A stretch of 64,000 nt of DNA. Source: Thermodesulfobium acidiphilum (GTDB taxonomy: Bacteria; Thermodesulfobiota; Thermodesulfobiia; Thermodesulfobiales; Thermodesulfobiaceae). Position numbers and translations under genes: made by a program. Shown here piece by piece: positions 1 through 64,000 of the stretch. Position 1 is the stretch's first letter, and every line of letters begins with the position of its first letter. The notes beneath the pieces were generated by a model, which was given only the letters and a program-made list of their open reading frames with translations, was not told where the DNA came from and did not search any database. The stretch spans positions 124,001 to 188,000 of the forward strand of contig NZ_CP020921.1 in the NCBI RefSeq assembly GCF_003057965.1, written 5' to 3'.

Positions 1-304
1 CTTTATGATAGGTTCATCCTTAGCTGCTGCTGCTGGAGTGATGTATGGAATGTACTACGGAGTTGCAAAATTTGATATGGGATATCTTGCTGGCTTGAAG
101 GCTTTTACGGCCGCTGTGCTTGGTGGGATAGGTAACATACCTGGCGCTATGCTTGGTGGCTTTTGTCTTGGTATTATAGAGAGCTTTGGTGCTGGTTATA
201 TTTCTTCTGAATATAAAGATATGTTTGCTTTTCTTATGCTTTTATTCATCTTGCTACTTAGACCTTCTGGTCTCTTAGGCCAGCAGGTACCAGATAAAGT
301 ATGA
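1..304 (+). CDS. livH: Branched-chain amino-acid ABC permease LivH, C-terminal part
   Basis: This is the last ~100 residues of an inner-membrane permease of the LivH/LivM family. The frame is open through the left edge, so most of the protein lies outside the window. Visible features are hydrophobic Gly-rich helices, the family signature AAVLGGIGNIPGAMLGG that docks the ATPase, and the closing RPSGLLG motif. The stop overlaps the next start (ATGA), as expected for co-translated permease subunits. The substrate is probably Leu/Ile/Val, although LivH relatives also carry urea and other amides; the binding protein that would decide this is not in the window. Confidence 0.9.
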   Translation, partial: FMIGSSLAAAAGVMYGMYYGVAKFDMGYLAGLKAFTAAVLGGIGNIPGAMLGGFCLGIIESFGAGYISSEYKDMFAFLMLLFILLLRPSGLLGQQVPDKV

Positions 305-1323
305 TGAACATCAGATTTAGAAGAAGGATTAAAAACGTCGCAAGATTTTGGAACAACCTGGATATGCGCCTTAAGTGGGGTATACTTTTTGTGATTGCTA
401 TTGTTTATCCATTTCTTGCTTCGTCTCAATATTATGTTCACATTATGAATCTTGCTTTTATCTATGTGGTCCTGTCTTTGGGGCTAAACATCGTATGCGG
501 TTTGGCAGGGCTTTTAGATTTAGGATTTATAGCCTTTTATGCTGTAGGAGCTTATACCTATGCAATTTTATCAATTAAGCTTGGCTTAAGCTTTTGGGAA
601 ATATTGCCGATTGCCTGTTTAACAACAGCTCTTTTTGGGCTCTTAGTTGGTTCTGCTGCTTTCAGGCTCAGAGGCGACTACTTTGCAATTGTTACTATGG
701 GATACGGTGAAATAATTAGAATTCTTGCAAATAACCTTACTTTCCTGACAAATGGCCCAATAGGAATAGCGGGTATCCCCAGGCCAACTCTCTTTGGTTT
801 CAAATTTGAAGACCCGTTTCAGTATTATTTTCTTGCACTTTCTTTTGTTGCTATTTCAATATTCTTAACCTATAGGTTTCAGGCATCAAGGATAGGGAGA
901 GCTCTCGAAGCTATAAGAGAGGATGAAATTGCAGCTGTTTCTATGGGTGTAAACCTTAAAAATTTTAAATTAATCTCTTTTATAATAGGGGCAATGCTGG
1001 GCGGCTCTATAGGAGTCTTTTTCGCAAGCTATGCTACTTTTGTATCTCCTGAGAGCTTTAGCTTTATGGAATCAGTTATGGTTCTTGCTATGGTGGTAAT
1101 CGGAGGTATGGGCACTATAGAGGGTCCAGTAATAGGCGCTCTTATTCTTGTCTTTTTGCCTGAGGCCCTGAGGAGCCTCTCTGATTACAGGATGCTTATA
1201 TTTGGCGCTCTTATGGTATTTATGATGATCGTAATGCCAAAGGGCTTTATGGGGTGGATAAAGCCAAGGAGAATTTTAAAGGTTGCAGAGGAGGAAAATT
1301 CTTTTGTTACTAGAGATTTCTAA
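301..1323 (+). CDS. livM: Branched-chain amino-acid ABC permease LivM
   Basis: Second permease subunit of the Liv importer, 340 residues. About nine hydrophobic segments start near residue 28. The family's cytoplasmic-loop region (EDEIAAVSMGVN, about residues 204-215) and the coupling signature VIGGMGTIEGPVIGA near residue 260 are both visible. Two adjacent ATGs (301 and 304) could serve as start; 301 overlaps the livH stop. The hydrophilic C-terminal tail overlaps the start of livG. It should form a heterodimer with LivH and carry the substrate across the inner membrane. Confidence 0.93.
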   Translation: MMNIRFRRRIKNVARFWNNLDMRLKWGILFVIAIVYPFLASSQYYVHIMNLAFIYVVLSLGLNIVCGLAGLLDLGFIAFYAVGAYTYAILSIKLGLSFWEILPIACLTTALFGLLVGSAAFRLRGDYFAIVTMGYGEIIRILANNLTFLTNGPIGIAGIPRPTLFGFKFEDPFQYYFLALSFVAISIFLTYRFQASRIGRALEAIREDEIAAVSMGVNLKNFKLISFIIGAMLGGSIGVFFASYATFVSPESFSFMESVMVLAMVVIGGMGTIEGPVIGALILVFLPEALRSLSDYRMLIFGALMVFMMIVMPKGFMGWIKPRRILKVAEEENSFVTRDF

Positions 1324-2086
1324 TGTTACCAAACAATTTGGAGGGCTTATAGCTGTAAATGACGTTTCTATGGAAGTTAATGAGGGGGAGATAGTTTCTG
1401 TTATAGGGCCTAATGGTGCCGGTAAGACAACGCTCTTTAACTGTGTTACAGGTGTGTATACACCAGAGAAGGGGAAGATCCTCTATAAAAAGGATGGGGT
1501 GGTAAGAAATATTGTAGGAATTCCTGCTCACAAGATTGCATATCTTGGCATATCAAGAACTTTTCAAAACATCAGGCTTTTTAAAAATATGACAGTTCTT
1601 GAAAATGTACTTGTTGGCAGACATTCAAAATTGAAGTCTAAAGTGTGGGAAATACTTTTGACCCTGCCTGCTTTTATAAGAGAAGAGAAGGAAAGCGTAA
1701 GACTTGCAAGAAACCTATTAGATTTTGTGGGTTTGTTAAATAGAGAATCGGAGATCTCAGTAAACTTGCCATATGGACTTCAAAGAAAGCTTGAGATAGC
1801 AAGAGCTTTAGCATCTGAACCGAAGATACTTTTACTTGATGAGCCTGCTGCAGGAATGAATCCGTCAGAGACTGAAGAACTTATAAGGTTAATTAAAAAG
1901 ATTAGAGAAATGGGGGTAACCATAATTCTAATAGAACATGATATGTCTCTTGTTATGAGACTCTCAGAAAAGATTATTGTATTAGATTTTGGGCAAAAGA
2001 TTGCTGAGGGAAGCCCTGTAGAAATTAGAAATAACCCAAAGGTAATAGAAGCATATTTAGGGAAAGAGGAAGCAGAAATTGCTTAA
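1304..2086 (+). CDS. livG: Branched-chain amino-acid ABC transporter ATPase LivG
   Basis: ATP-binding subunit, about 260 residues. It has Walker A GPNGAGKTT, a degenerate ABC signature in NLPYGLQRKLEIARAL, Walker B ILLLDEPAAGMNP and the switch His in LIEHDM. The C-terminal end matches the LivG type (GSPVEIRNNPKVIEAYLG). I place the start at TTG 1304, because GAGGAGG at 1288-1294 sits 9 bases upstream. A longer reading from TTG 1283 adds seven residues that overlap that ribosome binding site. The gene overlaps both livM and livF, so the four genes look like one translationally coupled operon. Confidence 0.93.
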   Translation: MLLEISNVTKQFGGLIAVNDVSMEVNEGEIVSVIGPNGAGKTTLFNCVTGVYTPEKGKILYKKDGVVRNIVGIPAHKIAYLGISRTFQNIRLFKNMTVLENVLVGRHSKLKSKVWEILLTLPAFIREEKESVRLARNLLDFVGLLNRESEISVNLPYGLQRKLEIARALASEPKILLLDEPAAGMNPSETEELIRLIKKIREMGVTIILIEHDMSLVMRLSEKIIVLDFGQKIAEGSPVEIRNNPKVIEAYLGKEEAEIA

Positions 2087-2786
2087 AGTAAACAATATAG
2101 TTTTAAGATATGGTGGAATACTGGCTTTGAAGGGGGTATCCTTGGAAGTAAATAAAGGGGAGATAGTAGCCTTGATAGGAGCTAATGGGGCAGGAAAGAC
2201 TTCTGTTTTAAAAGCTATTATGGCAGTTGAAAAGGTTTCAAGCGGCGAGGTATATTTGGATAATGTTCTTCTGACAGGACTATCAACTGACAGGATAGTT
2301 AGTATGGGGTTGTGTCTTGTTCCTGAGGGCAGGAGGATTTTTACTAGAATGAGCGTTCATGAGAATCTCTTAATGGGTGCCTTTCTTAGAAAAGATAAAA
2401 AGGGTATTCAGGATGATATAGAAAAAGTTTTAGCGCTGTTTCCCAGATTAAAGGAGAGGTTAAATCAAAAAGCTGGGACACTGTCGGGGGGAGAACAACA
2501 GATGCTTGCAATTGCAAGAGGGATGATGTCGAGGCCAAAATATCTATTTTTAGATGAACCATCTCTTGGTCTTGCGCCGGTTCTGGTTGACGAAATTTTT
2601 AAGATTATAAAGGAAATTAACGAATCAGGAACAAGCCTTTTAATAGTTGAACAAAATGCAGTAAAAGCACTAAAAATAGCAAATAGAGGATATGTTATCG
2701 AGACGGGAAACATTACTATTTCTGGAACTTCTGAAGAACTTTTAAATTCTGAACACGTAAGAGCAGCCTATCTTGGAGGATATTAA
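2079..2786 (+). CDS. livF: Branched-chain amino-acid ABC transporter ATPase LivF
   Basis: Second ATPase of the importer, 235 residues, the usual LivF length. It carries Walker A GANGAGKTS, a full signature LSGGEQQMLAIARG, Walker B YLFLDEPSLGLAP and the switch His region replaced by LLIVEQNA, which is typical of LivF. The start is TTG at 2079, eight bases inside livG, with AGAGGA upstream. The stop is followed at once by a strong intrinsic terminator, so this is the last gene of the operon. Confidence 0.94.
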   Translation: MLKVNNIVLRYGGILALKGVSLEVNKGEIVALIGANGAGKTSVLKAIMAVEKVSSGEVYLDNVLLTGLSTDRIVSMGLCLVPEGRRIFTRMSVHENLLMGAFLRKDKKGIQDDIEKVLALFPRLKERLNQKAGTLSGGEQQMLAIARGMMSRPKYLFLDEPSLGLAPVLVDEIFKIIKEINESGTSLLIVEQNAVKALKIANRGYVIETGNITISGTSEELLNSEHVRAAYLGGY

Positions 2787-2816
2787 AAAAGCCGCGATTA
2801 ACTCGCGGCTTTTTTA
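2785..2816 (+). terminator. Intrinsic terminator of the liv operon
   Basis: A perfect 7-bp GC-rich stem GCCGCGA/TCGCGGC (2791-2797 with 2803-2809) has a 5-base loop and is followed by a run of seven T. An A-run before the stem makes it usable in the opposite direction too, so it may also stop the convergent desulfoferrodoxin transcript. Confidence 0.92.
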
Positions 2817-2832
2817 TAAAAAACAAGCAGTA

Positions 2833-3225
2833 TTATCCTTCGCTTTTCCAAAGGCCGTGAAGGTTGCAATACTCTCTTGCCATAAGGCTTTTTGGTTCTG
2901 TTGGTAATGAGAAGGTGGCTTCTGGTTTATCGTTGAAGCTAAGTCTTTTTATCAGAACATATGAGTCGTCAACGTGAAGCTCTATCCACTCGATCCAGTG
3001 GCTACTGGTCATTGGGTGAGGAGTAGAACCTACTTTTACCAAAACTTCTTTTCCTTTTCTTTCTATAACAGGAACGTGCTTTTCAACCGCAGCATCGACG
3101 GTATTCTCTTCCATAAGCTTCATTGGATTTCCACAGCAAACGAGCTGGCCCACTCCAGAGTGAAGAACCATAACTATATTGCCGCAAGTTTCACACTTAT
3201 AAATTTGCAAAACTTCTGTAGCCAT
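2833..3225 (-). CDS. dfx: Desulfoferrodoxin (superoxide reductase)
   Basis: Two-iron superoxide reductase, 130 residues, which reduces superoxide to peroxide in the cytoplasm of anaerobes. The N-terminal rubredoxin-like centre I has Cys11, Cys14, Cys30 and Cys31. Catalytic centre II is seen in EKHVP (Glu48, His50), [14 protein letters not shown] and the final CNLHG (Cys and His ligands). The start is ATG at 3225, 8 bases after AGGAGG; a longer reading from 3234 would begin inside that ribosome binding site. All ligands for both irons are present. It has its own promoter and is probably an oxidative stress defence gene. Confidence 0.96.
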
Positions 3226-3256
3226 TAAATACACCTCCTAAGTAATAATTAGTATT

Positions 3257-3265
3257 ATTATAACA
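3257..3265 (-). promoter_or_regulatory. Extended -10 promoter of dfx
   Basis: On the minus strand the sequence TGTTATAAT (extended -10, TGnTATAAT) lies about 30 bases before the dfx start. Only a weak TTGACA-like element is seen upstream, so the promoter probably relies on the TGn extension. Confidence 0.5.
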
Positions 3266-3285
3266 AATATACTAAAAAAAGTGTT

Positions 3286-3717
3286 TTAATAAATCAAATA
3301 AACAAATTTTACTAAGTTAGACTTTTCTTTTGAAATATCTTGCCATATGGATTCTAATTTGCTTTCTTTTTCTTTTTCTTTATTTAAAAGACTTATTGCT
3401 ATTGTTAAGTTTTCTTTATTATTTAATATTTCAATTCCCTTAACGCTGTTACCAAAGATTTTCCATATCTTTCTGCCAACAGTTTGAAGCATTTCAAGGA
3501 GTTCATTTTCTACTATAAAATTACTAACTAAGGCCCTTTCCTTTTCTATGGTGTATCCTGAAAATCCTAAAACTTCTAGGACCTTACCGTGATCTTTTGA
3601 GATTTGATAATTTTCAAATAGATCCTTTTCAAGCCCTAGTTTTTTTATAAGTCTTATTACTAGTTCTTCTAGTTCTTGAACCCTTAACTTTAGTATTTCA
3701 ACTTCTCTTTCACTCAA
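3286..3717 (-). CDS. Unknown 143-residue protein with N-terminal coiled coil
   Basis: I do not recognise a family. The first ~30 residues (SEREVEILKLRVQELEELV) have a clear heptad pattern and should form a coiled coil. The rest is mixed charged and hydrophobic, with no Cys, no signal peptide and no membrane segment, so a cytosolic protein is likely. The start is TTG 3717 with AAAGGAG about 7 bases upstream, which supports real translation. It lies on the same strand between the DUF2334 gene and dfx, with a 25-base gap to the former. Confidence 0.6.
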   Translation of the reverse strand: MSEREVEILKLRVQELEELVIRLIKKLGLEKDLFENYQISKDHGKVLEVLGFSGYTIEKERALVSNFIVENELLEMLQTVGRKIWKIFGNSVKGIEILNNKENLTIAISLLNKEKEKESKLESIWQDISKEKSNLVKFVYLIY

Positions 3718-3742
3718 TTTCTTTCTCCTTTTACTGTACTGA

Positions 3743-5197
3743 TTACTTTATAATTTTATATATTTTTAAAAGTTTATTTGTATTAACAAACAAAACTCTA
3801 TCCTTTTCAGCGCTGTCCAATAAAGCCTCTAATTGTTTTTTGCCTAAATATGAATGGAAGAAAAATGAAACCACCCCTCTTGAAAAGGCTCTATGTTTCT
3901 TAAGTTCATTATAAACTGTTTTTTGGGTGAAGTTATATCCATCATACCCAAAGTCTTCTGGTATCCAGTAAAGCCCCATATAAGTAGAGGGATATATTAA
4001 CATTTGGTGAACTATTAATGGATTGTTGAATTGAATTTCATCTACCAGAAGAACTCTTTCGTAAATCGTTTTTATACCCTCGTCTTTGAGCGCTTTATAG
4101 AGAATAGGAGGTGCCATATAATGAGGGGTTTCCCATCCGTCAATTTTAAGTCCTGCTTTCTCTATTATACTTTTAGCTTCTCTAATTCTATTTTCGAGCT
4201 GTTCAAGCGTAATTCTCTCTGGAAATGGTTTTTGGGTTCTAGGATTGAAAAATTCGTATCCTACAGCAGTTACTCCAGAAAATTGGTGTGTGAGACCATG
4301 AATAAATATCTGGGCACCATGAGATTGAGCGTTCTTTAAAATTTCTATGAGTTTTGGATCGTCAGTTAGTTTTATGTTAATTTTTTTTGCTGGGTTTACA
4401 AATATTGGTATTACGCCAATAGAAAAATGAATCTCCCTTTTTTCAAGAAGTTCTATTACTGCTTCTAACTTTTTAATATCATACATTGGATGAATATCTT
4501 CTAATCTGATGAGCCCTAAGGGTCTTGGCTCTTCTGAAACTCCCAGAAATCTCGCTAGAGCGTCACAAAGCGCCATATATCTTTTTCTATCAGGCCCTAA
4601 AAAAGGATGAGAAGTCATAAAGAATAGATTCTTTGATCTTAAAAGTATAGGTGCTACAGAACCCAAATTGTTTTCTGCTGCAATCATAACTTCAGATTCC
4701 TCTGGATTTATGGATGTTACGAAAAAAGGCTGCGTCTTAAAAACGAAACCTCTATATAAAACTTTGTCGAAATCAGATTTATTCTTTGAATATCGAAATC
4801 CTACTTTGTTTTTTCCGTAGCCCTTAAGTAGAACTTCTTCATTTGAACCGATCCACCATGTAATTTCTTTGCCCGACTTTGCTCTCCAGACAATTGGTTC
4901 TGGTACAAACTGCATCGCCCTTGTACCCTCGTAAAAGAGCATTTCAGGATCTTTTGCTACATAAGGTGAATTTATACTAAATCTTTCTGCTTTGATATTT
5001 CTAACGCCTAACAAGTTTTCAATCCATCTGGATTGCATCTGGCCTATACTCGAATACCAAACCCTCTTTTGATCACAAAATATCAAAGCTTTTATATTTT
5101 TGTTTGTATCAAAATGAATATACGCGATCGATATCGATAATATTAATAAAAAAGTGCCCAGCAGTTTATCTAACGATAAATACTGAGCATTTTGCAT
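3743..5197 (-). CDS. Membrane-anchored DUF2334-type polysaccharide deacetylase-like protein
   Basis: A 484-residue protein with one N-terminal membrane segment (about residues 11-27) and a large extracytoplasmic domain. The second half resembles the DUF2334 branch of the carbohydrate esterase 4 fold: RLEDIHP has the metal-side Asp, FIHGLTHQ gives the HxxxH-like pair, and GWETPHYMAPP and FFFHSYL follow. This suggests N- or O-deacetylation of an envelope polysaccharide, but the substrate is unknown. ATG 5197 lies 32 bases inside uspA with no good ribosome binding site, so translational coupling or a slightly later start is possible. Confidence 0.75.
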   Translation of the reverse strand: MQNAQYLSLDKLLGTFLLILSISIAYIHFDTNKNIKALIFCDQKRVWYSSIGQMQSRWIENLLGVRNIKAERFSINSPYVAKDPEMLFYEGTRAMQFVPEPIVWRAKSGKEITWWIGSNEEVLLKGYGKNKVGFRYSKNKSDFDKVLYRGFVFKTQPFFVTSINPEESEVMIAAENNLGSVAPILLRSKNLFFMTSHPFLGPDRKRYMALCDALARFLGVSEEPRPLGLIRLEDIHPMYDIKKLEAVIELLEKREIHFSIGVIPIFVNPAKKINIKLTDDPKLIEILKNAQSHGAQIFIHGLTHQFSGVTAVGYEFFNPRTQKPFPERITLEQLENRIREAKSIIEKAGLKIDGWETPHYMAPPILYKALKDEGIKTIYERVLLVDEIQFNNPLIVHQMLIYPSTYMGLYWIPEDFGYDGYNFTQKTVYNELKKHRAFSRGVVSFFFHSYLGKKQLEALLDSAEKDRVLFVNTNKLLKIYKIIK

Positions 5198-5603
5198 GAT
5201 GGCTGATCTTATCCGATACGCTCCCCATTAAAAATCCTTCAAATTCATTTAACCCTCTGCTGCCCAGGACTACGAGATCAAAGTTTTCACTTTTTATTCT
5301 TTCAAGGATCATGTTTGCAGCATTTGCTATGTCCATAAATATAGAAATGTCTTTTATTCCATTATTCTCTAGATATTTTCTGGCGTCTTCGATTATTTTT
5401 TTACCATTTTTTTCAAGATCTTCTATCATTTGCGGCATAAAAGCTACTTCTGCTCCCATCAGATCTGGAAGCATAGGCGGCATACATATAGCATGGCAGA
5501 TTTCAACTGAGCTATCAAAGGCTTTTGCAAGAGCAATTGTGGTGTCAAGGACCTTTTGGGTATGTACTGAACCGTCAATTGCAGCAAGAATTTTTTTATA
5601 CAT
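5166..5603 (-). CDS. Universal stress protein, UspA family
   Basis: Single-domain Usp, 145 residues from ATG 5603 (MYKKILAAIDGS). The ATP-binding pattern G-x2-G-x9-G-S is visible in LGSRGLNEFEGFLMGSVS near the C-terminus. Longer readings add a His- and Thr-rich N-terminus that is only the out-of-frame image of the upstream His tail, so I reject them. The start lies 4 bases after the stop of the His-rich gene, so the two are very likely co-translated. Usp proteins are ATP-dependent signalling or stress factors; the exact role here is not visible. Confidence 0.88.
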   Translation of the reverse strand: MYKKILAAIDGSVHTQKVLDTTIALAKAFDSSVEICHAICMPPMLPDLMGAEVAFMPQMIEDLEKNGKKIIEDARKYLENNGIKDISIFMDIANAANMILERIKSENFDLVVLGSRGLNEFEGFLMGSVSDKISHHAKCSVFIVR

Positions 5604-5607
5604 TGCC

Positions 5608-5931
5608 CTATTCGTGAACGTGTTCATGTGGGTGGGTATGTGGATGAGTGTGAACGCTTCCATCGCTATGAACGTGTTCATGAGTATGAACATTTTCTAC
5701 GGTAAAGGTGCCTTCCTGATATAAACTTTCCTGTGCCCTTTCCAGCGCTGCTGTTACTAATTTTAGATGCTCAACTGCTTCATCCAGGCCCTTTTCCATA
5801 CCATCAAAACCAAGCATACTTCCCATCATCTGCCAGCGAGCTATCTCTTCTCTAAGAAGTTGCACCCTATTTATCAGGTGTTTGCCTTCAATCTTCATTA
5901 CTGTCATATAGGACTCATTATTCGAACACAT
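5608..5931 (-). CDS. Unknown protein with a His-rich metal-binding tail
   Basis: A 107-residue protein. The body (residues 1-80) is helical and charged, without a family I recognise. The last 26 residues contain 11 His in alternating patterns such as HTHPHTHPHEH, a strong candidate for Ni, Zn or Cu binding. No signal peptide or membrane segment is visible, so a cytosolic metal store or chaperone is possible. The start at 5931 has AAGGAGG 7 bases upstream. It is followed 4 bases later by uspA, and both appear to be driven by the promoter at 5962-5970. Confidence 0.75.
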   Translation of the reverse strand: MCSNNESYMTVMKIEGKHLINRVQLLREEIARWQMMGSMLGFDGMEKGLDEAVEHLKLVTAALERAQESLYQEGTFTVENVHTHEHVHSDGSVHTHPHTHPHEHVHE

Positions 5932-5961
5932 AATAAACCTCCTTAAATAATTTTAATTAAT

Positions 5962-5970
5962 AGTATAACA
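5962..5970 (-). promoter_or_regulatory. Extended -10 promoter before the His-rich gene and uspA
   Basis: Minus-strand TGTTATACT, an extended -10 of the TGnTATAAT class, about 30 bases before the start codon at 5931. No clear -35 hexamer is seen. Confidence 0.45.
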
Positions 5971-6018
5971 AAATTTAACTGGAAAATCTCATTCTAGTTC
6001 GATTGATAAAGTTATTTC

Positions 6019-6366
6019 TTATGCCTTTATATATTGATACCCTGCTTTAGATAGATTTACCATTTCTACAATGCCTGATGGGACTATTTTTACGAATTCA
6101 AGTACGTTATCTAAAGGAGTGTGTGTTTCTCTCAGTGCGTTTTGTGAAACCATAAACTTTACTCCTTTTTTGTGTAGGTTAATCATTTCATCTTTTAGAG
6201 AATTTTCTCTATCCTTTGTAAATAGCTTGACTCCATCGCCGTTTGCAATAAATACAATCTGTACTCCATCATCCTTATAAGTTTCCAACAAATTTTTTGC
6301 GCTGAAGAATGCCTTGGAAAGCTTAACGCTATCGTCAGTATCAATGTGTATTACTACGCTGTTCAT
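6019..6366 (-). CDS. DsrE/DsrF-like family protein
   Basis: A 115-residue small alpha/beta protein of the DsrE-like superfamily (COG1416-type). It starts with a beta strand MNSVVIHIDTDD and contains the typical VQIVFIANGDGVKLF strand-turn segment and VKFMVSQNAL, where relatives often have a reactive Cys. Here that position is Ser/Gln, so there is no obvious sulfur-carrier Cys. GGGGG at about 6375-6379 acts as ribosome binding site. It is monocistronic by appearance. Relatives occur in sulfur metabolism, but without the Cys a direct sulfurtransfer role is doubtful. Confidence 0.75.
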   Translation of the reverse strand: MNSVVIHIDTDDSVKLSKAFFSAKNLLETYKDDGVQIVFIANGDGVKLFTKDRENSLKDEMINLHKKGVKFMVSQNALRETHTPLDNVLEFVKIVPSGIVEMVNLSKAGYQYIKA

Positions 6367-6447
6367 AAATATTTACCCCCTTATTATATAAGTTATTTTT
6401 ATTATACAATAAAACAGAATTTTGAGTATAGATAAAGCTTTTTAAAA

Positions 6448-6476
6448 GCAAAAAAACCCCCGATTTCTCGGGGGTT
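6448..6476 (-). terminator. Intrinsic terminator of the SLH porin gene
   Basis: A perfect 9-bp stem, AACCCCCGA/TCGGGGGTT (6455-6463 with 6468-6476), has a 4-base loop. Reading on the minus strand it is followed by a T-run, and it lies just after the porin stop codon. Confidence 0.92.
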
Positions 6477-6489
6477 AAAAAAAGCTTTT

Positions 6490-8097
6490 TTAAAACTTTA
6501 CGTCCATCTGGATGTAGTATCTTTGATCCTTGTCAATCTGATCTGGGTTAAAGGTATAGTAATAGCCGTTAATGGTGTTATATGGCTTCTTGCCCTTCCA
6601 GTAGTCATAGTTAAGGGTAAGAGATGCGTTCTTTGCGACCGGGAGCGTGTAGTATACGTTGTAGTAGTCCTTATACTCTGTGGAACCCATTGTGTTAAGT
6701 ATGAATGGGTTAAACCACTTGTTGTCGCCAAACCAGAAGTCTCCTGTAAGTGCGCCAACTGGAAGAGGAATGGTAGCTCCAACTCTCCATGCGCCGCCAT
6801 TTAAAGAATGGGTGCCACTAAGATCTGGTGCACCAGTAGCTCCAACTCCTGGCATATCTGTAGATGTGCCATTGTAACCTGCCCACATATCTACGTTGTA
6901 GATATTCCAATTACCTATGACTGCCCACCAATCATACTTGCCATAAATGCCGCTTGGTCCAGTTGTAACGTTATTATTATCGAGTGCGCCAAAATATGTT
7001 AGCTTGTCAGCATAACCATAGTCTGCTTCCAAACCAAAGTTATTAAAGAGCTTTGTCTTCAAATTTAGAACGTATACATCCTTGTCTTTGAAGCCATTTG
7101 CCTCTTGCGAAGAGGTAACCAAGCCTGCGTCAAAGAGCTTTACCCATGCTGCTGAAACTGATGTTGATGGAAGCATATTGCTAAGGTCAAATACTACAAG
7201 GCCGCCTTCTGTGCCTGTGTCCATAAACAAGTTGTTGTAATATGCTCCAGTATCCATGGTAGGAAGTCTGCCGAGAACGAATGTTACAGGATATGGGTTA
7301 AGAGTCCATGTGATGTAGGATCTCTCTACATAAAGAGTATTGCTATCATCATTGTAACCGGTAAGGGATGCATAAAGTGGGTTTGCATTGTTTCGTCCAT
7401 TGCTGTTTACTCCTGCATTCTTCTCCATAGTAAGTCTTGCATTGAAGCTGATGTTGTCAGCAACTGGCGCTGCAACGTTTAGTCTGATTCTGTAACGCAT
7501 AAAGGTATCGTTCTTTTGATCTGCTGGTGCGGGATACTGAGTGCTGATTGCTTCTCCATATACTCCAGGTGCGTAAGTATAAGTATTACCATTCAAAGTC
7601 GCTGTTCCACCACCTGAAAACAATGGCGCAACTATTGTTCCACCTGTAGGTAGTGCATAAAACGTTGCCTTTTCGCTTCCGAGTCTAAATCTTGCGTCTC
7701 CTGTGAAGTTCACAGTGTCAAGAGCTGCCTTTTTCTCGAGCGCTGCAACTCTGACGTTTAAAGATGCGAGTTCTGACTTAAACTCTTCTGCTAACTTCAT
7801 AAGCGTTGCGATGTCGTTAGCGTTAAGCTGGATCTTTTGATCCTGTGCGTTTTGACCCTTTTCATACATATCAAGCATTCTTGCAACTACCATTGCCATC
7901 TCATAACGGGTGGCAAGTCTGTCGCCTCTAAATGTTCCATCGCCATAACCAATGACCAATCCCTTTGCTGCTAAATCTTGCACTGCCTTGTATGCCCAAG
8001 AATTAGCTGGTACATCTGAGAATGGTCCTGCCATAGCGGGAACTGCAAGGGCAACGAGAAGAGATGCTACTACAAAAAACATAGCGAATTTTTTCAT
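6490..8097 (-). CDS. SLH-domain outer-membrane porin (OmpM-like)
   Basis: A 535-residue outer-membrane protein. A Sec signal peptide (residues 1-23, ending AMAG) is followed by one SLH domain (about 24-85: FSDVPANSWAYKAVQDL, YGDGTFRGDRLATRYEMA), a short coiled coil (about 88-130, ending SLNVRVAALEKKA) and a beta-barrel of alternating polar and aromatic strands that ends in Phe (QMDVKF), the usual outer-membrane insertion signal. This is the plan of proteins that tether the outer membrane to peptidoglycan in OmpM-type diderms. ATG 8097 follows AAAGGGGG. A consensus-like promoter, a ~235-base folded leader and a strong terminator suggest very high expression. Confidence 0.93.
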   Translation of the reverse strand: MKKFAMFFVVASLLVALAVPAMAGPFSDVPANSWAYKAVQDLAAKGLVIGYGDGTFRGDRLATRYEMAMVVARMLDMYEKGQNAQDQKIQLNANDIATLMKLAEEFKSELASLNVRVAALEKKAALDTVNFTGDARFRLGSEKATFYALPTGGTIVAPLFSGGGTATLNGNTYTYAPGVYGEAISTQYPAPADQKNDTFMRYRIRLNVAAPVADNISFNARLTMEKNAGVNSNGRNNANPLYASLTGYNDDSNTLYVERSYITWTLNPYPVTFVLGRLPTMDTGAYYNNLFMDTGTEGGLVVFDLSNMLPSTSVSAAWVKLFDAGLVTSSQEANGFKDKDVYVLNLKTKLFNNFGLEADYGYADKLTYFGALDNNNVTTGPSGIYGKYDWWAVIGNWNIYNVDMWAGYNGTSTDMPGVGATGAPDLSGTHSLNGGAWRVGATIPLPVGALTGDFWFGDNKWFNPFILNTMGSTEYKDYYNVYYTLPVAKNASLTLNYDYWKGKKPYNTINGYYYTFNPDQIDKDQRYYIQMDVKF

Positions 8098-8147
8098 CTT
8101 TGCATTTCCCCCTTTAGGAAAGTTTAGTTTTTTTGTTTCATATATTA

Positions 8148-8258
8148 GCCTTCTTACAGAATCATTTCTTGCTTTCGGGGGATTTCACCTCCTTCTTTCG
8201 CAGATTGAAATCATCTGTAAAAGGCTCTTTGAAGGCTTTTAAAAAAGCCTTTCAAAGC
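8148..8258 (-). promoter_or_regulatory. Structured 5' leader of the porin mRNA
   Basis: Three stems can be drawn. (1) An outer 12-bp stem, with one bulged C, pairs 8148-8160 with 8214-8225. (2) Nested inside, GATTTCA/TGAAATC pairs 8181-8187 with 8206-8212. Its 18-base loop carries AAGGAGG, an exact anti-Shine-Dalgarno complement, 90 bases before the true start. (3) A separate hairpin at 8228-8258 pairs CTTTGAAGGCTTTT with its complement around one bulge. No ORF of note uses the internal AAGGAGG. It could be an mRNA stabiliser, a protein-binding (CsrA-like) site or a new cis-regulatory RNA. Confidence 0.6.
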
Positions 8259-8339
8259 TTTGGGAGAAGCGAAACGCTATTTAGTTGTCAAAGTTGAAAA
8301 ACTATTTCAGCAATATATTTAATTTAATTATATTTAAAT

Positions 8340-8368
8340 AGTGTATATATAATAATTTATTTTGTCAA
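8340..8368 (-). promoter_or_regulatory. Sigma-70-type promoter of the porin gene
   Basis: On the minus strand a perfect -35 TTGACA (8368-8363) is followed after 17 bases by TACACT (8345-8340). The predicted RNA start near 8333 gives a leader of about 235 bases before the porin ATG. The rest of the ~370 bases between the porin start and 8470 holds no gene that I can see. Confidence 0.7.
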
Positions 8369-8455
8369 GTTTTAATCGCCGGTGCCATAGAGATTCTTCA
8401 AAAATTATTTTAAAGATTATTTGTATCAAGTTTTAATATAAATTTAGTCTTTAAT

Positions 8456-8464
8456 TGATATAAT
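8456..8464 (+). promoter_or_regulatory. Extended -10 promoter for a leaderless microprotein mRNA
   Basis: TGATATAAT, a perfect extended -10, ends exactly 6 bases before ATG 8471. Transcription would start at or next to the A of the start codon, so the mRNA should be leaderless. No Shine-Dalgarno sequence is present. Confidence 0.55.
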
Positions 8465-8470
8465 CACTTT

Positions 8471-8602
8471 ATGTCTAAAAATTACAAAGTAAAAGCTTTG
8501 AATTCTATAAAGATTGCTTCTAATGTTTTTCGTATAGCACTAGCTCTATTTTTTCTCTATATTATCTTTTCTCAAGGATCAAAAAAGCAACCTAACCGTT
8601 AA
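8471..8602 (+). CDS. Predicted 43-residue single-pass membrane microprotein
   Basis: An ORF of 43 codons reads MSKNYKVKALNSIKIASN, then a hydrophobic stretch (VFRIALALFFLYIIF, about residues 19-33), then a basic tail SQGSKKQPNR. The basic-hydrophobic-basic layout fits a small membrane protein. Support for expression is the perfect TGnTATAAT box six bases before the ATG, the same geometry as at phoB (50144-50156). There is no ribosome binding site, so it depends on leaderless translation. I recognise no family, and it could be chance. Confidence 0.45.
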   Translation: MSKNYKVKALNSIKIASNVFRIALALFFLYIIFSQGSKKQPNR

Positions 8603-8632
8603 CCTAATGTTAACACTTCAGTGTGTTATAAT
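8599..8632 (+). promoter_or_regulatory. Pho-box-like repeats plus extended -10 before the HNH gene
   Basis: TTAACC at 8599-8604 and TTAACA at 8610-8615 are direct repeats with an 11-bp period, the same unit and period as the four-repeat Pho box upstream of pstS (50835-50873). An extended -10, TGTTATAAT, follows at 8624-8632, and no -35 is visible. That is the expected layout for an activator-dependent promoter. The predicted RNA start is near 8639. Confidence 0.55.
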
Positions 8633-8688
8633 CATTAAAGCTGTATTAGAGTTACATTAGACTTTTAAACAACTTTAAGGGGTGAACA

Positions 8689-9222
8689 ATTTTCCTTACT
8701 AAAAAGGGGCTTTCTGATGAAAAGGTTTTGGTATTAAATTCTTCGTTTTATCCTCTAGGAGTTAGCTCCTGGAGGAAGGGGGTGTTACTTGTTTGGAAGA
8801 AAAAAGCAGAAGTTATCGAATACAATGGTCACTTTTTAAGAGAAGATATAAGGCTTCCATGTGTGATAAAGCTCGATAGAAATATATTTTTGCCGCACAA
8901 AGACGTAGCACTAACGAGAAGAAATATAATTGCAAGGGATCAAAATACGTGTCAATACTGTGGCAAAAAGTCCTCGAATCTTACAGTAGATCACGTAATA
9001 CCAAAATCTAGAGGAGGAGAACTTTCCTGGGAAAACGTAGTGGCTGCCTGTCAGGCATGTAATCTAAAAAAGGGTAACAGAACACCTGAAGAGGCTAATA
9101 TGAAGCTTCTAAGACCCCCAAAAAAGCCAAAAATTCCGTCAAATCTCCTTGATATTGTTAGATTTGCAAAAAGCCAGTATCATGAATGGATAAAATATAT
9201 ACCTAAGAAATATTTCTCATAG
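8689..9222 (+). CDS. HNH endonuclease family protein
   Basis: Small HNH nuclease of the COG1403 type. The family N-terminal motif (KVLVLNSSFYPLGVSSWRKG, then KAEVIE) precedes the zinc-bound HNH core: CQYCG, DHVIPKSRGG, ENVVAACQACNLKKGNRT, so two CxxC pairs, the catalytic DH and the N/H residues are all present. The start is unclear. The conserved VLVLN runs upstream of TTG 8728, and no standard start has a fitting ribosome binding site. ATT 8689 lies 6 bases after AAGGGG and would give 177 residues; 8728 would give 164. The cellular role of this family is not settled. Confidence 0.85.
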   Translation: MFLTKKGLSDEKVLVLNSSFYPLGVSSWRKGVLLVWKKKAEVIEYNGHFLREDIRLPCVIKLDRNIFLPHKDVALTRRNIIARDQNTCQYCGKKSSNLTVDHVIPKSRGGELSWENVVAACQACNLKKGNRTPEEANMKLLRPPKKPKIPSNLLDIVRFAKSQYHEWIKYIPKKYFS

Positions 9223-9672
9223 TTACCAATTTTCTATCTGTCTTAGTGCCTCGTATAAAACTATTGCTACGCTATTAGCAAGATTTAGAGATCTTGCCTG
9301 TTTTTTCATCGGAATATAGTAAGTTTTTTCTTCAAATTCTTGAAGTATTTTTTCATCTAAACCACTGCTTTCCTTGCCAAATATCAGGATACTTTCCTTA
9401 GAATAACGTCCTTTTGTATAAACATTTTTTCCAGAAGGAGTAAAAAGAAAGATATTTTTTAGGTCAAAATCATCTCTTGCTTCGTCAAAAGTTGGGTAAA
9501 ATGTAAAATCAAGATATTTCCAGTAATCCATTCCGGCTCTTTTTAACCTCTTGTCGTTTAGTATAAAGCCTGTGGGTCCTACTATGACTAATGAAACTCC
9601 TGCAGCTACACACAATCTGCCTATGTTACCTGTATTTTGTGGAATTTCAGGTTCAACCAATACAACTTTCAT
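9223..9672 (-). CDS. trmL: tRNA (cytidine/uridine-34-2'-O)-methyltransferase TrmL
   Basis: SPOUT-fold RNA methyltransferase, 149 residues, which methylates the ribose of wobble base 34 in tRNA-Leu isoacceptors. It has motif 1 EPEIPQNTGNIGRLC, motif 2 LIFGKESSGL and motif 3 IPMKKQARSLNLANSVAIVLYEA, which form the knotted SAM site. I choose ATG 9672 (MKVVLVEPE), with AAGGAG about 10 bases upstream; a longer reading adds 14 unlikely residues. The gene converges on the HNH gene with no space between their stops. Confidence 0.93.
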   Translation of the reverse strand: MKVVLVEPEIPQNTGNIGRLCVAAGVSLVIVGPTGFILNDKRLKRAGMDYWKYLDFTFYPTFDEARDDFDLKNIFLFTPSGKNVYTKGRYSKESILIFGKESSGLDEKILQEFEEKTYYIPMKKQARSLNLANSVAIVLYEALRQIENW

Positions 9673-9736
9673 TTCGTTACTAACTCCTTGTATTTTTCGT
9701 TTTTGATTATTCACAGTATTCTATATAATATAGTAA

Positions 9737-11412
<1,676 letters not shown>

Positions 11413-11498
11413 GATGGTAAATTTAGTGATAGTTATTTTTTATTGAGATATTGTGTCTGTTTTCATCAAGCACACTATTGTGTTAGAAAGGGGCTTAT

Positions 11499-12572
11499 AT
11501 GAAATTTTTAAATATAAAGGTCATTGTGCCTGCTATTTTGATTTTTCTTGTTATAGGCGGCTTAATATGGCACTTTTCGCACAGAGCTGAGCACCTATCC
11601 TTTGTTCAAGTTGATAAACAAAATACCGATAACATTACAAACCAAATAAGGTCAAAGTTAACAGGTGATGTTCTTGACGTAAAGTCTGCTTCTGATGGAT
11701 TTATAACAGGAGCATGGATAGCCTTGAAAGTGAATCCACAGAGCGATGCTTCATTTGAGTCAGAATCAAAAGAGATATTTTCTTCTTTGTTTTCTATTCC
11801 AGGGCTTGATTTTGTAGAGATAAGCTTTATAGAAAGGCCTGCTATTCATAAGTATGGTTATGGTGAAATATTTACTGCGCTTTCCACGCATAATGCTTTT
11901 AAGAATAACGTTCCTCTTGAAGACTGCGGTTATTTTTGGTCCTGGAACAATGGCAAGCCTTATTACAATGGTAAGGATCCCTTTAATAAGGTTGAGCAGG
12001 CACTCCCTATAAAACAGGGTGAGAAAAGGATATTTTTGACGTTTGACGATGGGCCGTTTCCCTTGTATTCGCTTTTGCTTGCTGATTTGATAAGACATTA
12101 CGGTCATGCTACGTTTTTTTTGGTTGGCAAGATGCTTGAAGTAAGACCGTATATAGGGAAGATCTTGCAGGATTGGGGTATTGAAATTGGATATCATTCA
12201 GAAGATCACTATAACTTTAATAAATTAGATAACGCTATGGCAAAGGATGAAATTACTCTTGAAACCGCTACCTTTAAAGCTGCAGGCTTGGATTTGTCTA
12301 AAATCAAGTGGTTTAGACCTCCTGGTGGAGATCTTGACAGTCAGAAGGAGAATCTTGTGAAAGATCTGGGACTAAAAGTAGCGTGGTGGAATGTGAACAC
12401 GGCAGATTACAAAAAAGAAACTACCAGAGAACAAATAGCAAGTTCATACCTTTCTGGTTTGAAGGATGGGAATGTGTTTCTTGGGCATCAAGGTCTCTTA
12501 AAGACTATCCAGGCCCTTGAAGTAGTTTTGCCAATTATGAAATCAAAAGGCTATAGTTTTGAAAGTTTATGA
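11499..12572 (+). CDS. Membrane-anchored NodB-domain polysaccharide deacetylase
   Basis: A 357-residue protein with one N-terminal membrane segment (about residues 7-24), a linker domain and a C-terminal NodB domain (about 175-350). Catalytic motifs are complete: LTFDDGP (Asp-Asp), GYHSEDH (HxxxH metal ligands), WFRPPGGD, and LGHQG near the end. It likely removes acetyl groups from peptidoglycan or another envelope glycan outside the inner membrane. The linker (about 35-170) has no family I recognise. The gene sits 21 bases before glmM, which fits an envelope function. Confidence 0.87.
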   Translation: MKFLNIKVIVPAILIFLVIGGLIWHFSHRAEHLSFVQVDKQNTDNITNQIRSKLTGDVLDVKSASDGFITGAWIALKVNPQSDASFESESKEIFSSLFSIPGLDFVEISFIERPAIHKYGYGEIFTALSTHNAFKNNVPLEDCGYFWSWNNGKPYYNGKDPFNKVEQALPIKQGEKRIFLTFDDGPFPLYSLLLADLIRHYGHATFFLVGKMLEVRPYIGKILQDWGIEIGYHSEDHYNFNKLDNAMAKDEITLETATFKAAGLDLSKIKWFRPPGGDLDSQKENLVKDLGLKVAWWNVNTADYKKETTREQIASSYLSGLKDGNVFLGHQGLLKTIQALEVVLPIMKSKGYSFESL

Positions 12573-12593
12573 AAATTTTTAGGAGGATTTGAT

Positions 12594-13907
12594 TTGGCTC
12601 TTTTTGGTACAGATGGCATAAGAGGAAAGATTGGCTCAGATTTAAGCGCGAAGTTATGCTTCGATGTTAGTAGGGCTTTTGGGCATTACTTAAGAAAGAC
12701 CCTGCCGGGTTTACCTGTTCTCCTTGGGAAGGATACGAGATTTTCTGGGGATATGATTGAGTCTGCTATTTCTGCGGGGCTTAGCTCTCAGGGAGTTGAA
12801 GTTATAAAATTGGGCGTAATAACTACGCCAGGACTTCAATATTTGTGTGCCTATAAAGAGTGTGCTGGCGTAATGATAACAGCTTCTCATAACTTAGCGG
12901 CAGACAATGGCATAAAGCTCTTTTCTAAAGGTGGTCTCAAGCTCAGTCCTGAGGAAGAATCTTATCTTGAAGGTTTTATGAATAGTGATTTTAAAGAAGA
13001 GCCTCCAGCAAGAATTTATGAAGAGGACAAATTTGTCGAGATTTATCTTAACTACCTGAGGGAAAGGTCAAGAGGGATTATTGTAAAGGGTATTGTTTTA
13101 GATTGTGCCAATGGTTCTACTGTTCGCTTTGCACCTGGACTTTTCAATTACCTTCATCCAGATTTTTTGTATACTGCAGGTTGCTATCCCGATGGATACA
13201 ATATAAACCTTAATTGTGGAAGCACCCATCCTGATGTTATTTGTGATCTTGTGAGAGGACTAAACAAGCGTTCGACAATCGGATTTGCTTTTGATGGTGA
13301 TGGTGACAGGGTTATAGCCTGTGATGACAGGGGAATGATAGTTGATGGTGATGATTTCCTTGCGGTGCTTTCTTTATGGTTAAAGGTGGTAGTGGGCAAG
13401 AGAAAATTTTCTGTGGTTGGAACTGTTATGACAAATAGAGGACTCGAAGAATTTTTAAAAAAAGAAAGTATCCTTTTTTATAGATCGAAGGTAGGAGATA
13501 AAAATGTATACAGTATGATGAAAGAAAAGGGAGCGCTTCTTGGAGCAGAGACCAGCGGGCATGTAATTATAGATGGTGAGTTATGTGGCGATGGGATGCT
13601 GGCCGCGATATACCTGTTAAGAGGTGTTCATGAACTTGGTCTCAAAAGGTTGAATCTTTTTAAAAAGCATTTTCAAATTATGAAGAGCGTTAGGTTAGAA
13701 TCAAGAATTTCTTCGTTGAATCAGGAAATAATTGAGAAAATAGAGGAGTTTCAGAAGAATTTTAATGGCAGAATAGTAGTGAGACCATCAGGGACAGAAC
13801 CTCTTGTAAGGATTATGGTAGAGTCTAAAAGTTTAGAGGAAGCACAACTTGCCTGTCTAGACATTTGTAATATGTTTGAGAAGAAAGAATTTAAAACTGT
13901 TAGTTAA
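12594..13907 (+). CDS. glmM: Phosphoglucosamine mutase
   Basis: Converts glucosamine-6-P to glucosamine-1-P for UDP-GlcNAc. The 437 residues have the N-terminal FGTDGIRG, the phosphoserine loop MITASHN, the metal loop AFDGDGDR, the sugar loop GAETSGHV and the C-terminal phosphate site VRPSGTEPLVR. One oddity: the active-site loop reads TASHNL, where nearly all family members have Pro after Asn. The start is TTG 12594 with AGGAGG nearby. The neighbouring deacetylase and housekeeping genes are consistent with cell-wall precursor synthesis. Confidence 0.94.
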   Translation: MALFGTDGIRGKIGSDLSAKLCFDVSRAFGHYLRKTLPGLPVLLGKDTRFSGDMIESAISAGLSSQGVEVIKLGVITTPGLQYLCAYKECAGVMITASHNLAADNGIKLFSKGGLKLSPEEESYLEGFMNSDFKEEPPARIYEEDKFVEIYLNYLRERSRGIIVKGIVLDCANGSTVRFAPGLFNYLHPDFLYTAGCYPDGYNINLNCGSTHPDVICDLVRGLNKRSTIGFAFDGDGDRVIACDDRGMIVDGDDFLAVLSLWLKVVVGKRKFSVVGTVMTNRGLEEFLKKESILFYRSKVGDKNVYSMMKEKGALLGAETSGHVIIDGELCGDGMLAAIYLLRGVHELGLKRLNLFKKHFQIMKSVRLESRISSLNQEIIEKIEEFQKNFNGRIVVRPSGTEPLVRIMVESKSLEEAQLACLDICNMFEKKEFKTVS

Positions 13908-13970
13908 TAGATAAAATTTTTAATTGAGTGGCGAATTTAAGTAATAACTCATTTAGGAGGAAGCCAAAAA

Positions 13971-15005
13971 ATGTCAGATAAGACAGATCAAGAAAGAAGT
14001 ATTGATTCTGCAATATCTCAAATAGAGCGCAGATTTGGTAAGGGTTCAATAATGAGACTCGGCGAGGCTGAGCCGCCAAAGGTAGACGTTATCAGTTCTG
14101 GTTCTATGGCTATTGATATTATTTCTGGGATTGGTGGGCTCCCGAGAGGAAGAATTATAGAAATTTATGGTCCTGAAGGTTCTGGAAAGACTACAGTAGC
14201 CTTGCACGCTATAGCAGAAGCTCAGAAAGCCGGTGGAGTTGCGGCTTTTATTGACGCTGAGCATGCCTTAGACGTTTATTATGCCGAAAGAATTGGCGTA
14301 AATCTTAAAAATCTTCTTATATCACAACCTACTACGGGTGAAGAAGCCCTTGAAATAGCGGATACACTTGTAAGAAGCAATGCTATTGCTATTGTTGTGA
14401 TAGATTCGGTTGCTGCCCTTATACCAAAGTCTGAGCTTGAAGGGGAGATGGGAGACGTTACAATTGCCCTGCAAGCGAGACTAATGTCCCAGGCCTTAAG
14501 AAAGTTAACAGGTACAGTAAATAAGTCAAAGACTGCGTGTGTCTTTATAAATCAGCTAAGAGAGAAGGTTAGCACAGGGTATGCTTCTGGTCCAATAGAG
14601 GTTACACCTGGTGGAAGGGCCTTGAAGTTTTATGCTTCTATGAGAATAGAAGTTAGAAGGGGAGAAGCTATAAAGAGTTCAGTAGGAGAAATTATCGGCG
14701 CTAAGATGAAAATAAAGATTGTAAAGAATAAACTTGCACCCCCGTTTAAAGAAACAGAACTGATATTAATCTATGGCCAAGGTATAGATAAAACAACTGA
14801 TCTATTTGAGACGGCGCTTAATCTTGGATTTATAACCAGGTCTGGTAGCTTTTACTACTTTAAGGACCTTAGACTCGGGCAAGGAAAGGACGCGTCAAGA
14901 ACTTTGTTGGAAGAAAATGTAGACTTGAGAAATGAAATTATGCTTGCTGTTAGAACATATTTTGAACCAGAGGCCAAATCAGCGGCAGATGAGAAAAAAC
15001 AATAA
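13971..15005 (+). CDS. recA: Recombinase RecA
   Basis: DNA strand-exchange ATPase, 344 residues. Walker A GPEGSGKTT, Walker B IVVIDSVAAL and FINQLREK are clear, with an acidic C-terminus. DNA-binding loop L1 reads GDVTIALQARLMSQ, where almost all bacteria have GDSH(V/M)GL, and loop L2 (STGYASGPIEVTPGG) is about two residues longer than the E. coli loop. The core is intact, so I expect a working enzyme with altered loops. ATG 13971 has AGGAGG upstream. No LexA-type box was seen in the 63 bases before it. Confidence 0.96.
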   Translation: MSDKTDQERSIDSAISQIERRFGKGSIMRLGEAEPPKVDVISSGSMAIDIISGIGGLPRGRIIEIYGPEGSGKTTVALHAIAEAQKAGGVAAFIDAEHALDVYYAERIGVNLKNLLISQPTTGEEALEIADTLVRSNAIAIVVIDSVAALIPKSELEGEMGDVTIALQARLMSQALRKLTGTVNKSKTACVFINQLREKVSTGYASGPIEVTPGGRALKFYASMRIEVRRGEAIKSSVGEIIGAKMKIKIVKNKLAPPFKETELILIYGQGIDKTTDLFETALNLGFITRSGSFYYFKDLRLGQGKDASRTLLEENVDLRNEIMLAVRTYFEPEAKSAADEKKQ

Positions 15006-15057
15006 CTAATATCTATTAAAAATTTTTGATGATAAACCGAAAGGGGTGATACCTTAA

Positions 15058-16601
15058 GTGGAACATGGTCTTTTAACGATTATTTTAATAATACTTATAA
15101 TAATTGGCGTTGCTGTTATATTTTATTTATATAAAAAAACTAAGGAGTTAAGATTAGAGGCAGAAAAGCTTAGTAGAGAAGCTAAAGAAGTTCTTCAAAA
15201 CAACATTAAGGAAGCCGAAAACAAGAAAAGAGAAATACTTCTTGAGGCGAAAGATGAGGCTATAAGGTTAAAGTCTGAAGCAGAAAGAGAGATAAAGGAA
15301 AGAAGAATTGAAATAAATAGGCTTGAGCAAAGGCTTTTGCGTAAAGAAGAAAACCTTGAAAGAAAACTTGAAAATCTTGAAAAAAAAGAGGAGCAGATAA
15401 ATCTAAAAAAACTTCAGATAGATGAATTGAAGGCAAAACTTGAAGGCCTTATACAAGAAAAGATGATCGAAATTGAGAGAATATCAGGCCTTACATCTGA
15501 AGAGGCACGAAATATATTGCTTGCTGAAGTAGAAAAGGAGCTTGACGTTGAGATAGCAAACAAAGTTAAAGAAGCCCAGATGAAGATCAAAGAAGAATCC
15601 GAAAAAAAGTCAAGGGAAATATTATCTCTTGCTATCCAGAGATGTGCTGTTGATCACACTATGGAGTCAACTGTTTCTGTAATTACCTTGCCAAACGATG
15701 ATATGAAGGGAAGGATTATCGGAAGAGAAGGGAGAAACATACGCTCTTTTGAAGCTGAAACGGGAGTAGAACTAATAATTGATGACACGCCTGAAGCAGT
15801 TACAATTTCTAGTTTTGATCCTATAAGGAGAGAAATTGCAAGGAGATCTTTGGAAAAACTTATATTAGATGGTAGAATCCACCCTGGAAGAATTGAAGAA
15901 ACTGTTGAGAAATCCAGAAGAGAGCTAGAACAAGAAATAAAGGAATACGGTGAAACAGTTTGTCTTGAGATGGGCATAGCAAACTTTCATCCTGAAATTG
16001 TAAGGCTTATAGGTAGACTAAAGTTTAGGACCAGTTATGGCCAAAACATATATCAACATTCTGTAGAAGTTGCTCACCTTGCTGGGATAATGGCATCTGA
16101 ACTTGGACTTGATGCAGCTCTGGCAAAGAGAGGTGGATTGCTTCACGATATTGGTAAAGCGGTAGATTTCGAAATGGAAGGTTCTCATGCCCTTATTGGT
16201 GCAGACCTTGCAAAAAGATACAAAGAGAGCCCTATAGTAGTAAATATGATTGCAGCACATCACGGTGAGGTGGAACCGATAAGTCTTGAGGCTATTCTTG
16301 TTCAGGCTGCTGATGCTGTTTCTGCGTCCAGGCCAGGAGCAAGAAGAGAATCCCTTGAGACTTATATAAAGAGATTAGAAAACCTTGAAAAGATTGCGCT
16401 TTCGTTTGAAGGGATAGATAAGTGTTTTGCGATACAGGCAGGCAGAGAAATAAGGGTTATGGTAAAGCCAGATCAGATTGATGATATTATGACACAAAAG
16501 CTTGCAAGGGATATAGCAAAACAAATAGAAGAATCATTAGATTATCCAGGAGAAATTAAAGTTTGCGTGGTGAGAGAAATTAGATCGGTTGAATACGCTA
16601 A

Positions 16602-16605
<4 letters not shown>
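15058..16605 (+). CDS. rny: Ribonuclease Y
   Basis: Membrane-anchored endoribonuclease that starts mRNA decay, 515 residues. Domain order is an N-terminal membrane helix (about 6-24), a long coiled coil (about 28-200), a KH domain with [17 protein letters not shown], and an HD domain with [10 protein letters not shown] and LLHDIGKA. The start is GTG 15058, with AAGGGGTGA upstream. It overlaps ymdB by ATGA; rny-ymdB is a known conserved pair in Firmicutes. Confidence 0.96.
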
Positions 16606-18495
<1,890 letters not shown>

Positions 18496-18540
18496 AGTGT
18501 TTTCAATTGTGAAAATTAGTTCGAAAGGAGTTGGAAAGAT

Positions 18541-19995
18541 TTGAAATTTAGAGGATTGAGGTGGGGCATTATATTAATAGTGCTTGCAGCTGCAATTGCT
18601 ATAAATTATCTGATGCCTCTCAAAGAAGGTTTGGATTTACAGGGTGGGATGGAAGTGGTCCTTGAAGCTCAAAATACAAAGAACATTACTGTTAATAGAG
18701 AGGTAATGCAGGGAGTTAAAGCGGTTATTGAAAACAGGGTAAACGGACTTGGCGTTTCAGAACCGCTTATACAACTAAAAGGAAATAATTCCGTCCTTGT
18801 TCAGTTGCCTGGTATTAAAGATTATCAAAATGCTTTGAACGTTATAGGAAAGACTGCTTTTCTTGAGTTTAAGGAGCCAATCTATGATACTGCAACCGGT
18901 CAAATTACAGGCTGGAAAACGGTTTTGACTGGTGCTGACTTGCAGGACGCAAAGGTAGGATACGACTCGAATAGTAAACCTGTGGTAGATATAACTTTCA
19001 ACTCTGAAGGTGCAAAAAAGTTTGCTGAAGTTACAGCAAACAATATAAATAAACCTCTGGCTATCTTTCTTGATAACAAAGAAATATCTGCTCCGATAGT
19101 AAAAGAGGCTATTACAGGCGGAAAAGCTCAGATATCTGGGAATTTTACTCTTCAAAGCGCAAAGGAACTTGCAATCCAGATAAAGGCTGGCGCCCTGCCT
19201 GTTCCTGTAAAACTGGTTGAGCAAAGGGTGGTTGGGCCTACCATTGGTAAAGATGCAGTTGATTCTGGTTGGAAGGCTGGCTTTATAGGGCTTTTGCTTG
19301 TTGCTATATTTATGGTTTTGTATTATAGGCTACCAGGCTTGATTGCAGATCTTGCGCTAGTTTTGTACGGGCTTATTGTACTTGCTATATTTAAGCTTAT
19401 ACCTGTAACCTTGACATTACCAGGCATTGCAGGTTTTATATTGTCTATTGGTATGGCAGTAGATGCAAATATATTGATTTTCGAGAGATTAAAGGAGGAG
19501 CTCAGAAAGGGTCTTCCTTTAATATCAGCAATGGATTTAGGTTTTAAAAGAGCGCTGCCAGCAATTATCGATTCCAATGCCAGCACGCTCATTACTACAG
19601 CAGTTTTGTTTACGTGGGGATCCAGTATAATAAAAGGTTTTGCTGTCACTCTTGCTATTGGTGTAATTATAAGCTTTTTTACTGCTGTTATAATATCCAG
19701 AGCTTTGATGGATCTTGTGGTTCACATTGAATTTTTTAAAAAGTTAGGGTTTTATGGGGCTGGAGTTGGCATTAATGCTTCAATTACAGATGAAGTTCCT
19801 GGCGAAACTGGCATATCCTCTTCTGAAGCTTCAAAGCCAAAAACAAAAATCCCTGTTTCCTTAGTGCAAGAAATTAATAAGGATGAAAATGGAAAGGGTT
19901 CTTCTGAAGTTTTTTCTTCTGGAGAAAGGGAAAAAAAGCAAGAAAAAGTTTCAACCTCCAGGAAGGATAGAAAGGCTAAAAGGAGGAAAAAATAA
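18541..19995 (+). CDS. secD: Protein translocase subunit SecD
   Basis: Part of the SecDF complex, which uses the proton gradient to pull proteins out of the Sec channel. It is 484 residues: an N-terminal membrane helix, the periplasmic P1 head (EGLDLQGGMEVVLEA and onward), then five membrane helices from about residue 240 (conserved MAVDANILIFERLKEEL). After the last helix is a hydrophilic tail of about 75 residues, rich in Ser, Lys, Glu and Arg and ending RKDRKAKRRKK, which most SecD proteins lack. The start is TTG 18541 after AAAGGAG. Confidence 0.95.
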   Translation: MKFRGLRWGIILIVLAAAIAINYLMPLKEGLDLQGGMEVVLEAQNTKNITVNREVMQGVKAVIENRVNGLGVSEPLIQLKGNNSVLVQLPGIKDYQNALNVIGKTAFLEFKEPIYDTATGQITGWKTVLTGADLQDAKVGYDSNSKPVVDITFNSEGAKKFAEVTANNINKPLAIFLDNKEISAPIVKEAITGGKAQISGNFTLQSAKELAIQIKAGALPVPVKLVEQRVVGPTIGKDAVDSGWKAGFIGLLLVAIFMVLYYRLPGLIADLALVLYGLIVLAIFKLIPVTLTLPGIAGFILSIGMAVDANILIFERLKEELRKGLPLISAMDLGFKRALPAIIDSNASTLITTAVLFTWGSSIIKGFAVTLAIGVIISFFTAVIISRALMDLVVHIEFFKKLGFYGAGVGINASITDEVPGETGISSSEASKPKTKIPVSLVQEINKDENGKGSSEVFSSGEREKKQEKVSTSRKDRKAKRRKK

Positions 19996-20870
19996 TGAAT
20001 ATAATTGGGCTTAGAAAGTGGTTTTATGGTTTGTCTCTATTAATAATTTTGCCGGGAATAGTTTCTCTTGTATTATTCGGTCTCAGACCTTCAATTGACT
20101 TTACTGGGGGAACTATGATACAGATGAGGCCAGAAAATCCAGTTAGCATAAGTACGCTAAGATCTGTATTAGAATCGAATAATCTCAAGGATACAATGAT
20201 CCAGCAATCGGGCAATTCCTTTATTATCAGGACAAAGCCTTTAAATATCGAGGAACAAAAAGCTCTGGTTTCGAGCCTCGAATCTAAATTAGGAAAGATT
20301 AGCTTTGACAAAATTGATATGATAGGGCCTACGGTTTCTGCAGAACTGGTCAGACAGGCAATTATCCTGGTATTTGTTGCAGCATTTCTAATAATATTAT
20401 ATCTGTCCTTTAGATATAAACCTGTTTTTGCTATATGTGGTGTAATAGCATTACTACATGACGTATTGGTTATAACCGGGCTTTTTTCAATCTTTGGGGT
20501 TCTTTTCCACGCTGAAGTTGATTCCTTATTTGTTACTGCTGTTTTGAGTACTATAGGATATTCTATGCATGATTCAATAATTATTTTTGACAGAATAAGA
20601 GAAAATATGAAATTTATAAAGAAACACACCTTTGAGGAAATTGCTAACTTCAGCACGCTTCAAACAATTTCAAGGTCAATTAATACCTCATTTACTGTTG
20701 TGCTAGTTTTAATATCTCTACTTATATTCGGTAGCCCTGTGATAAAGTGGTTTATAGTAGCTCTATTGATAGGTATTATTAGCGGAACGTATTCTTCAAT
20801 ATTTAACGCTACAGCTCTGGTAGTGGATTGGACAAACTTTAGGAAAAAGATGAAAGAAAAGTCTAAATAA
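19995..20870 (+). CDS. secF: Protein translocase subunit SecF
   Basis: Partner of SecD, 291 residues, with six membrane helices. SIDFTGGTMIQM after the first helix and YSMHDSIIIFDRIREN in the fourth are the SecF hallmarks. The ATG overlaps the secD stop by one base (TAATG), so translation is coupled. Together with secG at 47601 it covers two parts of the Sec machinery in this window. Confidence 0.95.
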   Translation: MNIIGLRKWFYGLSLLIILPGIVSLVLFGLRPSIDFTGGTMIQMRPENPVSISTLRSVLESNNLKDTMIQQSGNSFIIRTKPLNIEEQKALVSSLESKLGKISFDKIDMIGPTVSAELVRQAIILVFVAAFLIILYLSFRYKPVFAICGVIALLHDVLVITGLFSIFGVLFHAEVDSLFVTAVLSTIGYSMHDSIIIFDRIRENMKFIKKHTFEEIANFSTLQTISRSINTSFTVVLVLISLLIFGSPVIKWFIVALLIGIISGTYSSIFNATALVVDWTNFRKKMKEKSK

Positions 20871-20886
20871 AGAAGGATAAAAGTTT

Positions 20887-21840
20887 TTGTTTTTAAAAAA
20901 GGAAGAATACTTCGCGTATATAGCGGCATTTTTGACCTTTGTTAGCGCATTAATTAGAGTATATGCAGGTTATTTAACCTCATCTCTTGCTATTACTGCC
21001 GAAGGCTTTCATGCCATTACTGATGTAGTCTTAAGCTTTGTAGCTGCAATAGCCTGTATTGAGGCAAGAAAACCTGCTGACAGAACTCATCCCTATGGTC
21101 ATGGAAGAATAGAGGATCTTTTTATATTATTAGAGTCACTTGTTCTCTTAACTCTTGCAAGCTTTATTCTTTTTGAGGCAATTACAAAAATTAATAAGCC
21201 TACATTTAAGATGGATCCCATTTCAATGGTTATCTATGCCTTTACTCTTGTTTTAGTCTTGTTTGGATCTTTGTTTGAAAAATATGGCGCGAAGATTTTT
21301 GATTCCAACGTCCTAAGAGCTGACTCTATTCATCTAATGGCAGATGTATTTGTAGGTTTTGCAGTTTTAATAGGTCTTTTTGTTGAAGAAGTTTTTTCTT
21401 TGCATTTTTTGGATGCTTTTATGTCTATTTTAATTGCCCTATGGATACTTAAAACTTCACTGTCATTGGGTTTTAGATCGATTTCCTCAATAATGGAAAC
21501 AAGAGTTGTAGAAGTAGAGTCGTACTTAAAATCTCAGTGCACGAATGTACCTGGATTATTATCGGTTCATGCAATAAGAACAAGAAAATCTGGAAATGAA
21601 GTATATCTTGACCTTCATCTAGTTTTTCCTGCCTGTTTTACGCTTTACCAGGCGAACGAGTATGCAGAGAAATTAGTGTCCTGCCTGAAAAAGAGGTTTG
21701 AAAATCTTGATATAGTCTTTAGATTGGACTCTTGTATAGAAAAGGGTTCTAATTGCAATAAAAATTGCAAGAGATATGATGATATGTGCTTGTTGAAAAA
21801 TAATTTAAACAAAAATAGTAAATGCCCTTTAGTAAAATGA
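20887..21840 (+). CDS. Cation diffusion facilitator metal exporter with Cys-rich tail
   Basis: CDF-family antiporter, 317 residues, which exports divalent metals (Zn, Fe, Mn, Co or Ni). It has six membrane helices. The metal-site pairs HAITD in helix 2 and HLMAD in helix 5 are present, plus the cytosolic DxH-type region (DLHLVF). The C-terminus carries an unusual extension with five Cys in about 30 residues (CIEKGSNCNKNCKRYDDMC, then KCPLV). The start is TTG 20887. The metal cannot be told from sequence; HxxxD in both helices is common in Zn and Fe/Mn types. Confidence 0.88.
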   Translation: MFLKKEEYFAYIAAFLTFVSALIRVYAGYLTSSLAITAEGFHAITDVVLSFVAAIACIEARKPADRTHPYGHGRIEDLFILLESLVLLTLASFILFEAITKINKPTFKMDPISMVIYAFTLVLVLFGSLFEKYGAKIFDSNVLRADSIHLMADVFVGFAVLIGLFVEEVFSLHFLDAFMSILIALWILKTSLSLGFRSISSIMETRVVEVESYLKSQCTNVPGLLSVHAIRTRKSGNEVYLDLHLVFPACFTLYQANEYAEKLVSCLKKRFENLDIVFRLDSCIEKGSNCNKNCKRYDDMCLLKNNLNKNSKCPLVK

Positions 21841-21902
21841 TTTTTATAGCAGTTTATTATATGTATTACAATAAAAAAAATAATGGAGGCAAGGTATAAG
21901 GA

Positions 21903-21965
21903 GTGCTAAATTTGTTTGAAATTTTGCTTATACAACTAAGATTTCGTTCTTTAATTATATTTTAA
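21903..21965 (+). CDS. Possible 17-20 residue hydrophobic peptide
   Basis: Two AAGGAG-type sites precede a tiny frame starting at GTG 21903 or TTG 21912 (LNLFEILLIQLRFRSLIIF). It fills part of the 149-base gap between the CDF and HAD genes. A translated leader peptide is possible, but chance is as likely. Confidence 0.2.
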   Translation: MLNLFEILLIQLRFRSLIIF

Positions 21966-21989
21966 TCAATTTTACATAAGCTAATAAAT

Positions 21990-22679
21990 ATGAAAAAGAT
22001 TATATTTTGTGATTTTGACGGAACAATAACGAAAAAGGATACTGTAGATGATTTCCTGAGGAAATTTGCAATGCCAGAGTGGGAAAAGATAGAACTTCTC
22101 TGGCAACAGGGTAGTATTGGGTCAGATGAATGTCTTAGAAGGCAACTTGCCTGTGTAAAGCATGTTACTTTACAAGATATTTACAACTTTCTTGATAGTG
22201 TAGAGATAGATAACAGCTTTATAGATTTTTATGAATTTGTAAAGGGTAAAAATATTGATTTTATCGTTTTAAGTGATGGATTTGATTTATTTATTAATTA
22301 TATATTTAAAAAGTTAAAGTTAGATATTAGATTTTTCTCTAATTCTTTAACTTATAAACAGGGAAAATTGAGTATAGATTTTCCCTATAGAGATAGTTTA
22401 TGTCAGGTTTCGTCTGGAATGTGTAAGTGTAAAATTATCGAGAAATATTCTAATAAGCAATTTGTATATTATATAGGCAACGGTAGATCTGACTTTTGTC
22501 CTGTAAAATTAGCTGATTTTATATTTTCAAAGGATGAACTTACTAGATTTTCTTTTGTAAAGGGTTATAATTTTTTTAATTTTGATAGTTTTTCAGAGAT
22601 TAAGGACTTTATTTCTCGTCGTGTATTAGATAATAATACTTTTTATAAGAATTTCCAATCTATTTTCAGTTTGCTTTAG
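21990..22679 (+). CDS. HAD-superfamily phosphatase, MtnX/SerB-like (subclass IB)
   Basis: A 229-residue haloacid dehalogenase-fold phosphatase. Motif I is FCDFDGTITKKDT (nucleophile and acid Asp), motif II is FIVLSDGFD and motif IV is YIGNGRSDFCP. The helical cap after motif I and the overall length match the MtnX and phosphoserine-phosphatase-like group. The substrate is unknown; no methionine salvage genes are nearby. No clear ribosome binding site precedes the ATG. It lies 23 bases before an aminotransferase, so the two may share a pathway. Confidence 0.78.
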   Translation: MKKIIFCDFDGTITKKDTVDDFLRKFAMPEWEKIELLWQQGSIGSDECLRRQLACVKHVTLQDIYNFLDSVEIDNSFIDFYEFVKGKNIDFIVLSDGFDLFINYIFKKLKLDIRFFSNSLTYKQGKLSIDFPYRDSLCQVSSGMCKCKIIEKYSNKQFVYYIGNGRSDFCPVKLADFIFSKDELTRFSFVKGYNFFNFDSFSEIKDFISRRVLDNNTFYKNFQSIFSLL

Positions 22680-22702
22680 GAAATTATTTAGGAGGAAAAT
22701 TA

Positions 22703-24067
22703 ATGACAGATCAGGAACTTTATAGATTAGAAAGGAATTTTTGTTCCTTTGGAGATACAGTTCATTACGTAAAAGAACCTAAAATATTTCGCAGCGCTGA
22801 GGGTTCGTTTATGTTTGACTCCTTGAATACTCCCTTTTTGGATCTCCAAATGTGGTACAGCGCTTGCAATTTTGGATACAAGAACAAGAAAATTAACGAT
22901 GCATTGATTGATCAGATGAATACCCTACCACAACTCACTTCTCAGTATCTTAGTGAGCCAAAAATTCTCCTAGCAAAAGAACTCTCCCTTGCTGTAGAGG
23001 AGAGTTTCAATAAAAAGGGGAGAATTCACTTTAATGTTGGAGGATCTCAGGCAATTGAAGATGCGCTTAAACTTGTGAGAAATTATACTGGCAAAAGCTT
23101 AATGTTTGCCTTTATGGGCGGTTATCATGGTAGAACGCTTGGAGCTTCAGCTATTACTTCTAGTTACAGATATAGAAGAAGATTTGGGCACTTTTCTGAT
23201 AGAGCCTACTTTCACCCTTATCCTTACTGTTTCAGATGTTTTTACAAGAAGACACTAGATAACTGCGACTTTTATTGCCTTAAGATGTTTGAAAGACTCT
23301 TTGAAACAGAATACAATAGCGTCTGGGATCCAAAAGCTTCAGAATGCGAGTACGCAGCTTTCTTTATAGAACCGATTCAGGGTACAGGTGGATATGTCAT
23401 ACCTCCAAAGGGCTATTTCGAAAGACTTTCGAAAATTTTGAAAGAAAGAAAGATATTGTTAGTTGATGACGAAATACAAATGGGATTTTATAGGACAGGT
23501 AAGATGTGGGCTGCAGAGCACTTTGGAATTTCTCCTGATATAATAACTTTTGGGAAATCTCTAACAAACGGGATGAATCCTCTTTCAGGGCTATGGGCAA
23601 GAGAAGAACTTATAAGTCCTGAAATTTTTCCACCTGGTTCCACTCATTCTACATTTGCTTCGAATATATTAGGTGCAAGGGCAGGGCTTGAAGTTATGAA
23701 CCTTATAAAGGAAGAAAGTTTTGAAAAAGAGGTAAATAGAAAGGGCAGACTCTTTCTTGATGGGTTAGAATATTTAAAAAAGAAATACAAAACAATAGGT
23801 CATGTAGAAGGACTTGGTCTTGCACTGAGAATTGAAATCTGTGAAGAGGATTCCTTTACTCCAAATAAAGCGCTTACAGATACAATTCTTGAAGAGGGCT
23901 TGAAGGGTGAAATAGAAGTAAAGGGGAAAAAATATGGCCTTATACTGGATGTTGGAGGATATTATAAAAACGTTTTTACTCTAGCGCCTTCATTGTACAT
24001 TACTGATGAAGAAATTAATTTAGCCATAGAACTTTTGGATAAGCTTTTTTCTAAAGTATCGGTTTAA
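22703..24067 (+). CDS. Class III PLP-dependent aminotransferase
   Basis: A 454-residue aminotransferase of the 4-aminobutyrate/ornithine type. It shows GGSQAIEDALKLVRNYTG, GGYHGRTLGA, LVDDEIQMGFYRTG (PLP Asp), TFGKSLTNGMNP (PLP Lys) and a Cys-rich insert PYCFRCFYKKTLDNCDFYC, seen in many relatives with an archaeal-type GABA or ornithine preference. The exact substrate is not decided by sequence. AGGAGG lies before ATG 22703. Downstream, a hydrolase starts 4 bases after the stop. Confidence 0.88.
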   Translation: MTDQELYRLERNFCSFGDTVHYVKEPKIFRSAEGSFMFDSLNTPFLDLQMWYSACNFGYKNKKINDALIDQMNTLPQLTSQYLSEPKILLAKELSLAVEESFNKKGRIHFNVGGSQAIEDALKLVRNYTGKSLMFAFMGGYHGRTLGASAITSSYRYRRRFGHFSDRAYFHPYPYCFRCFYKKTLDNCDFYCLKMFERLFETEYNSVWDPKASECEYAAFFIEPIQGTGGYVIPPKGYFERLSKILKERKILLVDDEIQMGFYRTGKMWAAEHFGISPDIITFGKSLTNGMNPLSGLWAREELISPEIFPPGSTHSTFASNILGARAGLEVMNLIKEESFEKEVNRKGRLFLDGLEYLKKKYKTIGHVEGLGLALRIEICEEDSFTPNKALTDTILEEGLKGEIEVKGKKYGLILDVGGYYKNVFTLAPSLYITDEEINLAIELLDKLFSKVSV

Positions 24068-24071
24068 AAAA

Positions 24072-24887
24072 TTGATTAAGGATATAGAATTAAGAGCTGG
24101 GAATAAAAGAGCGGTAATTTTGTTTCATGGCCTAACAGGGACGCCATTTGAGCTTTCAAGATTTGCAAAATATTTTCTTTCTTTGAAGTTTGACGTATTT
24201 GTTCCTTGTTTGCCTGGTCATTGTACTAAGCCATCTGCGCTTGATCGCGTGGCATGGCAAGATTGGTCTTATTTTGCGCAAGATAAGTACAAAATGATAT
24301 CGAATAAGTACAATGAAGTATTTATAAGCGGGATATGTCTTGGAGCTTTGCTTTGTCTTGAGATTAGTAGAAGATTTTCGGTTAAGGCACAGGCTTTGCT
24401 CTCCCCTACTCTTGCTATAGATGGATGGAATATTCCATGGTACAGATTTTTGCTTCCTCTTGCCTTTATTCCTCCTTTTATCTGGTTTTATTCCTATAAA
24501 GAATCCGAGCCGTATGGAATAAAAAATGAATCTGTCAGGCGGCAGGTCTTAAGGATTATGCAAAATAAATCGTCAGGAGTGTACGAAAACTATAGTGCAA
24601 TTGCAATTAGAGAACTTTTAAGGTTTTCGAAAAGTGTAAAACTTTACTTAAAAGAGATTAAAACCCCAACTCTTGTTATTCATTCCACTCAGGACGATCT
24701 TTGTAATATAAAGAACGCTAGAGACCTGTATAATAGGCTATCTTCGAAAGATAAAAAGTTTGTTGAGCTACACGATTCTTATCACATGGTAACACTTGAC
24801 AACGAAAGGGATATGGTGTTTAAAGAGTGTAGTGATTTTTTTATAAAATACTCAGAGGTGGTGGATGAGCAAGACAGTCAAATTTAA
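24072..24887 (+). CDS. Alpha/beta hydrolase, carboxylesterase-like, with Cys nucleophile
   Basis: A 271-residue alpha/beta hydrolase close to the Est30/monoacylglycerol-lipase group. The oxyanion motif is LFHGLTGTPFE, the acid is in HSTQDD and the His in DSYHMVTLD. The nucleophile elbow reads SGICLGA, so Cys89 replaces the usual Ser (GxSxG), as in dienelactone hydrolases. That could mean a thiol-based hydrolase or altered substrate. It starts at TTG 24072 and overlaps ftsK by 23 bases. Confidence 0.85.
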   Translation: MIKDIELRAGNKRAVILFHGLTGTPFELSRFAKYFLSLKFDVFVPCLPGHCTKPSALDRVAWQDWSYFAQDKYKMISNKYNEVFISGICLGALLCLEISRRFSVKAQALLSPTLAIDGWNIPWYRFLLPLAFIPPFIWFYSYKESEPYGIKNESVRRQVLRIMQNKSSGVYENYSAIAIRELLRFSKSVKLYLKEIKTPTLVIHSTQDDLCNIKNARDLYNRLSSKDKKFVELHDSYHMVTLDNERDMVFKECSDFFIKYSEVVDEQDSQI

Positions 24888-26892
24888 TATCAGATATCTT
24901 CAGTTATTTACACTTTTTATATACATTATTGTTATTGTTTTTGGTTTTTTGCCCGATAGCGGCCAGTTTGGAAAATATCTTAGAATTTTATCGGGTCAAT
25001 TTGGCGTTGCCTTTTTCCTATTTCTGACACTATTTTTAGTTGATTTAAGACTAAGTCATAACATAAAGACCTTTTTTTCAGAGCTTAGCCTTTCTGTATT
25101 AATATCATTATGTATCGTTCTTTTGCTGGGATTGTATGAGATACCTTTTACCCTGTGGCCTACGAACACAACCCCAATTCCTAAAATCTCTTTTAAATTT
25201 GTTCCATTCTTGAAATTTTTCTTTGGGTTACAGGGGGCAACAACTTTTTTGGCACTCTTTTTATTTTTCTTTATTTTGCTCAAGCTTTACTACTACCATA
25301 AAAAATGGCTTACTTTAAAGCCATCTCTGCCAACCTTTTTTAAAAAAAATTATCAGATGGATAAAAAAAAAGATTTAAATAGAGGGATCGCTGACGCAAA
25401 AGCAAACAATTTGCTCCAAAATGAAATTAAAAATCGACTATTAAAAACAGAAAAAAGAGATTACGATTCAACTTTTCAACAGGAAAAGAATAACAAAAAG
25501 GTTTTTGAAATTAATGACAAGACTTACGATCTGCCAGATTTATCTCTCTTTAAATCACCAGTCTTAACAAGATCGAGCTTTGATCATTCAAAAGTGAAAG
25601 AGAAATTAATAAAGGTATTTTCTGATTTTGGTATAGAGGTTAAGGTAGCAAGCTTTTATGAAGGGCCAACCCTTCTCTTTTACGAAATTTCCCTCCCTCC
25701 TGGCACAAAGCTTCAAAAGGTAATTTCTCTTGCTGATGAGGTTGCATTAGGTTTAGCTACAAGTTCTGTGAGAATTGATGGTCCAATTCCAGGTAGAGGC
25801 ACGCTTGGCGTAGAGATTCCTAAGAGCAAGAGGACTCCTGTAAGATTATCTGAAATTTTGACAGACAAAAGCCTAAGAGAAAATCCATCAAAACTTTTGG
25901 TGGCACTTGGCAAAGATGTTCTTGGAAACAGTGTGGTTGCAGATATATTTGAGCTTTCTCATACTCTTATTGCAGGGGCGACAGGCGCTGGAAAATCGGT
26001 TTGTGTGAATTCGATATTGATGAGCTTGTTGGCAAGAAATACGCCCAAAGATCTTGAACTTCTTTTAATAGATCCAAAGAGAGTAGAACTTTCTTTATAT
26101 GAGGGAATACCCCATCTCAGAACGCCTATAATAGTAAACGCAAAGGATGCTGCCAAACTCCTTAAGGTATATGCTTTAAACGAAATGGAAAAGAGATATG
26201 ATTTGTTTGCAAAAAGAGGGGTTAGAAATCTTCAAACGTTTAACGAAAGGTTCCCTGAAGATAAGATGCCATACATTATTATAATAATTGATGAATTTGC
26301 TGATCTTATGAAGCTTGCTTCTCAAGAGGTGGAAGAGGTGGTGTTTCGTTTAGCTCAGATGGCAAGGGCTACAGGAATATATCTTATACTGGCTACCCAA
26401 AGGCCTTCTGTAGATGTAATTACTGGTACAATTAAAGCAAACATACCATCTAGAATAGCTTTTGCAGTATCGAGTTCTGTAGATTCGAGGACAATTCTTG
26501 ATTTTGGTGGAGCTGAAAAATTATTGGGTAGAGGGGATATGCTATATTATCCCCAGGGCGTTCTAAAGCCTCTAAGAGTACAGGGTTGCTTGGTAGACGA
26601 TGAGGAGATAAGGGCTTTGGTAGATCATTGGAGAAGATATCCGTCTATTCACAAAATTCCTCTGGAAATAGAAGAAAATAACGAAGAAGGCGATCTTGAA
26701 CTTGACGACTTATTTGACCAGGCAAAAGAGATTGTAATATCTACCAGAAGGGCGTCTACTACCTATCTTCAGACCAGATTAAAGATTGGATTTTCAAGGG
26801 CAGCAAGGATAATGGATCAGCTTGAGAAAAAGGGTATAGTATCAGCTCCTAAGGGAAATTCTGGGATACGAGAGGTAATTGTAGATAAGTAA
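24865..26892 (+). CDS. ftsK: DNA translocase FtsK/SpoIIIE
   Basis: Septal DNA pump that clears chromosome ends during division, 675 residues, short for the family. The N-terminus has about four membrane helices (residues 8-140), followed by a linker without the long Pro/Gln repeats of E. coli FtsK. The motor has Walker A GATGAGKSVCVN and Walker B IIIIDEFADLM. The C-terminal gamma winged helix (TRRASTTYLQTRLKIGFSRA) recognises the polar KOPS-type sequences. ATG 24865 lies inside the preceding gene. Confidence 0.94.
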   Translation: MSKTVKFNIRYLQLFTLFIYIIVIVFGFLPDSGQFGKYLRILSGQFGVAFFLFLTLFLVDLRLSHNIKTFFSELSLSVLISLCIVLLLGLYEIPFTLWPTNTTPIPKISFKFVPFLKFFFGLQGATTFLALFLFFFILLKLYYYHKKWLTLKPSLPTFFKKNYQMDKKKDLNRGIADAKANNLLQNEIKNRLLKTEKRDYDSTFQQEKNNKKVFEINDKTYDLPDLSLFKSPVLTRSSFDHSKVKEKLIKVFSDFGIEVKVASFYEGPTLLFYEISLPPGTKLQKVISLADEVALGLATSSVRIDGPIPGRGTLGVEIPKSKRTPVRLSEILTDKSLRENPSKLLVALGKDVLGNSVVADIFELSHTLIAGATGAGKSVCVNSILMSLLARNTPKDLELLLIDPKRVELSLYEGIPHLRTPIIVNAKDAAKLLKVYALNEMEKRYDLFAKRGVRNLQTFNERFPEDKMPYIIIIIDEFADLMKLASQEVEEVVFRLAQMARATGIYLILATQRPSVDVITGTIKANIPSRIAFAVSSSVDSRTILDFGGAEKLLGRGDMLYYPQGVLKPLRVQGCLVDDEEIRALVDHWRRYPSIHKIPLEIEENNEEGDLELDDLFDQAKEIVISTRRASTTYLQTRLKIGFSRAARIMDQLEKKGIVSAPKGNSGIREVIVDK

Positions 26893-26893
26893 T

Positions 26894-27943
26894 ATGTTAA
26901 ATCAACTTGAGCCATATGAACTCATCGATCTTTTTGTAAAGTTCCCACCATATGATTTTAAGGCGAGAAAAAATAACAAAGGAGTCATATTGTTTGATAC
27001 CCTTTTTGATATCTTGACTACTGCTGACGATTTTCTTGCCAAAAAATTAAAAGTTTTTGAAAATCTTCCAATATTAAAGGGATTTTTTAAACCGCTTGCC
27101 ACCTTTGTAGGCACCACAGTATCTGAATATCTTGTTTTGCCAGAACTGGATGAAATTCAATTTATTGACTCTATAATTGAAGGTTGGGATACTGAATACC
27201 TTATTGTAAAGGATATTCCAAAGGACTCGCCCCTTCTTTCAAAGCAAGAGAATGCCTATTCTGATAATCTAGTAAAACTCCTTGATAAGAGGGGATTCGT
27301 AATACTTACAGGTCAAGCTCTTGCATATAAACTTATTGATTTCAAGAGTATTGACGAATATTTGATGAGATTTTCCTATAAAAGAAGATATGACTTTAGG
27401 AGAAAATTAAAGAAAAAGGCTCAGTTAATACTTGAAATTGAGGATTCTGGAAATTTTGATAATAATAGGTTATCAGAATATTATTCAATGTATGAGAGTG
27501 TTTATAATAAAAGTTATATTCATTTTGATAAATTAACTCCTGATTTTTTTAGAGAACTCTTAAGGAGCAAAACGCTTGGCGCAAAAATTTTTTCATATTA
27601 TATAAAGGATAAAAACGAGCTTATTGGTTATAAGATATGCTTTCAAGGAAGAGACTACCTGATAGACAAGTTTGCAGGTTTCAAGTATCCTGAAGCGCTA
27701 AATTTTAACGTGTATTTTATTAGCTGGTTTGACAATCTAGAATATTGTATCAACAACAAGCTCAAAAAATTTATAATAGGGTGGACAAATCCAGAAACGA
27801 AGGCTTATCTTGGTGCAGATTTTAATTTTACCCTGCATGCGGTATACCCAAGAAATCCATTGATTAGGAGGTCTTTGAGATATCTGTCTAGATTTTTTGA
27901 GTCTGATAAAAACGAGCTGGAAAGATTTTTAAGAAAAAAGTAG
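26894..27943 (+). CDS. GNAT-fold protein, peptidogalycan-biosynthesis type (COG3146-like)
   Basis: A 349-residue soluble protein resembling the FemAB/GNAT-like group called 'peptidogalycan biosynthesis'. It shows a conserved FSYKRRYDFRRKLKK stretch, KIFSYYIKDKNELIGYKICFQ and WTNPETKAYLGADFNFTLHAVY. The last motif (length and GADFxxTL) is shared by family members. Members may transfer aminoacyl or acyl groups, but the reaction is unproven. It begins one base after the ftsK stop, so it is coupled to division genes. Confidence 0.7.
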   Translation: MLNQLEPYELIDLFVKFPPYDFKARKNNKGVILFDTLFDILTTADDFLAKKLKVFENLPILKGFFKPLATFVGTTVSEYLVLPELDEIQFIDSIIEGWDTEYLIVKDIPKDSPLLSKQENAYSDNLVKLLDKRGFVILTGQALAYKLIDFKSIDEYLMRFSYKRRYDFRRKLKKKAQLILEIEDSGNFDNNRLSEYYSMYESVYNKSYIHFDKLTPDFFRELLRSKTLGAKIFSYYIKDKNELIGYKICFQGRDYLIDKFAGFKYPEALNFNVYFISWFDNLEYCINNKLKKFIIGWTNPETKAYLGADFNFTLHAVYPRNPLIRRSLRYLSRFFESDKNELERFLRKK

Positions 27944-28003
27944 ATATATGTGTTCTATTTTCTTTGAAATGTTCTCAAGGTGTGATAACCTTTTAAAAAA
28001 GAG

Positions 28004-28207
28004 GTGATAAATATTAAAAATAAAAAATTAAAACTAAAAAAGCTTATTGATAGTCTTGAAGAATCTGATATGGAGCTTGCTGAGAGTTATTTAACCTTTT
28101 TGACCTATAGACGAAAGCTTTTGAAAGATGATCTTGTAAAGTCCTTCGATGAAGCGTCCTATACCAAAGAAGACGACATTATTGATGACGTACTTGGAAA
28201 TGAATAG
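28004..28207 (+). CDS. Small acidic unknown protein
   Basis: About 64-67 residues, highly charged. KLKKLIDSLEESDMELAESYLTFLTYRRKL looks like the helical region of DUF2281-like or antitoxin-like small proteins, and an acidic tail (DDIIDDVLGNE) follows. No toxin gene is adjacent. The start is uncertain: GTG 28004 sits within its own GAGGTGA ribosome binding site, while ATT 28013 lies 8 bases after GAGG. Confidence 0.5.
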   Translation: MINIKNKKLKLKKLIDSLEESDMELAESYLTFLTYRRKLLKDDLVKSFDEASYTKEDDIIDDVLGNE

Positions 28208-28231
28208 AATAAAACTTTAAGAGTACATCTT

Positions 28232-28777
28232 ATGAGAAATTTTTATTTACTGATTACTGGCCTTCCTTGTTCAGGAAAGACTACGCTTGGCAAAAGGCTA
28301 TACGAGGCTCTTGTTCAAAGGGACATAAGCCTTGAACTCCTTGATGGGGATAAAGTCAGAGAATCTATCTCTAAGGATTTGGATTTCTCAAGACCTGCAA
28401 GAATAGAAAATTCAGTTAGAGTAGTGAACAGGGCACGAGATCTTATGGATAAAGGAACGGCATGCATACTTTCAATGGTAGCCCCTTATTCCGAGGCGAG
28501 GCTGAGGGCACGGAAGATAATCGGGGAGGGATTTGTCGAGATATATTTTGATGTGTTGCTGGAGACCTGTGAAAAAAGAGACGTAAAAGGGATGTACAAA
28601 AGGGCGAGAAATGGTGAAATAAAGAATTTTACAGGTATTGATGACATATACGAAGAACCTCTTAATCCAGATATTAGAATTAGAACTGATATCCTGGGAA
28701 TAGATGAAAGTATTGTAAAGATAGAAAGATTCTTGTTAGAAAACTTTTTTATAGCTGAAGCTAAACTTAAAATTTAA
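28232..28777 (+). CDS. cysC: Adenylylsulfate (APS) kinase
   Basis: Makes PAPS from APS and ATP. The 181 residues show the P-loop GLPCSGKTT, LLDGDKVRES, LDFSRPARIEN (adenine-side), and the family signature NFTGIDDIYEEPLNPDI. Two departures: the P-loop has Pro-Cys where most have Ser-Gly, and the usual phospho-Ser loop FISPxR reads MVAPYSEAR, so the active-site Ser is Ala. It is not beside cysN, cysD or sat but next to a GmhB-like phosphatase and glycosyltransferases, so a role in a glycan pathway is possible. Confidence 0.85.
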   Translation: MRNFYLLITGLPCSGKTTLGKRLYEALVQRDISLELLDGDKVRESISKDLDFSRPARIENSVRVVNRARDLMDKGTACILSMVAPYSEARLRARKIIGEGFVEIYFDVLLETCEKRDVKGMYKRARNGEIKNFTGIDDIYEEPLNPDIRIRTDILGIDESIVKIERFLLENFFIAEAKLKI

Positions 28778-28783
28778 GTTTTT
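28763..28783 (+). terminator. Weak AT-rich convergent terminator
   Basis: AAACTTAA/TTAAGTTT (28763-28770 with 28774-28781) forms an 8-bp stem around a 3-base loop, overlapping the cysC stop. A second small hairpin follows. The stem is almost all A-T, so efficiency is doubtful. Confidence 0.35.
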
Positions 28784-28787
28784 GAAC

Positions 28788-29318
28788 TTAACTAGAAATT
28801 TTTAACAAATATTTTACTGCCTGATATAAATTTTTAAATTCTTTATTTTCTTTTCCTATTTTTAGACCTGTTATACCAGCATTTTTTGCAGTTTGCATAT
28901 CGCTTTCGCTATCTCCTATTAAGTATTTTGGTACATTAATACTAACTCCATCTCTTTCCAATTCATTAAGAGCTCTAACTATCATACCAGGCTTAGGTTT
29001 TCTACATTCGCAGTTGTCCGAAATATCGTGCGGACAATAAAAGATTTTATCTATTTTAGCTGCAGATTTTTGAAGTGAATCTTGCATGAAATTGTGGATT
29101 TTTTGAAGATCTTCTTCGCTCATCAATCGTTTCGCTATACCTCTCTGGTTTGTAATCAAAATTGTTATGAATAATTCATTATTTAATAATTTTATTGCTT
29201 TTTTCGAATATTTAAGAAATCTAAATAAGCTAATTTCTGTAACGTATCCACCTATGATTCTTTCATTTATCGTACCGTCTCTATCAAGAAAAACTATACC
29301 TCTTGGATTTTTTAAAAT
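28788..29318 (-). CDS. gmhB: GmhB-like D-glycero-D-manno-heptose bisphosphate phosphatase, AUU start
   Basis: HAD-family phosphatase, about 176 residues. The full frame shows GIVFLDRDGTINE (nucleophile DxD), LITNQRGIA, the zinc loop CPHDISDNCECRKPKPGM and YLIGDSESDMQTA, which is the complete GmhB/histidinol-phosphatase plan. No ATG, GTG or TTG lies upstream of motif I within the open frame. ATT 29318 is placed exactly 7 bases after AGAGGAG, so I take AUU as the start. A start at TTG 29159 would remove the catalytic DxD. It probably acts in ADP-heptose or a similar nucleotide-sugar route. Confidence 0.82.
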   Translation of the reverse strand: MLKNPRGIVFLDRDGTINERIIGGYVTEISLFRFLKYSKKAIKLLNNELFITILITNQRGIAKRLMSEEDLQKIHNFMQDSLQKSAAKIDKIFYCPHDISDNCECRKPKPGMIVRALNELERDGVSINVPKYLIGDSESDMQTAKNAGITGLKIGKENKEFKNLYQAVKYLLKISS

Positions 29319-29406
29319 TTTTTGACTCCTCTTTTAAATTTGTCTTTAAAGTGTCGATATATATAATAACTATACTATAATACAAATTTGCTTTAAGGAG
29401 AAATGC

Positions 29407-30312
29407 ATGGAAGAATCTCTTGTTACTGTTGCAATGCCTTCATACAATCATGAAAAGTATATCCAGGATGCTATAAAGAGCGTTATAGATCAAAGCTATG
29501 AAAATATAGAATTTATTATTATAAATGACTGTTCTACTGATAATACGCATAGTAAGATATGTGAAATGATAAATATTTGTAAGAGTAGATTCGTTAGATT
29601 TGAATATATAAACTCGGATAAAAATAACGGTATAGCAAAGACTCTAAACATGTGCCTGAAGTGGGCTAAGGGCAATTATTTCTCATTGCTTGCCTCAGAT
29701 GATATCTTTTTCCCTGATAAAATAGAACTTCTGGTTAACGAACTTGAGAAATTACCTGAGAAATATGCAATTATCTTTGGAGATGCTACTTATATTAACG
29801 AATACGGAGGTATTTTGAAGGTAAAAAAGGGTTCTGTGGAGTCTGAAAGTGTACTTGTCATACTTGCATCTGATAGAGATGATTTTAACTATCTAAACGA
29901 AGATGAATTTGGCACATACAAAACTCTTTTTAAAGGATATCTGCCTACCCCTTCATGGCTTGCAAGGACCAGGTGTATTCGCGAGGTTGGTGGATTTAAT
30001 GAAAAATATTTTATAGAAGATATGCCGCTGTGGGTAGCTCTTTCGAAAAGATATAAATTTAAATTTATTAATAAATCAGTTGCAGGATATAGGTTTCACC
30101 TTCAGAATACTTCTTCTTTGTATCATTATAAAATGCTTGTAGACTTAATAAAGTTGTTAAAAAACGAAAAACAATATTGTATTCAGAAGGGTTTAGAGGA
30201 TGTCTGGAAAAATATGATGAGCCTTTGTCTGAAAGAGATTTTACAAAAGGAAAATTTATCCCTTCAACAAAAAAAATGTGTAATTGATTTGCTCAAAGAA
30301 GATAAGGTTTGA
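29407..30312 (+). CDS. Family 2 glycosyltransferase
   Basis: A 301-residue GT-A fold enzyme. It shows VAMPSYNHEKYIQDAI, IINDCSTDNT, LLASDDIFFPDK (the DxD-type metal site) and FIEDMPLWVAL (acceptor-side acid). There are no membrane helices, so it works at the cytoplasmic face. AAGGAG precedes the ATG and a TATAAT box lies at 29376-29381. Its position before a very large glycosyltransferase and flagellin suggests flagellar or surface-glycan synthesis; donor and acceptor are unknown. A GAAA-loop hairpin (30316-30329) follows the stop without a T-run. Confidence 0.87.
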   Translation: MEESLVTVAMPSYNHEKYIQDAIKSVIDQSYENIEFIIINDCSTDNTHSKICEMINICKSRFVRFEYINSDKNNGIAKTLNMCLKWAKGNYFSLLASDDIFFPDKIELLVNELEKLPEKYAIIFGDATYINEYGGILKVKKGSVESESVLVILASDRDDFNYLNEDEFGTYKTLFKGYLPTPSWLARTRCIREVGGFNEKYFIEDMPLWVALSKRYKFKFINKSVAGYRFHLQNTSSLYHYKMLVDLIKLLKNEKQYCIQKGLEDVWKNMMSLCLKEILQKENLSLQQKKCVIDLLKEDKV

Positions 30313-30396
30313 AAACAGATGAAAATCTGCTGAGATAAATAATTTTATATTTATATCTATAGAAAAGTTTTAAAAGATTGGAAAAGGAGCAGGATT

Positions 30397-33300
30397 ATGA
30401 TTAAGATTTTAGGCGTTGTAAGCGATCACACAGGTTGCCCCTATTACAGGATGAAACTTCCTTCAAAGTTTGTAGAAAGATATTTTTCTAAATCTGTAGA
30501 GTTTAATATAACTGACGAGATGAACGAAAAGTTAATGAGAGAACACGATTTTATCATTGTCCAGAAAACCCCGTATCCTGAGAGATTGGAAGAGTTTAGG
30601 TATATAAAAAAACTAAGAAAAAAACTGATGCTTGAATTTGATGACTTTTATCACGACGTTCCTTCATTTAACCCTTCGAGGAATTATTGGCTTAACAGGT
30701 ATAAATATTACAGAAAAAGGCCACTTGATTTTTTTGAAGATATGTTAGGAGAGGTAGACAAAGTAATTGTCTCAACCAAATTCTTAAAGAATTTTTATGA
30801 AAAATTTAATAAAAATATTGTAATAAACCCAAACAATTTAGATCCTGATATCTTTTTGAAAGTTAAACCAGCAAGACAAACAGGAATAGATAATATAAAT
30901 ATTTGCTGGTTTGGATCTTCTTCTCATGTGGGGGACTTCGATATTGTGGGAGAAGTTTTAAAAGAAATTGTCTTAAAATATGATAACGTGTATATTCATA
31001 TCGGTGGCGACTTACAAACATTTCTAAATCTAAAGGTAGATGAAACAAGGAAAATATTTCATCACTGGCTTCCGTTTGACGTGTACCCCTTTCAATATTC
31101 AAATTTCCAGATTGCTGTTGCCCCAATACTTGATCTACCTTTCAACAGGGCAAGGTCTCCTTTGAAATACTATGAATATGGTTGTTCAAATCTTGCAGGA
31201 GTATATGACAGGCTTGACCCGTATGAACTGGAGGTTGAAGATGGAAGGTGCGGTATTCTGGTAAAAGGAGAGAAGGAATGGTTTGACGCAATATGTAAAT
31301 TGATAGAAGATGAAGAACTAAGGTATTCTATTGCAAATAATGCCAGAGAAGACGTTTTGAAAAATCACATATGGTCTGAGGAAAAGGCAAAATTTTATCT
31401 AACAGATGTTATTGGCATAGATGAAGAGGATATATTACATCCCAAAAAAGTCTTCCAGAAGGCTGAATGTTCTGTAAAAAAAGAGGGGATTTTTAGCATA
31501 TTTTACTTTTTTTATCCTGTAGACGAAGCTTTGATTGAAAACGAAATAAAGATTCTTGAAGAATTTACAAAAGATTTTAATGCTGAGTTAAACATATTAA
31601 GAATGCCAGAAAGGATTCAGAACGCGTACTCGTTTATTGAAAAAAATATAAAGGGTGAGCATTTTGCTATTGTTACTCCAATATTTTTGCCGTATGAATC
31701 AGATTTTAACGTTTTTAAGAATCTTATTGAAGAATTAGAGGAAAACGATTTAGACATTATTTCTCCTACCCTAGTAGACATGACTGGGAAAATTTTATCC
31801 TGTGGGATAGCTTTTAAAGAAATGGACGTTCTAAAGGGTCCTGTAGCGCCAGGATATTTTCTGGTTGAGTCTTCTTTATCATTTCCTGATGAAAAGATTC
31901 AGATAATGAGCGCACTTCCATTCAAATTTCTTGTTGGTAGAAAAAGTTTTATAGATAAAGTGAAGGATATGGAAACTGCAAATTATGAAAACAACGAGTA
32001 TGCATTTATTGAGAGCCTGCTTAAGGCAAGGAAAGTTCTTTGGGCTGGGGTTTCAAAAAGATGTAAGGTTACCTATGCCTTTTCAGAGAAGATCTCAGAA
32101 CAACTTCATGCCTATCGAATAGGATTAGAAAGAGACGATCAGAAGAAACTCTTTTCAAGAGTCGAGATACTGCCAGATTTTTATATTCACACAAAGTGGT
32201 ATGCTCCAAATGAATGGGATATCAGAATCTATAAGTACGGCCTAACTAACAAAGATAGAGTATTAGAGATGAGTAGTTTTGAGAGAGGCAAAAGTATATT
32301 GTCACCGTATTTTAGAAACGATTTAGAGTCTGACTTTTTGAGCGTTTGTGTTTTAAAAGAAGAAGGATTTAATCTTGAGGAACTTTATAAGACATTACGC
32401 TGGCAACAATTTCCTGCATTTCAGGTAGTGGAATTTGCAGATTCAAAAAGTTTTTTAGAGAGAATACTTTCTATGAAAGAAAGGTATTTTGTTATAACAC
32501 ACAAGGATGCCAGACTTCACCCGTGGTTTATGTCTTATGTTTATGGCATTGCAAAGGAATGTTCGCCCCAATTAATAACTACCGATTATATTCTTGATAA
32601 TGAGCCAATTTGTACCCCTGATCTCTCTGTAGAATTTCTAGAAAGCTATAACTATGTAGGAAAAACTTTTGTTGTCGAAAAAGAGCTTTTAATAGATGTC
32701 CTGAGGGAAAGAATTTCTGATATGCCAGACTTAGACGTTTTACTTGAAGAGCTTTTGGAATTTGATTCTCAAAGAATAGAAAACGGAATAACAAAAAAAC
32801 TCGAAAAAATATATCCTGATTTTTATTATGATATCTTGCTCAGAATTTCAGAAAAAAATCCCAAAACTTTTAGGATCCCAATGCATTTAATAAGAACTTC
32901 AGAATCAAAAGATTCTAATGCTGAAAGGATAGCTTTAGAAAATCATCTGGAAAGAATAGGATTTGAATATGAGAGAATAGAAGAAAATTACGGCTGTTTT
33001 AGAATTTATCCAAAGATTGCTGAGGTTCCTATTGAAGTATTTGTTGTAGGAGAAAATGTTCATGAAGACGTGCTAGATAGCATTTCCAAAGACTTTAAGG
33101 TGACAAGAGTTTCTAATTTTAGGCAACTATTCAATGCAGCAAAAGAATCAAATTCAGAAAACGTGCTGGTTATAAAGGATAGCTTAAGGTATATTGATAA
33201 TGACGTTATACTCGGACTTAACTCTTATCTTTCAAAAAAGGATGTTGGTATCACTTCCCTGAAGGCGCTCTATAGTCAGAATAAATTGGTAATTGGTACT

Positions 33301-33726
33301 GGCATAGTAATTTCTAAGAACAGGGTCTTTTATGCCATGAACCTTTCAAATGCAGATGAAGAAGGACTTACGAAAAGAGGTTCTGTTACGAGCAATTTTA
33401 TTTCCCCTATTATAGAGATATTTGCCATAAAAAGGCATTTGTTTTTAGAATTAGGATCAATTTCAGATACGCCTTTTTCTCAGCTTGAACTCTCTCTAAA
33501 GGCTCTTGAAATGGGAAAGAGAACTGTAGTGTTGCCCTATTTTACGGCTATGTTTGAAGAACCTATTACATCTAATAATAAATTTGAGTCTTCTAAGAAA
33601 AAGACATCTTTAGTAAGTAAGGAACTTTCAAGAATTCTTACAAGGTATAAAAAATTTATTATTAGCGATGCTGACTTATATTTTAATCCAATGCTTAACT
33701 ATTCATTTAGCGACTTCGAGTATTAA
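30397..33726 (+). CDS. 1109-residue multi-module glycosyltransferase
   Basis: Residues 1-350 form a GT4-like (GT-B) module: LEFDDFYH, ICWFGSSSHVGD, IHIGGDL, RSPLKYYEYGCSN and GILVKGEKEW are typical. The rest looks like at least three degenerate GT2 (GT-A) modules: about 370-570 (DIISPTLVDMTGKILSCGI), 660-800 (TTDYILDNEPICTPDLSVE, NYVGKTF) and 890-1060 (VGITSLKALYSQNKLVIGTGI). Standard DxD motifs are hard to find in the later modules, so some may be structural. No signal peptide or membrane helix. It ends directly at the sigma-28 promoter of flagellin, suggesting a role in flagellin glycosylation. Confidence 0.78.
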   Translation: MIKILGVVSDHTGCPYYRMKLPSKFVERYFSKSVEFNITDEMNEKLMREHDFIIVQKTPYPERLEEFRYIKKLRKKLMLEFDDFYHDVPSFNPSRNYWLNRYKYYRKRPLDFFEDMLGEVDKVIVSTKFLKNFYEKFNKNIVINPNNLDPDIFLKVKPARQTGIDNINICWFGSSSHVGDFDIVGEVLKEIVLKYDNVYIHIGGDLQTFLNLKVDETRKIFHHWLPFDVYPFQYSNFQIAVAPILDLPFNRARSPLKYYEYGCSNLAGVYDRLDPYELEVEDGRCGILVKGEKEWFDAICKLIEDEELRYSIANNAREDVLKNHIWSEEKAKFYLTDVIGIDEEDILHPKKVFQKAECSVKKEGIFSIFYFFYPVDEALIENEIKILEEFTKDFNAELNILRMPERIQNAYSFIEKNIKGEHFAIVTPIFLPYESDFNVFKNLIEELEENDLDIISPTLVDMTGKILSCGIAFKEMDVLKGPVAPGYFLVESSLSFPDEKIQIMSALPFKFLVGRKSFIDKVKDMETANYENNEYAFIESLLKARKVLWAGVSKRCKVTYAFSEKISEQLHAYRIGLERDDQKKLFSRVEILPDFYIHTKWYAPNEWDIRIYKYGLTNKDRVLEMSSFERGKSILSPYFRNDLESDFLSVCVLKEEGFNLEELYKTLRWQQFPAFQVVEFADSKSFLERILSMKERYFVITHKDARLHPWFMSYVYGIAKECSPQLITTDYILDNEPICTPDLSVEFLESYNYVGKTFVVEKELLIDVLRERISDMPDLDVLLEELLEFDSQRIENGITKKLEKIYPDFYYDILLRISEKNPKTFRIPMHLIRTSESKDSNAERIALENHLERIGFEYERIEENYGCFRIYPKIAEVPIEVFVVGENVHEDVLDSISKDFKVTRVSNFRQLFNAAKESNSENVLVIKDSLRYIDNDVILGLNSYLSKKDVGITSLKALYSQNKLVIGTGIVISKNRVFYAMNLSNADEEGLTKRGSVTSNFISPIIEIFAIKRHLFLELGSISDTPFSQLELSLKALEMGKRTVVLPYFTAMFEEPITSNNKFESSKKKTSLVSKELSRILTRYKKFIISDADLYFNPMLNYSFSDFEY

Positions 33727-33750
33727 ATTTTTGTAAAAATTTTCCGATAC
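33724..33750 (+). promoter_or_regulatory. Sigma-28 (FliA) promoter of flagellin
   Basis: TAAA at 33724-33727, then exactly 15 bases, then TCCGATAC at 33743-33750, matching the flagellar sigma consensus TAAA-N15-GCCGATAA with two mismatches at the edges. Its first base belongs to the stop codon of the preceding gene. The predicted leader is about 100 bases. Confidence 0.8.
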
Positions 33751-33775
33751 TATGTTTAGATGAAAAATATCTATT

Positions 33776-33851
33776 AAGGAGGTGAAGGAAGGGGATAATT
33801 TGAGGTAAGTTTTTGATCCATCCAGGGAAGAAAATTTTAAAAACATGGAGG
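33776..33851 (+). promoter_or_regulatory. GGA-rich flagellin leader, candidate CsrA target
   Basis: The leader has five GGA triplets (33778, 33787, 33793, 33826, 33847); the last is in the ribosome binding site ATGGAGG. GGAT (33793-33796) can pair with ATCC at 33815-33818 or 33819-33822. A complete anti-Shine-Dalgarno complement AAGGAGGTGA (33776-33785) lies 77 bases before the start. CsrA, encoded at 39798, binds such paired GGA sites in flagellin leaders of Firmicutes. Confidence 0.55.
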
Positions 33852-33859
33852 TTTAAGAG

Positions 33860-35503
33860 ATGGCTCTTTACATTAACACAAATGTGTCTGCTATGCAGGC
33901 AAACTACAATCTCTCTCAGACAAGTAACGCAATGAGTTCAAGTCTTGAGAAGTTATCTACGGGTCTTAGAATTAACAGTGCTGCAGATGACCCGGCAGGT
34001 CTTACAATTTCAAACACGCTTCAGGCACAAATTAAAGGCCTGGGACAGGCAATTCAGAATTCAAATGATGGCATAAATATGATTCAAACTGCTGCAGGAG
34101 CCCTTACTGAGGTTACAAACCTTATTCAGTCGATGAGAACTCTTGCAGTGAGTGCATCGAACACGGCTGTGAATGATACAGCCTCGAGACAGGCCGATCA
34201 GTACCAGATTAACTCTGCTATTTCATCTCTAAAGAATATTGCAGCTACCACTGCATTTGGAAACGTAAAGCTCTTAAATGGTAACTTTGGTTATAACACC
34301 CAGATAACGACGCCAAACGATATAAGTGGCATGGGTGTAGCGGCGAGTGCAACAAATCTTAATTACCTTGGCAACATTTCAATGCAGATTAAACAGCAAG
34401 CTACTCAGGCATATATGACAGGTGCATTTCTTGGCACTTCGGCTTCGGGTGCGGGTGGAACAATTGCATTTTCTATTAATACCCTGGATTCTGCAGGAAA
34501 CATTATAAATACTCAAGCTATTACTGCTACTATAGCTAGTGGTGTTTCAGGTTCTGCTGCTCTAACTAATATTGTAAATGCAATAAACCAGTTTAGTGGA
34601 ACCACTCAGGTTTTTGCTGCTTTAAATACAGCAGCAGCTTCTGGTGAGGTTGATCTTGGAAGTGTACAGTATGGTTCGAAGTTTAGCTTTTCGATTTCAC
34701 CTGTAACTGTTAGTTCTGGAGCATCCGGTGTTGTATCAGGACAATTGTCTGGAGCAACGGCTACTGGAGGGCAGGATTTGGTTGTGCAGGTTGGTATAGG
34801 TACAGCTGCTTCTGCAGGTGATACGCTCACTGCTAACTACATTGCAGGAAATAGCAGCGGAACGTCCGGTCAATTTGTTATAGCAGATACTGCGTCAACT
34901 AATAAGTATGTGGGCTTTTATGCCAATTTAACATTGACTAGCGGTTCAGGTGGGAGTGGAACAGTTACTACTGGCAATTCGGCTTTATCTGCTTCTTTTG
35001 AAGCTACTGCCAATCCAAATTGGACTACTGCTGTTGGCATGCTTAATACAGGATCACAGGTTAACGTAGGCGTTCTTGCAAAGAATAGTGCTACCTTCCA
35101 GATAGGCGCAAATGCAGGACAGCTTGTGAGTATGGTAATTAATAACCTTACTCCAGATGCGCTTGGATTTAGCGCAGGACTTGGAGAGAGCGTTTCCCAG
35201 ATAAACGTCCAGACTCTATCTGGCGCACAAAATGCAATACAGGTCTTAGATGCTGCAAATACTGAAGTATCAGTTATTGCGTCCAGTCTCGGTGCCTTCC
35301 AGACAAATACCCTTCAGTCGAACGTCAATTCTCTTTCTATAGCACAAACTAATCTGTCTGCATCCAATGCTGCAATTCAGGATACTAATATGGCTGCTGA
35401 GATGACCAACTTTACAAGACTTCAGATTTTGATGAAATCGGGCATTGCAATGCTTTCGCAAGCAAACCAGATTCCATCTGCTTTACTTACGCTTTTGCAA
35501 TAA
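33860..35503 (+). CDS. fliC: Flagellin
   Basis: Filament subunit, 547 residues, secreted by the flagellar type III system. Conserved D0/D1 ends are clear: N-terminal INTNVSAMQANYNLSQ and KLSTGLRINSAADDPAGL; C-terminal SNAAIQDTNMAAEMTNFTR and MLSQANQIPSALLTLLQ. The middle (about residues 150-430) is a variable surface region very rich in Ser, Thr, Gly and Ala, a plausible O-glycosylation target. Sigma-28 promoter, GGA-rich leader and strong terminator surround it. Confidence 0.97.
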   Translation: MALYINTNVSAMQANYNLSQTSNAMSSSLEKLSTGLRINSAADDPAGLTISNTLQAQIKGLGQAIQNSNDGINMIQTAAGALTEVTNLIQSMRTLAVSASNTAVNDTASRQADQYQINSAISSLKNIAATTAFGNVKLLNGNFGYNTQITTPNDISGMGVAASATNLNYLGNISMQIKQQATQAYMTGAFLGTSASGAGGTIAFSINTLDSAGNIINTQAITATIASGVSGSAALTNIVNAINQFSGTTQVFAALNTAAASGEVDLGSVQYGSKFSFSISPVTVSSGASGVVSGQLSGATATGGQDLVVQVGIGTAASAGDTLTANYIAGNSSGTSGQFVIADTASTNKYVGFYANLTLTSGSGGSGTVTTGNSALSASFEATANPNWTTAVGMLNTGSQVNVGVLAKNSATFQIGANAGQLVSMVINNLTPDALGFSAGLGESVSQINVQTLSGAQNAIQVLDAANTEVSVIASSLGAFQTNTLQSNVNSLSIAQTNLSASNAAIQDTNMAAEMTNFTRLQILMKSGIAMLSQANQIPSALLTLLQ

Positions 35504-35507
35504 TAGT

Positions 35508-35545
35508 TTGCCCGGGGAATTCCCCCGGGCATTTGTTGTTTTTTA
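35508..35545 (+). terminator. Intrinsic terminator of flagellin
   Basis: An 8-bp all-GC stem, GCCCGGGG/CCCCGGGC (35510-35517 with 35523-35530), around AATTC, followed by a T-rich run from 35532. It isolates the strong flagellin transcript from flaG-fliD. Confidence 0.9.
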
Positions 35546-35596
35546 TGTTCTGTCTAAAGAATATAAATAACAACAAAATTTATAAGGAGGCAAAAA

Positions 35597-36001
35597 GTGG
35601 ATGCTAGTAGCAAAAATCAATTAAACAAAGCTGTTCAGATACAGCCAGAATTGATGGCTATTCAGCAGTCACAGGTGGTAGCCAATAAAGTGGAAAACAA
35701 TACTATAAGCAATAAGATAGAAGCTATACCAATAGATCAAAAGCCAGGCTCAGATAATAATAGCGAAATAAGTCTTAAAAACCTTAAAAGTATAGCAAAG
35801 AGCCTGAACAATATAGCCAAAAATCTTGACATAAAGAGTAAGTTTGAGGTGTATGAAAAGATGAAAGGAGTTTATTATATTAAAGTTTACAATGCACAAA
35901 CGAATGAAACCATAAGCGAATTTCCTCCTAAGAAATATCTTGATATGATATTTAGTTTTATAAACGGATCAGGAAATTTATTAATAGATAAGAAGGTGTG
36001 A
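35597..36001 (+). CDS. flaG: FlaG family protein
   Basis: A 134-residue protein with a disordered Gln/Asn-rich first half and the conserved FlaG C-terminal domain (KFEVYEKMKGVYYIKVYNAQT, ISEFPPKKYLDMI). FlaG influences filament length in several bacteria and usually lies beside fliD, as here (5-base gap). The start is GTG 35597 after AAGGAGG. Confidence 0.88.
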   Translation: MDASSKNQLNKAVQIQPELMAIQQSQVVANKVENNTISNKIEAIPIDQKPGSDNNSEISLKNLKSIAKSLNNIAKNLDIKSKFEVYEKMKGVYYIKVYNAQTNETISEFPPKKYLDMIFSFINGSGNLLIDKKV

Positions 36002-36005
36002 GAAG

Positions 36006-37793
36006 ATGTCCAGTGTAAATCCAACCTCGTCATCAAATACAAGTTCTCTTTTGAATAACGTGAGTTTAGGGAGCGCATCAATTGTCGGTTTGGCATCTGG
36101 AATTGATACTACGGCTCTTGTTAATGCTATGACCCAGCAAGATGAGGGAACGCTAAATCAACTTCAATCAGAACAAGCTACTCTGCAGGCAAAGATATCT
36201 GCCTGGAATAACTTGCAAAGCCTTTTTACAAAACTTCAAAGCGATGCTACTTCTCTTGCAAACCAAAACAACGTTTTGTCTGCTACTGCTATCAGTTCAA
36301 ATACAAGCGTTCTTACAGCAACTTCATCAGGCGCAACTCAACCTGGTTCATATGCTTTGAACGTTACTCAACTTGCAACTGCACAAAGCTCAAGGTCTCA
36401 AAGCTTTTCATCGGCAAGCGCTACAATTGGACAGGGCACTTTTACTATTACCCCCAATAATGGTTCTACCCCTCTTACGATAAATATTACTTCTTCTAAT
36501 GATACACTTCAAGGACTGGCTGACGCAATAAACAGCGCTTCTGGTTCTCCTGTTACTGCAAACATTATTAGTAATTCTAATGGTACTTTTTTGATTTTGA
36601 CCTCCAATAAAACAGGTGTGGCAAATGGCTTTACTGTAACCGACAATGTAACCAATGGCGGAACTGTGGTTAGTTTTTCTGGAGCAACAAGTTCTACTGA
36701 TTATACTCAAGGCATTACGCTTACCGCTGCTCAGGATGCACAGGTTCAACTAGGGACTACCAATCCAATTACAATTAATAGCAGCTCTAATACGATCACT
36801 ACAATAGTGCCAGGTCTTTCTATAAATCTGGTGGGAGTAGGACAGGCTACCCTTAACGTTAGTTACAACGATTCCAATGCGAAAACTCTGATAAATAATT
36901 TTATTACTGATTATAACAACATAATAGCCTTTAGGAATCAATATGCTTCGTATAATTCTACAACCAAGCAAGCAGGGGTTTTGTTCTCAGATCCAAGTTT
37001 CAATAATTTTATGAATCAATTAACACAAGCTATCTCTTCTGCCGCCAAAGGTAACATCTCCCAGGGAAGTCCTGCCTCAATTGCTGATCTTGGGATTACA
37101 ATATCTACTGATCCTTCTACTATGGGACAGCTTAGTTTTAACTCTTCTACCTTTGATAGCGCTTATAATTCTAACCCTCAGGCGGTAGCAAACGCGATGA
37201 TAGGACTGGGCACTACAAATAATCCAAATGCTACTGTGATAGGTTTTTCTTCTCAGACACAAGGCGGTGTCTATACAATAAATGTTACTGGTTGGGATCC
37301 TAATGGCAATGCTATTGCTACTATTAATGGCCAGAGCGTGACAGGACAGGGCAATATAATAAACGGCTTAAGCTCTACTCCTGCAGATGGTCTTGGAATA
37401 AGCGTCACTCCTGGTTTTACAGGAAGTTTTCAGGTTACTATGAACAAGGGAATATTCCAGCAGGTTCTGGATGCTCTAACTCCCATTACTCAGCCCTTTG
37501 GTCAATTGTCTACTGTAATTACCAACCTTAACAATACTAACAGTGCACTTCAAAATCAGATAAATCAACAAACGGCTTTTATTCAGCAAAGAAGAAACTT
37601 ATATTTAAAACAATTTGCTCAAATGGAGGCTACGCTTGCGAGTCTTGATTTACAAAACATGTGGTTAGGATATCAGACAGCTTCTCTTTCAGGATCAAGC
37701 GCATTGTCAGGGTCTTTGTCTTCTGCTGGTGGCTTGAGTTCTGTTACGGGATCTGGTTCGGCTTCAGGGTCCTCTACAAGTTCTTCAGGTTAA
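36006..37793 (+). CDS. fliD: Flagellar filament cap protein FliD
   Basis: Cap (HAP2) that folds flagellin at the filament tip, 595 residues. The N-terminal domain has IVGLASGIDTTALVNAMTQQ with adjoining coiled coil, and the C-terminal D0/D1 coil is visible (TVITNLNNTNSALQNQINQQ; LYLKQFAQMEATLASL). The middle is Thr/Ser/Asn-rich and variable. The last ~40 residues are a low-complexity Ser/Gly tail, not typical of FliD. It is followed by fliS. Confidence 0.93.
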   Translation: MSSVNPTSSSNTSSLLNNVSLGSASIVGLASGIDTTALVNAMTQQDEGTLNQLQSEQATLQAKISAWNNLQSLFTKLQSDATSLANQNNVLSATAISSNTSVLTATSSGATQPGSYALNVTQLATAQSSRSQSFSSASATIGQGTFTITPNNGSTPLTINITSSNDTLQGLADAINSASGSPVTANIISNSNGTFLILTSNKTGVANGFTVTDNVTNGGTVVSFSGATSSTDYTQGITLTAAQDAQVQLGTTNPITINSSSNTITTIVPGLSINLVGVGQATLNVSYNDSNAKTLINNFITDYNNIIAFRNQYASYNSTTKQAGVLFSDPSFNNFMNQLTQAISSAAKGNISQGSPASIADLGITISTDPSTMGQLSFNSSTFDSAYNSNPQAVANAMIGLGTTNNPNATVIGFSSQTQGGVYTINVTGWDPNGNAIATINGQSVTGQGNIINGLSSTPADGLGISVTPGFTGSFQVTMNKGIFQQVLDALTPITQPFGQLSTVITNLNNTNSALQNQINQQTAFIQQRRNLYLKQFAQMEATLASLDLQNMWLGYQTASLSGSSALSGSLSSAGGLSSVTGSGSASGSSTSSSG

Positions 37794-37843
37794 TAACCTT
37801 AAGTTAAATTATAATCTAGTTATTTTGGTAAAGGAGGAAAAAG

Positions 37844-38230
37844 ATGACGCCTTATGGCTCGCAGGTATATAAAACAAATGAATTAGAAACGTCTCCACCC
37901 TGGAAGATTTTGATAATGTCTTATGAAACTATTATAAAAAACCTGAAAATAGCCAAAGAAGCTATTAAAAAGAAGGATTTTTTTGTAAAGAGTAAAAGTA
38001 TATCCAAAGCTCAGATGATAATACTTACTCTGATTTCAATGCTCGATCAAAGTCAAGACAAAGAAATTGTAGGCTCTCTTACTTCCCTGTACTTTTATTA
38101 CACAAAAGAGCTAACAATAGCAAATGCTGAGAATTCTATTGAGAGGATAGACAACGTGATTGGCCTTATAGATACTCTAAAGAGTGGTTGGGAAGAGGCA
38201 TTTTCAAAGATGGGACTCTTGGTGAAGTGA
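37844..38230 (+). CDS. fliS: Flagellin export chaperone FliS
   Basis: A 128-residue all-helical chaperone that holds the flagellin C-terminus before export. The family N-terminal pattern YGSQVYKTNELETSPPWKILIMSYETIIKNL is clear, along with SISKAQMIILTLISMLD. It lies after fliD as in most flagellar operons and overlaps the next gene (GTGA). Confidence 0.9.
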   Translation: MTPYGSQVYKTNELETSPPWKILIMSYETIIKNLKIAKEAIKKKDFFVKSKSISKAQMIILTLISMLDQSQDKEIVGSLTSLYFYYTKELTIANAENSIERIDNVIGLIDTLKSGWEEAFSKMGLLVK

Positions 38231-38577
38231 GAGAAGAAGAACTTTTTAAGAAGTTCAGGGAACTTCTTATTAGAGAAAGAGAGTTGTTGAAAGAAAAAAG
38301 GCTTTCTGATATTGATGCTATTATAAAAGAAAAGAGTCTAATAATTAGAGAACTTGATGAGATAAAGGTTAAATTTGGTCAATTTAAGCCTGAATCGCTA
38401 AATATTTTGAATGAATTGAAAAGGATTCAAGGTGAAAATATCGAAATATTAAACAAAGAGATTGAAAGAGTAAAACAAGATCTTAAAGATTTGAGATTTG
38501 ATGAGGACTCAAAGAGAGAATATTTGCAGTCAAATTTAGTTGAAGATAAGAAAAAGCTTTTAGATCAAAATACTTAG
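38227..38577 (+). CDS. FliT/FlgN-like coiled-coil protein
   Basis: About 116 residues from GTG 38227, which overlaps the fliS stop. Nearly the whole protein is a charged coiled coil (ELFKKFRELLIRERELLKEK, then IDAIIKEKSLIIRELDEIK). The position after fliS and this makeup fit a FliT- or FlgN-type export chaperone, but no strict signature is present. A longer start within fliS would add 13 residues of unlike composition, so I reject it. Confidence 0.65.
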   Translation: MREEELFKKFRELLIRERELLKEKRLSDIDAIIKEKSLIIRELDEIKVKFGQFKPESLNILNELKRIQGENIEILNKEIERVKQDLKDLRFDEDSKREYLQSNLVEDKKKLLDQNT

Positions 38578-38623
38578 TTTAGATAATAAATATTGTTTTT
38601 CTTCTGGGTGGCCACCTTCCTTG

Positions 38624-38665
38624 TGATATAATAGCAATTAAAGGCAAAGACTTACTTTTTTTGCC
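38624..38665 (+). promoter_or_regulatory. Extended -10 promoter and 5'-end hairpin before the HD-GYP gene
   Basis: TGATATAAT at 38624-38632 is identical to the box at 8456-8464. The predicted RNA start is near 38639. A stem GGCAAA/TTTGCC (38643-38648 with 38660-38665) would then sit at the very 5' end of the transcript. Confidence 0.5.
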
Positions 38666-38692
38666 CAAAATTTTTGTTGGGAGTTCATTTCA

Positions 38693-39811
38693 ATGATAAG
38701 AACTAGAGTCGAAAATCTTAAGGAAGGTGACGTATTAGCCTACCCTGTAATTGATGAAGCAGGTCGTGTTCTTATCGGAGCAGGTATACCACTGAAGGCC
38801 ATAGTCATAAAGCGCCTTAAGGAATTGGGTTTTAACTATGTTTATATTGAGGCGCCTGGCTTTGAGGACGTTGAGCGACTTGAAATGATATCCCAAAATA
38901 CAGAACTTGAAATAATAAAGACGTCAAAAGATGTATTTGGCAAGATAAAAAGGACTCAAGAACTAGACCCCCAAAAGATTCAACACCTTGCTGTTACCGT
39001 GATAAATGAAATACTGAGCAAGAAGAACATTGCCATAGTAATAGATGACTTGATGGTGTCTTCTGATTATCTATTTAGGCACCTTGCTAGAACGATGCTT
39101 TTTTGCTCTATTTTGGGTATAAGCATGGGATATAGCGAAAATAAACTCAGAGATTTAGCAAAAGCAGCATTTTTACACGATATTGGATATGCATTTATAG
39201 ACGAAAGCATTAGAAACAAGAAGGGGAAACTTACTCCTGAAGAAATAGAGATTATAAAACAGCATCCAAAGCTTGCCGATGTTATTCTTACAAAAAATAA
39301 TTTTTCTTCAACAGTTCGAAAAGCAGTTTTACAACACCACGAGAGATTTGATGGGAGCGGTTATCCGTTAGGGTTAAAAGGGGAAGAGATTTTTGAGCTT
39401 GCAAGGTTAATTGCTGTGATTGATGTCTTTGAAGCTATGACATCTGAAATGCCTTATAGAAAGGCTCTTTTCCCAAGCGAGGTATATGAATACGTTATGT
39501 CTCAGTCTGGTAGACTCTTTGACCCGGAAATTGTAAAGCTTTTTTCAAAAAAGATAATAATATATCCGACTGGCACGTCGGTAATTTTATCAAATAACCT
39601 TGTTGGAGTAGTGAAGTCAATAAATACGTCTTATCCTTTAAGGCCTGTTGTGAAGGTTTTTGCAAAGATGTCAGATGAAGGAACTGTAACTTATCTTGAA
39701 AGGGATATTGAGATTGACCTGCTCAAAACTTTGGATGTCGTTATAGTCGGATCTACTGATTTGTATGGGAACATTATAGATTACGAGAGAAATATTAGTG
39801 TTAGTTATTAG
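38693..39811 (+). CDS. HD-GYP cyclic-di-GMP phosphodiesterase
   Basis: A 372-residue protein. The N-terminal ~100 residues match the domain that often precedes HD-GYP units (LKEGDVLAYPVIDEAGRVLIGAG). The HD-GYP domain has FLHDIGYA, HHERFDGSGYPLGLKG and a metal-site Asp in AVIDVFEAMT. It likely breaks down c-di-GMP and so affects motility versus attachment, fitting its place inside the flagellar block. It overlaps csrA by 14 bases. Confidence 0.9.
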   Translation: MIRTRVENLKEGDVLAYPVIDEAGRVLIGAGIPLKAIVIKRLKELGFNYVYIEAPGFEDVERLEMISQNTELEIIKTSKDVFGKIKRTQELDPQKIQHLAVTVINEILSKKNIAIVIDDLMVSSDYLFRHLARTMLFCSILGISMGYSENKLRDLAKAAFLHDIGYAFIDESIRNKKGKLTPEEIEIIKQHPKLADVILTKNNFSSTVRKAVLQHHERFDGSGYPLGLKGEEIFELARLIAVIDVFEAMTSEMPYRKALFPSEVYEYVMSQSGRLFDPEIVKLFSKKIIIYPTGTSVILSNNLVGVVKSINTSYPLRPVVKVFAKMSDEGTVTYLERDIEIDLLKTLDVVIVGSTDLYGNIIDYERNISVSY

Positions 39812-40037
39812 CAGAAAACCAGGTCAAAGTTTTGTTATAAGCGATAATATTGTGATAACGATAATCTCTATTGAGAGAGATGTGGTAAAGGTTGGAATTG
39901 ATGCTTCAAAAGATATTAGAGTTCTAAGAAGCGAGCTAGTTGACAGGATAAAGGATTCGATGAAAAATTCTGTTTTTAAAGAGAAAGATATGAATAGTCT
40001 GTTAAAAGTCTTAAAAGATGAAAATAAAAAACTCTAG
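39798..40037 (+). CDS. csrA: Translational regulator CsrA
   Basis: RNA-binding dimer, 79 residues. The N-terminal LVISRKPGQSFVISDNIVITI and VKVGIDASKDIRVLRSELVDRI match the CsrA family and its RNA-contact residues. The C-terminal ~25 residues are a basic extension. GTG 39798 lies inside the HD-GYP gene. CsrA binds GGA motifs to block translation, and the flagellin and porin leaders here carry such motifs. The antagonist FliW is not in the window. Confidence 0.92.
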   Translation: MLVISRKPGQSFVISDNIVITIISIERDVVKVGIDASKDIRVLRSELVDRIKDSMKNSVFKEKDMNSLLKVLKDENKKL

Positions 40038-40686
40038 GGTTTTAAAAAACGTATATTTGGGGAAAGAGTGTTTTGTTGTTCCTGTGAAACAGCAAACTGA
40101 ATGTTCCGAGCCTGAAGCGTTGTCAAATAATATTGATAAAAAAGAAGAAACAGTGGATAAAGAAGATATAATAAATAAAGCAATGTCTGAAATCGAAATG
40201 CTAAAAGAAAATGCTAGAAAGGATGGTTTCGAGTTAGGATATAAAGAGGGGATGAAAAAGGCGCAGGAAGAAATAGAGGCAAAAGAAAAGGAGTGGCTTC
40301 AGGTATTTAAAGAAAATATATTAAAGTTAGAAAAAGAAAATAAAGAATATCTTGATAGGGTTGAGAAGAGACTCGAAGAGGAAGCCTTTAATATAGTAGT
40401 GAAGTCAGTGAGCCAGATTTTGCACTCTAATTTACTGAAAGACGTAGAAATACTAAAAGAGCGAATAAGAGCTTTTCTAAGGGAAATTCCTCCTAGTGTT
40501 GAGATAAAGATAAAGGTTTCAAAAGATGACGCAGAAAGATTTTATGGTTTTGAATTGCCAGTAGAAGTTGATCCGGTTTTAAAGAGTGGGGATTTTATGA
40601 TAAAAACAGATTTAGGCTTTCTTGACGGGAGAATAAAATCTTTGGAAGATGATTTTATAAAAGAATTAAAGAGGATCTTTGAGTAG
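40018..40686 (+). CDS. fliH: Flagellar export ATPase regulator FliH
   Basis: A 222-residue FliH/SctL-like protein that binds and restrains FliI. The central part is a long coiled coil (GYKEGMKKAQEEIEAKEKEW), and the C-terminal domain resembles the peripheral stalk E-type fold (VKSVSQILHSNL; KSGDFMIKTDLGFLDGRI). It overlaps csrA by 20 bases and is followed by fliI. The identity is strongest from context plus the C-terminal motif. Confidence 0.85.
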   Translation: MKIKNSRVLKNVYLGKECFVVPVKQQTECSEPEALSNNIDKKEETVDKEDIINKAMSEIEMLKENARKDGFELGYKEGMKKAQEEIEAKEKEWLQVFKENILKLEKENKEYLDRVEKRLEEEAFNIVVKSVSQILHSNLLKDVEILKERIRAFLREIPPSVEIKIKVSKDDAERFYGFELPVEVDPVLKSGDFMIKTDLGFLDGRIKSLEDDFIKELKRIFE

Positions 40687-40688
40687 AT

Positions 40689-41996
40689 GTGAAGAATCTC
40701 AAAGTTCTAAGAGATTTTATAGAAGATTACAATTACCTCCCCTGGAATGGTACAATTGATAAGATTAGCGGTTATGTAATTGAGTCGATTGGTCCCAAGG
40801 CTTCAATTGGTGAAATAGTATACATTGATTCAGGAAAAAACCAAATACCATGTTTGGTTATTGGATTTTCTTCAAACAAAGTATATCTTACGCCTTTTGA
40901 CGCCATTGAGGGTATAGAACCAGGCTCAATAGTAAAAAAGACGGGAAAACAGCTGGGATTGTGGGTAGGTAAGCACCTTTTGGGACAGGTGTTAGATGGT
41001 TTGGGGAGACCCTTGTCAACTGGATATATAGAAAGAGATGATATGTCTCAATACAGATCGATTGAAAACAAATCTCCACATCCGCTAAAAAGAGGGAGGA
41101 TAAAAGAACCTATATCAACGGGTATCAGAGCAATAGATGGACTTTTGACTTTAGGGAAAGGGCAAAGGGTAGGGATCTTTGCAGGATCTGGCATTGGTAA
41201 AACTACACTTCTTGGAATGATATCAAGATTTTGTAACGCACAGGTAAATATTATTGCTCTAGTTGGAGAAAGAGGTCGTGAGGTTAGAGAGTTTTTGGAG
41301 GAAAGCCTAGGCGAGGATGGCCTTACTAAATCTGTAGTGATAGTGTCAACTTCAGATAATCCTCCTTCCCAGAGAGTACTTTCGGCCTTTACTGCGACTG
41401 TGATAGCAGAATACTTTAGGGACCTTGGGATGGATGTTCTTATGGTGATGGATTCTCTAACAAGAGTTTGTATGGCACAAAGGGAATTGGGACTCTCAAT
41501 TGGAGAGCCACCTACTACTAGAGGATATCCGCCATCTGTTTTCACGATGATGGCAAGACTTTTAGAGAGAGCGGGGACTTCCGATAAGGGTTCAATAACT
41601 GGCATTTATACTGTACTTGTAGAAGGGGATGACCTTGCAGAGCCAATAGCAGATCATGCAAGAAGTATATTGGATGGTCATATAGTCTTATCTAGAGACC
41701 TTGCCGAAAGGGGGTACTATCCTCCAATTGATATTTCACAAAGCATAAGCAGGCTAATGAGTTCTATCACTGATAAAGAGCATCTAAATCTTAGTTATCG
41801 AATAAAAGAGTTGATAGCCTCATATAAGGAGGCGTATGATCTTATTAACATAGGGGCATATCAGAAAGGTTCAAATTCAAAGATTGACGAAAGTATAGAA
41901 AAGATGTCGAAAATAGAGGAATTTTTAAAACAATCACCTGATGACGCTTCAAGCTTTGATAATACTCGTAGACTTCTGGAGGAGATATTGATATGA
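40689..41996 (+). CDS. fliI: Flagellum-specific export ATPase FliI
   Basis: Energises flagellar protein export, 435 residues. It has the F1-beta-like P-loop GIFAGSGIGKTT, ALVGERGREVREFLEES, Walker B DVLMVMDSLTRVCMAQRE and the catalytic Glu in GERG. The start is GTG 40689, after a three-base gap from fliH. It overlaps flhF by ATGA, so fliH-fliI-flhF-flhG is a tight unit. Confidence 0.95.
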   Translation: MKNLKVLRDFIEDYNYLPWNGTIDKISGYVIESIGPKASIGEIVYIDSGKNQIPCLVIGFSSNKVYLTPFDAIEGIEPGSIVKKTGKQLGLWVGKHLLGQVLDGLGRPLSTGYIERDDMSQYRSIENKSPHPLKRGRIKEPISTGIRAIDGLLTLGKGQRVGIFAGSGIGKTTLLGMISRFCNAQVNIIALVGERGREVREFLEESLGEDGLTKSVVIVSTSDNPPSQRVLSAFTATVIAEYFRDLGMDVLMVMDSLTRVCMAQRELGLSIGEPPTTRGYPPSVFTMMARLLERAGTSDKGSITGIYTVLVEGDDLAEPIADHARSILDGHIVLSRDLAERGYYPPIDISQSISRLMSSITDKEHLNLSYRIKELIASYKEAYDLINIGAYQKGSNSKIDESIEKMSKIEEFLKQSPDDASSFDNTRRLLEEILI

Positions 41997-43051
41997 ACGT
42001 AAAAAGATACATTGCAAAAACTATTCCTGAAGCTATCTTGATGATTAGAAGAGACCTGGGGGAGGATGCGCTTATACTGTATTCCAGACCTATCAATACT
42101 GCTCCTCGTTGGATGATCTGGAGAAAGGAAAATGCGTTTGAAGTAATTGCAACGGTTAATCAGGAGAGCAGAAAGCTTGATGAACTGGCTAAAGAGGTAG
42201 AAGAATTTAAAAGGGAATTACAGGTTTTGAAAAAAAGTCAGGAAAGCCTCTCACTTCTTAAAAAGGCTAAAAGAGTTGATGAACCTGAAGTGCCGTTCTT
42301 GAAATTTCACAACTTTCGTGGGAAAACAAAAGATTCATCTATATTGATAAGTACTACAGGAGAGTTTGATGCTGGAGCAAGATATTTTTTTAAAGGGCTT
42401 GGCTTCTACCCCTTTTTTAACGAAAGAGCGGGGGTTATAGCGCTTGCATTTTTAGGTCCTACTGGAGCAGGGAAGACTACTACAATTGCAAAAATAGCTG
42501 CGAGGATGTCTTTATTGATGAAGAAAAGGGTTTGTCTTATTACACTTGATACCTTTAGAATAGCAGCTCTGGATCAACTTAAAGCTTATGCAGATATTAT
42601 GGAACTGCCTTTTTTTGTGGCGCACTCTCCTAAAGAATTGAAAGAGATCGTAAAAAAAGAGAAAAATTCAATTGATCTCTTTCTTATAGATACTATGGGA
42701 TTTTCTCCTTTTCAGGACAGTAAAATTAAAGAAATTTCAGCTTTTTTGTCTACTGGGATAGATACGGAAATTCATCTAGTTCTTTGTGCTAACTATAAAC
42801 CTCAAGAATTAAACCTTTACATTAATAAGTATAAAGCACTTAAGCCAGTTAGCATCATATGGACCAAGCTTGACGAAGTAGTGTCTCTTGGACATATTAT
42901 TGAGCTTTCAATTGAAAACAATTTGCCTATTTCACTTTTTGGCACCGGCCAAAGCGTTCCTGATAATCTGGAGGTAGCATCTGATGAATTTCTCTCAAAC
43001 CAATTAAACTCTAAATATAGAGATTTTTACCCTGAAGGTTCTGGGATATGA
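41993..43051 (+). CDS. flhF: Flagellar placement GTPase FlhF
   Basis: SRP-type GTPase controlling flagellar position, 352 residues. A basic N-terminal region (VKRYIAKTIPEAILMIRRDLG) precedes the NG domain with GPTGAGKTTTIAKI (G1), DTFRIAALDQLKAYA, DTMGF (G3) and WTKLDEV (G4). G1 to G4 are intact. It overlaps fliI and flhG by four bases each. Confidence 0.93.
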   Translation: MNVKRYIAKTIPEAILMIRRDLGEDALILYSRPINTAPRWMIWRKENAFEVIATVNQESRKLDELAKEVEEFKRELQVLKKSQESLSLLKKAKRVDEPEVPFLKFHNFRGKTKDSSILISTTGEFDAGARYFFKGLGFYPFFNERAGVIALAFLGPTGAGKTTTIAKIAARMSLLMKKRVCLITLDTFRIAALDQLKAYADIMELPFFVAHSPKELKEIVKKEKNSIDLFLIDTMGFSPFQDSKIKEISAFLSTGIDTEIHLVLCANYKPQELNLYINKYKALKPVSIIWTKLDEVVSLGHIIELSIENNLPISLFGTGQSVPDNLEVASDEFLSNQLNSKYRDFYPEGSGI

Positions 43052-44037
43052 GCGATCAGGCGCAAGAATTAAGAAAGCTAAGGGAAAGACTAAGTAGCGT
43101 TTTATACTCTCAATCAAATCGACAACCATTTAAAAACAAGCTTTCAATCTCTTTTGCTGGTGGGAAAGGCGGTACAGGAAAGACAGTGCTTAGCGTGAAC
43201 GTAGCCCTATCCTTTGCAAAAAATGGAATAAAAACAGTTCTTCTGGATGCAGATGTGGGGCTTGCAAACGCAAATATAATATTGGGGATAAAACCTAAAA
43301 AAAATTGGGCTGATTTTTTGTACAACAATGCCCCATTTGAAGACATATTGTACTTTTATAATAGTAATTTTATATTGATTCCTGGAGCATCAGGCATCTC
43401 AGACGCTGCAAATCTTCCATCTTACAAACAAGAGGAACTTCTTGTATCCCTTGATATCCTTGAGTCTCAGACAGATATATTAATAATTGATGTGGGGGCA
43501 GGAATTCAGGATAATATAATAAACTTCTCCATTGCATCAAACAATATTGTTGTTGTTACCAATCCCGATCCAACCGCTCTTACCGATGCTTACAGCTTTA
43601 TCAAGATAATCTCTAATAGGCTTTCTGTTGTTCATAAAATATATCTTGTAATAAATATGGCAAGGAGCTTTGATGAGGTTAAAAGAATTTATGAAGTATT
43701 TATACCAATGGTAAAATCAAGATTAAACGTAAATTTAGAAATACTTGGGAGTATTTCATATTCTGAAGAAATGGTTTTGTCAGTAAAACAAAGTAAACCT
43801 CTTCTAATAAATTATCCTAGATCTGGTGCTTCAAGACAAATAGAGATTATTTCCAACAAGCTTTTAGAAAACCTTTATAGTCAAAACCGGATTCAAAGCA
43901 TACTGCCAAAATCTCATTTTAACAAACCCGATGAGTTTGAGGCTTCTAGAAAGGAAGGTTCTAAGAGTGGATTAGATATTACCAAAAGCGATTCCTTTGT
44001 TTCAAGGTTTTGTAAATTTTTTGGAATAAAAAAGTAA
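43048..44037 (+). CDS. flhG: FlhG (FleN/YlxH), MinD-like flagellar number ATPase
   Basis: ParA/MinD-family ATPase, 329 residues, which limits flagellar number with FlhF. It has the deviant Walker A GGKGGTGKT, DADVGLANANIILG and IIDVGAGI. The N-terminus (residues 1-30) holds a conserved Gln/Arg-rich stretch (DQAQELRKLRERL) like the FlhF-activating peptide in FlhG proteins. The C-terminus has a ~50 residue extension after the ATPase domain. Confidence 0.92.
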   Translation: MSDQAQELRKLRERLSSVLYSQSNRQPFKNKLSISFAGGKGGTGKTVLSVNVALSFAKNGIKTVLLDADVGLANANIILGIKPKKNWADFLYNNAPFEDILYFYNSNFILIPGASGISDAANLPSYKQEELLVSLDILESQTDILIIDVGAGIQDNIINFSIASNNIVVVTNPDPTALTDAYSFIKIISNRLSVVHKIYLVINMARSFDEVKRIYEVFIPMVKSRLNVNLEILGSISYSEEMVLSVKQSKPLLINYPRSGASRQIEIISNKLLENLYSQNRIQSILPKSHFNKPDEFEASRKEGSKSGLDITKSDSFVSRFCKFFGIKK

Positions 44038-44078
44038 GAATTTATCGTATAATAAAAAATAAATTATTTGGAGGAAAA

Positions 44079-44477
44079 ATGGAAGATAGATGGTTTTTAG
44101 GGGTTGCAACAGAAGATGAAGATTACTTTATAGATACACGCTCAATTCAAGAAGAGGATGGTTTTTTGGAAGTAATAATAAAGGAAGTTTTAAAGAGTGA
44201 ATCAGCAAAAAATCGAGAATTAGAATTTATTGAGTCTAAGATTAATAAAAAAATAAATTTAGATCACTCCCTTTGGAAGTGGAGATTCAATCCTAAAAAT
44301 ATGACGTATACCATTCTTTCTATTGGATACTTCGATTCGAATGGCAAATTACTTCTTAATATGAAAAGCGATGAAAGCGATCTACATTGGGAGGAAATAG
44401 AGCCTGAAACTGCTGCTGAAAACATCTTTGAAGCGGTAAAAGACGTAGTGCAAAATATGCCTGAAAAAGGGATATAA
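44079..44477 (+). CDS. Unknown 132-residue protein, surface-adhesin-E-like pattern
   Basis: No confident family. The order of elements, FIDTRSI, a strand-rich middle (YTILSIGYFDSNGKLL) and a closing WEEIEPETAAENIFEAV, resembles the small 'surface-adhesin protein E' type domain, but it lacks a signal peptide. AGGAGG precedes ATG 44079. It lies between flhG and a glycan-modifying gene and may belong to either set. Confidence 0.55.
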   Translation: MEDRWFLGVATEDEDYFIDTRSIQEEDGFLEVIIKEVLKSESAKNRELEFIESKINKKINLDHSLWKWRFNPKNMTYTILSIGYFDSNGKLLLNMKSDESDLHWEEIEPETAAENIFEAVKDVVQNMPEKGI

Positions 44478-44486
44478 AGTAATTTT

Positions 44487-46811
44487 ATGTCATTTGATAT
44501 TGTATTTTCTGGCATTTATGATAAATATCAACTATATAACTCTTTAGAGGGCTCAGATTGGGAACTTGCTGTCGTAAACATTCACATAATCAGAGGACAG
44601 GTTTTTTTTGATATAGTTCTTTGCGATAAGTTGAGAAACAAAATATTTCCTATTTTTCTAAATACATTTGAAGAAAATAGGCTATTAATCCCCAATGTAT
44701 TGAAAACTATTGATATAACTAACTTATCAAAAATTTTCGAGCAATCTTTTACAATAATCTCATCTTACAAAGATAACATAAAACCACCTAATACTACGAT
44801 TTTTACTGAAAACTATAACTATATAAAGTCACTAGATAATAACGTTAACCCGCATAGAAGGTCATTTCCTGGTATTGGTAATGCATCGTATTTAAAGTTT
44901 ATCTTGTTTTATAAGCATGTTGCTAATATTATTAGATTAAGAAATAAAAAAAGATTGGATCTTAATATCCTTGATTGTTCATGTGGCAGTGGTTATGGCT
45001 CGATTATTCTTGGCTTTATTGATAATGCTGTTATCTGTGGGGCTGATAAGGACGAAGGAGCAATCAATCTTGCAAAGGCGTTAAATTTTAGTAAAGAAAA
45101 TGTAAGTTTCGTAAACTCCTCAATGGAAGATTTGTATAAATTTGGTTCTAAATATGACTATGTTGTGAGCCTTGAAACTATTGAACATGTCCAGGATTCT
45201 GAGAAATTTTTAAATTGTGCAATAGATCTCCTTAAAGGTGACGGTACTTTAATTCTAAGCGTTCCTCACTGGCGATATCACGGAAGCGATTTGAATTCCG
45301 ATCATGTTAGTAATTGGACACCTGACAAGGTAAAAAAATTTTTCGATAAATTTTTTGAGAGGGTAGAAGTATACTTTACAGAAGTAGTAAATTTAGACAA
45401 TGTTTTAAACCAGGACTTTAGTCTTAAAGAAGATATAGATAAAAAAGCAATCGAAAATATCTTTGTAATAGCAAAAATAAAAAACAGGAGATATTCTTCA
45501 ACTTTTTATGTGGGGAGAAAACCAAGAAGGCTTCTTTTTGTAAACCACTCTATTCCTCCATATGAACATACAGGTACACCGTTGGCTACTTATTCCCAAA
45601 TGAAGCATATGAGATCTTTAGGATATGAGACTGCTGTTTTGATACCTCACCCTGATGCATCTACAAAATTTAAAAAAGAGAATGCTTTGAGTGATACAGT
45701 TTATAAAATACCTATTCTCAATTGGCAGGAGAGATTTTTGGACGACGCCTTTTCTGGGTATAATTTACGGGACTATCTTGGTATGGTGGAAGATGTTCTG
45801 GATGACTTCAAGCCAGATATAATTCACCTGGGAGATTATGTGGGAATGAGCTCAAAGATTATAGAGCTATTTGAAGCAAAGGGTATTCCTATATGTAGAG
45901 AAGTTCACGCTATTGAAGAGCTGTGCTTAAAAATCAGACCATCTGGAGGCAATATGGATGGTTTGTGTACAGGTCCAGAGTCAGTTGAAAAGTGTGCAAA
46001 GTGTGTTCTTAATAGTATGTACGAATCAAATGAGCTTTTTTCAATTAGGCTTTTATCTGAAATTATAGGAAAACTTCTTGCAAGGTTTAGATACATCAAC
46101 TACCTTTACGCTAAGTTTGACGCGGTTATCTTCCCATCTTCTAGTTGGATGGAATATATGATGAATTATTTAAAGATAAATAAGGACAGGGCATTTGTTG
46201 TGCCCATTGGTATAGATATGAAATCGCCGAGAAAAATTTTTATGCAAGAAGACTCTATTAAAAGAAAAAACCTTAATTTAGCTTATCTTGGCACTGTCGC
46301 AATGGGAAAGGGGCTTGGCATTTTAGAAAGACTATTCAAAGATAAAGATTTACTAAGTAGAGATTTTAACCTTTATATATTTGGCAGATGTCAGGACGGC
46401 GAATCAGAAGAAAAGGTTAAATGTCTTGAAGAGGAATCGTTTGGTAAGGTAATTTATATGGGATCATACGAAAGAGATGATTTACCAAAGATTCTTAGTT
46501 CTATGGATCTAGGCATTTTGCCATATTTATATGAATCATATTCTATGGTTACAAGAGAACTATTGTATTTTGGTATTCCCGTAATCTCATTTAATACCTA
46601 TGGTATAGATGAAATAATAAAAGACTCTTATAACGGTTTTCTTATAGAATTAGGTGATGTAGAAAGTATGAAGGAAAAAATTGTTTACATATTGGATAAC
46701 AAAGAATTAATTGCCAAATTAAAAGAAGGCGCTTTTAACACCTCTATTATCACTCCACAGGAAGAAGCGCGCATGTTAGATGAGATATACAAGAGAATAG
46801 CGAAAAAATAA
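44487..46811 (+). CDS. Methyltransferase-glycosyltransferase (GT4) fusion
   Basis: A 774-residue protein. Residues 1-130 are an unrecognised N-terminal region. Residues about 140-330 form a SAM methyltransferase: ILDCSCGSGYGSIIL (motif I), ICGADKDEGAI and VVSLETIEHVQD. Residues about 345-774 form a GT-B family 4 glycosyltransferase: FVNHSIPPYEHTGTPLATY, REVHAIEELC, VVPIGIDM, LAYLGTVAMGKGLGIL and SMVTRELLYFGIPVISF. One chain may thus add a sugar and methylate it, or methylate the acceptor. It ends the flagellar run. No standard ribosome binding site precedes ATG 44487. Confidence 0.82.
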   Translation: MSFDIVFSGIYDKYQLYNSLEGSDWELAVVNIHIIRGQVFFDIVLCDKLRNKIFPIFLNTFEENRLLIPNVLKTIDITNLSKIFEQSFTIISSYKDNIKPPNTTIFTENYNYIKSLDNNVNPHRRSFPGIGNASYLKFILFYKHVANIIRLRNKKRLDLNILDCSCGSGYGSIILGFIDNAVICGADKDEGAINLAKALNFSKENVSFVNSSMEDLYKFGSKYDYVVSLETIEHVQDSEKFLNCAIDLLKGDGTLILSVPHWRYHGSDLNSDHVSNWTPDKVKKFFDKFFERVEVYFTEVVNLDNVLNQDFSLKEDIDKKAIENIFVIAKIKNRRYSSTFYVGRKPRRLLFVNHSIPPYEHTGTPLATYSQMKHMRSLGYETAVLIPHPDASTKFKKENALSDTVYKIPILNWQERFLDDAFSGYNLRDYLGMVEDVLDDFKPDIIHLGDYVGMSSKIIELFEAKGIPICREVHAIEELCLKIRPSGGNMDGLCTGPESVEKCAKCVLNSMYESNELFSIRLLSEIIGKLLARFRYINYLYAKFDAVIFPSSSWMEYMMNYLKINKDRAFVVPIGIDMKSPRKIFMQEDSIKRKNLNLAYLGTVAMGKGLGILERLFKDKDLLSRDFNLYIFGRCQDGESEEKVKCLEEESFGKVIYMGSYERDDLPKILSSMDLGILPYLYESYSMVTRELLYFGIPVISFNTYGIDEIIKDSYNGFLIELGDVESMKEKIVYILDNKELIAKLKEGAFNTSIITPQEEARMLDEIYKRIAKK

Positions 46812-46817
46812 GCCCTT

Positions 46818-47510
46818 TTATTTATTTTTTATTATATTTTTTACTGTCATCCACAATTCTTTTATCATTGAATAGGCCTTAGGGTCAGTTGATCCTTTTG
46901 GATCTCTTGAAAAAGAGAAGTTTAACCAGTAGACAGCCTGTTCAAGCCTATTGAGTTTGAAATACATCGAAGCTATCATGTATTCTACAAGGGTTTGACT
47001 CATTTTTCCACCTAGCGGAAATTCTTCGTGATCATATGCCTTTTCGTAAAACTCTATAGCTTTTTTTCTGTACTCATCTTCATCTGAAGATCCAAAGCTT
47101 TTAGCAAGACAGGTCATCCTGAAATATATTCCTGCTAGAAGGCTTGCGCTGTGACCTGCTATATTAGCACAATAAATTGCCTGCTCGTAAGCGTCTATAG
47201 CACGCGCATAATCTCTTTCGCCTGTAACATCTATTTTATAAAGTTTTGATTTGGGAAGCTCTTTTTGGAGTAGCGTTATTACTACATCTGAAAGTTTGTT
47301 TTGAAAACTGTGATCAAGATTTGCATAGCCACACTCAGGACATACAACTGGGCTATAAAGATTTGGATTTATGCCTTCATAGGTATTGCACATATCAATG
47401 TCTCTACTCTTTATCCTAAAGGCATTAGTTTTCAATTTTAATTGTTTAAATTTAGCCTTACATACGGGGCAGACAAGATCTGTTTGGAAAAATTTGTTTT
47501 TGTCGAACAA
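46818..47510 (-). CDS. DUF2225 family protein with zinc ribbon and TPR-like repeats
   Basis: A 230-residue cytosolic protein. The N-terminal CPVC and CPECG pairs form a zinc ribbon. The rest is helical repeats like a TPR (DYARAIDAYEQAIYCANIAG, EYRKKAIEFYEKAYDHEEF, RLEQAVYWLNFSFSRDPKG). This architecture is typical of DUF2225, whose function is unknown. It starts at TTG 47510 with GAAGGTGAAAG upstream and converges on the fusion gene with a 6-base gap. Confidence 0.83.
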   Translation of the reverse strand: MFDKNKFFQTDLVCPVCKAKFKQLKLKTNAFRIKSRDIDMCNTYEGINPNLYSPVVCPECGYANLDHSFQNKLSDVVITLLQKELPKSKLYKIDVTGERDYARAIDAYEQAIYCANIAGHSASLLAGIYFRMTCLAKSFGSSDEDEYRKKAIEFYEKAYDHEEFPLGGKMSQTLVEYMIASMYFKLNRLEQAVYWLNFSFSRDPKGSTDPKAYSMIKELWMTVKNIIKNK

Positions 47511-47600
47511 TCTTTCACCTTCTTGATTTTTTTCTTATGTGATATTATATATAAATTAGTGAATTTTGTATAATTTATTTCAGGAGGAATTGCTTATCAG

Positions 47601-47831
47601 ATGATTGATTTTTTTAAGAGTGCCATACTGCTTTTTGAAGTAGGAGTGGCAATTTTGCTAATTGCGTTAATTTTGCTCCATGGTCCAAAAGGAGAAGGTC
47701 TGGGATCTATTGGTGGAGAGGCAAGGCTATTTACATCTCCACAGGGTTCTACTTCAGGCTTAACCAGACTCACTGCTTACGTAGCGGGAGTTTTTATTTT
47801 ACTTGCATTACTTATGGGAATTTTTTGGTAG
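47601..47831 (+). CDS. secG: Preprotein translocase subunit SecG
   Basis: A 76-residue SecYEG component with two membrane helices (about 10-27 and 57-75) and the conserved loop GPKGEGLGSIGGEARLF between them. AGGAGG precedes the ATG. It is directly followed by a membrane glycosyltransferase whose start overlaps or adjoins its stop. Confidence 0.93.
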   Translation: MIDFFKSAILLFEVGVAILLIALILLHGPKGEGLGSIGGEARLFTSPQGSTSGLTRLTAYVAGVFILLALLMGIFW

Positions 47832-47839
47832 GTGAGAAA

Positions 47840-49186
47840 GTGTCAAAACTTGCTAAGATAAGCCTTCCAATTTTCAACTCACTCTTGTTCTTTGCTTTTT
47901 TGCAGGGGATTGCTACTCACACCTTTGAGTGGCTCCAGTGGCTAATGATGTTTTTCATTGTATATGGCACTGTAATATTAGGGGGCTTTATAATAAAGCA
48001 ATTTGAAGATCAAAAGATCGACGAGAAATACAAGCCATATGTTAGCATACTAATACCAGCGCACAACGAGGAAAACGTCATTAGAAATACTGTTCTTGAC
48101 GCTATAAATCAAGACTATATGGATGATAAAGGCAAAAAATTATTTGAGGTAATTGTTATAGACAACGTTTCTAGCGATAATACTCCTGTGATCTTAAGGC
48201 AGATGCAAGATGAATACCCAGAACTAAGAGTTATCTATCAGGGTCAAGATGCAAAAAGGGGTAAACCTGCTGCCTTGATAGCCGGTTTAAGGGAATCTCA
48301 AGGAGAAGTCATTGCAGTCTTTGACTCTGATACCAGGATTCCATCTGATTTTATAAAGAAGTGCATGCCATATCTATCCGATCCGAAGGTCGGAGGGGTT
48401 CAGTCGTTAGTTAGGATGTATAATGCCGACAAGAATTTTTTGACAAAGGCCCAAGACGATGAGTTTGCCATATTTACGAGAATATATCAGGAGGGTAGAG
48501 ACTTTTTAGACGGTGCGCCTACCCTTGGGGGTAATGGTCAAATAACCAAAAAAGAAGCCATTTTAGCTGTTGGTGGCTGGAATGAGCATGCTCTTACTGA
48601 AGATCTTGAGCTTTCACTAAGGTTGTATGAAGCGGGGTATAACATTAGATTTTGTCCTGAGGTATCTGTTTATCAGGAAGGGGTAGAAAACTTCGGTGCT
48701 CTTGTGAAACAGCGAACCAGATGGGCTCTGGGTTATTTACAGTGTCTTATGGAACATACCCCTAAGATTATTTTTTCCAGGATGGCTTTTAATAAGAAGT
48801 TAGACTTAAGTTTGACTCTTTTTTCTATATTTTTGCCATATTTAACTTTGGTGGGTTATGCGTATCTTTTACTTGAGCTTAGCAGGATATTTATGTTTTA
48901 TACGACTTTACCTTCCTTTATACTTAACTTTCTGGCTTTTGCATTTCTTGTTAATGCAAGCGTGGGCGCAAGAGTTTTAGGTCTACCCAGAAAGTCTTTA
49001 CTTTATGTTCCATTAAGGTATTGGTTTTTCTCGCTTCACTGGTTAATTGCTTATATACAGGCTATGTGGAAGATGTGGCTTATGTGGATAAATGATGAAG
49101 CTCCTTTCTGGGACAAAACCCATCACAACGGTTTGCAGGAAGAGACTGCAAAGGGCGTGTCTGCTGCCTTTCAAGTTATAAAGTAG
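47840..49186 (+). CDS. Membrane processive family 2 glycosyltransferase
   Basis: About 448 residues, with two N-terminal and about three C-terminal membrane helices around a cytosolic GT-A domain. The processive (cellulose synthase-like) motifs are all there: IPAHNEENVI, FDSDT (DxD), LGGNGQI, TEDLELSLRL (TED) and QRTRWALG (QxxRW). It likely polymerises and exports a glycan, such as poly-GlcNAc or a similar polymer. GTG 47840 (AGGTGA upstream) is preferred; TTG 47825 inside secG is also possible. No accessory export or c-di-GMP domain is visible nearby. Confidence 0.87.
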   Translation: MSKLAKISLPIFNSLLFFAFLQGIATHTFEWLQWLMMFFIVYGTVILGGFIIKQFEDQKIDEKYKPYVSILIPAHNEENVIRNTVLDAINQDYMDDKGKKLFEVIVIDNVSSDNTPVILRQMQDEYPELRVIYQGQDAKRGKPAALIAGLRESQGEVIAVFDSDTRIPSDFIKKCMPYLSDPKVGGVQSLVRMYNADKNFLTKAQDDEFAIFTRIYQEGRDFLDGAPTLGGNGQITKKEAILAVGGWNEHALTEDLELSLRLYEAGYNIRFCPEVSVYQEGVENFGALVKQRTRWALGYLQCLMEHTPKIIFSRMAFNKKLDLSLTLFSIFLPYLTLVGYAYLLLELSRIFMFYTTLPSFILNFLAFAFLVNASVGARVLGLPRKSLLYVPLRYWFFSLHWLIAYIQAMWKMWLMWINDEAPFWDKTHHNGLQEETAKGVSAAFQVIK

Positions 49187-49225
49187 TATAAAAATAAATG
49201 TATATAGAAATGTTTCCTGTAACTT

Positions 49226-50131
49226 TTAAAACCTAAGTTCTACTCGTGCTCCCATTTCGTTTGAGAAGTGAATCAAAATGCCTGCCATTTTTGCAAGGCT
49301 TTTAATTATTGCAGTTCCTAGACCGATTCCTGAGCTATCCTGCCTATTTAGCTCCTTCATTTCTCCTTCTTTAAACCCAGGGCCACTATCCTCTATAACA
49401 AGAATATTTTCATAGAAGCTAATAAATATTGGTTCTTTCCCGTGAATTTTTGAATTTAGTAGTATATTTTTTGTTATAGTTTTAAGAATATACGGGTCTG
49501 TTTCAACAGTTTTGTCTCTTTCAATATTTATTTTTACATTTAAATGTGAATTTTTTAAAAAGGAATTTTTTAAAACTTCTTCAAGGAATAATAAGATATT
49601 AATTTTAGCTTTTTTTATATTTATTAGGCCTAGTTGAATTTTTGTTATTACTATAGCGTTATTTAATGCAAGATCAAGTCTTTTTATCTTATCTAACACC
49701 TTTTCTGAGAAAGCAGAATCTATATTGCCTGTAGCTTCTCCTGTTTCTATAATCGAACTAATGGCTGCAACTGGGGTTTTTAATTCATGAGAGATCTGAC
49801 CAAGAAGTCTTTTTTTTAGCTCTGACTCTTCTTTATTTTCTCCAGGCTTTAAGACTATGATTCTCAAATCCTGTGACGACTTTAAAATAAACGTATATTT
49901 TGTTAAATTCATGCCTAAAAATATCTCTTTTTCAAAGTCTTTTATTTTGTTATCCTTTAATATCTCGTGGGCTTCAGAGAACCTAAGTACTTCAAAATAA
50001 TATTTGCCTTCTAAATCTTTTATCCATGAAAATTCTTTGAATTTTTTATTGAAGTAGACAATCTGTCCTCTTTTGTCAATAATTAAAACAGGGTATTCAA
50101 TTAGTTCAATAACCTCTTTTAAAAGTTCCAT
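49226..50131 (-). CDS. phoR: Soluble PhoR-like sensor histidine kinase
   Basis: A 301-residue kinase: a PAS-like N-terminal domain (about 1-95: IEYPVLIIDKRGQIVYFNKKF), HisKA with phosphoacceptor LLGQISHELKTPVAAIS, then HATPase with N box (NILLNSKIHG), G1 (VIEDSGPGF) and G2 (SGIGLGTAI). Unlike most PhoR proteins it has no membrane helix, so it must sense a cytosolic cue or act through partners. It is divergent from phoB with only 24 bases between, so the pair is almost certainly cognate. Confidence 0.82.
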   Translation of the reverse strand: MELLKEVIELIEYPVLIIDKRGQIVYFNKKFKEFSWIKDLEGKYYFEVLRFSEAHEILKDNKIKDFEKEIFLGMNLTKYTFILKSSQDLRIIVLKPGENKEESELKKRLLGQISHELKTPVAAISSIIETGEATGNIDSAFSEKVLDKIKRLDLALNNAIVITKIQLGLINIKKAKINILLFLEEVLKNSFLKNSHLNVKINIERDKTVETDPYILKTITKNILLNSKIHGKEPIFISFYENILVIEDSGPGFKEGEMKELNRQDSSGIGLGTAIIKSLAKMAGILIHFSNEMGARVELRF

Positions 50132-50143
50132 GTTATCTGATAT

Positions 50144-50149
50144 TATAAT
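50144..50149 (+). promoter_or_regulatory. Predicted -10 box for leaderless phoB
   Basis: TATAAT lies exactly 6 bases before ATG 50156, and there is no Shine-Dalgarno sequence. This is the same geometry as at 8459-8471. The short divergent gap must also carry the phoR start signals. Confidence 0.45.
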
Positions 50150-50155
50150 AGAAAT

Positions 50156-50830
50156 ATGGACAATAAAATTCTTTTAGTTGAAGACGATATTGATATATCA
50201 AATAATATAAAGACTTTCTTAAGCCTAAACGGCTTTAAAGTTGTTCAAGCTTTTAGTGCAGGCGATACATTTGACATTTTTGATGAAAAAGAAATTTCTC
50301 TTATAATACTTGACTTGATGCTTCCAGATATGTTTGGTTCTGAAATACTTAAAGTTTTAAGGGCAAGGGGGATAAAAATTCCTATTTTGGTCCTTTCGGC
50401 GCTTTCAGAAGAACACAATAAAGTTAGTTTATTAGAGTTGGGGGCTGATGATTATCTGACGAAGCCTTTTGGAATGAAAGAGTTACTTGCAAGGATAAAG
50501 AGTCTTATCAGAAGAAAAGATGGCTTTGGTTTGGTAGCTGAGAAGGGACCATTCAGAGTAGACAGGGAGAAGAGTCAGATTCATTTCCACGGAAATTTGA
50601 TGAATTTAACTGCTACTGAGTATAAATTGTTGCTCTTTCTTTTTGAAAATAGTGGGAGGACTTTCTCCAGAGAAAAGCTTATAGATAAGGTTTGGGGAGA
50701 AGAATATTTTGTTGAAGCGAGGATGGTAGACGTATATATTAGAAGGTTGCGGGAAAAAATAGAGGCCGATCCTTCAAATCCACAAATATTAAAAACGAGG
50801 CGGGGATTTGGGTATGTTCTTGAGATTTAG
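50156..50830 (+). CDS. phoB: PhoB/PhoP-type response regulator
   Basis: OmpR-family regulator, 224 residues. The receiver has acidic pocket EDD (9-11), phosphoacceptor Asp53 in IILDLMLPD, and Lys in LTKPFG. The C-terminal winged helix matches PhoB (NLTATEYKLLLFLFENSGRTFSREKL; VDVYIRRLREKIEADPSNPQILKTRRGFGY). The gene lies just before pstS and its repeats, which supports control of phosphate starvation genes. Confidence 0.93.
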   Translation: MDNKILLVEDDIDISNNIKTFLSLNGFKVVQAFSAGDTFDIFDEKEISLIILDLMLPDMFGSEILKVLRARGIKIPILVLSALSEEHNKVSLLELGADDYLTKPFGMKELLARIKSLIRRKDGFGLVAEKGPFRVDREKSQIHFHGNLMNLTATEYKLLLFLFENSGRTFSREKLIDKVWGEEYFVEARMVDVYIRRLREKIEADPSNPQILKTRRGFGYVLEI

Positions 50831-50834
50831 CCAT

Positions 50835-50888
50835 TTAACTATAAATTAACTTAAAATTAACGCCCTATTAACATTTTGACTGTATATT
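50835..50888 (+). promoter_or_regulatory. Pho box with four direct repeats, and -10 of pstS
   Basis: TTAACT (50835), TTAACT (50846), TTAACG (50857) and TTAACA (50868) repeat with an exact 11-bp period, the classic arrangement for dimers of PhoB/PhoP. The -10 TATATT follows at 50883-50888, preceded by TG. No -35 is needed in this layout. Confidence 0.88.
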
Positions 50889-50921
50889 GATTCAAGTACA
50901 AATTTATTAGGAGGTTTATTT

Positions 50922-52004
50922 ATGAAAAGAATTTTGCTTTCTTTATTAGGCGTTTTCTTACTTGTTGCTACAGTTTTTTATGTGGCTGGATGCTCTAGTT
51001 CCAATGCTCCTCAGTCGGCTTCCCAGGTAAAGCAGCTTACTGGTGCTGGTTCTACTTTTGTTTATCCTCTGTTTTCAAAGATGTTTGAGGAATATAAGAA
51101 AGAAAAAGGAGTAGAAGTTAATTATCAGTCAATAGGATCGGGAGGCGGTATTAACGCTCTTAAAGATGGTACTACTGACTTTTCTGCAAGCGATGCCTAT
51201 ATGTCAGAAAAAGAAATGCAGGCTGTGCCAGGTGGGGTGGTTACTATTGCAGATGCTGCGGGCGCTGTGTCAATCTCATACAACATTCCAGGAGTCAATG
51301 ACCTTGTTTTAGACGGCAAGGCTATAGCTGATATATATCTTGGAAAGATTAAGGATTGGAATGACCCATATCTTAAAAAGCTTAACCCAGGCGTAAATCT
51401 TCCAGCCAAACCTATAGTGGTAGCCCACAGATCCGATGGTTCTGGAACGACATTCATTTTTACCCATTATCTTTCTCTTATAAGCCCTGACTGGAAGGAT
51501 ACAGTTGGTGCTGGAACCTCAGTTAAATGGCCAGTAGGCCTTGGTGGAAAAGGCAGTGAGGGCGTTACTGCTATTGTTAAACAGAATCCTTATTCAATAG
51601 GATATGTAGAACTAACCTATGCGCTTCAAAATAATATTACTACTGCAAAGGTAAAGAATAAATCAGGCAACATAATTGCTCCTACCCTCGAGAGTACAAA
51701 AAAGGCATTCGAAGGAGTAAAATTGCCTTCTGATATGAGGGCTCTTGTCCTTGATACTTCAAATCCTGAAGGCTATCCTATAACTGGATTTACTTTCATA
51801 CTCTTACACAAAGAAATGAATTACAAGGGCAATACGCTGGCAAGGGCGAAGGCAGTGCTTAATCTGGTAAAGTGGATTATTACTGATGGGCAAAAGTATT
51901 GTGAACCTCTTGATTATGTTCAGCTTCCAAAGGAAGCGGTTGATATAAATATGAAGAATTTAGAGTCAATTACCTGGGATGGGAAGCCAATTCTTACAAA
52001 GTAA
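50922..52004 (+). CDS. pstS: Phosphate-binding lipoprotein PstS
   Basis: Solute-binding protein of the Pst importer, 360 residues. A lipoprotein signal with lipobox VAGC (Cys near residue 24) leads to the binding domain with TGAGSTFVYPL, GSGGGINAL, DFSASDAYM and HRSDGSGTTFIFT, all phosphate-site motifs. AGGAGG precedes the ATG. It is followed by a strong terminator. pstC, pstA and pstB do not follow it, so the rest of the transporter must lie elsewhere. Confidence 0.95.
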   Translation: MKRILLSLLGVFLLVATVFYVAGCSSSNAPQSASQVKQLTGAGSTFVYPLFSKMFEEYKKEKGVEVNYQSIGSGGGINALKDGTTDFSASDAYMSEKEMQAVPGGVVTIADAAGAVSISYNIPGVNDLVLDGKAIADIYLGKIKDWNDPYLKKLNPGVNLPAKPIVVAHRSDGSGTTFIFTHYLSLISPDWKDTVGAGTSVKWPVGLGGKGSEGVTAIVKQNPYSIGYVELTYALQNNITTAKVKNKSGNIIAPTLESTKKAFEGVKLPSDMRALVLDTSNPEGYPITGFTFILLHKEMNYKGNTLARAKAVLNLVKWIITDGQKYCEPLDYVQLPKEAVDINMKNLESITWDGKPILTK

Positions 52005-52020
52005 ATTTTAATTTAGAACA

Positions 52021-52067
52021 AAAAGCCATCTTTCGCTTGATAGTAGCGAAAGATGGCTTTTTGTTTT
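52021..52067 (+). terminator. Bidirectional terminator between pstS and the sirtuin gene
   Basis: A perfect 16-bp stem pairs 52021-52036 with 52046-52061 around a 9-base loop, with T-runs on one strand and A-runs on the other. It should stop both convergent transcripts. Confidence 0.93.
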
Positions 52068-52793
52068 TTAAACTAATAGCTTCTTGTATATTTCTTCAAG
52101 AACCAAACTTGAACTCTCGTTGAACACAACATCGGCAAAGTCATCCAGGTGAGTTTTTGCTTTGTTAATTATAATTAGTTTTGAATTAAACTTAAGTGCT
52201 GTTTCCGGAATAGCTGCTGCAGGATAAACGCTTAAACTTGAGCCTATAACAATACAGGTTTTAGCCTGTTTTATGATATTCATCGCATTGTTAAAACTAG
52301 ATGGCATAGCTTCTCCAAATAGAACAACATTAGGTCCAATTGCTCCGCCGCAATTTGGGCACATTTCAACGTCATCTAAAATGCTTGATGGGAATATGGC
52401 TTTACAGGTTCTGCAATATGCCTCTTCTATATTGCCGTGTATTTCTATAACTCTTTTAGAACCTGCCTTTTGGTGCAATCTATCAATATTTTGAGTTATT
52501 ACACACGTTACAAGTCCTATTTCTTCTAATTTTGCGACTATTTCGTGTGATCTATTTGGGCTTGCAAGCTTTATCTTTGAGAGCCTTTCTCTATAAAACT
52601 TAATAAATTCGCTTCTTCTTTCGTATAGCGCGTCTATAGATGCAAGCGAAATAAAGTTTTCCTGGTTCCATAGTCCCGTAGGAGATCTGAAATCTGGTAT
52701 GCCGGACTCAGTAGAAATGCCAGCACCAGAGAATACAACTACTTCTCCCTCTTGAACAATATCAGCTGCTTTCTTATAGTCATCGCTTGACAT
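52068..52793 (-). CDS. cobB: NAD-dependent protein deacylase (sirtuin)
   Basis: Sir2-family enzyme, 241 residues, which removes acyl groups from Lys using NAD. NAD-site motifs are VVFSGAGISTESGIPDFRS, ITQNIDRLHQKAG and EIHGN (catalytic His); the zinc Cys4 site is CRTCK and CPNCG; the substrate loop is PNVVLFGEAMP. All catalytic residues are present. A 3-base gap separates it from the upstream MBL gene, so they form one operon. Confidence 0.93.
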   Translation of the reverse strand: MSSDDYKKAADIVQEGEVVVFSGAGISTESGIPDFRSPTGLWNQENFISLASIDALYERRSEFIKFYRERLSKIKLASPNRSHEIVAKLEEIGLVTCVITQNIDRLHQKAGSKRVIEIHGNIEEAYCRTCKAIFPSSILDDVEMCPNCGGAIGPNVVLFGEAMPSSFNNAMNIIKQAKTCIVIGSSLSVYPAAAIPETALKFNSKLIIINKAKTHLDDFADVVFNESSSLVLEEIYKKLLV

Positions 52794-52796
52794 ATC

Positions 52797-53657
52797 TTAC
52801 ACCTCGAAAGTTGAGCCAACGCCAGAAAAAATAAATCTATCCTTCAATTCGTTTGAGCATCTTGAAATCATCTCAAGTCCCGTGCAGTGTGTAAAGGCAA
52901 CTCTGTCTGGATTCAAGATTTTTAGGGCTTCAATTGTCTTGTCCTGTTGTTCCTTAGATGCTGGTCCAAGATGAGATCCCCCAATAATAGCGTCTAACTC
53001 CTTGCATCTCGTTGTTCTTTTGCCTTGTTCAATAATATTTATTACTCCCATATGGGCACATCCTGTCAGGACGGATAGTCTATTGTCATCTTTAAAATAT
53101 ATACTCATGTCTTCTTCAAATGTATCTGATACTAATTGCCCTTTTTCATCGAGCTTTAAAAGATTTTGGTCAGTTATTTCAAAGTTGTTTGATGGTTCTA
53201 TCTGATAAGATAAAAATATGTCTTCATCAATTTTGATTGGTGAGTCTAAAAATATAAAATTGGCTCCAAGAGATTCAAGCATTTCTCTGGTAAACGGTAT
53301 TCCTATAAAAGTTATCTTCTTTGTTTTTTTGGAAAAAGTTTTCTTAAAAATATTGTGGTGAGCGTAGATTTTTATGTCCTTTCTAAGATAGTCAAGCAAA
53401 GTAAGAAGCCCACCGGTATGATCGCTGTGATTATGTGAGAGAATGATTGCATCGATATTTTTCAAATCCTTTTTAAGCCTGTGCGCATTGTTTATTAGGG
53501 CTACGCCGCTTGAACCAGTATCGTAGAGAAAGGTTTGTTTTTCGGATTCGATTAAAGCGCTAAATCCGTGTTCTGCAAGAAGATTGGCGGGTCTGGAAGA
53601 AAGAACTATATTATCTACGAGAATTGTTATTATTTTTTTACCTGTTTTTTTTTGCAT
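52797..53657 (-). CDS. Metallo-beta-lactamase fold hydrolase (COG1237 type)
   Basis: A 286-residue MBL-fold enzyme. Metal ligands are in LSHNHSDHTGG (HxHxDH), TGCAHMGV and GGSHLG, ending with FTHCTG and FSGVGSTFEV, a pattern shared with the 7,8-dihydropterin-6-methyl-4-(beta-D-ribofuranosyl)aminobenzene 5'-phosphate synthase-like group. The true substrate is not known from sequence. AGGAGG lies before its ATG (53657). Pairing with a sirtuin may be by chance. Confidence 0.83.
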   Translation of the reverse strand: MQKKTGKKIITILVDNIVLSSRPANLLAEHGFSALIESEKQTFLYDTGSSGVALINNAHRLKKDLKNIDAIILSHNHSDHTGGLLTLLDYLRKDIKIYAHHNIFKKTFSKKTKKITFIGIPFTREMLESLGANFIFLDSPIKIDEDIFLSYQIEPSNNFEITDQNLLKLDEKGQLVSDTFEEDMSIYFKDDNRLSVLTGCAHMGVINIIEQGKRTTRCKELDAIIGGSHLGPASKEQQDKTIEALKILNPDRVAFTHCTGLEMISRCSNELKDRFIFSGVGSTFEV

Positions 53658-53999
53658 AATCTTGCCTCCTTAATTAATTTTAGATTAAGCATTAAAAGTT
53701 TTAAAAAATGCTTTCCCAAAAGCTGGCATATATCTTAGTATATAAGATCTTTATTTAAAATGATATAAAAAATAAGTAAAGCTTATTTTACTTCAAAAAT
53801 TTATTATTATAAAATTTTAATTTGTAAACTCTTGTTAAAATTGATATGTATAATTTATGAAAATTATAGAAATGTTTAAAATATCATAAATAATGTGTTT
53901 AAATTTTTTATGCGAAGGAGGGTGGTGGTCTAAATACTGTTATCCAAAAATCTTAAAAACCCTTTGTTCAGTTTGAACTAATTTTAAGGAGGAATTAAA
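53658..53999 (+). promoter_or_regulatory. 342-base intergenic region with leader of malic enzyme
   Basis: No gene was found. TGTATAAT (53847-53854) is a likely -10 for the malic enzyme. In the ~140-base leader, AAGGAGG at 53915-53921 lies 78 bases before the real start and has no matching ORF of note; the true site is AAGGAGG at 53987-53993. A hairpin AAAATAAG/CTTATTTT (53769-53789) lies upstream of the promoter, and GTTCA/TGAAC lies near 53966-53978. Confidence 0.45.
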
Positions 54000-55229
54000 T
54001 TGTCTTTGAAAGAAGAAGCACTAATTTTTCATAGAAAAACTAAAGGAAAAATATGCGTTGAGAGCAAATCAGTCATTGAAAACGTTCACGATCTTTCTTT
54101 AGCCTACAGTCCGGGTGTAGCCGAACCAGTTAAAGAGATAGCTTTTGATCCAGAAATGGCATATTATTATACTTCAAAATGGAATATGGTAGCTGTAGTT
54201 ACTGATGGAAGCGCTATTTTAGGTCTTGGGAATCTTGGGGCTCTGGCATCTTTGCCTGTTATGGAAGGGAAAGCAGTGTTATTTAAAAAATTTGGAGGGG
54301 TTGATGCTTTCCCAATCTGTTTGAATACAAAGGATACTGGGAAAATAATTGAGACAGTAAAGCTTATAGAACCAGTATTTGGAGGAGTAAATCTGGAAGA
54401 CATCGGCGCTCCTAGGTGCTTCGAAATTGAAAGAGCACTTAGGGATGAACTCTCTATTCCAGTTTTTCATGACGATCAGCACGGTACGGCTGTAGTTACT
54501 TTGGCAGGTTTACACAATGCTTTAAAGATCGTTGGAAAGAAGTTAGAAGAAGTGAAAATAGTAATAAATGGGGCGGGTGCAGCGGGTATATCTATAGCAA
54601 AACTTCTCGTTCACATGAATGCTAAAAACGTAATACTTTGTGACACAAAGGGCACAATATATCAGGAGAGAGGGCAGGGGATGAACCCTTATAAGGAAGA
54701 GATCGCGCAATTTACGAATCCTGAAATGATAAGGGGGACGCTTGCAGAAGCCATGAAAGGGGCAGATGTATTTATAGGTGTCTCGGTTAGGGATGTAGTT
54801 AATCAGAAGATGATCAAGTCTATGGCAAAAGATCCCATAATATTTGCGTGCGCAAACCCAGATCCAGAAATACACCCAAATGCTGCAAAGGAAGCTGGAG
54901 CAGCGGTGGTTGCTACAGGAAGATCTGATTTTCCTAACCAGATAAACAATGTTTTGGGTTTCCCTGGTTTGTTTAGGGGAGTTCTTGATGTTAGAGCGAG
55001 GATAATAAACGACGATATGAATGTAGCAGCAGCAGTTGCAATTGCTGATTCTGTAGAAGATGACAAACTTACTCCAGAACACATAGTTCCGTCTCCATTG
55101 GATCTTGAGATATATCCTCGCGTAGCAGCAGCAGTTGCAAGAGCTGCAATGAAGTCTGGAGTAGCTAGATTTGCAGTTTTACCAATTGATGTCGAGCTTA
55201 ATGCGCGTAAATTATTAGGACTTAATTAG
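54000..55229 (+). CDS. Malate dehydrogenase (oxaloacetate-decarboxylating), malic enzyme
   Basis: Converts malate to pyruvate and CO2 with NAD(P), 409 residues, short bacterial type. Signatures: YSPGVAEPVKEI, WNMVAVVTDGSAILGLGNLG, PVFHDDQHGTAVV, the Rossmann VINGAGAAGISIAKLL and NPDPEI. Start TTG 54000 after AAGGAGG. It lies 8 bases before sdhC, so malate and fumarate steps share regulation. The reductive (CO2-fixing) direction is possible but cannot be read from sequence. Confidence 0.94.
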   Translation: MSLKEEALIFHRKTKGKICVESKSVIENVHDLSLAYSPGVAEPVKEIAFDPEMAYYYTSKWNMVAVVTDGSAILGLGNLGALASLPVMEGKAVLFKKFGGVDAFPICLNTKDTGKIIETVKLIEPVFGGVNLEDIGAPRCFEIERALRDELSIPVFHDDQHGTAVVTLAGLHNALKIVGKKLEEVKIVINGAGAAGISIAKLLVHMNAKNVILCDTKGTIYQERGQGMNPYKEEIAQFTNPEMIRGTLAEAMKGADVFIGVSVRDVVNQKMIKSMAKDPIIFACANPDPEIHPNAAKEAGAAVVATGRSDFPNQINNVLGFPGLFRGVLDVRARIINDDMNVAAAVAIADSVEDDKLTPEHIVPSPLDLEIYPRVAAAVARAAMKSGVARFAVLPIDVELNARKLLGLN

Positions 55230-55237
55230 GAGGACTT

Positions 55238-55624
55238 ATGTTAAAAGAAGTTCCAGAGCTAAAATCTTATAAAATTTTTCCAGGTAGTTTTTTGTTTTAC
55301 TTGCATAGGATTACAGGTTTATTGCTTGGCTTATACTTTTTGTTTCATATATTTTATCTTTATGGGATAAGATTTGCTGACCCATCCCTTATACCATTTT
55401 TTGAATCAATGCACGCTTTTCACGAAAGTCTTAAGATCATAATTAATCCTGGCGTTGCTTTTATTGCAGTTTTTCACGTAATGAACGGATTGAGAATTAT
55501 TGTTTTTGAATTTGAGCCCAATTTTGCCATAAAGGAAAGGCAGGTCGGATGGTTTTATTGGGTAGTTGGAATTACTATCATTGCATTTATGGTAAAGATT
55601 GCCCAATCGATAATTTTTGGTTAG
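55238..55624 (+). CDS. sdhC: Succinate dehydrogenase/fumarate reductase cytochrome b subunit SdhC
   Basis: A 128-residue membrane anchor with three helices. SdhC hallmarks are FYLHRITGLLLG (HRxTG quinone site) and FHVMNGLRIIVFEF, with a His that should bind haem b. It starts 8 bases after the malic enzyme stop, with AGGAGG. Confidence 0.9.
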   Translation: MLKEVPELKSYKIFPGSFLFYLHRITGLLLGLYFLFHIFYLYGIRFADPSLIPFFESMHAFHESLKIIINPGVAFIAVFHVMNGLRIIVFEFEPNFAIKERQVGWFYWVVGITIIAFMVKIAQSIIFG

Positions 55625-55633
55625 GAGGTTAAT

Positions 55634-55933
55634 GTGAGGTATAATCGCTTTCTTATGCGTGCAAATGCTAAAGACATGTGGTTTTGGCAGCGCGTTAGCG
55701 CTATCGCACTTATAATTTTACTTATTTTACACGTTTTTAAATTTGCACTGTTTTTTCCTGTACATGTAGCTTTTGCAGCTTTTGTTTGTGTGCATTTATA
55801 CATTGGTATGATTGCTATTACCAGAGAATATATAAAAAAGCCAACTCTTAACACGTTCTTGAATATGTTTTATTTAGTTCTTTTTCTGGTTATGTTTTTT
55901 GCAGCTTTTAGAATTGCAGAGGTTACTTTTTAA
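55634..55933 (+). CDS. sdhD: Succinate dehydrogenase/fumarate reductase anchor SdhD
   Basis: A 99-residue protein with three helices that completes the membrane anchor. A WFWQRVSAIALIILLILHVF helix carries a likely haem His. Start GTG 55634 after AGGAGG. The family is poorly conserved, so identity rests on helix pattern and the position between sdhC and sdhA. Confidence 0.82.
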   Translation: MRYNRFLMRANAKDMWFWQRVSAIALIILLILHVFKFALFFPVHVAFAAFVCVHLYIGMIAITREYIKKPTLNTFLNMFYLVLFLVMFFAAFRIAEVTF

Positions 55934-55965
55934 TTATTAATTTTGATAGTTGAAAGGAGTCAGAA

Positions 55966-57750
55966 GTGAAAGATCCAAAAGTTTTAACCGAAAAGGTAGT
56001 GGATGTGCCGTTAAGAAATATCCACAAGCACGATGTTGTTATAATTGGGACGGGTCTTGCAGGTCTTTGGGCTGCTATAAAGTGTAAGAGTGCGGGACTT
56101 GATACCGCATGTATGACGAAGCTTTCTATGCCACAAAGATCGCATTCGACTGCTGCTCAGGGGGGTATAGCTGCTAGTTTGGGAAGCTTAGAAGAAGATT
56201 ATTGGGAATGGCATATGTTTGATACTGTTAAGGGATCTGACTTCTTGGCAGATCAGGATGCTGCTGAGATCTTAACAAGGGACGCTATTACTATTGTTAG
56301 AGAATACGAACATATGGGCGCTCCATTTTCCAGAACTCCTGATGGGCTTATTGCTCAGAGAAAATTTGGTGGCCATGTGAAAGACTTTGGAAGAGGGGGC
56401 CCTGTTTTAAGGGCATGTTATGCTGCTGATAGAACGGGTCACGTACTTCTTCATACTCTCTGGCAGAAGGCGCTGGAATTGGGAGTTAGGTTTTATACTG
56501 AAATGTTTGCAATAAGCCTTATATCTGATGGCCCAAAATGTGCTGGAGTAGTTACATGGGACACAAAGAATGGAGGTCTTCACGCTTTTAAAGCAAAAGC
56601 CACTCTTATTGCTACTGGAGGTTATGGTAGAGCGTGGAAGATTACTGCTACCTCTTACTCATACACTGCTGATGGTCAATATATGGCTTTGAGAGCAGGT
56701 GTTCCACTTGAGGATATGGAATTTTTCCAATTTCATCCTACAGGCTTATTTGACAGGGGTATTCTTATGACAGAAGGTTGTAGAGGAGAAGGTGGGTATC
56801 TAATAAACGATCTGGGTGAGAGATTTATGAAAAATTATGCTCCAGAAAAGATGGAGTTAGCACCGAGAGATATAGTAAGTAGAGCTATAACAAGCGAAAT
56901 AGAGGCTGGAAGAGGTATAAATGGAGGACCATACATATATCTTGATATTAGACATTTGGGCGCTGAAATAATAAATACAAGACTACCACAAATAAGAGAG
57001 ATATCAATAAAGTTTGCTGGAGTTGACCCTATACATGAACCTATACCAATAGTGCCTACTGCACATTATTCTATGGGTGGAATACCTACGGACGTAGATG
57101 GAAGAGTTTTGTTTGACGGCAAATCACAAATTTTTTCAGGCCTGTACGCTGCAGGGGAATGCGCGTGTGTAAGCGTTCATGGTGCGAATAGACTTGGATG
57201 TAACTCTACCCTTGATGCATCTGTATTTGGTAGACGTTGTGGTTTAACTATTGTTAAAGATTTTGCAAATCTTGAACACTTGCCCCTTGAAGAGGATAGC
57301 GCTAAGATGGCAAAAGAAGAGATAGAGTTTATATGGAATCAGAAAGGATCAATAAGACCTGAGGAAATAAGAAACGAGCTTCAGACCGGCATGCAAAATT
57401 ATGTTGCAGTTTTTAGGGAAGAAAAAGGACTTTTAAAAATGATATCCATTATAGAAGATATGCATAAAAAGATGAAAGAGATGCTTATTAGCGATAAGTC
57501 TCTTGCATATAACACTACTCTAATGGAGGCAATGGAGCTAAGACATCTGATAGCTGCAGCCGAAGCTGTAACGTATGGAGCTTTAAACAGAACAGAATCA
57601 AGAGGTGCTCAAGCAAGGCGAGATTATCCAAAAAGAGATGATGAAAACTGGCTTAAACATACTTTGTATTTTAGAGATGAATCTGGTTTTAGGTTTGATT
57701 ACAAGGATGTCAGGCTTACTAGATTTGTCCCTGAAGAGAGAAAGTATTAG
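55966..57750 (+). CDS. sdhA: Succinate dehydrogenase/fumarate reductase flavoprotein subunit SdhA
   Basis: Catalytic FAD subunit, 594 residues. N-terminal FAD motif VVIIGTGLAGLWAA; covalent-FAD His in RSHSTAAQGGI; substrate-site FQFHPTG, TEGCRGEGGYLIND and TAHYSMGGI; ANRLGCNSTLDASVFGRR near the C-terminal helical domain. Whether it oxidises succinate or reduces fumarate is not visible; context with malic enzyme and fumarase allows either. Confidence 0.95.
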   Translation: MKDPKVLTEKVVDVPLRNIHKHDVVIIGTGLAGLWAAIKCKSAGLDTACMTKLSMPQRSHSTAAQGGIAASLGSLEEDYWEWHMFDTVKGSDFLADQDAAEILTRDAITIVREYEHMGAPFSRTPDGLIAQRKFGGHVKDFGRGGPVLRACYAADRTGHVLLHTLWQKALELGVRFYTEMFAISLISDGPKCAGVVTWDTKNGGLHAFKAKATLIATGGYGRAWKITATSYSYTADGQYMALRAGVPLEDMEFFQFHPTGLFDRGILMTEGCRGEGGYLINDLGERFMKNYAPEKMELAPRDIVSRAITSEIEAGRGINGGPYIYLDIRHLGAEIINTRLPQIREISIKFAGVDPIHEPIPIVPTAHYSMGGIPTDVDGRVLFDGKSQIFSGLYAAGECACVSVHGANRLGCNSTLDASVFGRRCGLTIVKDFANLEHLPLEEDSAKMAKEEIEFIWNQKGSIRPEEIRNELQTGMQNYVAVFREEKGLLKMISIIEDMHKKMKEMLISDKSLAYNTTLMEAMELRHLIAAAEAVTYGALNRTESRGAQARRDYPKRDDENWLKHTLYFRDESGFRFDYKDVRLTRFVPEERKY

Positions 57751-57759
57751 GAGGTAATT

Positions 57760-58470
57760 GTGGGAAACTTATATAAGCTTACAATTTTCAGATACGATCC
57801 AGATTCTAACAAAACATCAACCAGTAAATATGAGGTTGAGGTTACTGAGAGCCACTGGACGTTACTTGACGTTTTTAAATATATAAAAAATAACCTTGAT
57901 GATACTCTTACCTTTAGGTATTCTTGTGGTCAGGGTATTTGTGGTTCATGTGCAGTGACTGTAAACGGGAAAAGTATTCTAGCCTGTGAAACTCAAATGA
58001 AGTTTTTGGATAGCTTTGACCTTGTAATTGAACCTCTTAGGGGATTTCCTGTGATAAGAGATTTGGTTGTAGACCATAGTCTGCTGGATGAAAAGGTTAG
58101 GAGAGTAATGCCCTGGCTGGTTTGTAAAAAAGATCCGGAATCTGATAAGGAAAGGTTCCAATCTGTTGATGATAGAGCAAAACTTGATGGTCTTTATGAA
58201 TGCATAATTTGTGGTTCGTGTGTCGCAGCCTGTCCTACCTTCTGGAAAAACAAAACATTCTTAGGTCCACAGGCCCTTTTATATGCCTGTAGGTTTATGC
58301 TGGATTCCAGGGACGAGGGGAAAAACGAGAGATTCGAAATACTTGCTGATAAAGACGGCATATATGGATGTCATACTATATTTAACTGTATGGAGGTCTG
58401 TCCTAAAGAACTCAATCCGGGGAAAGCTATACTTGAGTTGAGGAAGATGTTTATGAACGAAGAATTTTAA
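57760..58470 (+). CDS. sdhB: Succinate dehydrogenase/fumarate reductase iron-sulfur subunit SdhB
   Basis: A 236-residue electron-transfer subunit. The [2Fe-2S] site is YSCGQGICGSCAV with a later Cys, [4Fe-4S] is CIICGSCVAACP, and [3Fe-4S] is CHTIFNCMEVCPKELNP. All cluster ligands are present. Start GTG 57760 with AGGAGG. A terminator follows. Confidence 0.95.
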   Translation: MGNLYKLTIFRYDPDSNKTSTSKYEVEVTESHWTLLDVFKYIKNNLDDTLTFRYSCGQGICGSCAVTVNGKSILACETQMKFLDSFDLVIEPLRGFPVIRDLVVDHSLLDEKVRRVMPWLVCKKDPESDKERFQSVDDRAKLDGLYECIICGSCVAACPTFWKNKTFLGPQALLYACRFMLDSRDEGKNERFEILADKDGIYGCHTIFNCMEVCPKELNPGKAILELRKMFMNEEF

Positions 58471-58507
58471 AACCAAAGGACGCGCTATCTTAACTTTTTT
58501 TGTCCCT

Positions 58508-58544
58508 AATGAGGATGAGGGTTTTCTTCATCCTCATTTTTGTT
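58508..58544 (+). terminator. Intrinsic terminator after sdhB
   Basis: An 11-bp stem AATGAGGATGA/TCATCCTCATT (58508-58518 with 58528-58538), 9-base loop and T-run. It separates malic enzyme-sdhCDAB from the gltD-like gene. Confidence 0.88.
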
Positions 58545-58621
58545 ATCTTAATTAAGATGTAAAATATCCAAAATTATATTTATAATAATCTATATTAAAT
58601 TTTATATTCTTTGGAGGAACT

Positions 58622-59971
58622 ATGCCTATTAAAGAAAGAGTGAAGTTAAGAGAGCTTTTACCAGAAGACAGGATATGTAACTACAACGAGATAGCTTTGG
58701 GATTAAATGAAAAAGAATTGGAATATGAGGCCAATAGATGTCTTCAGTGCAAGAAACCAAGTTGTATAAAGGGTTGCCCTGCAGGGTTGAATATACCAAG
58801 GTTTATAAAACTTGCTAGAGAGAAGAAATTTAACGAAGCGCTCTCTGAGATACTCGAGGTAAATCCGTTTAGCGCGACTTGTGCTAGAGTTTGCCCTTAT
58901 GGCTTTCAATGTGAGGGGAGTTGCGTTTTAAATAAGACAGGTAGACCTATAGCGATAGGAGCTATTCACAGATTTATATCTGATTACGGTGAATATCAAA
59001 TGAAGATGGTAAATGAGAGCGAAAGGATAAATGGTAAAGTTGCAATTATTGGGGGTGGCACTGCAGGTTTAAGCGCTGCTTTTGAACTTTCGAGGCATGG
59101 AGTAGACGTTGATATTTATGAATCCAGGCCAGTAATAGGAGGGCTTGCGCGCGCATGCATCCCGCCTTATAGACTTGCAAGAGAAGTTCTAGATAGAGAA
59201 ATAGTATACATACTCTCTCATGGGGCTAAGATAAAAAATAATATATCTGTTGGTAAAGATATCCCCCTTAATGATTTTTTGGATATGTACGATTACGTTA
59301 TTCTTGCAGTTGGAGCAAGCAAATGTTGGTCTTTAAGGCTTTTGTCTAATGAAGGGAAAGACTTTTTCGCCTATTCAGCAATAGAGTTTATTGAAAACTA
59401 TATGTTCAGGAAAAAGGTTTTTGACAGAGGATTGAAAATTCTTATTATAGGTGGTGGCAACACCGCAATAGATGTGGGCAGGATATCAATAAGAGAGGGA
59501 CTTAATCCATTAATTGTTTATAGAAGAGGAAAGGAACAAATGCCTGCCCTTCCAAAAGAAATAGAAGAAGCAGAAGAAGAAGGTGTAAAATTCAAATTTT
59601 TTGAAGTCCCAAAGAGAGCTATAATTGAGAATAACAAGTTAAAGGGGATAGAGGCATTAAAGGCGAAGTTAGGGCCACCAGACGAAAGCGGTAGGCCTAG
59701 TTTTGAGGTTGTTGAAGGCAGTGAACACTTTATAGAAGGAGATGTTCTGGTTTCCGCTATAGGTCAGGAGGTTGACACTGAAGTTTTAACGGGTTGCGAT
59801 ATTCATCTAGAAAGAGGTTTGTTGCCATACGACTTTGGTGGAAAATACAAAGATAAAGTTTTTCCTTGTGGCGATGCAGTCAGTGGGCCGTCGGTGGTTG
59901 TAAAGGCTATGAGAAGTGGACTTGAAGTTGCGAGAAAGGTCATAGGGAAACTTAAAGAGAGCACTTTCTAG
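58622..59971 (+). CDS. gltD: GltD-like NAD(P)H-dependent oxidoreductase (glutamate synthase small-subunit family)
   Basis: A 449-residue flavoprotein. The N-terminus binds two [4Fe-4S] clusters (CLQCKKPSCIKGCP and CARVCPYGFQCEGSC). Then come the FAD motif IIGGGTAGLSAA, the NAD(P) motif ILIIGGGNTAIDVGR and the closing FPCGDAVSGPSVVVKAM. GltD homologues serve in glutamate synthase, NfnB (electron bifurcation) or sulfide dehydrogenase. No gltB- or nfnA-like partner is adjacent, so the true role is open. Confidence 0.85.
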   Translation: MPIKERVKLRELLPEDRICNYNEIALGLNEKELEYEANRCLQCKKPSCIKGCPAGLNIPRFIKLAREKKFNEALSEILEVNPFSATCARVCPYGFQCEGSCVLNKTGRPIAIGAIHRFISDYGEYQMKMVNESERINGKVAIIGGGTAGLSAAFELSRHGVDVDIYESRPVIGGLARACIPPYRLAREVLDREIVYILSHGAKIKNNISVGKDIPLNDFLDMYDYVILAVGASKCWSLRLLSNEGKDFFAYSAIEFIENYMFRKKVFDRGLKILIIGGGNTAIDVGRISIREGLNPLIVYRRGKEQMPALPKEIEEAEEEGVKFKFFEVPKRAIIENNKLKGIEALKAKLGPPDESGRPSFEVVEGSEHFIEGDVLVSAIGQEVDTEVLTGCDIHLERGLLPYDFGGKYKDKVFPCGDAVSGPSVVVKAMRSGLEVARKVIGKLKESTF

Positions 59972-60010
59972 TTAATTTTGATTTTTTAGGGTAGATTTTA
60001 GGAGGCTTAT

Positions 60011-60850
60011 ATGAGAGATTTATCTGTTGAGTTAATTGAAGATGCTGTAAAAGAGTTAGTTATGGATGCTAACTATAATGCTCCTGAAGACGTTAAAAAG
60101 GCTTTTGATATTGCTCTTGAAAGGGAAGAATCTGAGGTAGGGAAAAAGATATTTCTTGAGTTTAAGGAGAATCATAAATTGGCATCTCGAGAAAAGCTTG
60201 GCATTTGCCAGGATACAGGTCTTGCTGTGGTATTTTTATATATTGGGCAAGACGTACACCTTGTTGGTAAAGACATATATGATGCAATTAATAGGGGTGT
60301 AGAGAGAGGGTATGCTGAAGGTTATTTAAGGAAATCAACTTGTGATCCTTTCACAAGAAAGAATTTAGGTACCAATACCCCAGCAATAGTTCATGTGAAA
60401 TTCATTCCGGGAGATAAAGTAAAAATTGTTGTTATGCCAAAGGGTGGTGGCGCAGAAAACATGAGTGCTCTAAAGATGTTTGCTCCGTCGGCTGGTCTTG
60501 AGGGAGTTATGGACTTTGTAGTTGAAACCGTTGAAAAAGCTGGGCCTAATCCTTGCCCACCTACTATTGTAGGAGTTGGAGTGGGTGGTAATTTTGAGTA
60601 TGTAGCCTTTCTGGCAAAAAGAGCTCTTCTTAGACCTGTAGGTTCAAAAAATCCCGACAGGAGGCTAAGTCGCATAGAAGAGGAATTGCTTGAGAGGATA
60701 AATAAACTTGGGATTGGGCCTATGGGGCTTGGAGGCAGAATAACGTCTCTTGCTGTTCATTTGGAGGTTGAACCCTGTCACATAGCATCTTTACCTGTAG
60801 CGGTAAATATAGAGTGTAACGCTCACAGGCATAAGAGCATAGAATTGTAA
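60011..60850 (+). CDS. fumA: Fumarate hydratase class I, alpha subunit
   Basis: The [4Fe-4S] alpha subunit of the two-part fumarase, 279 residues. It has GICQDTGLAVVF, STCDPFTRKNLGTNTP and NPCPPTIVGVGVGG, with the three Cys ligands for the cluster, and PKGGGAENMSALKMF. Fumarase needs a beta subunit of about 180 residues for the swivel domain, usually encoded just downstream; it is not found in this window. The enzyme would link fumarate and malate with the sdh and malic enzyme genes. Confidence 0.9.
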   Translation: MRDLSVELIEDAVKELVMDANYNAPEDVKKAFDIALEREESEVGKKIFLEFKENHKLASREKLGICQDTGLAVVFLYIGQDVHLVGKDIYDAINRGVERGYAEGYLRKSTCDPFTRKNLGTNTPAIVHVKFIPGDKVKIVVMPKGGGAENMSALKMFAPSAGLEGVMDFVVETVEKAGPNPCPPTIVGVGVGGNFEYVAFLAKRALLRPVGSKNPDRRLSRIEEELLERINKLGIGPMGLGGRITSLAVHLEVEPCHIASLPVAVNIECNAHRHKSIEL

Positions 60851-60888
60851 TATAGCTTTTATTTATTTGTGTTGAGATTAAATAATTT

Positions 60889-61359
60889 ATGAATAAAGAG
60901 GATTACTGTAAAATATACCCGCCTGTTTTGCCATTGATTGAAAGGTTTCCAGATTTGATTAATTTGGTTAAACCTATTGAGACAATACTTGAAGAAAACG
61001 GCATTGAGGTATCATCTATAGATTTTCCCTCTATTATGGGACTGTGTGTCAAGAAGGGTGCAAGGTCATTTATCGGATATAAAGAGGGTGTGGCAAATTA
61101 CATTAAAGAGGAAATATTGTTGCACGAGCTGACCCATTTAGTTTTGCATAATGAAAATACTCTTTGTCTTGTAGGAGATATGACAAGCAAGCTTGAACTT
61201 GAAGCATGGAAGGTTACCGCTGTAATACTAATACCGAAAAAATTTAAGTTTGAGAGCACTAAAGATGAAGATTTTTATGCAGAAAATTACCTGACCTTTG
61301 AAGAAGGATTAATTAGGTCTCCAATGCTTATAAACTTAAGAAATTCTATGAGGCTATAA
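60889..61359 (+). CDS. ImmA/IrrE-type metallopeptidase (M78)
   Basis: A 156-residue putative zinc endopeptidase. The HExxH motif is in LLHELTHLVLH, and a downstream acidic residue (LELEAWKVTA) is the likely third ligand. M78 enzymes often cleave phage or stress repressors, but no such repressor gene is adjacent, so the target is unknown. The start has no ribosome binding site; a TTAAAT box lies five bases before the ATG. Confidence 0.75.
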   Translation: MNKEDYCKIYPPVLPLIERFPDLINLVKPIETILEENGIEVSSIDFPSIMGLCVKKGARSFIGYKEGVANYIKEEILLHELTHLVLHNENTLCLVGDMTSKLELEAWKVTAVILIPKKFKFESTKDEDFYAENYLTFEEGLIRSPMLINLRNSMRL

Positions 61360-61389
61360 AATTATGAATAATAAATTCCTCACTCTTCT

Positions 61390-61397
61390 TGTATAAT
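61390..61397 (+). promoter_or_regulatory. Likely -10 promoter element of lepA
   Basis: TGTATAAT at 61390-61397, about 50 bases before the lepA start, with no clear -35. AAAGGAG before TTG 61448 is the ribosome binding site. Confidence 0.4.
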
Positions 61398-61447
61398 TAA
61401 GTTTACTTCTAACTTGTAATAGCTTAATATATAAAAGGAGTATAAAT

Positions 61448-63250
61448 TTGGATAATATAAGAAATTTTTCGATAATTGCTCACGTAGATCACGGAAAATC
61501 GACCCTTGCGGATAGGCTGCTGGTTAAATCAAAGATAGTAAACGAAAGAAAACTTGTCCCCCAGATGCTCGACAACATGGATATTGAACGAGAAAGGGGC
61601 ATAACAATTAAGGCAAGAACAGTAAGGCTGGATATTAATTGGCAGGGTAAGGACTATATATTAAATCTTATAGATACTCCTGGTCATGTAGATTTCTCTT
61701 ACGAAGTTTCTAGGTCGCTTGCTGCATGTGAGGGTGCAATTTTGCTAGTTGATGCTAGTCAGGGGATAGAGGCTCAGACTCTGGCGCATGGTCTTCTTGC
61801 CATAGAACAAGATCTCGTTTTGATACCTGTAATAAACAAAGTGGATTTGCCCACTGCTAATGTTGAGGGGACAAAAAAGGAAATAATGGATGTTTTTGGC
61901 TTTAACGAAGATGAAATAATATTGACCAGTGCAAAAGAGGGTAAGGGGATAGATGAAGTAATTTCTGCAGTTATTGAAAGAATTCCTGCTCCAAAAGGAG
62001 ATGTAAGTGAGCCTCTATCGGCTTTGATCTTTGATTCACATTATGATTCTTATAGGGGCGTTGTCGCGTATGTAAGAGTGTTTGAGGGTGAAATAAAAAG
62101 CGGCATAAATATAAGACTTCATTCAACAGGAAAAACTTTTGAAGTACAGGAGATTGGGTATTTTAGAATAGGGCCTGAGAAAACTGATGCTTTAAGGGCA
62201 GGAGAAGTTGGGTATGTGGCTGCAAATATAAAAAATATAGAGGATACACGAGTAGGGGATACCATTGAGGAAGAAAAAAGACCAGCGAAGAAAATTTTAA
62301 AGGGATTTAAGCCCCCATTATCAATGGTTTTTTGTGGACTTTACCCTATAAATACTGATGAATATAACCTTTTGAAGGATGCAATTATGAAACTGAAACT
62401 AAACGATGCTTCGCTTGTTTTTGAACCAGAAACGTCGGCTGCTTTAGGATTTGGTTTTAGGTGTGGCTTTCTTGGCATGCTTCATATGGAAGTTACTATT
62501 GAGAGGATTAAAAGAGAATTTGATATCGATCTTATAATTACTCCACCTTCTGTGGTTTTTGAAGCTGTAAAGCAAAACAATGAAATAGTAAAGATTCATA
62601 ACCCCTTGAAAATGCCAGATCCTGGCTCGATAATATCTCTGAGAGAACCGTATGTAAAAGTATCTATTTTCTCTCCTGCAGAATATATAGGTGCTATTAT
62701 GGAACTTTGTTCAAATAAAAGAGGAAATTATATAGACATGGAATATCTAGATGTAAAAAGGGTAATAATGAGGTTTGAAATGCCATTATCTGAAATAATT
62801 TTAGACTTTTTCCCTTTGTTAAAAACCAAAACAAGAGGTTATGCTTCTCTTGACTATGAATTTATTGGATATAGAGAATCAGATCTTGTTAGGCTAGATA
62901 TATTGGTTAACAGGGAAAAGGTGGATGCGCTTTCTTCAATAGTTCACAGAAGCAAGGCTCAGGAAATTGGATCAAAAATCGTCTCTTCTTTAAAAAAGTT
63001 GATTCCCAGACATATGTTTGAGATACCTATTCAGGCTGCAGTGGGTTCAAAAATTCTTGCCAGAGAAAACATTGCTGCAATGAAGAAAAACGTTTTACAA
63101 AAATGTTATGGAGGAGATATAACTCGTAAGAGAAAGCTCCTGGAAAAGCAAAAGGAAGGGAAAAAGAAAATGAAAATGTTAGGGGATGTCCAAATCCCTC
63201 AAGAAGTGTTTTTTGAGATTTTGAAGAGCTCTAGTGAACAAAAAAATTAG
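61448..63250 (+). CDS. lepA: Elongation factor 4 (LepA)
   Basis: Ribosome-associated GTPase that acts on stalled elongation complexes, 600 residues. G motifs: [14 protein letters not shown] (G1), [12 protein letters not shown] (G2), DTPGHVDF (G3), NKVDLP (G4). Then come the EF-Tu-like domain and LepA-specific C-terminal region ([20 protein letters not shown]). Start is TTG 61448 with AAAGGAG. It overlaps the next gene by 17 bases. Confidence 0.96.
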
Positions 63251-64000
63251 CTTTTTTTTAGACGACTTTGAATTAGGCAAAGACAGCGTTTTGGGCATTT
63301 ATATACATATCCCTTTTTGTGAAAAAAGGTGCAATTATTGTCATTTTTTTTCAAGAATTTTAAAGCCAAACCATATTGAAAAGTTCTTTGAGGCGCTGGT
63401 TTCTGAAATAGAGTACTACGAAAAAACTGATAGAAATTTATTTGAGAAATCGTTTGTTGACAGCATATATTTTGGTGGTGGAACTCCTTCCATGGTAAAG
63501 CCATTTGTGTTAAAAAATTTAATTGAAATTCTTGGTTCTAAATTTAATTTTAAGAACCCGGAGATTACTCTTGAAGCTCATCCAAAATCTTTTTTAGAAA
63601 ATTATAAGGACAAAAATGACGTATTTTTTAACAGGTTGAGTCTCGGGATAGTTTCTTTTGAAGAAAAGGAACTTTTAAACCTTAATAGAGAAAATTTTGG
63701 TTATCCAGCTCTGATATTAGCAAAAGAGCTTGGTATTGAAAACGTTAACGTTGACTTGTTAATAGGAATACCTGGTCAAAATTTAGCTTCATTTAAGAAG
63801 TCATTAGATATTATTTGCCAGTTTGACAATGTAAGAGGTGTATCCATTTATCCTCTTGAAGCTGACTTTGTTGAATCAGATGAAAAAGTACTTGAGCTTA
63901 TGGATTATTCTGAAGAGTATTTGGATAAGATGGGATATATAAGATATGAGATTGCTAACTATGCAAAGGATGGTTTCTTTTGCAGACACAATTTGAAGTA
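63234..64000 (+). CDS. hemW: HemW-like radical SAM protein (coproporphyrinogen oxidase-like), 3' truncated
   Basis: The frame runs off the right edge. From GTG 63234 it reads [20 protein letters not shown], giving the radical SAM CxxxCxxC site. [28 protein letters not shown] and YEIANYAK follow, all typical of HemW and HemN-like proteins. HemW itself is a haem chaperone; true HemN oxidises coproporphyrinogen. lepA-hemW is a very common gene order, which supports HemW. Confidence 0.9.

Follow-up and report, generated by a model that had tools for sequence, protein, structure and literature searches.

In the deep-branching genus Thermodesulfobium, the gene for a small HNH nuclease is probably a member of the PhoB (phosphate-starvation) regulon. 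We base this on a two-unit Pho box that is placed before an extended -10 element, is conserved among the species of the genus, and is shared with genes of phosphate metabolism. The window, by which we mean the whole stretch of 64,000 nucleotides that was analysed, belongs to the genome of T. acidiphilum, a single contig of 1.77 Mb in which genome-wide counts were made by pattern searches. The comparison set consisted of four genomes of the genus, one per species (the window's species and three others); the 40 relatives listed included no other genus of the same family, order, class or phylum. With no earlier description found in the searched library, the gene would be a newly predicted member of a known regulon. 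The promoter and the gene comprise the following features.

8599..8604, + strand: Pho-box unit 1, TTAACC (TTAAC identical in four of four species)
8610..8615, + strand: Pho-box unit 2, TTAACA (11-bp period after unit 1; identical in four of four species)
8624..8632, + strand: extended -10 (TGnTATAAT), TGTTATAAT (TG[TC]TATAAT in four of four species)
8701..8709, + strand: Shine-Dalgarno-like sequence AAAAAGGGG, hyperconserved
8717..8719, + strand: ATG at the start position of the orthologues, shifted by one base from the HNH reading frame in four of four species
8728..9222, + strand: PLMP-HNH nuclease ORF (mechanical start TTG at 8728; frame open back to 8686; models HNH_5 and HNH)
8719..8907, + strand: PLMP-like N-terminal domain (closest in fold to the N-terminal PLMP domains of IscB/IsrB)
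8950..9108, + strand: HNH domain (without variation across the aligned family: D-H, two Asn, four zinc-ligand-like Cys)

A reading of this DNA from sequence alone had described TTAACC and TTAACA at an 11-bp spacing in front of an extended -10 box, and the coordinates bear it out: TTAACC-N5-TTAACA (8599-8615) is followed, across a gap of 11 bp from unit 2, by TGTTATAAT, upstream of the HNH ORF ending at 9222. No -35 hexamer is present at the expected position of this promoter (8604-8609).

Downstream of the promoter, the start of the gene is itself unusual. Many orthologues begin M-x-x-V-LVLN, their ATG preceding the L of LVLN by 12 nt. Across the four species of the genus this distance is 11 nt, the ATG being well placed behind a fine Shine-Dalgarno sequence, and none of the four has an in-frame ATG near the start. 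The nine codons spanning the Shine-Dalgarno sequence and the ATG (8701-8727) are almost unchanged (8/9 identical, versus 45/138 elsewhere in the gene), and at the nucleotide level this stretch is the most conserved of the gene, with none of 156 windows as high. As read from these comparisons, selection here is evidently keeping something besides the amino acids. Possible explanations at this position are recoding, initiation at a non-AUG codon, and control at the RNA level; candidate in-frame non-AUG starts include ATT or GTT at 8689, TTG at 8728, and a GTG in two of the species. A structured leader RNA or omega-RNA was considered and rejected, as the locus gave no convincing Rfam match, folding no better than that of shuffled sequences, and no covariation.

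With its apparent start codon in the wrong frame, the gene has an uncertain protein output. It is possible, if doubtful, that the promoter is Pho-controlled but that the protein is made only through recoding or very weakly, a reading that is compatible with regulon membership. The conserved Shine-Dalgarno sequence with its ATG one base out of frame in every species points in this direction, as does the near identity of the surrounding codons, unequalled in the rest of the gene; no classical slippery heptamer was seen, however, and one of the in-frame non-AUG codons could still serve as the start.

The bare repeat pair is not enriched. Allowing one mismatch, it matches 13 times in the window versus 10.3 expected, which is not significant, and the genome has 17 exact copies of TTAAC-N6-TTAAC, equal to the 17 of the reversed control; enrichment of the bare repeat was accordingly discarded as evidence. 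The pair gains significance once a -10 is required, and through its conservation. A promoter pattern defined as the repeat pair with TTAACA and a TANNNT box 8-11 bp downstream yielded five sites in the window's genome, at pstS, pstC, arsC, the HNH gene and the dnaA-dnaN gap, versus none in the control, and 21 matches versus 2 across the four genomes. In front of the HNH gene the box is found in all four species, at -129 or -118 from the aligned ORF position. All columns of the TTAAC units (10/10) and of the -10 (6/6) are invariant in the four-species alignment and the spacers vary, compared with 60 invariant columns among the other 101 in 8566-8682 (units and -10 excluded). Taken by themselves, the units show modest conservation (hypergeometric p ~0.01), because the four genomes yield only about three distinct sequences.

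Two other reasons for this conservation were considered and set aside. A small ORF (8471-8602) of the window's species ends in a TAA that unit 1 overlaps. Two of the other species have an earlier stop in this ORF and nevertheless retain TTAAC, so that coding cannot explain the conservation of unit 1, and its retention merely as a stop codon is ruled out. A box serving the divergent S-layer gene was also rejected, since the window's species alone has the box in reverse-strand reading as well; in the three others the only possible reading is toward the HNH gene. An AT-rich upstream region might yield such a repeat pair by chance, with the HNH gene lying outside Pho control. Such a reading is consistent with the equal bare-pair counts and with the dnaA-dnaN site, where the whole promoter pattern occurs in the absence of a phosphate gene. 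This explanation is nevertheless unlikely given the invariance of the units and the -10 amid changing spacers and flanks, the excess over control once the -10 is included, and the persistence of unit 1 where it no longer lies within a stop codon.

The small ORF, directly upstream of the HNH gene, encodes 43 amino acids with one likely membrane helix; it evolves as coding sequence (third positions vary most) and has two different end points in the genus. An S-layer/porin gene at 6490-8097 of the window (- strand) has a very similar counterpart about 12 kb away (L062:2997-4574, + strand), and the 5' regions of the two are nearly identical.

The same box stands in front of genes of phosphate uptake, and the presumed regulator is encoded beside one of them.

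49226..50131, - strand: PhoR/PnpS-like histidine kinase, divergent from phoB
50156..50830, + strand: PhoB-type response regulator, the presumed activator (best NCBIfam model PhoB, 199 bits, with a curated cut-off of 296)
50835..50873, + strand: four-unit Pho box of pstS, the reference box (TTAAC units, 11-bp period)
50922..52004, + strand: pstS (TIGR00975, 377 bits)

Here phoB adjoins pstS, just before it. We checked the region upstream of every gene in loci from the four genomes. Four units precede pstS in four of four species, with the period seen at the HNH gene; the unit and period shared by these two boxes had been pointed out from the sequence alone. The pstC gene (of pstCAB) has exactly two units in four of four species. 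The remark that just two units match well at the HNH gene was correct, and pstC, with a two-unit box of its own, answers the doubt so raised. Between box and -10 there are 9 bp at both pstS and pstC, versus 11 bp at the HNH gene. Boxes were also found, each in three of three genomes checked, before the gene for a 924-aa beta-propeller/phosphoesterase protein (L066:196-2970, - strand; four units, one of them TTTAC), before an arsenate reductase gene (arsC) located beside a phosphate:H+ symporter, and before the gene for a 123-aa orphan protein (L065:6765-7136, - strand; three to four units); in one sister species, a second phosphate:H+ symporter lies behind a box. Since the box-bearing genes, the orphan aside, are those expected under phosphate control, the TTAAC unit is very probably the PhoB box of this genus. 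In the window's genome, none of the followed sites away from phosphate genes (dnaA-dnaN, 120213, 510616) is shared with more than one other species.

The 123-aa orphan, which has no match among Pfam or NCBIfam models, is a further candidate Pho gene. Amid DnaA-box-like sequences in the dnaA-dnaN gap (L061:1466-1498, - strand) stands a TTAAC repeat whose spacing is -10-like; only one other species has this site.

The label "HNH gene" is accurate as to the HNH domain but understates the protein, which also appears to have an IscB-type PLMP domain. Pfam models detect the HNH domains only; neither PLMP nor RuvC is detected by these sequence models. The AlphaFold model (mean pLDDT 92) has two parts. 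The C-terminal HNH is closest to small Cas9 proteins (9k32_A, Z 10.3, rmsd 2.1, 75 aligned), and the catalytic D-H and N residues, together with the four Cys, are invariant in the family alignment. Folded alone, the N-terminal 65 residues best match 9k2z_A (Z 8.7, rmsd 1.7, 53 aligned); the ten best rows of the structure search are all IscB/IsrB N-termini (Z 8.7 to 4.0), and the first unrelated row has a Z of 3.5. The Foldseek E-values are weak (0.03 at best), so the evidence for PLMP lies in the consistency of this ranking. Judged by the model, the N-terminus probably folds like the PLMP domain of IscB/IsrB, the N-terminal domain that contacts omega-RNA in IsrB and IscB (PMC9581776, PMC9640706).

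The protein has PLMP in common with IscB and IsrB, and HNH in common with IscB and Cas9, but is without RuvC, bridge helix and TAM-interacting domain; the IscB model matches it at 57.8 bits, against a cut-off of 175 bits, over the HNH segment only, which leaves it outside IscB. PLMP and HNH without RuvC is the layout named IshB. Compared with IshB by description of the layout, the protein is similar in size and domain order, with a PLMP-like N-terminus, an IscB/Cas9-like HNH and no RuvC, and differs in being encoded by a single-copy chromosomal gene of wide phyletic spread; no adjoining mobile element was seen at the HNH locus. The predicted structure suggests an IshB-like (PLMP-HNH) layout, that of a proposed relative of the ancestors of Cas9; according to one paper, IscB may have acquired its HNH domain from IshB-like proteins (PMC12477157). 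The PLMP-HNH family is usually single-copy and is widespread across unrelated phyla. We know of no role assigned to stand-alone PLMP-HNH proteins, and the Pho box names a concrete condition, phosphate starvation, under which to seek their function. No secretion signal or signal peptide was recognised by eye in the protein, so it should act inside the cell; this, together with the lack of conserved defence-gene neighbours, makes extracellular DNA scavenging unlikely.

In the mechanism that we propose, phosphorylated PhoB would bind the two 11-bp direct repeats, which would stand in for the -35, and would recruit RNA polymerase, as at pstC, to the extended -10 lying 11 bp downstream. From its anatomy and company, the promoter would be activated when phosphate is scarce. 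The product would be a small, metal-dependent PLMP-HNH nuclease of the cytoplasm whose active-site residues are conserved; its most likely action is to nick or cleave DNA, or an RNA-DNA substrate, within the cell during starvation. Reports from other prokaryotes describe DNA as a phosphate store (PMC3986227, PMC10536925), and for this reason we favour, speculatively, phosphorus salvage from surplus or incoming DNA as the role of the nuclease; the regulatory proposal does not depend on this role. Membership in the regulon would in turn bear on the idea of DNA as a phosphate store (PMC3986227). A more specific proposal, in which the free-standing PLMP-HNH nuclease breaks down intracellular DNA for phosphorus under starvation and its output is further controlled by the out-of-frame start, with recoding or RNA-based control at the ribosome site as the means, is speculative and seems improbable.

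The main rival to salvage is Pho-controlled defence against incoming phage or plasmid DNA in phosphate-starved cells; DNA use as a phosphorus source and host defence had both been suggested in the sequence-only reading. The HNH domain does weakly resemble defence nucleases (PtuB, Cas9), and the fold matches parts of IscB/Cas9. We nevertheless regard this role as improbable: there is no defence partner gene, the PADLOC matches span the HNH segment only, no neighbours are conserved beyond close lineages, and a usually single-copy gene conserved across unrelated phyla is unlike the patchy distribution of defence islands.

Direct repeats of about 11 bp typify the whole OmpR/PhoB family, and the repeats might bind another regulator of this family instead of PhoB, but this is very improbable, as the same units precede pstS, pstC, the phosphoesterase gene and the arsC beside a phosphate symporter, and phoB adjoins pstS. 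The arrangement is like that of the E. coli PhoB, the TTAACA-type Bacillus PhoP and the cyanobacterial SphR boxes, in which 11-bp repeats are likewise placed just upstream of the -10 and before pst genes. The SphR boxes, CTTAACCT, are very similar to those of this genus (PMC1906773). In contrast to the known Pho regulons, the target here is an HNH nuclease, and a literature search for a link between HNH nucleases and Pho control found no such paper in the searched library. Cyanobacteria have a known Pho nuclease, NucH, that is extracellular (PMC1906773); if our prediction is true, an intracellular nuclease joins a regulon whose better-known nucleases are extracellular.

That the gene may belong to the Pho regulon had first been suggested from the sequence-only reading; tested by conservation of the box at orthologues, the suggestion holds in four of four species in the genus and fails at the orthologues outside it. 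At about 76 loci with such orthologues there is no clear box, and the best scores in the 300 bp upstream are near background (9-of-10 matches in 2 loci versus 0.35 expected, 8-of-10 in 9 versus 6.4). None of the gene neighbours conserved at these orthologues points to phosphate; those that are conserved are lineage-specific only, chiefly an alanine-racemase-like gene (20 loci). The absence of a clear box at these loci indicates that the Pho link belongs to this genus, not to the nuclease family. In one sister genome (G001), the 32-base string TTAACGCCTTTTTTACATCATCATCATAATAT is present seven times (e.g., C1:530690, 628429, 742321), and its copies probably lie inside a repeated mobile element.
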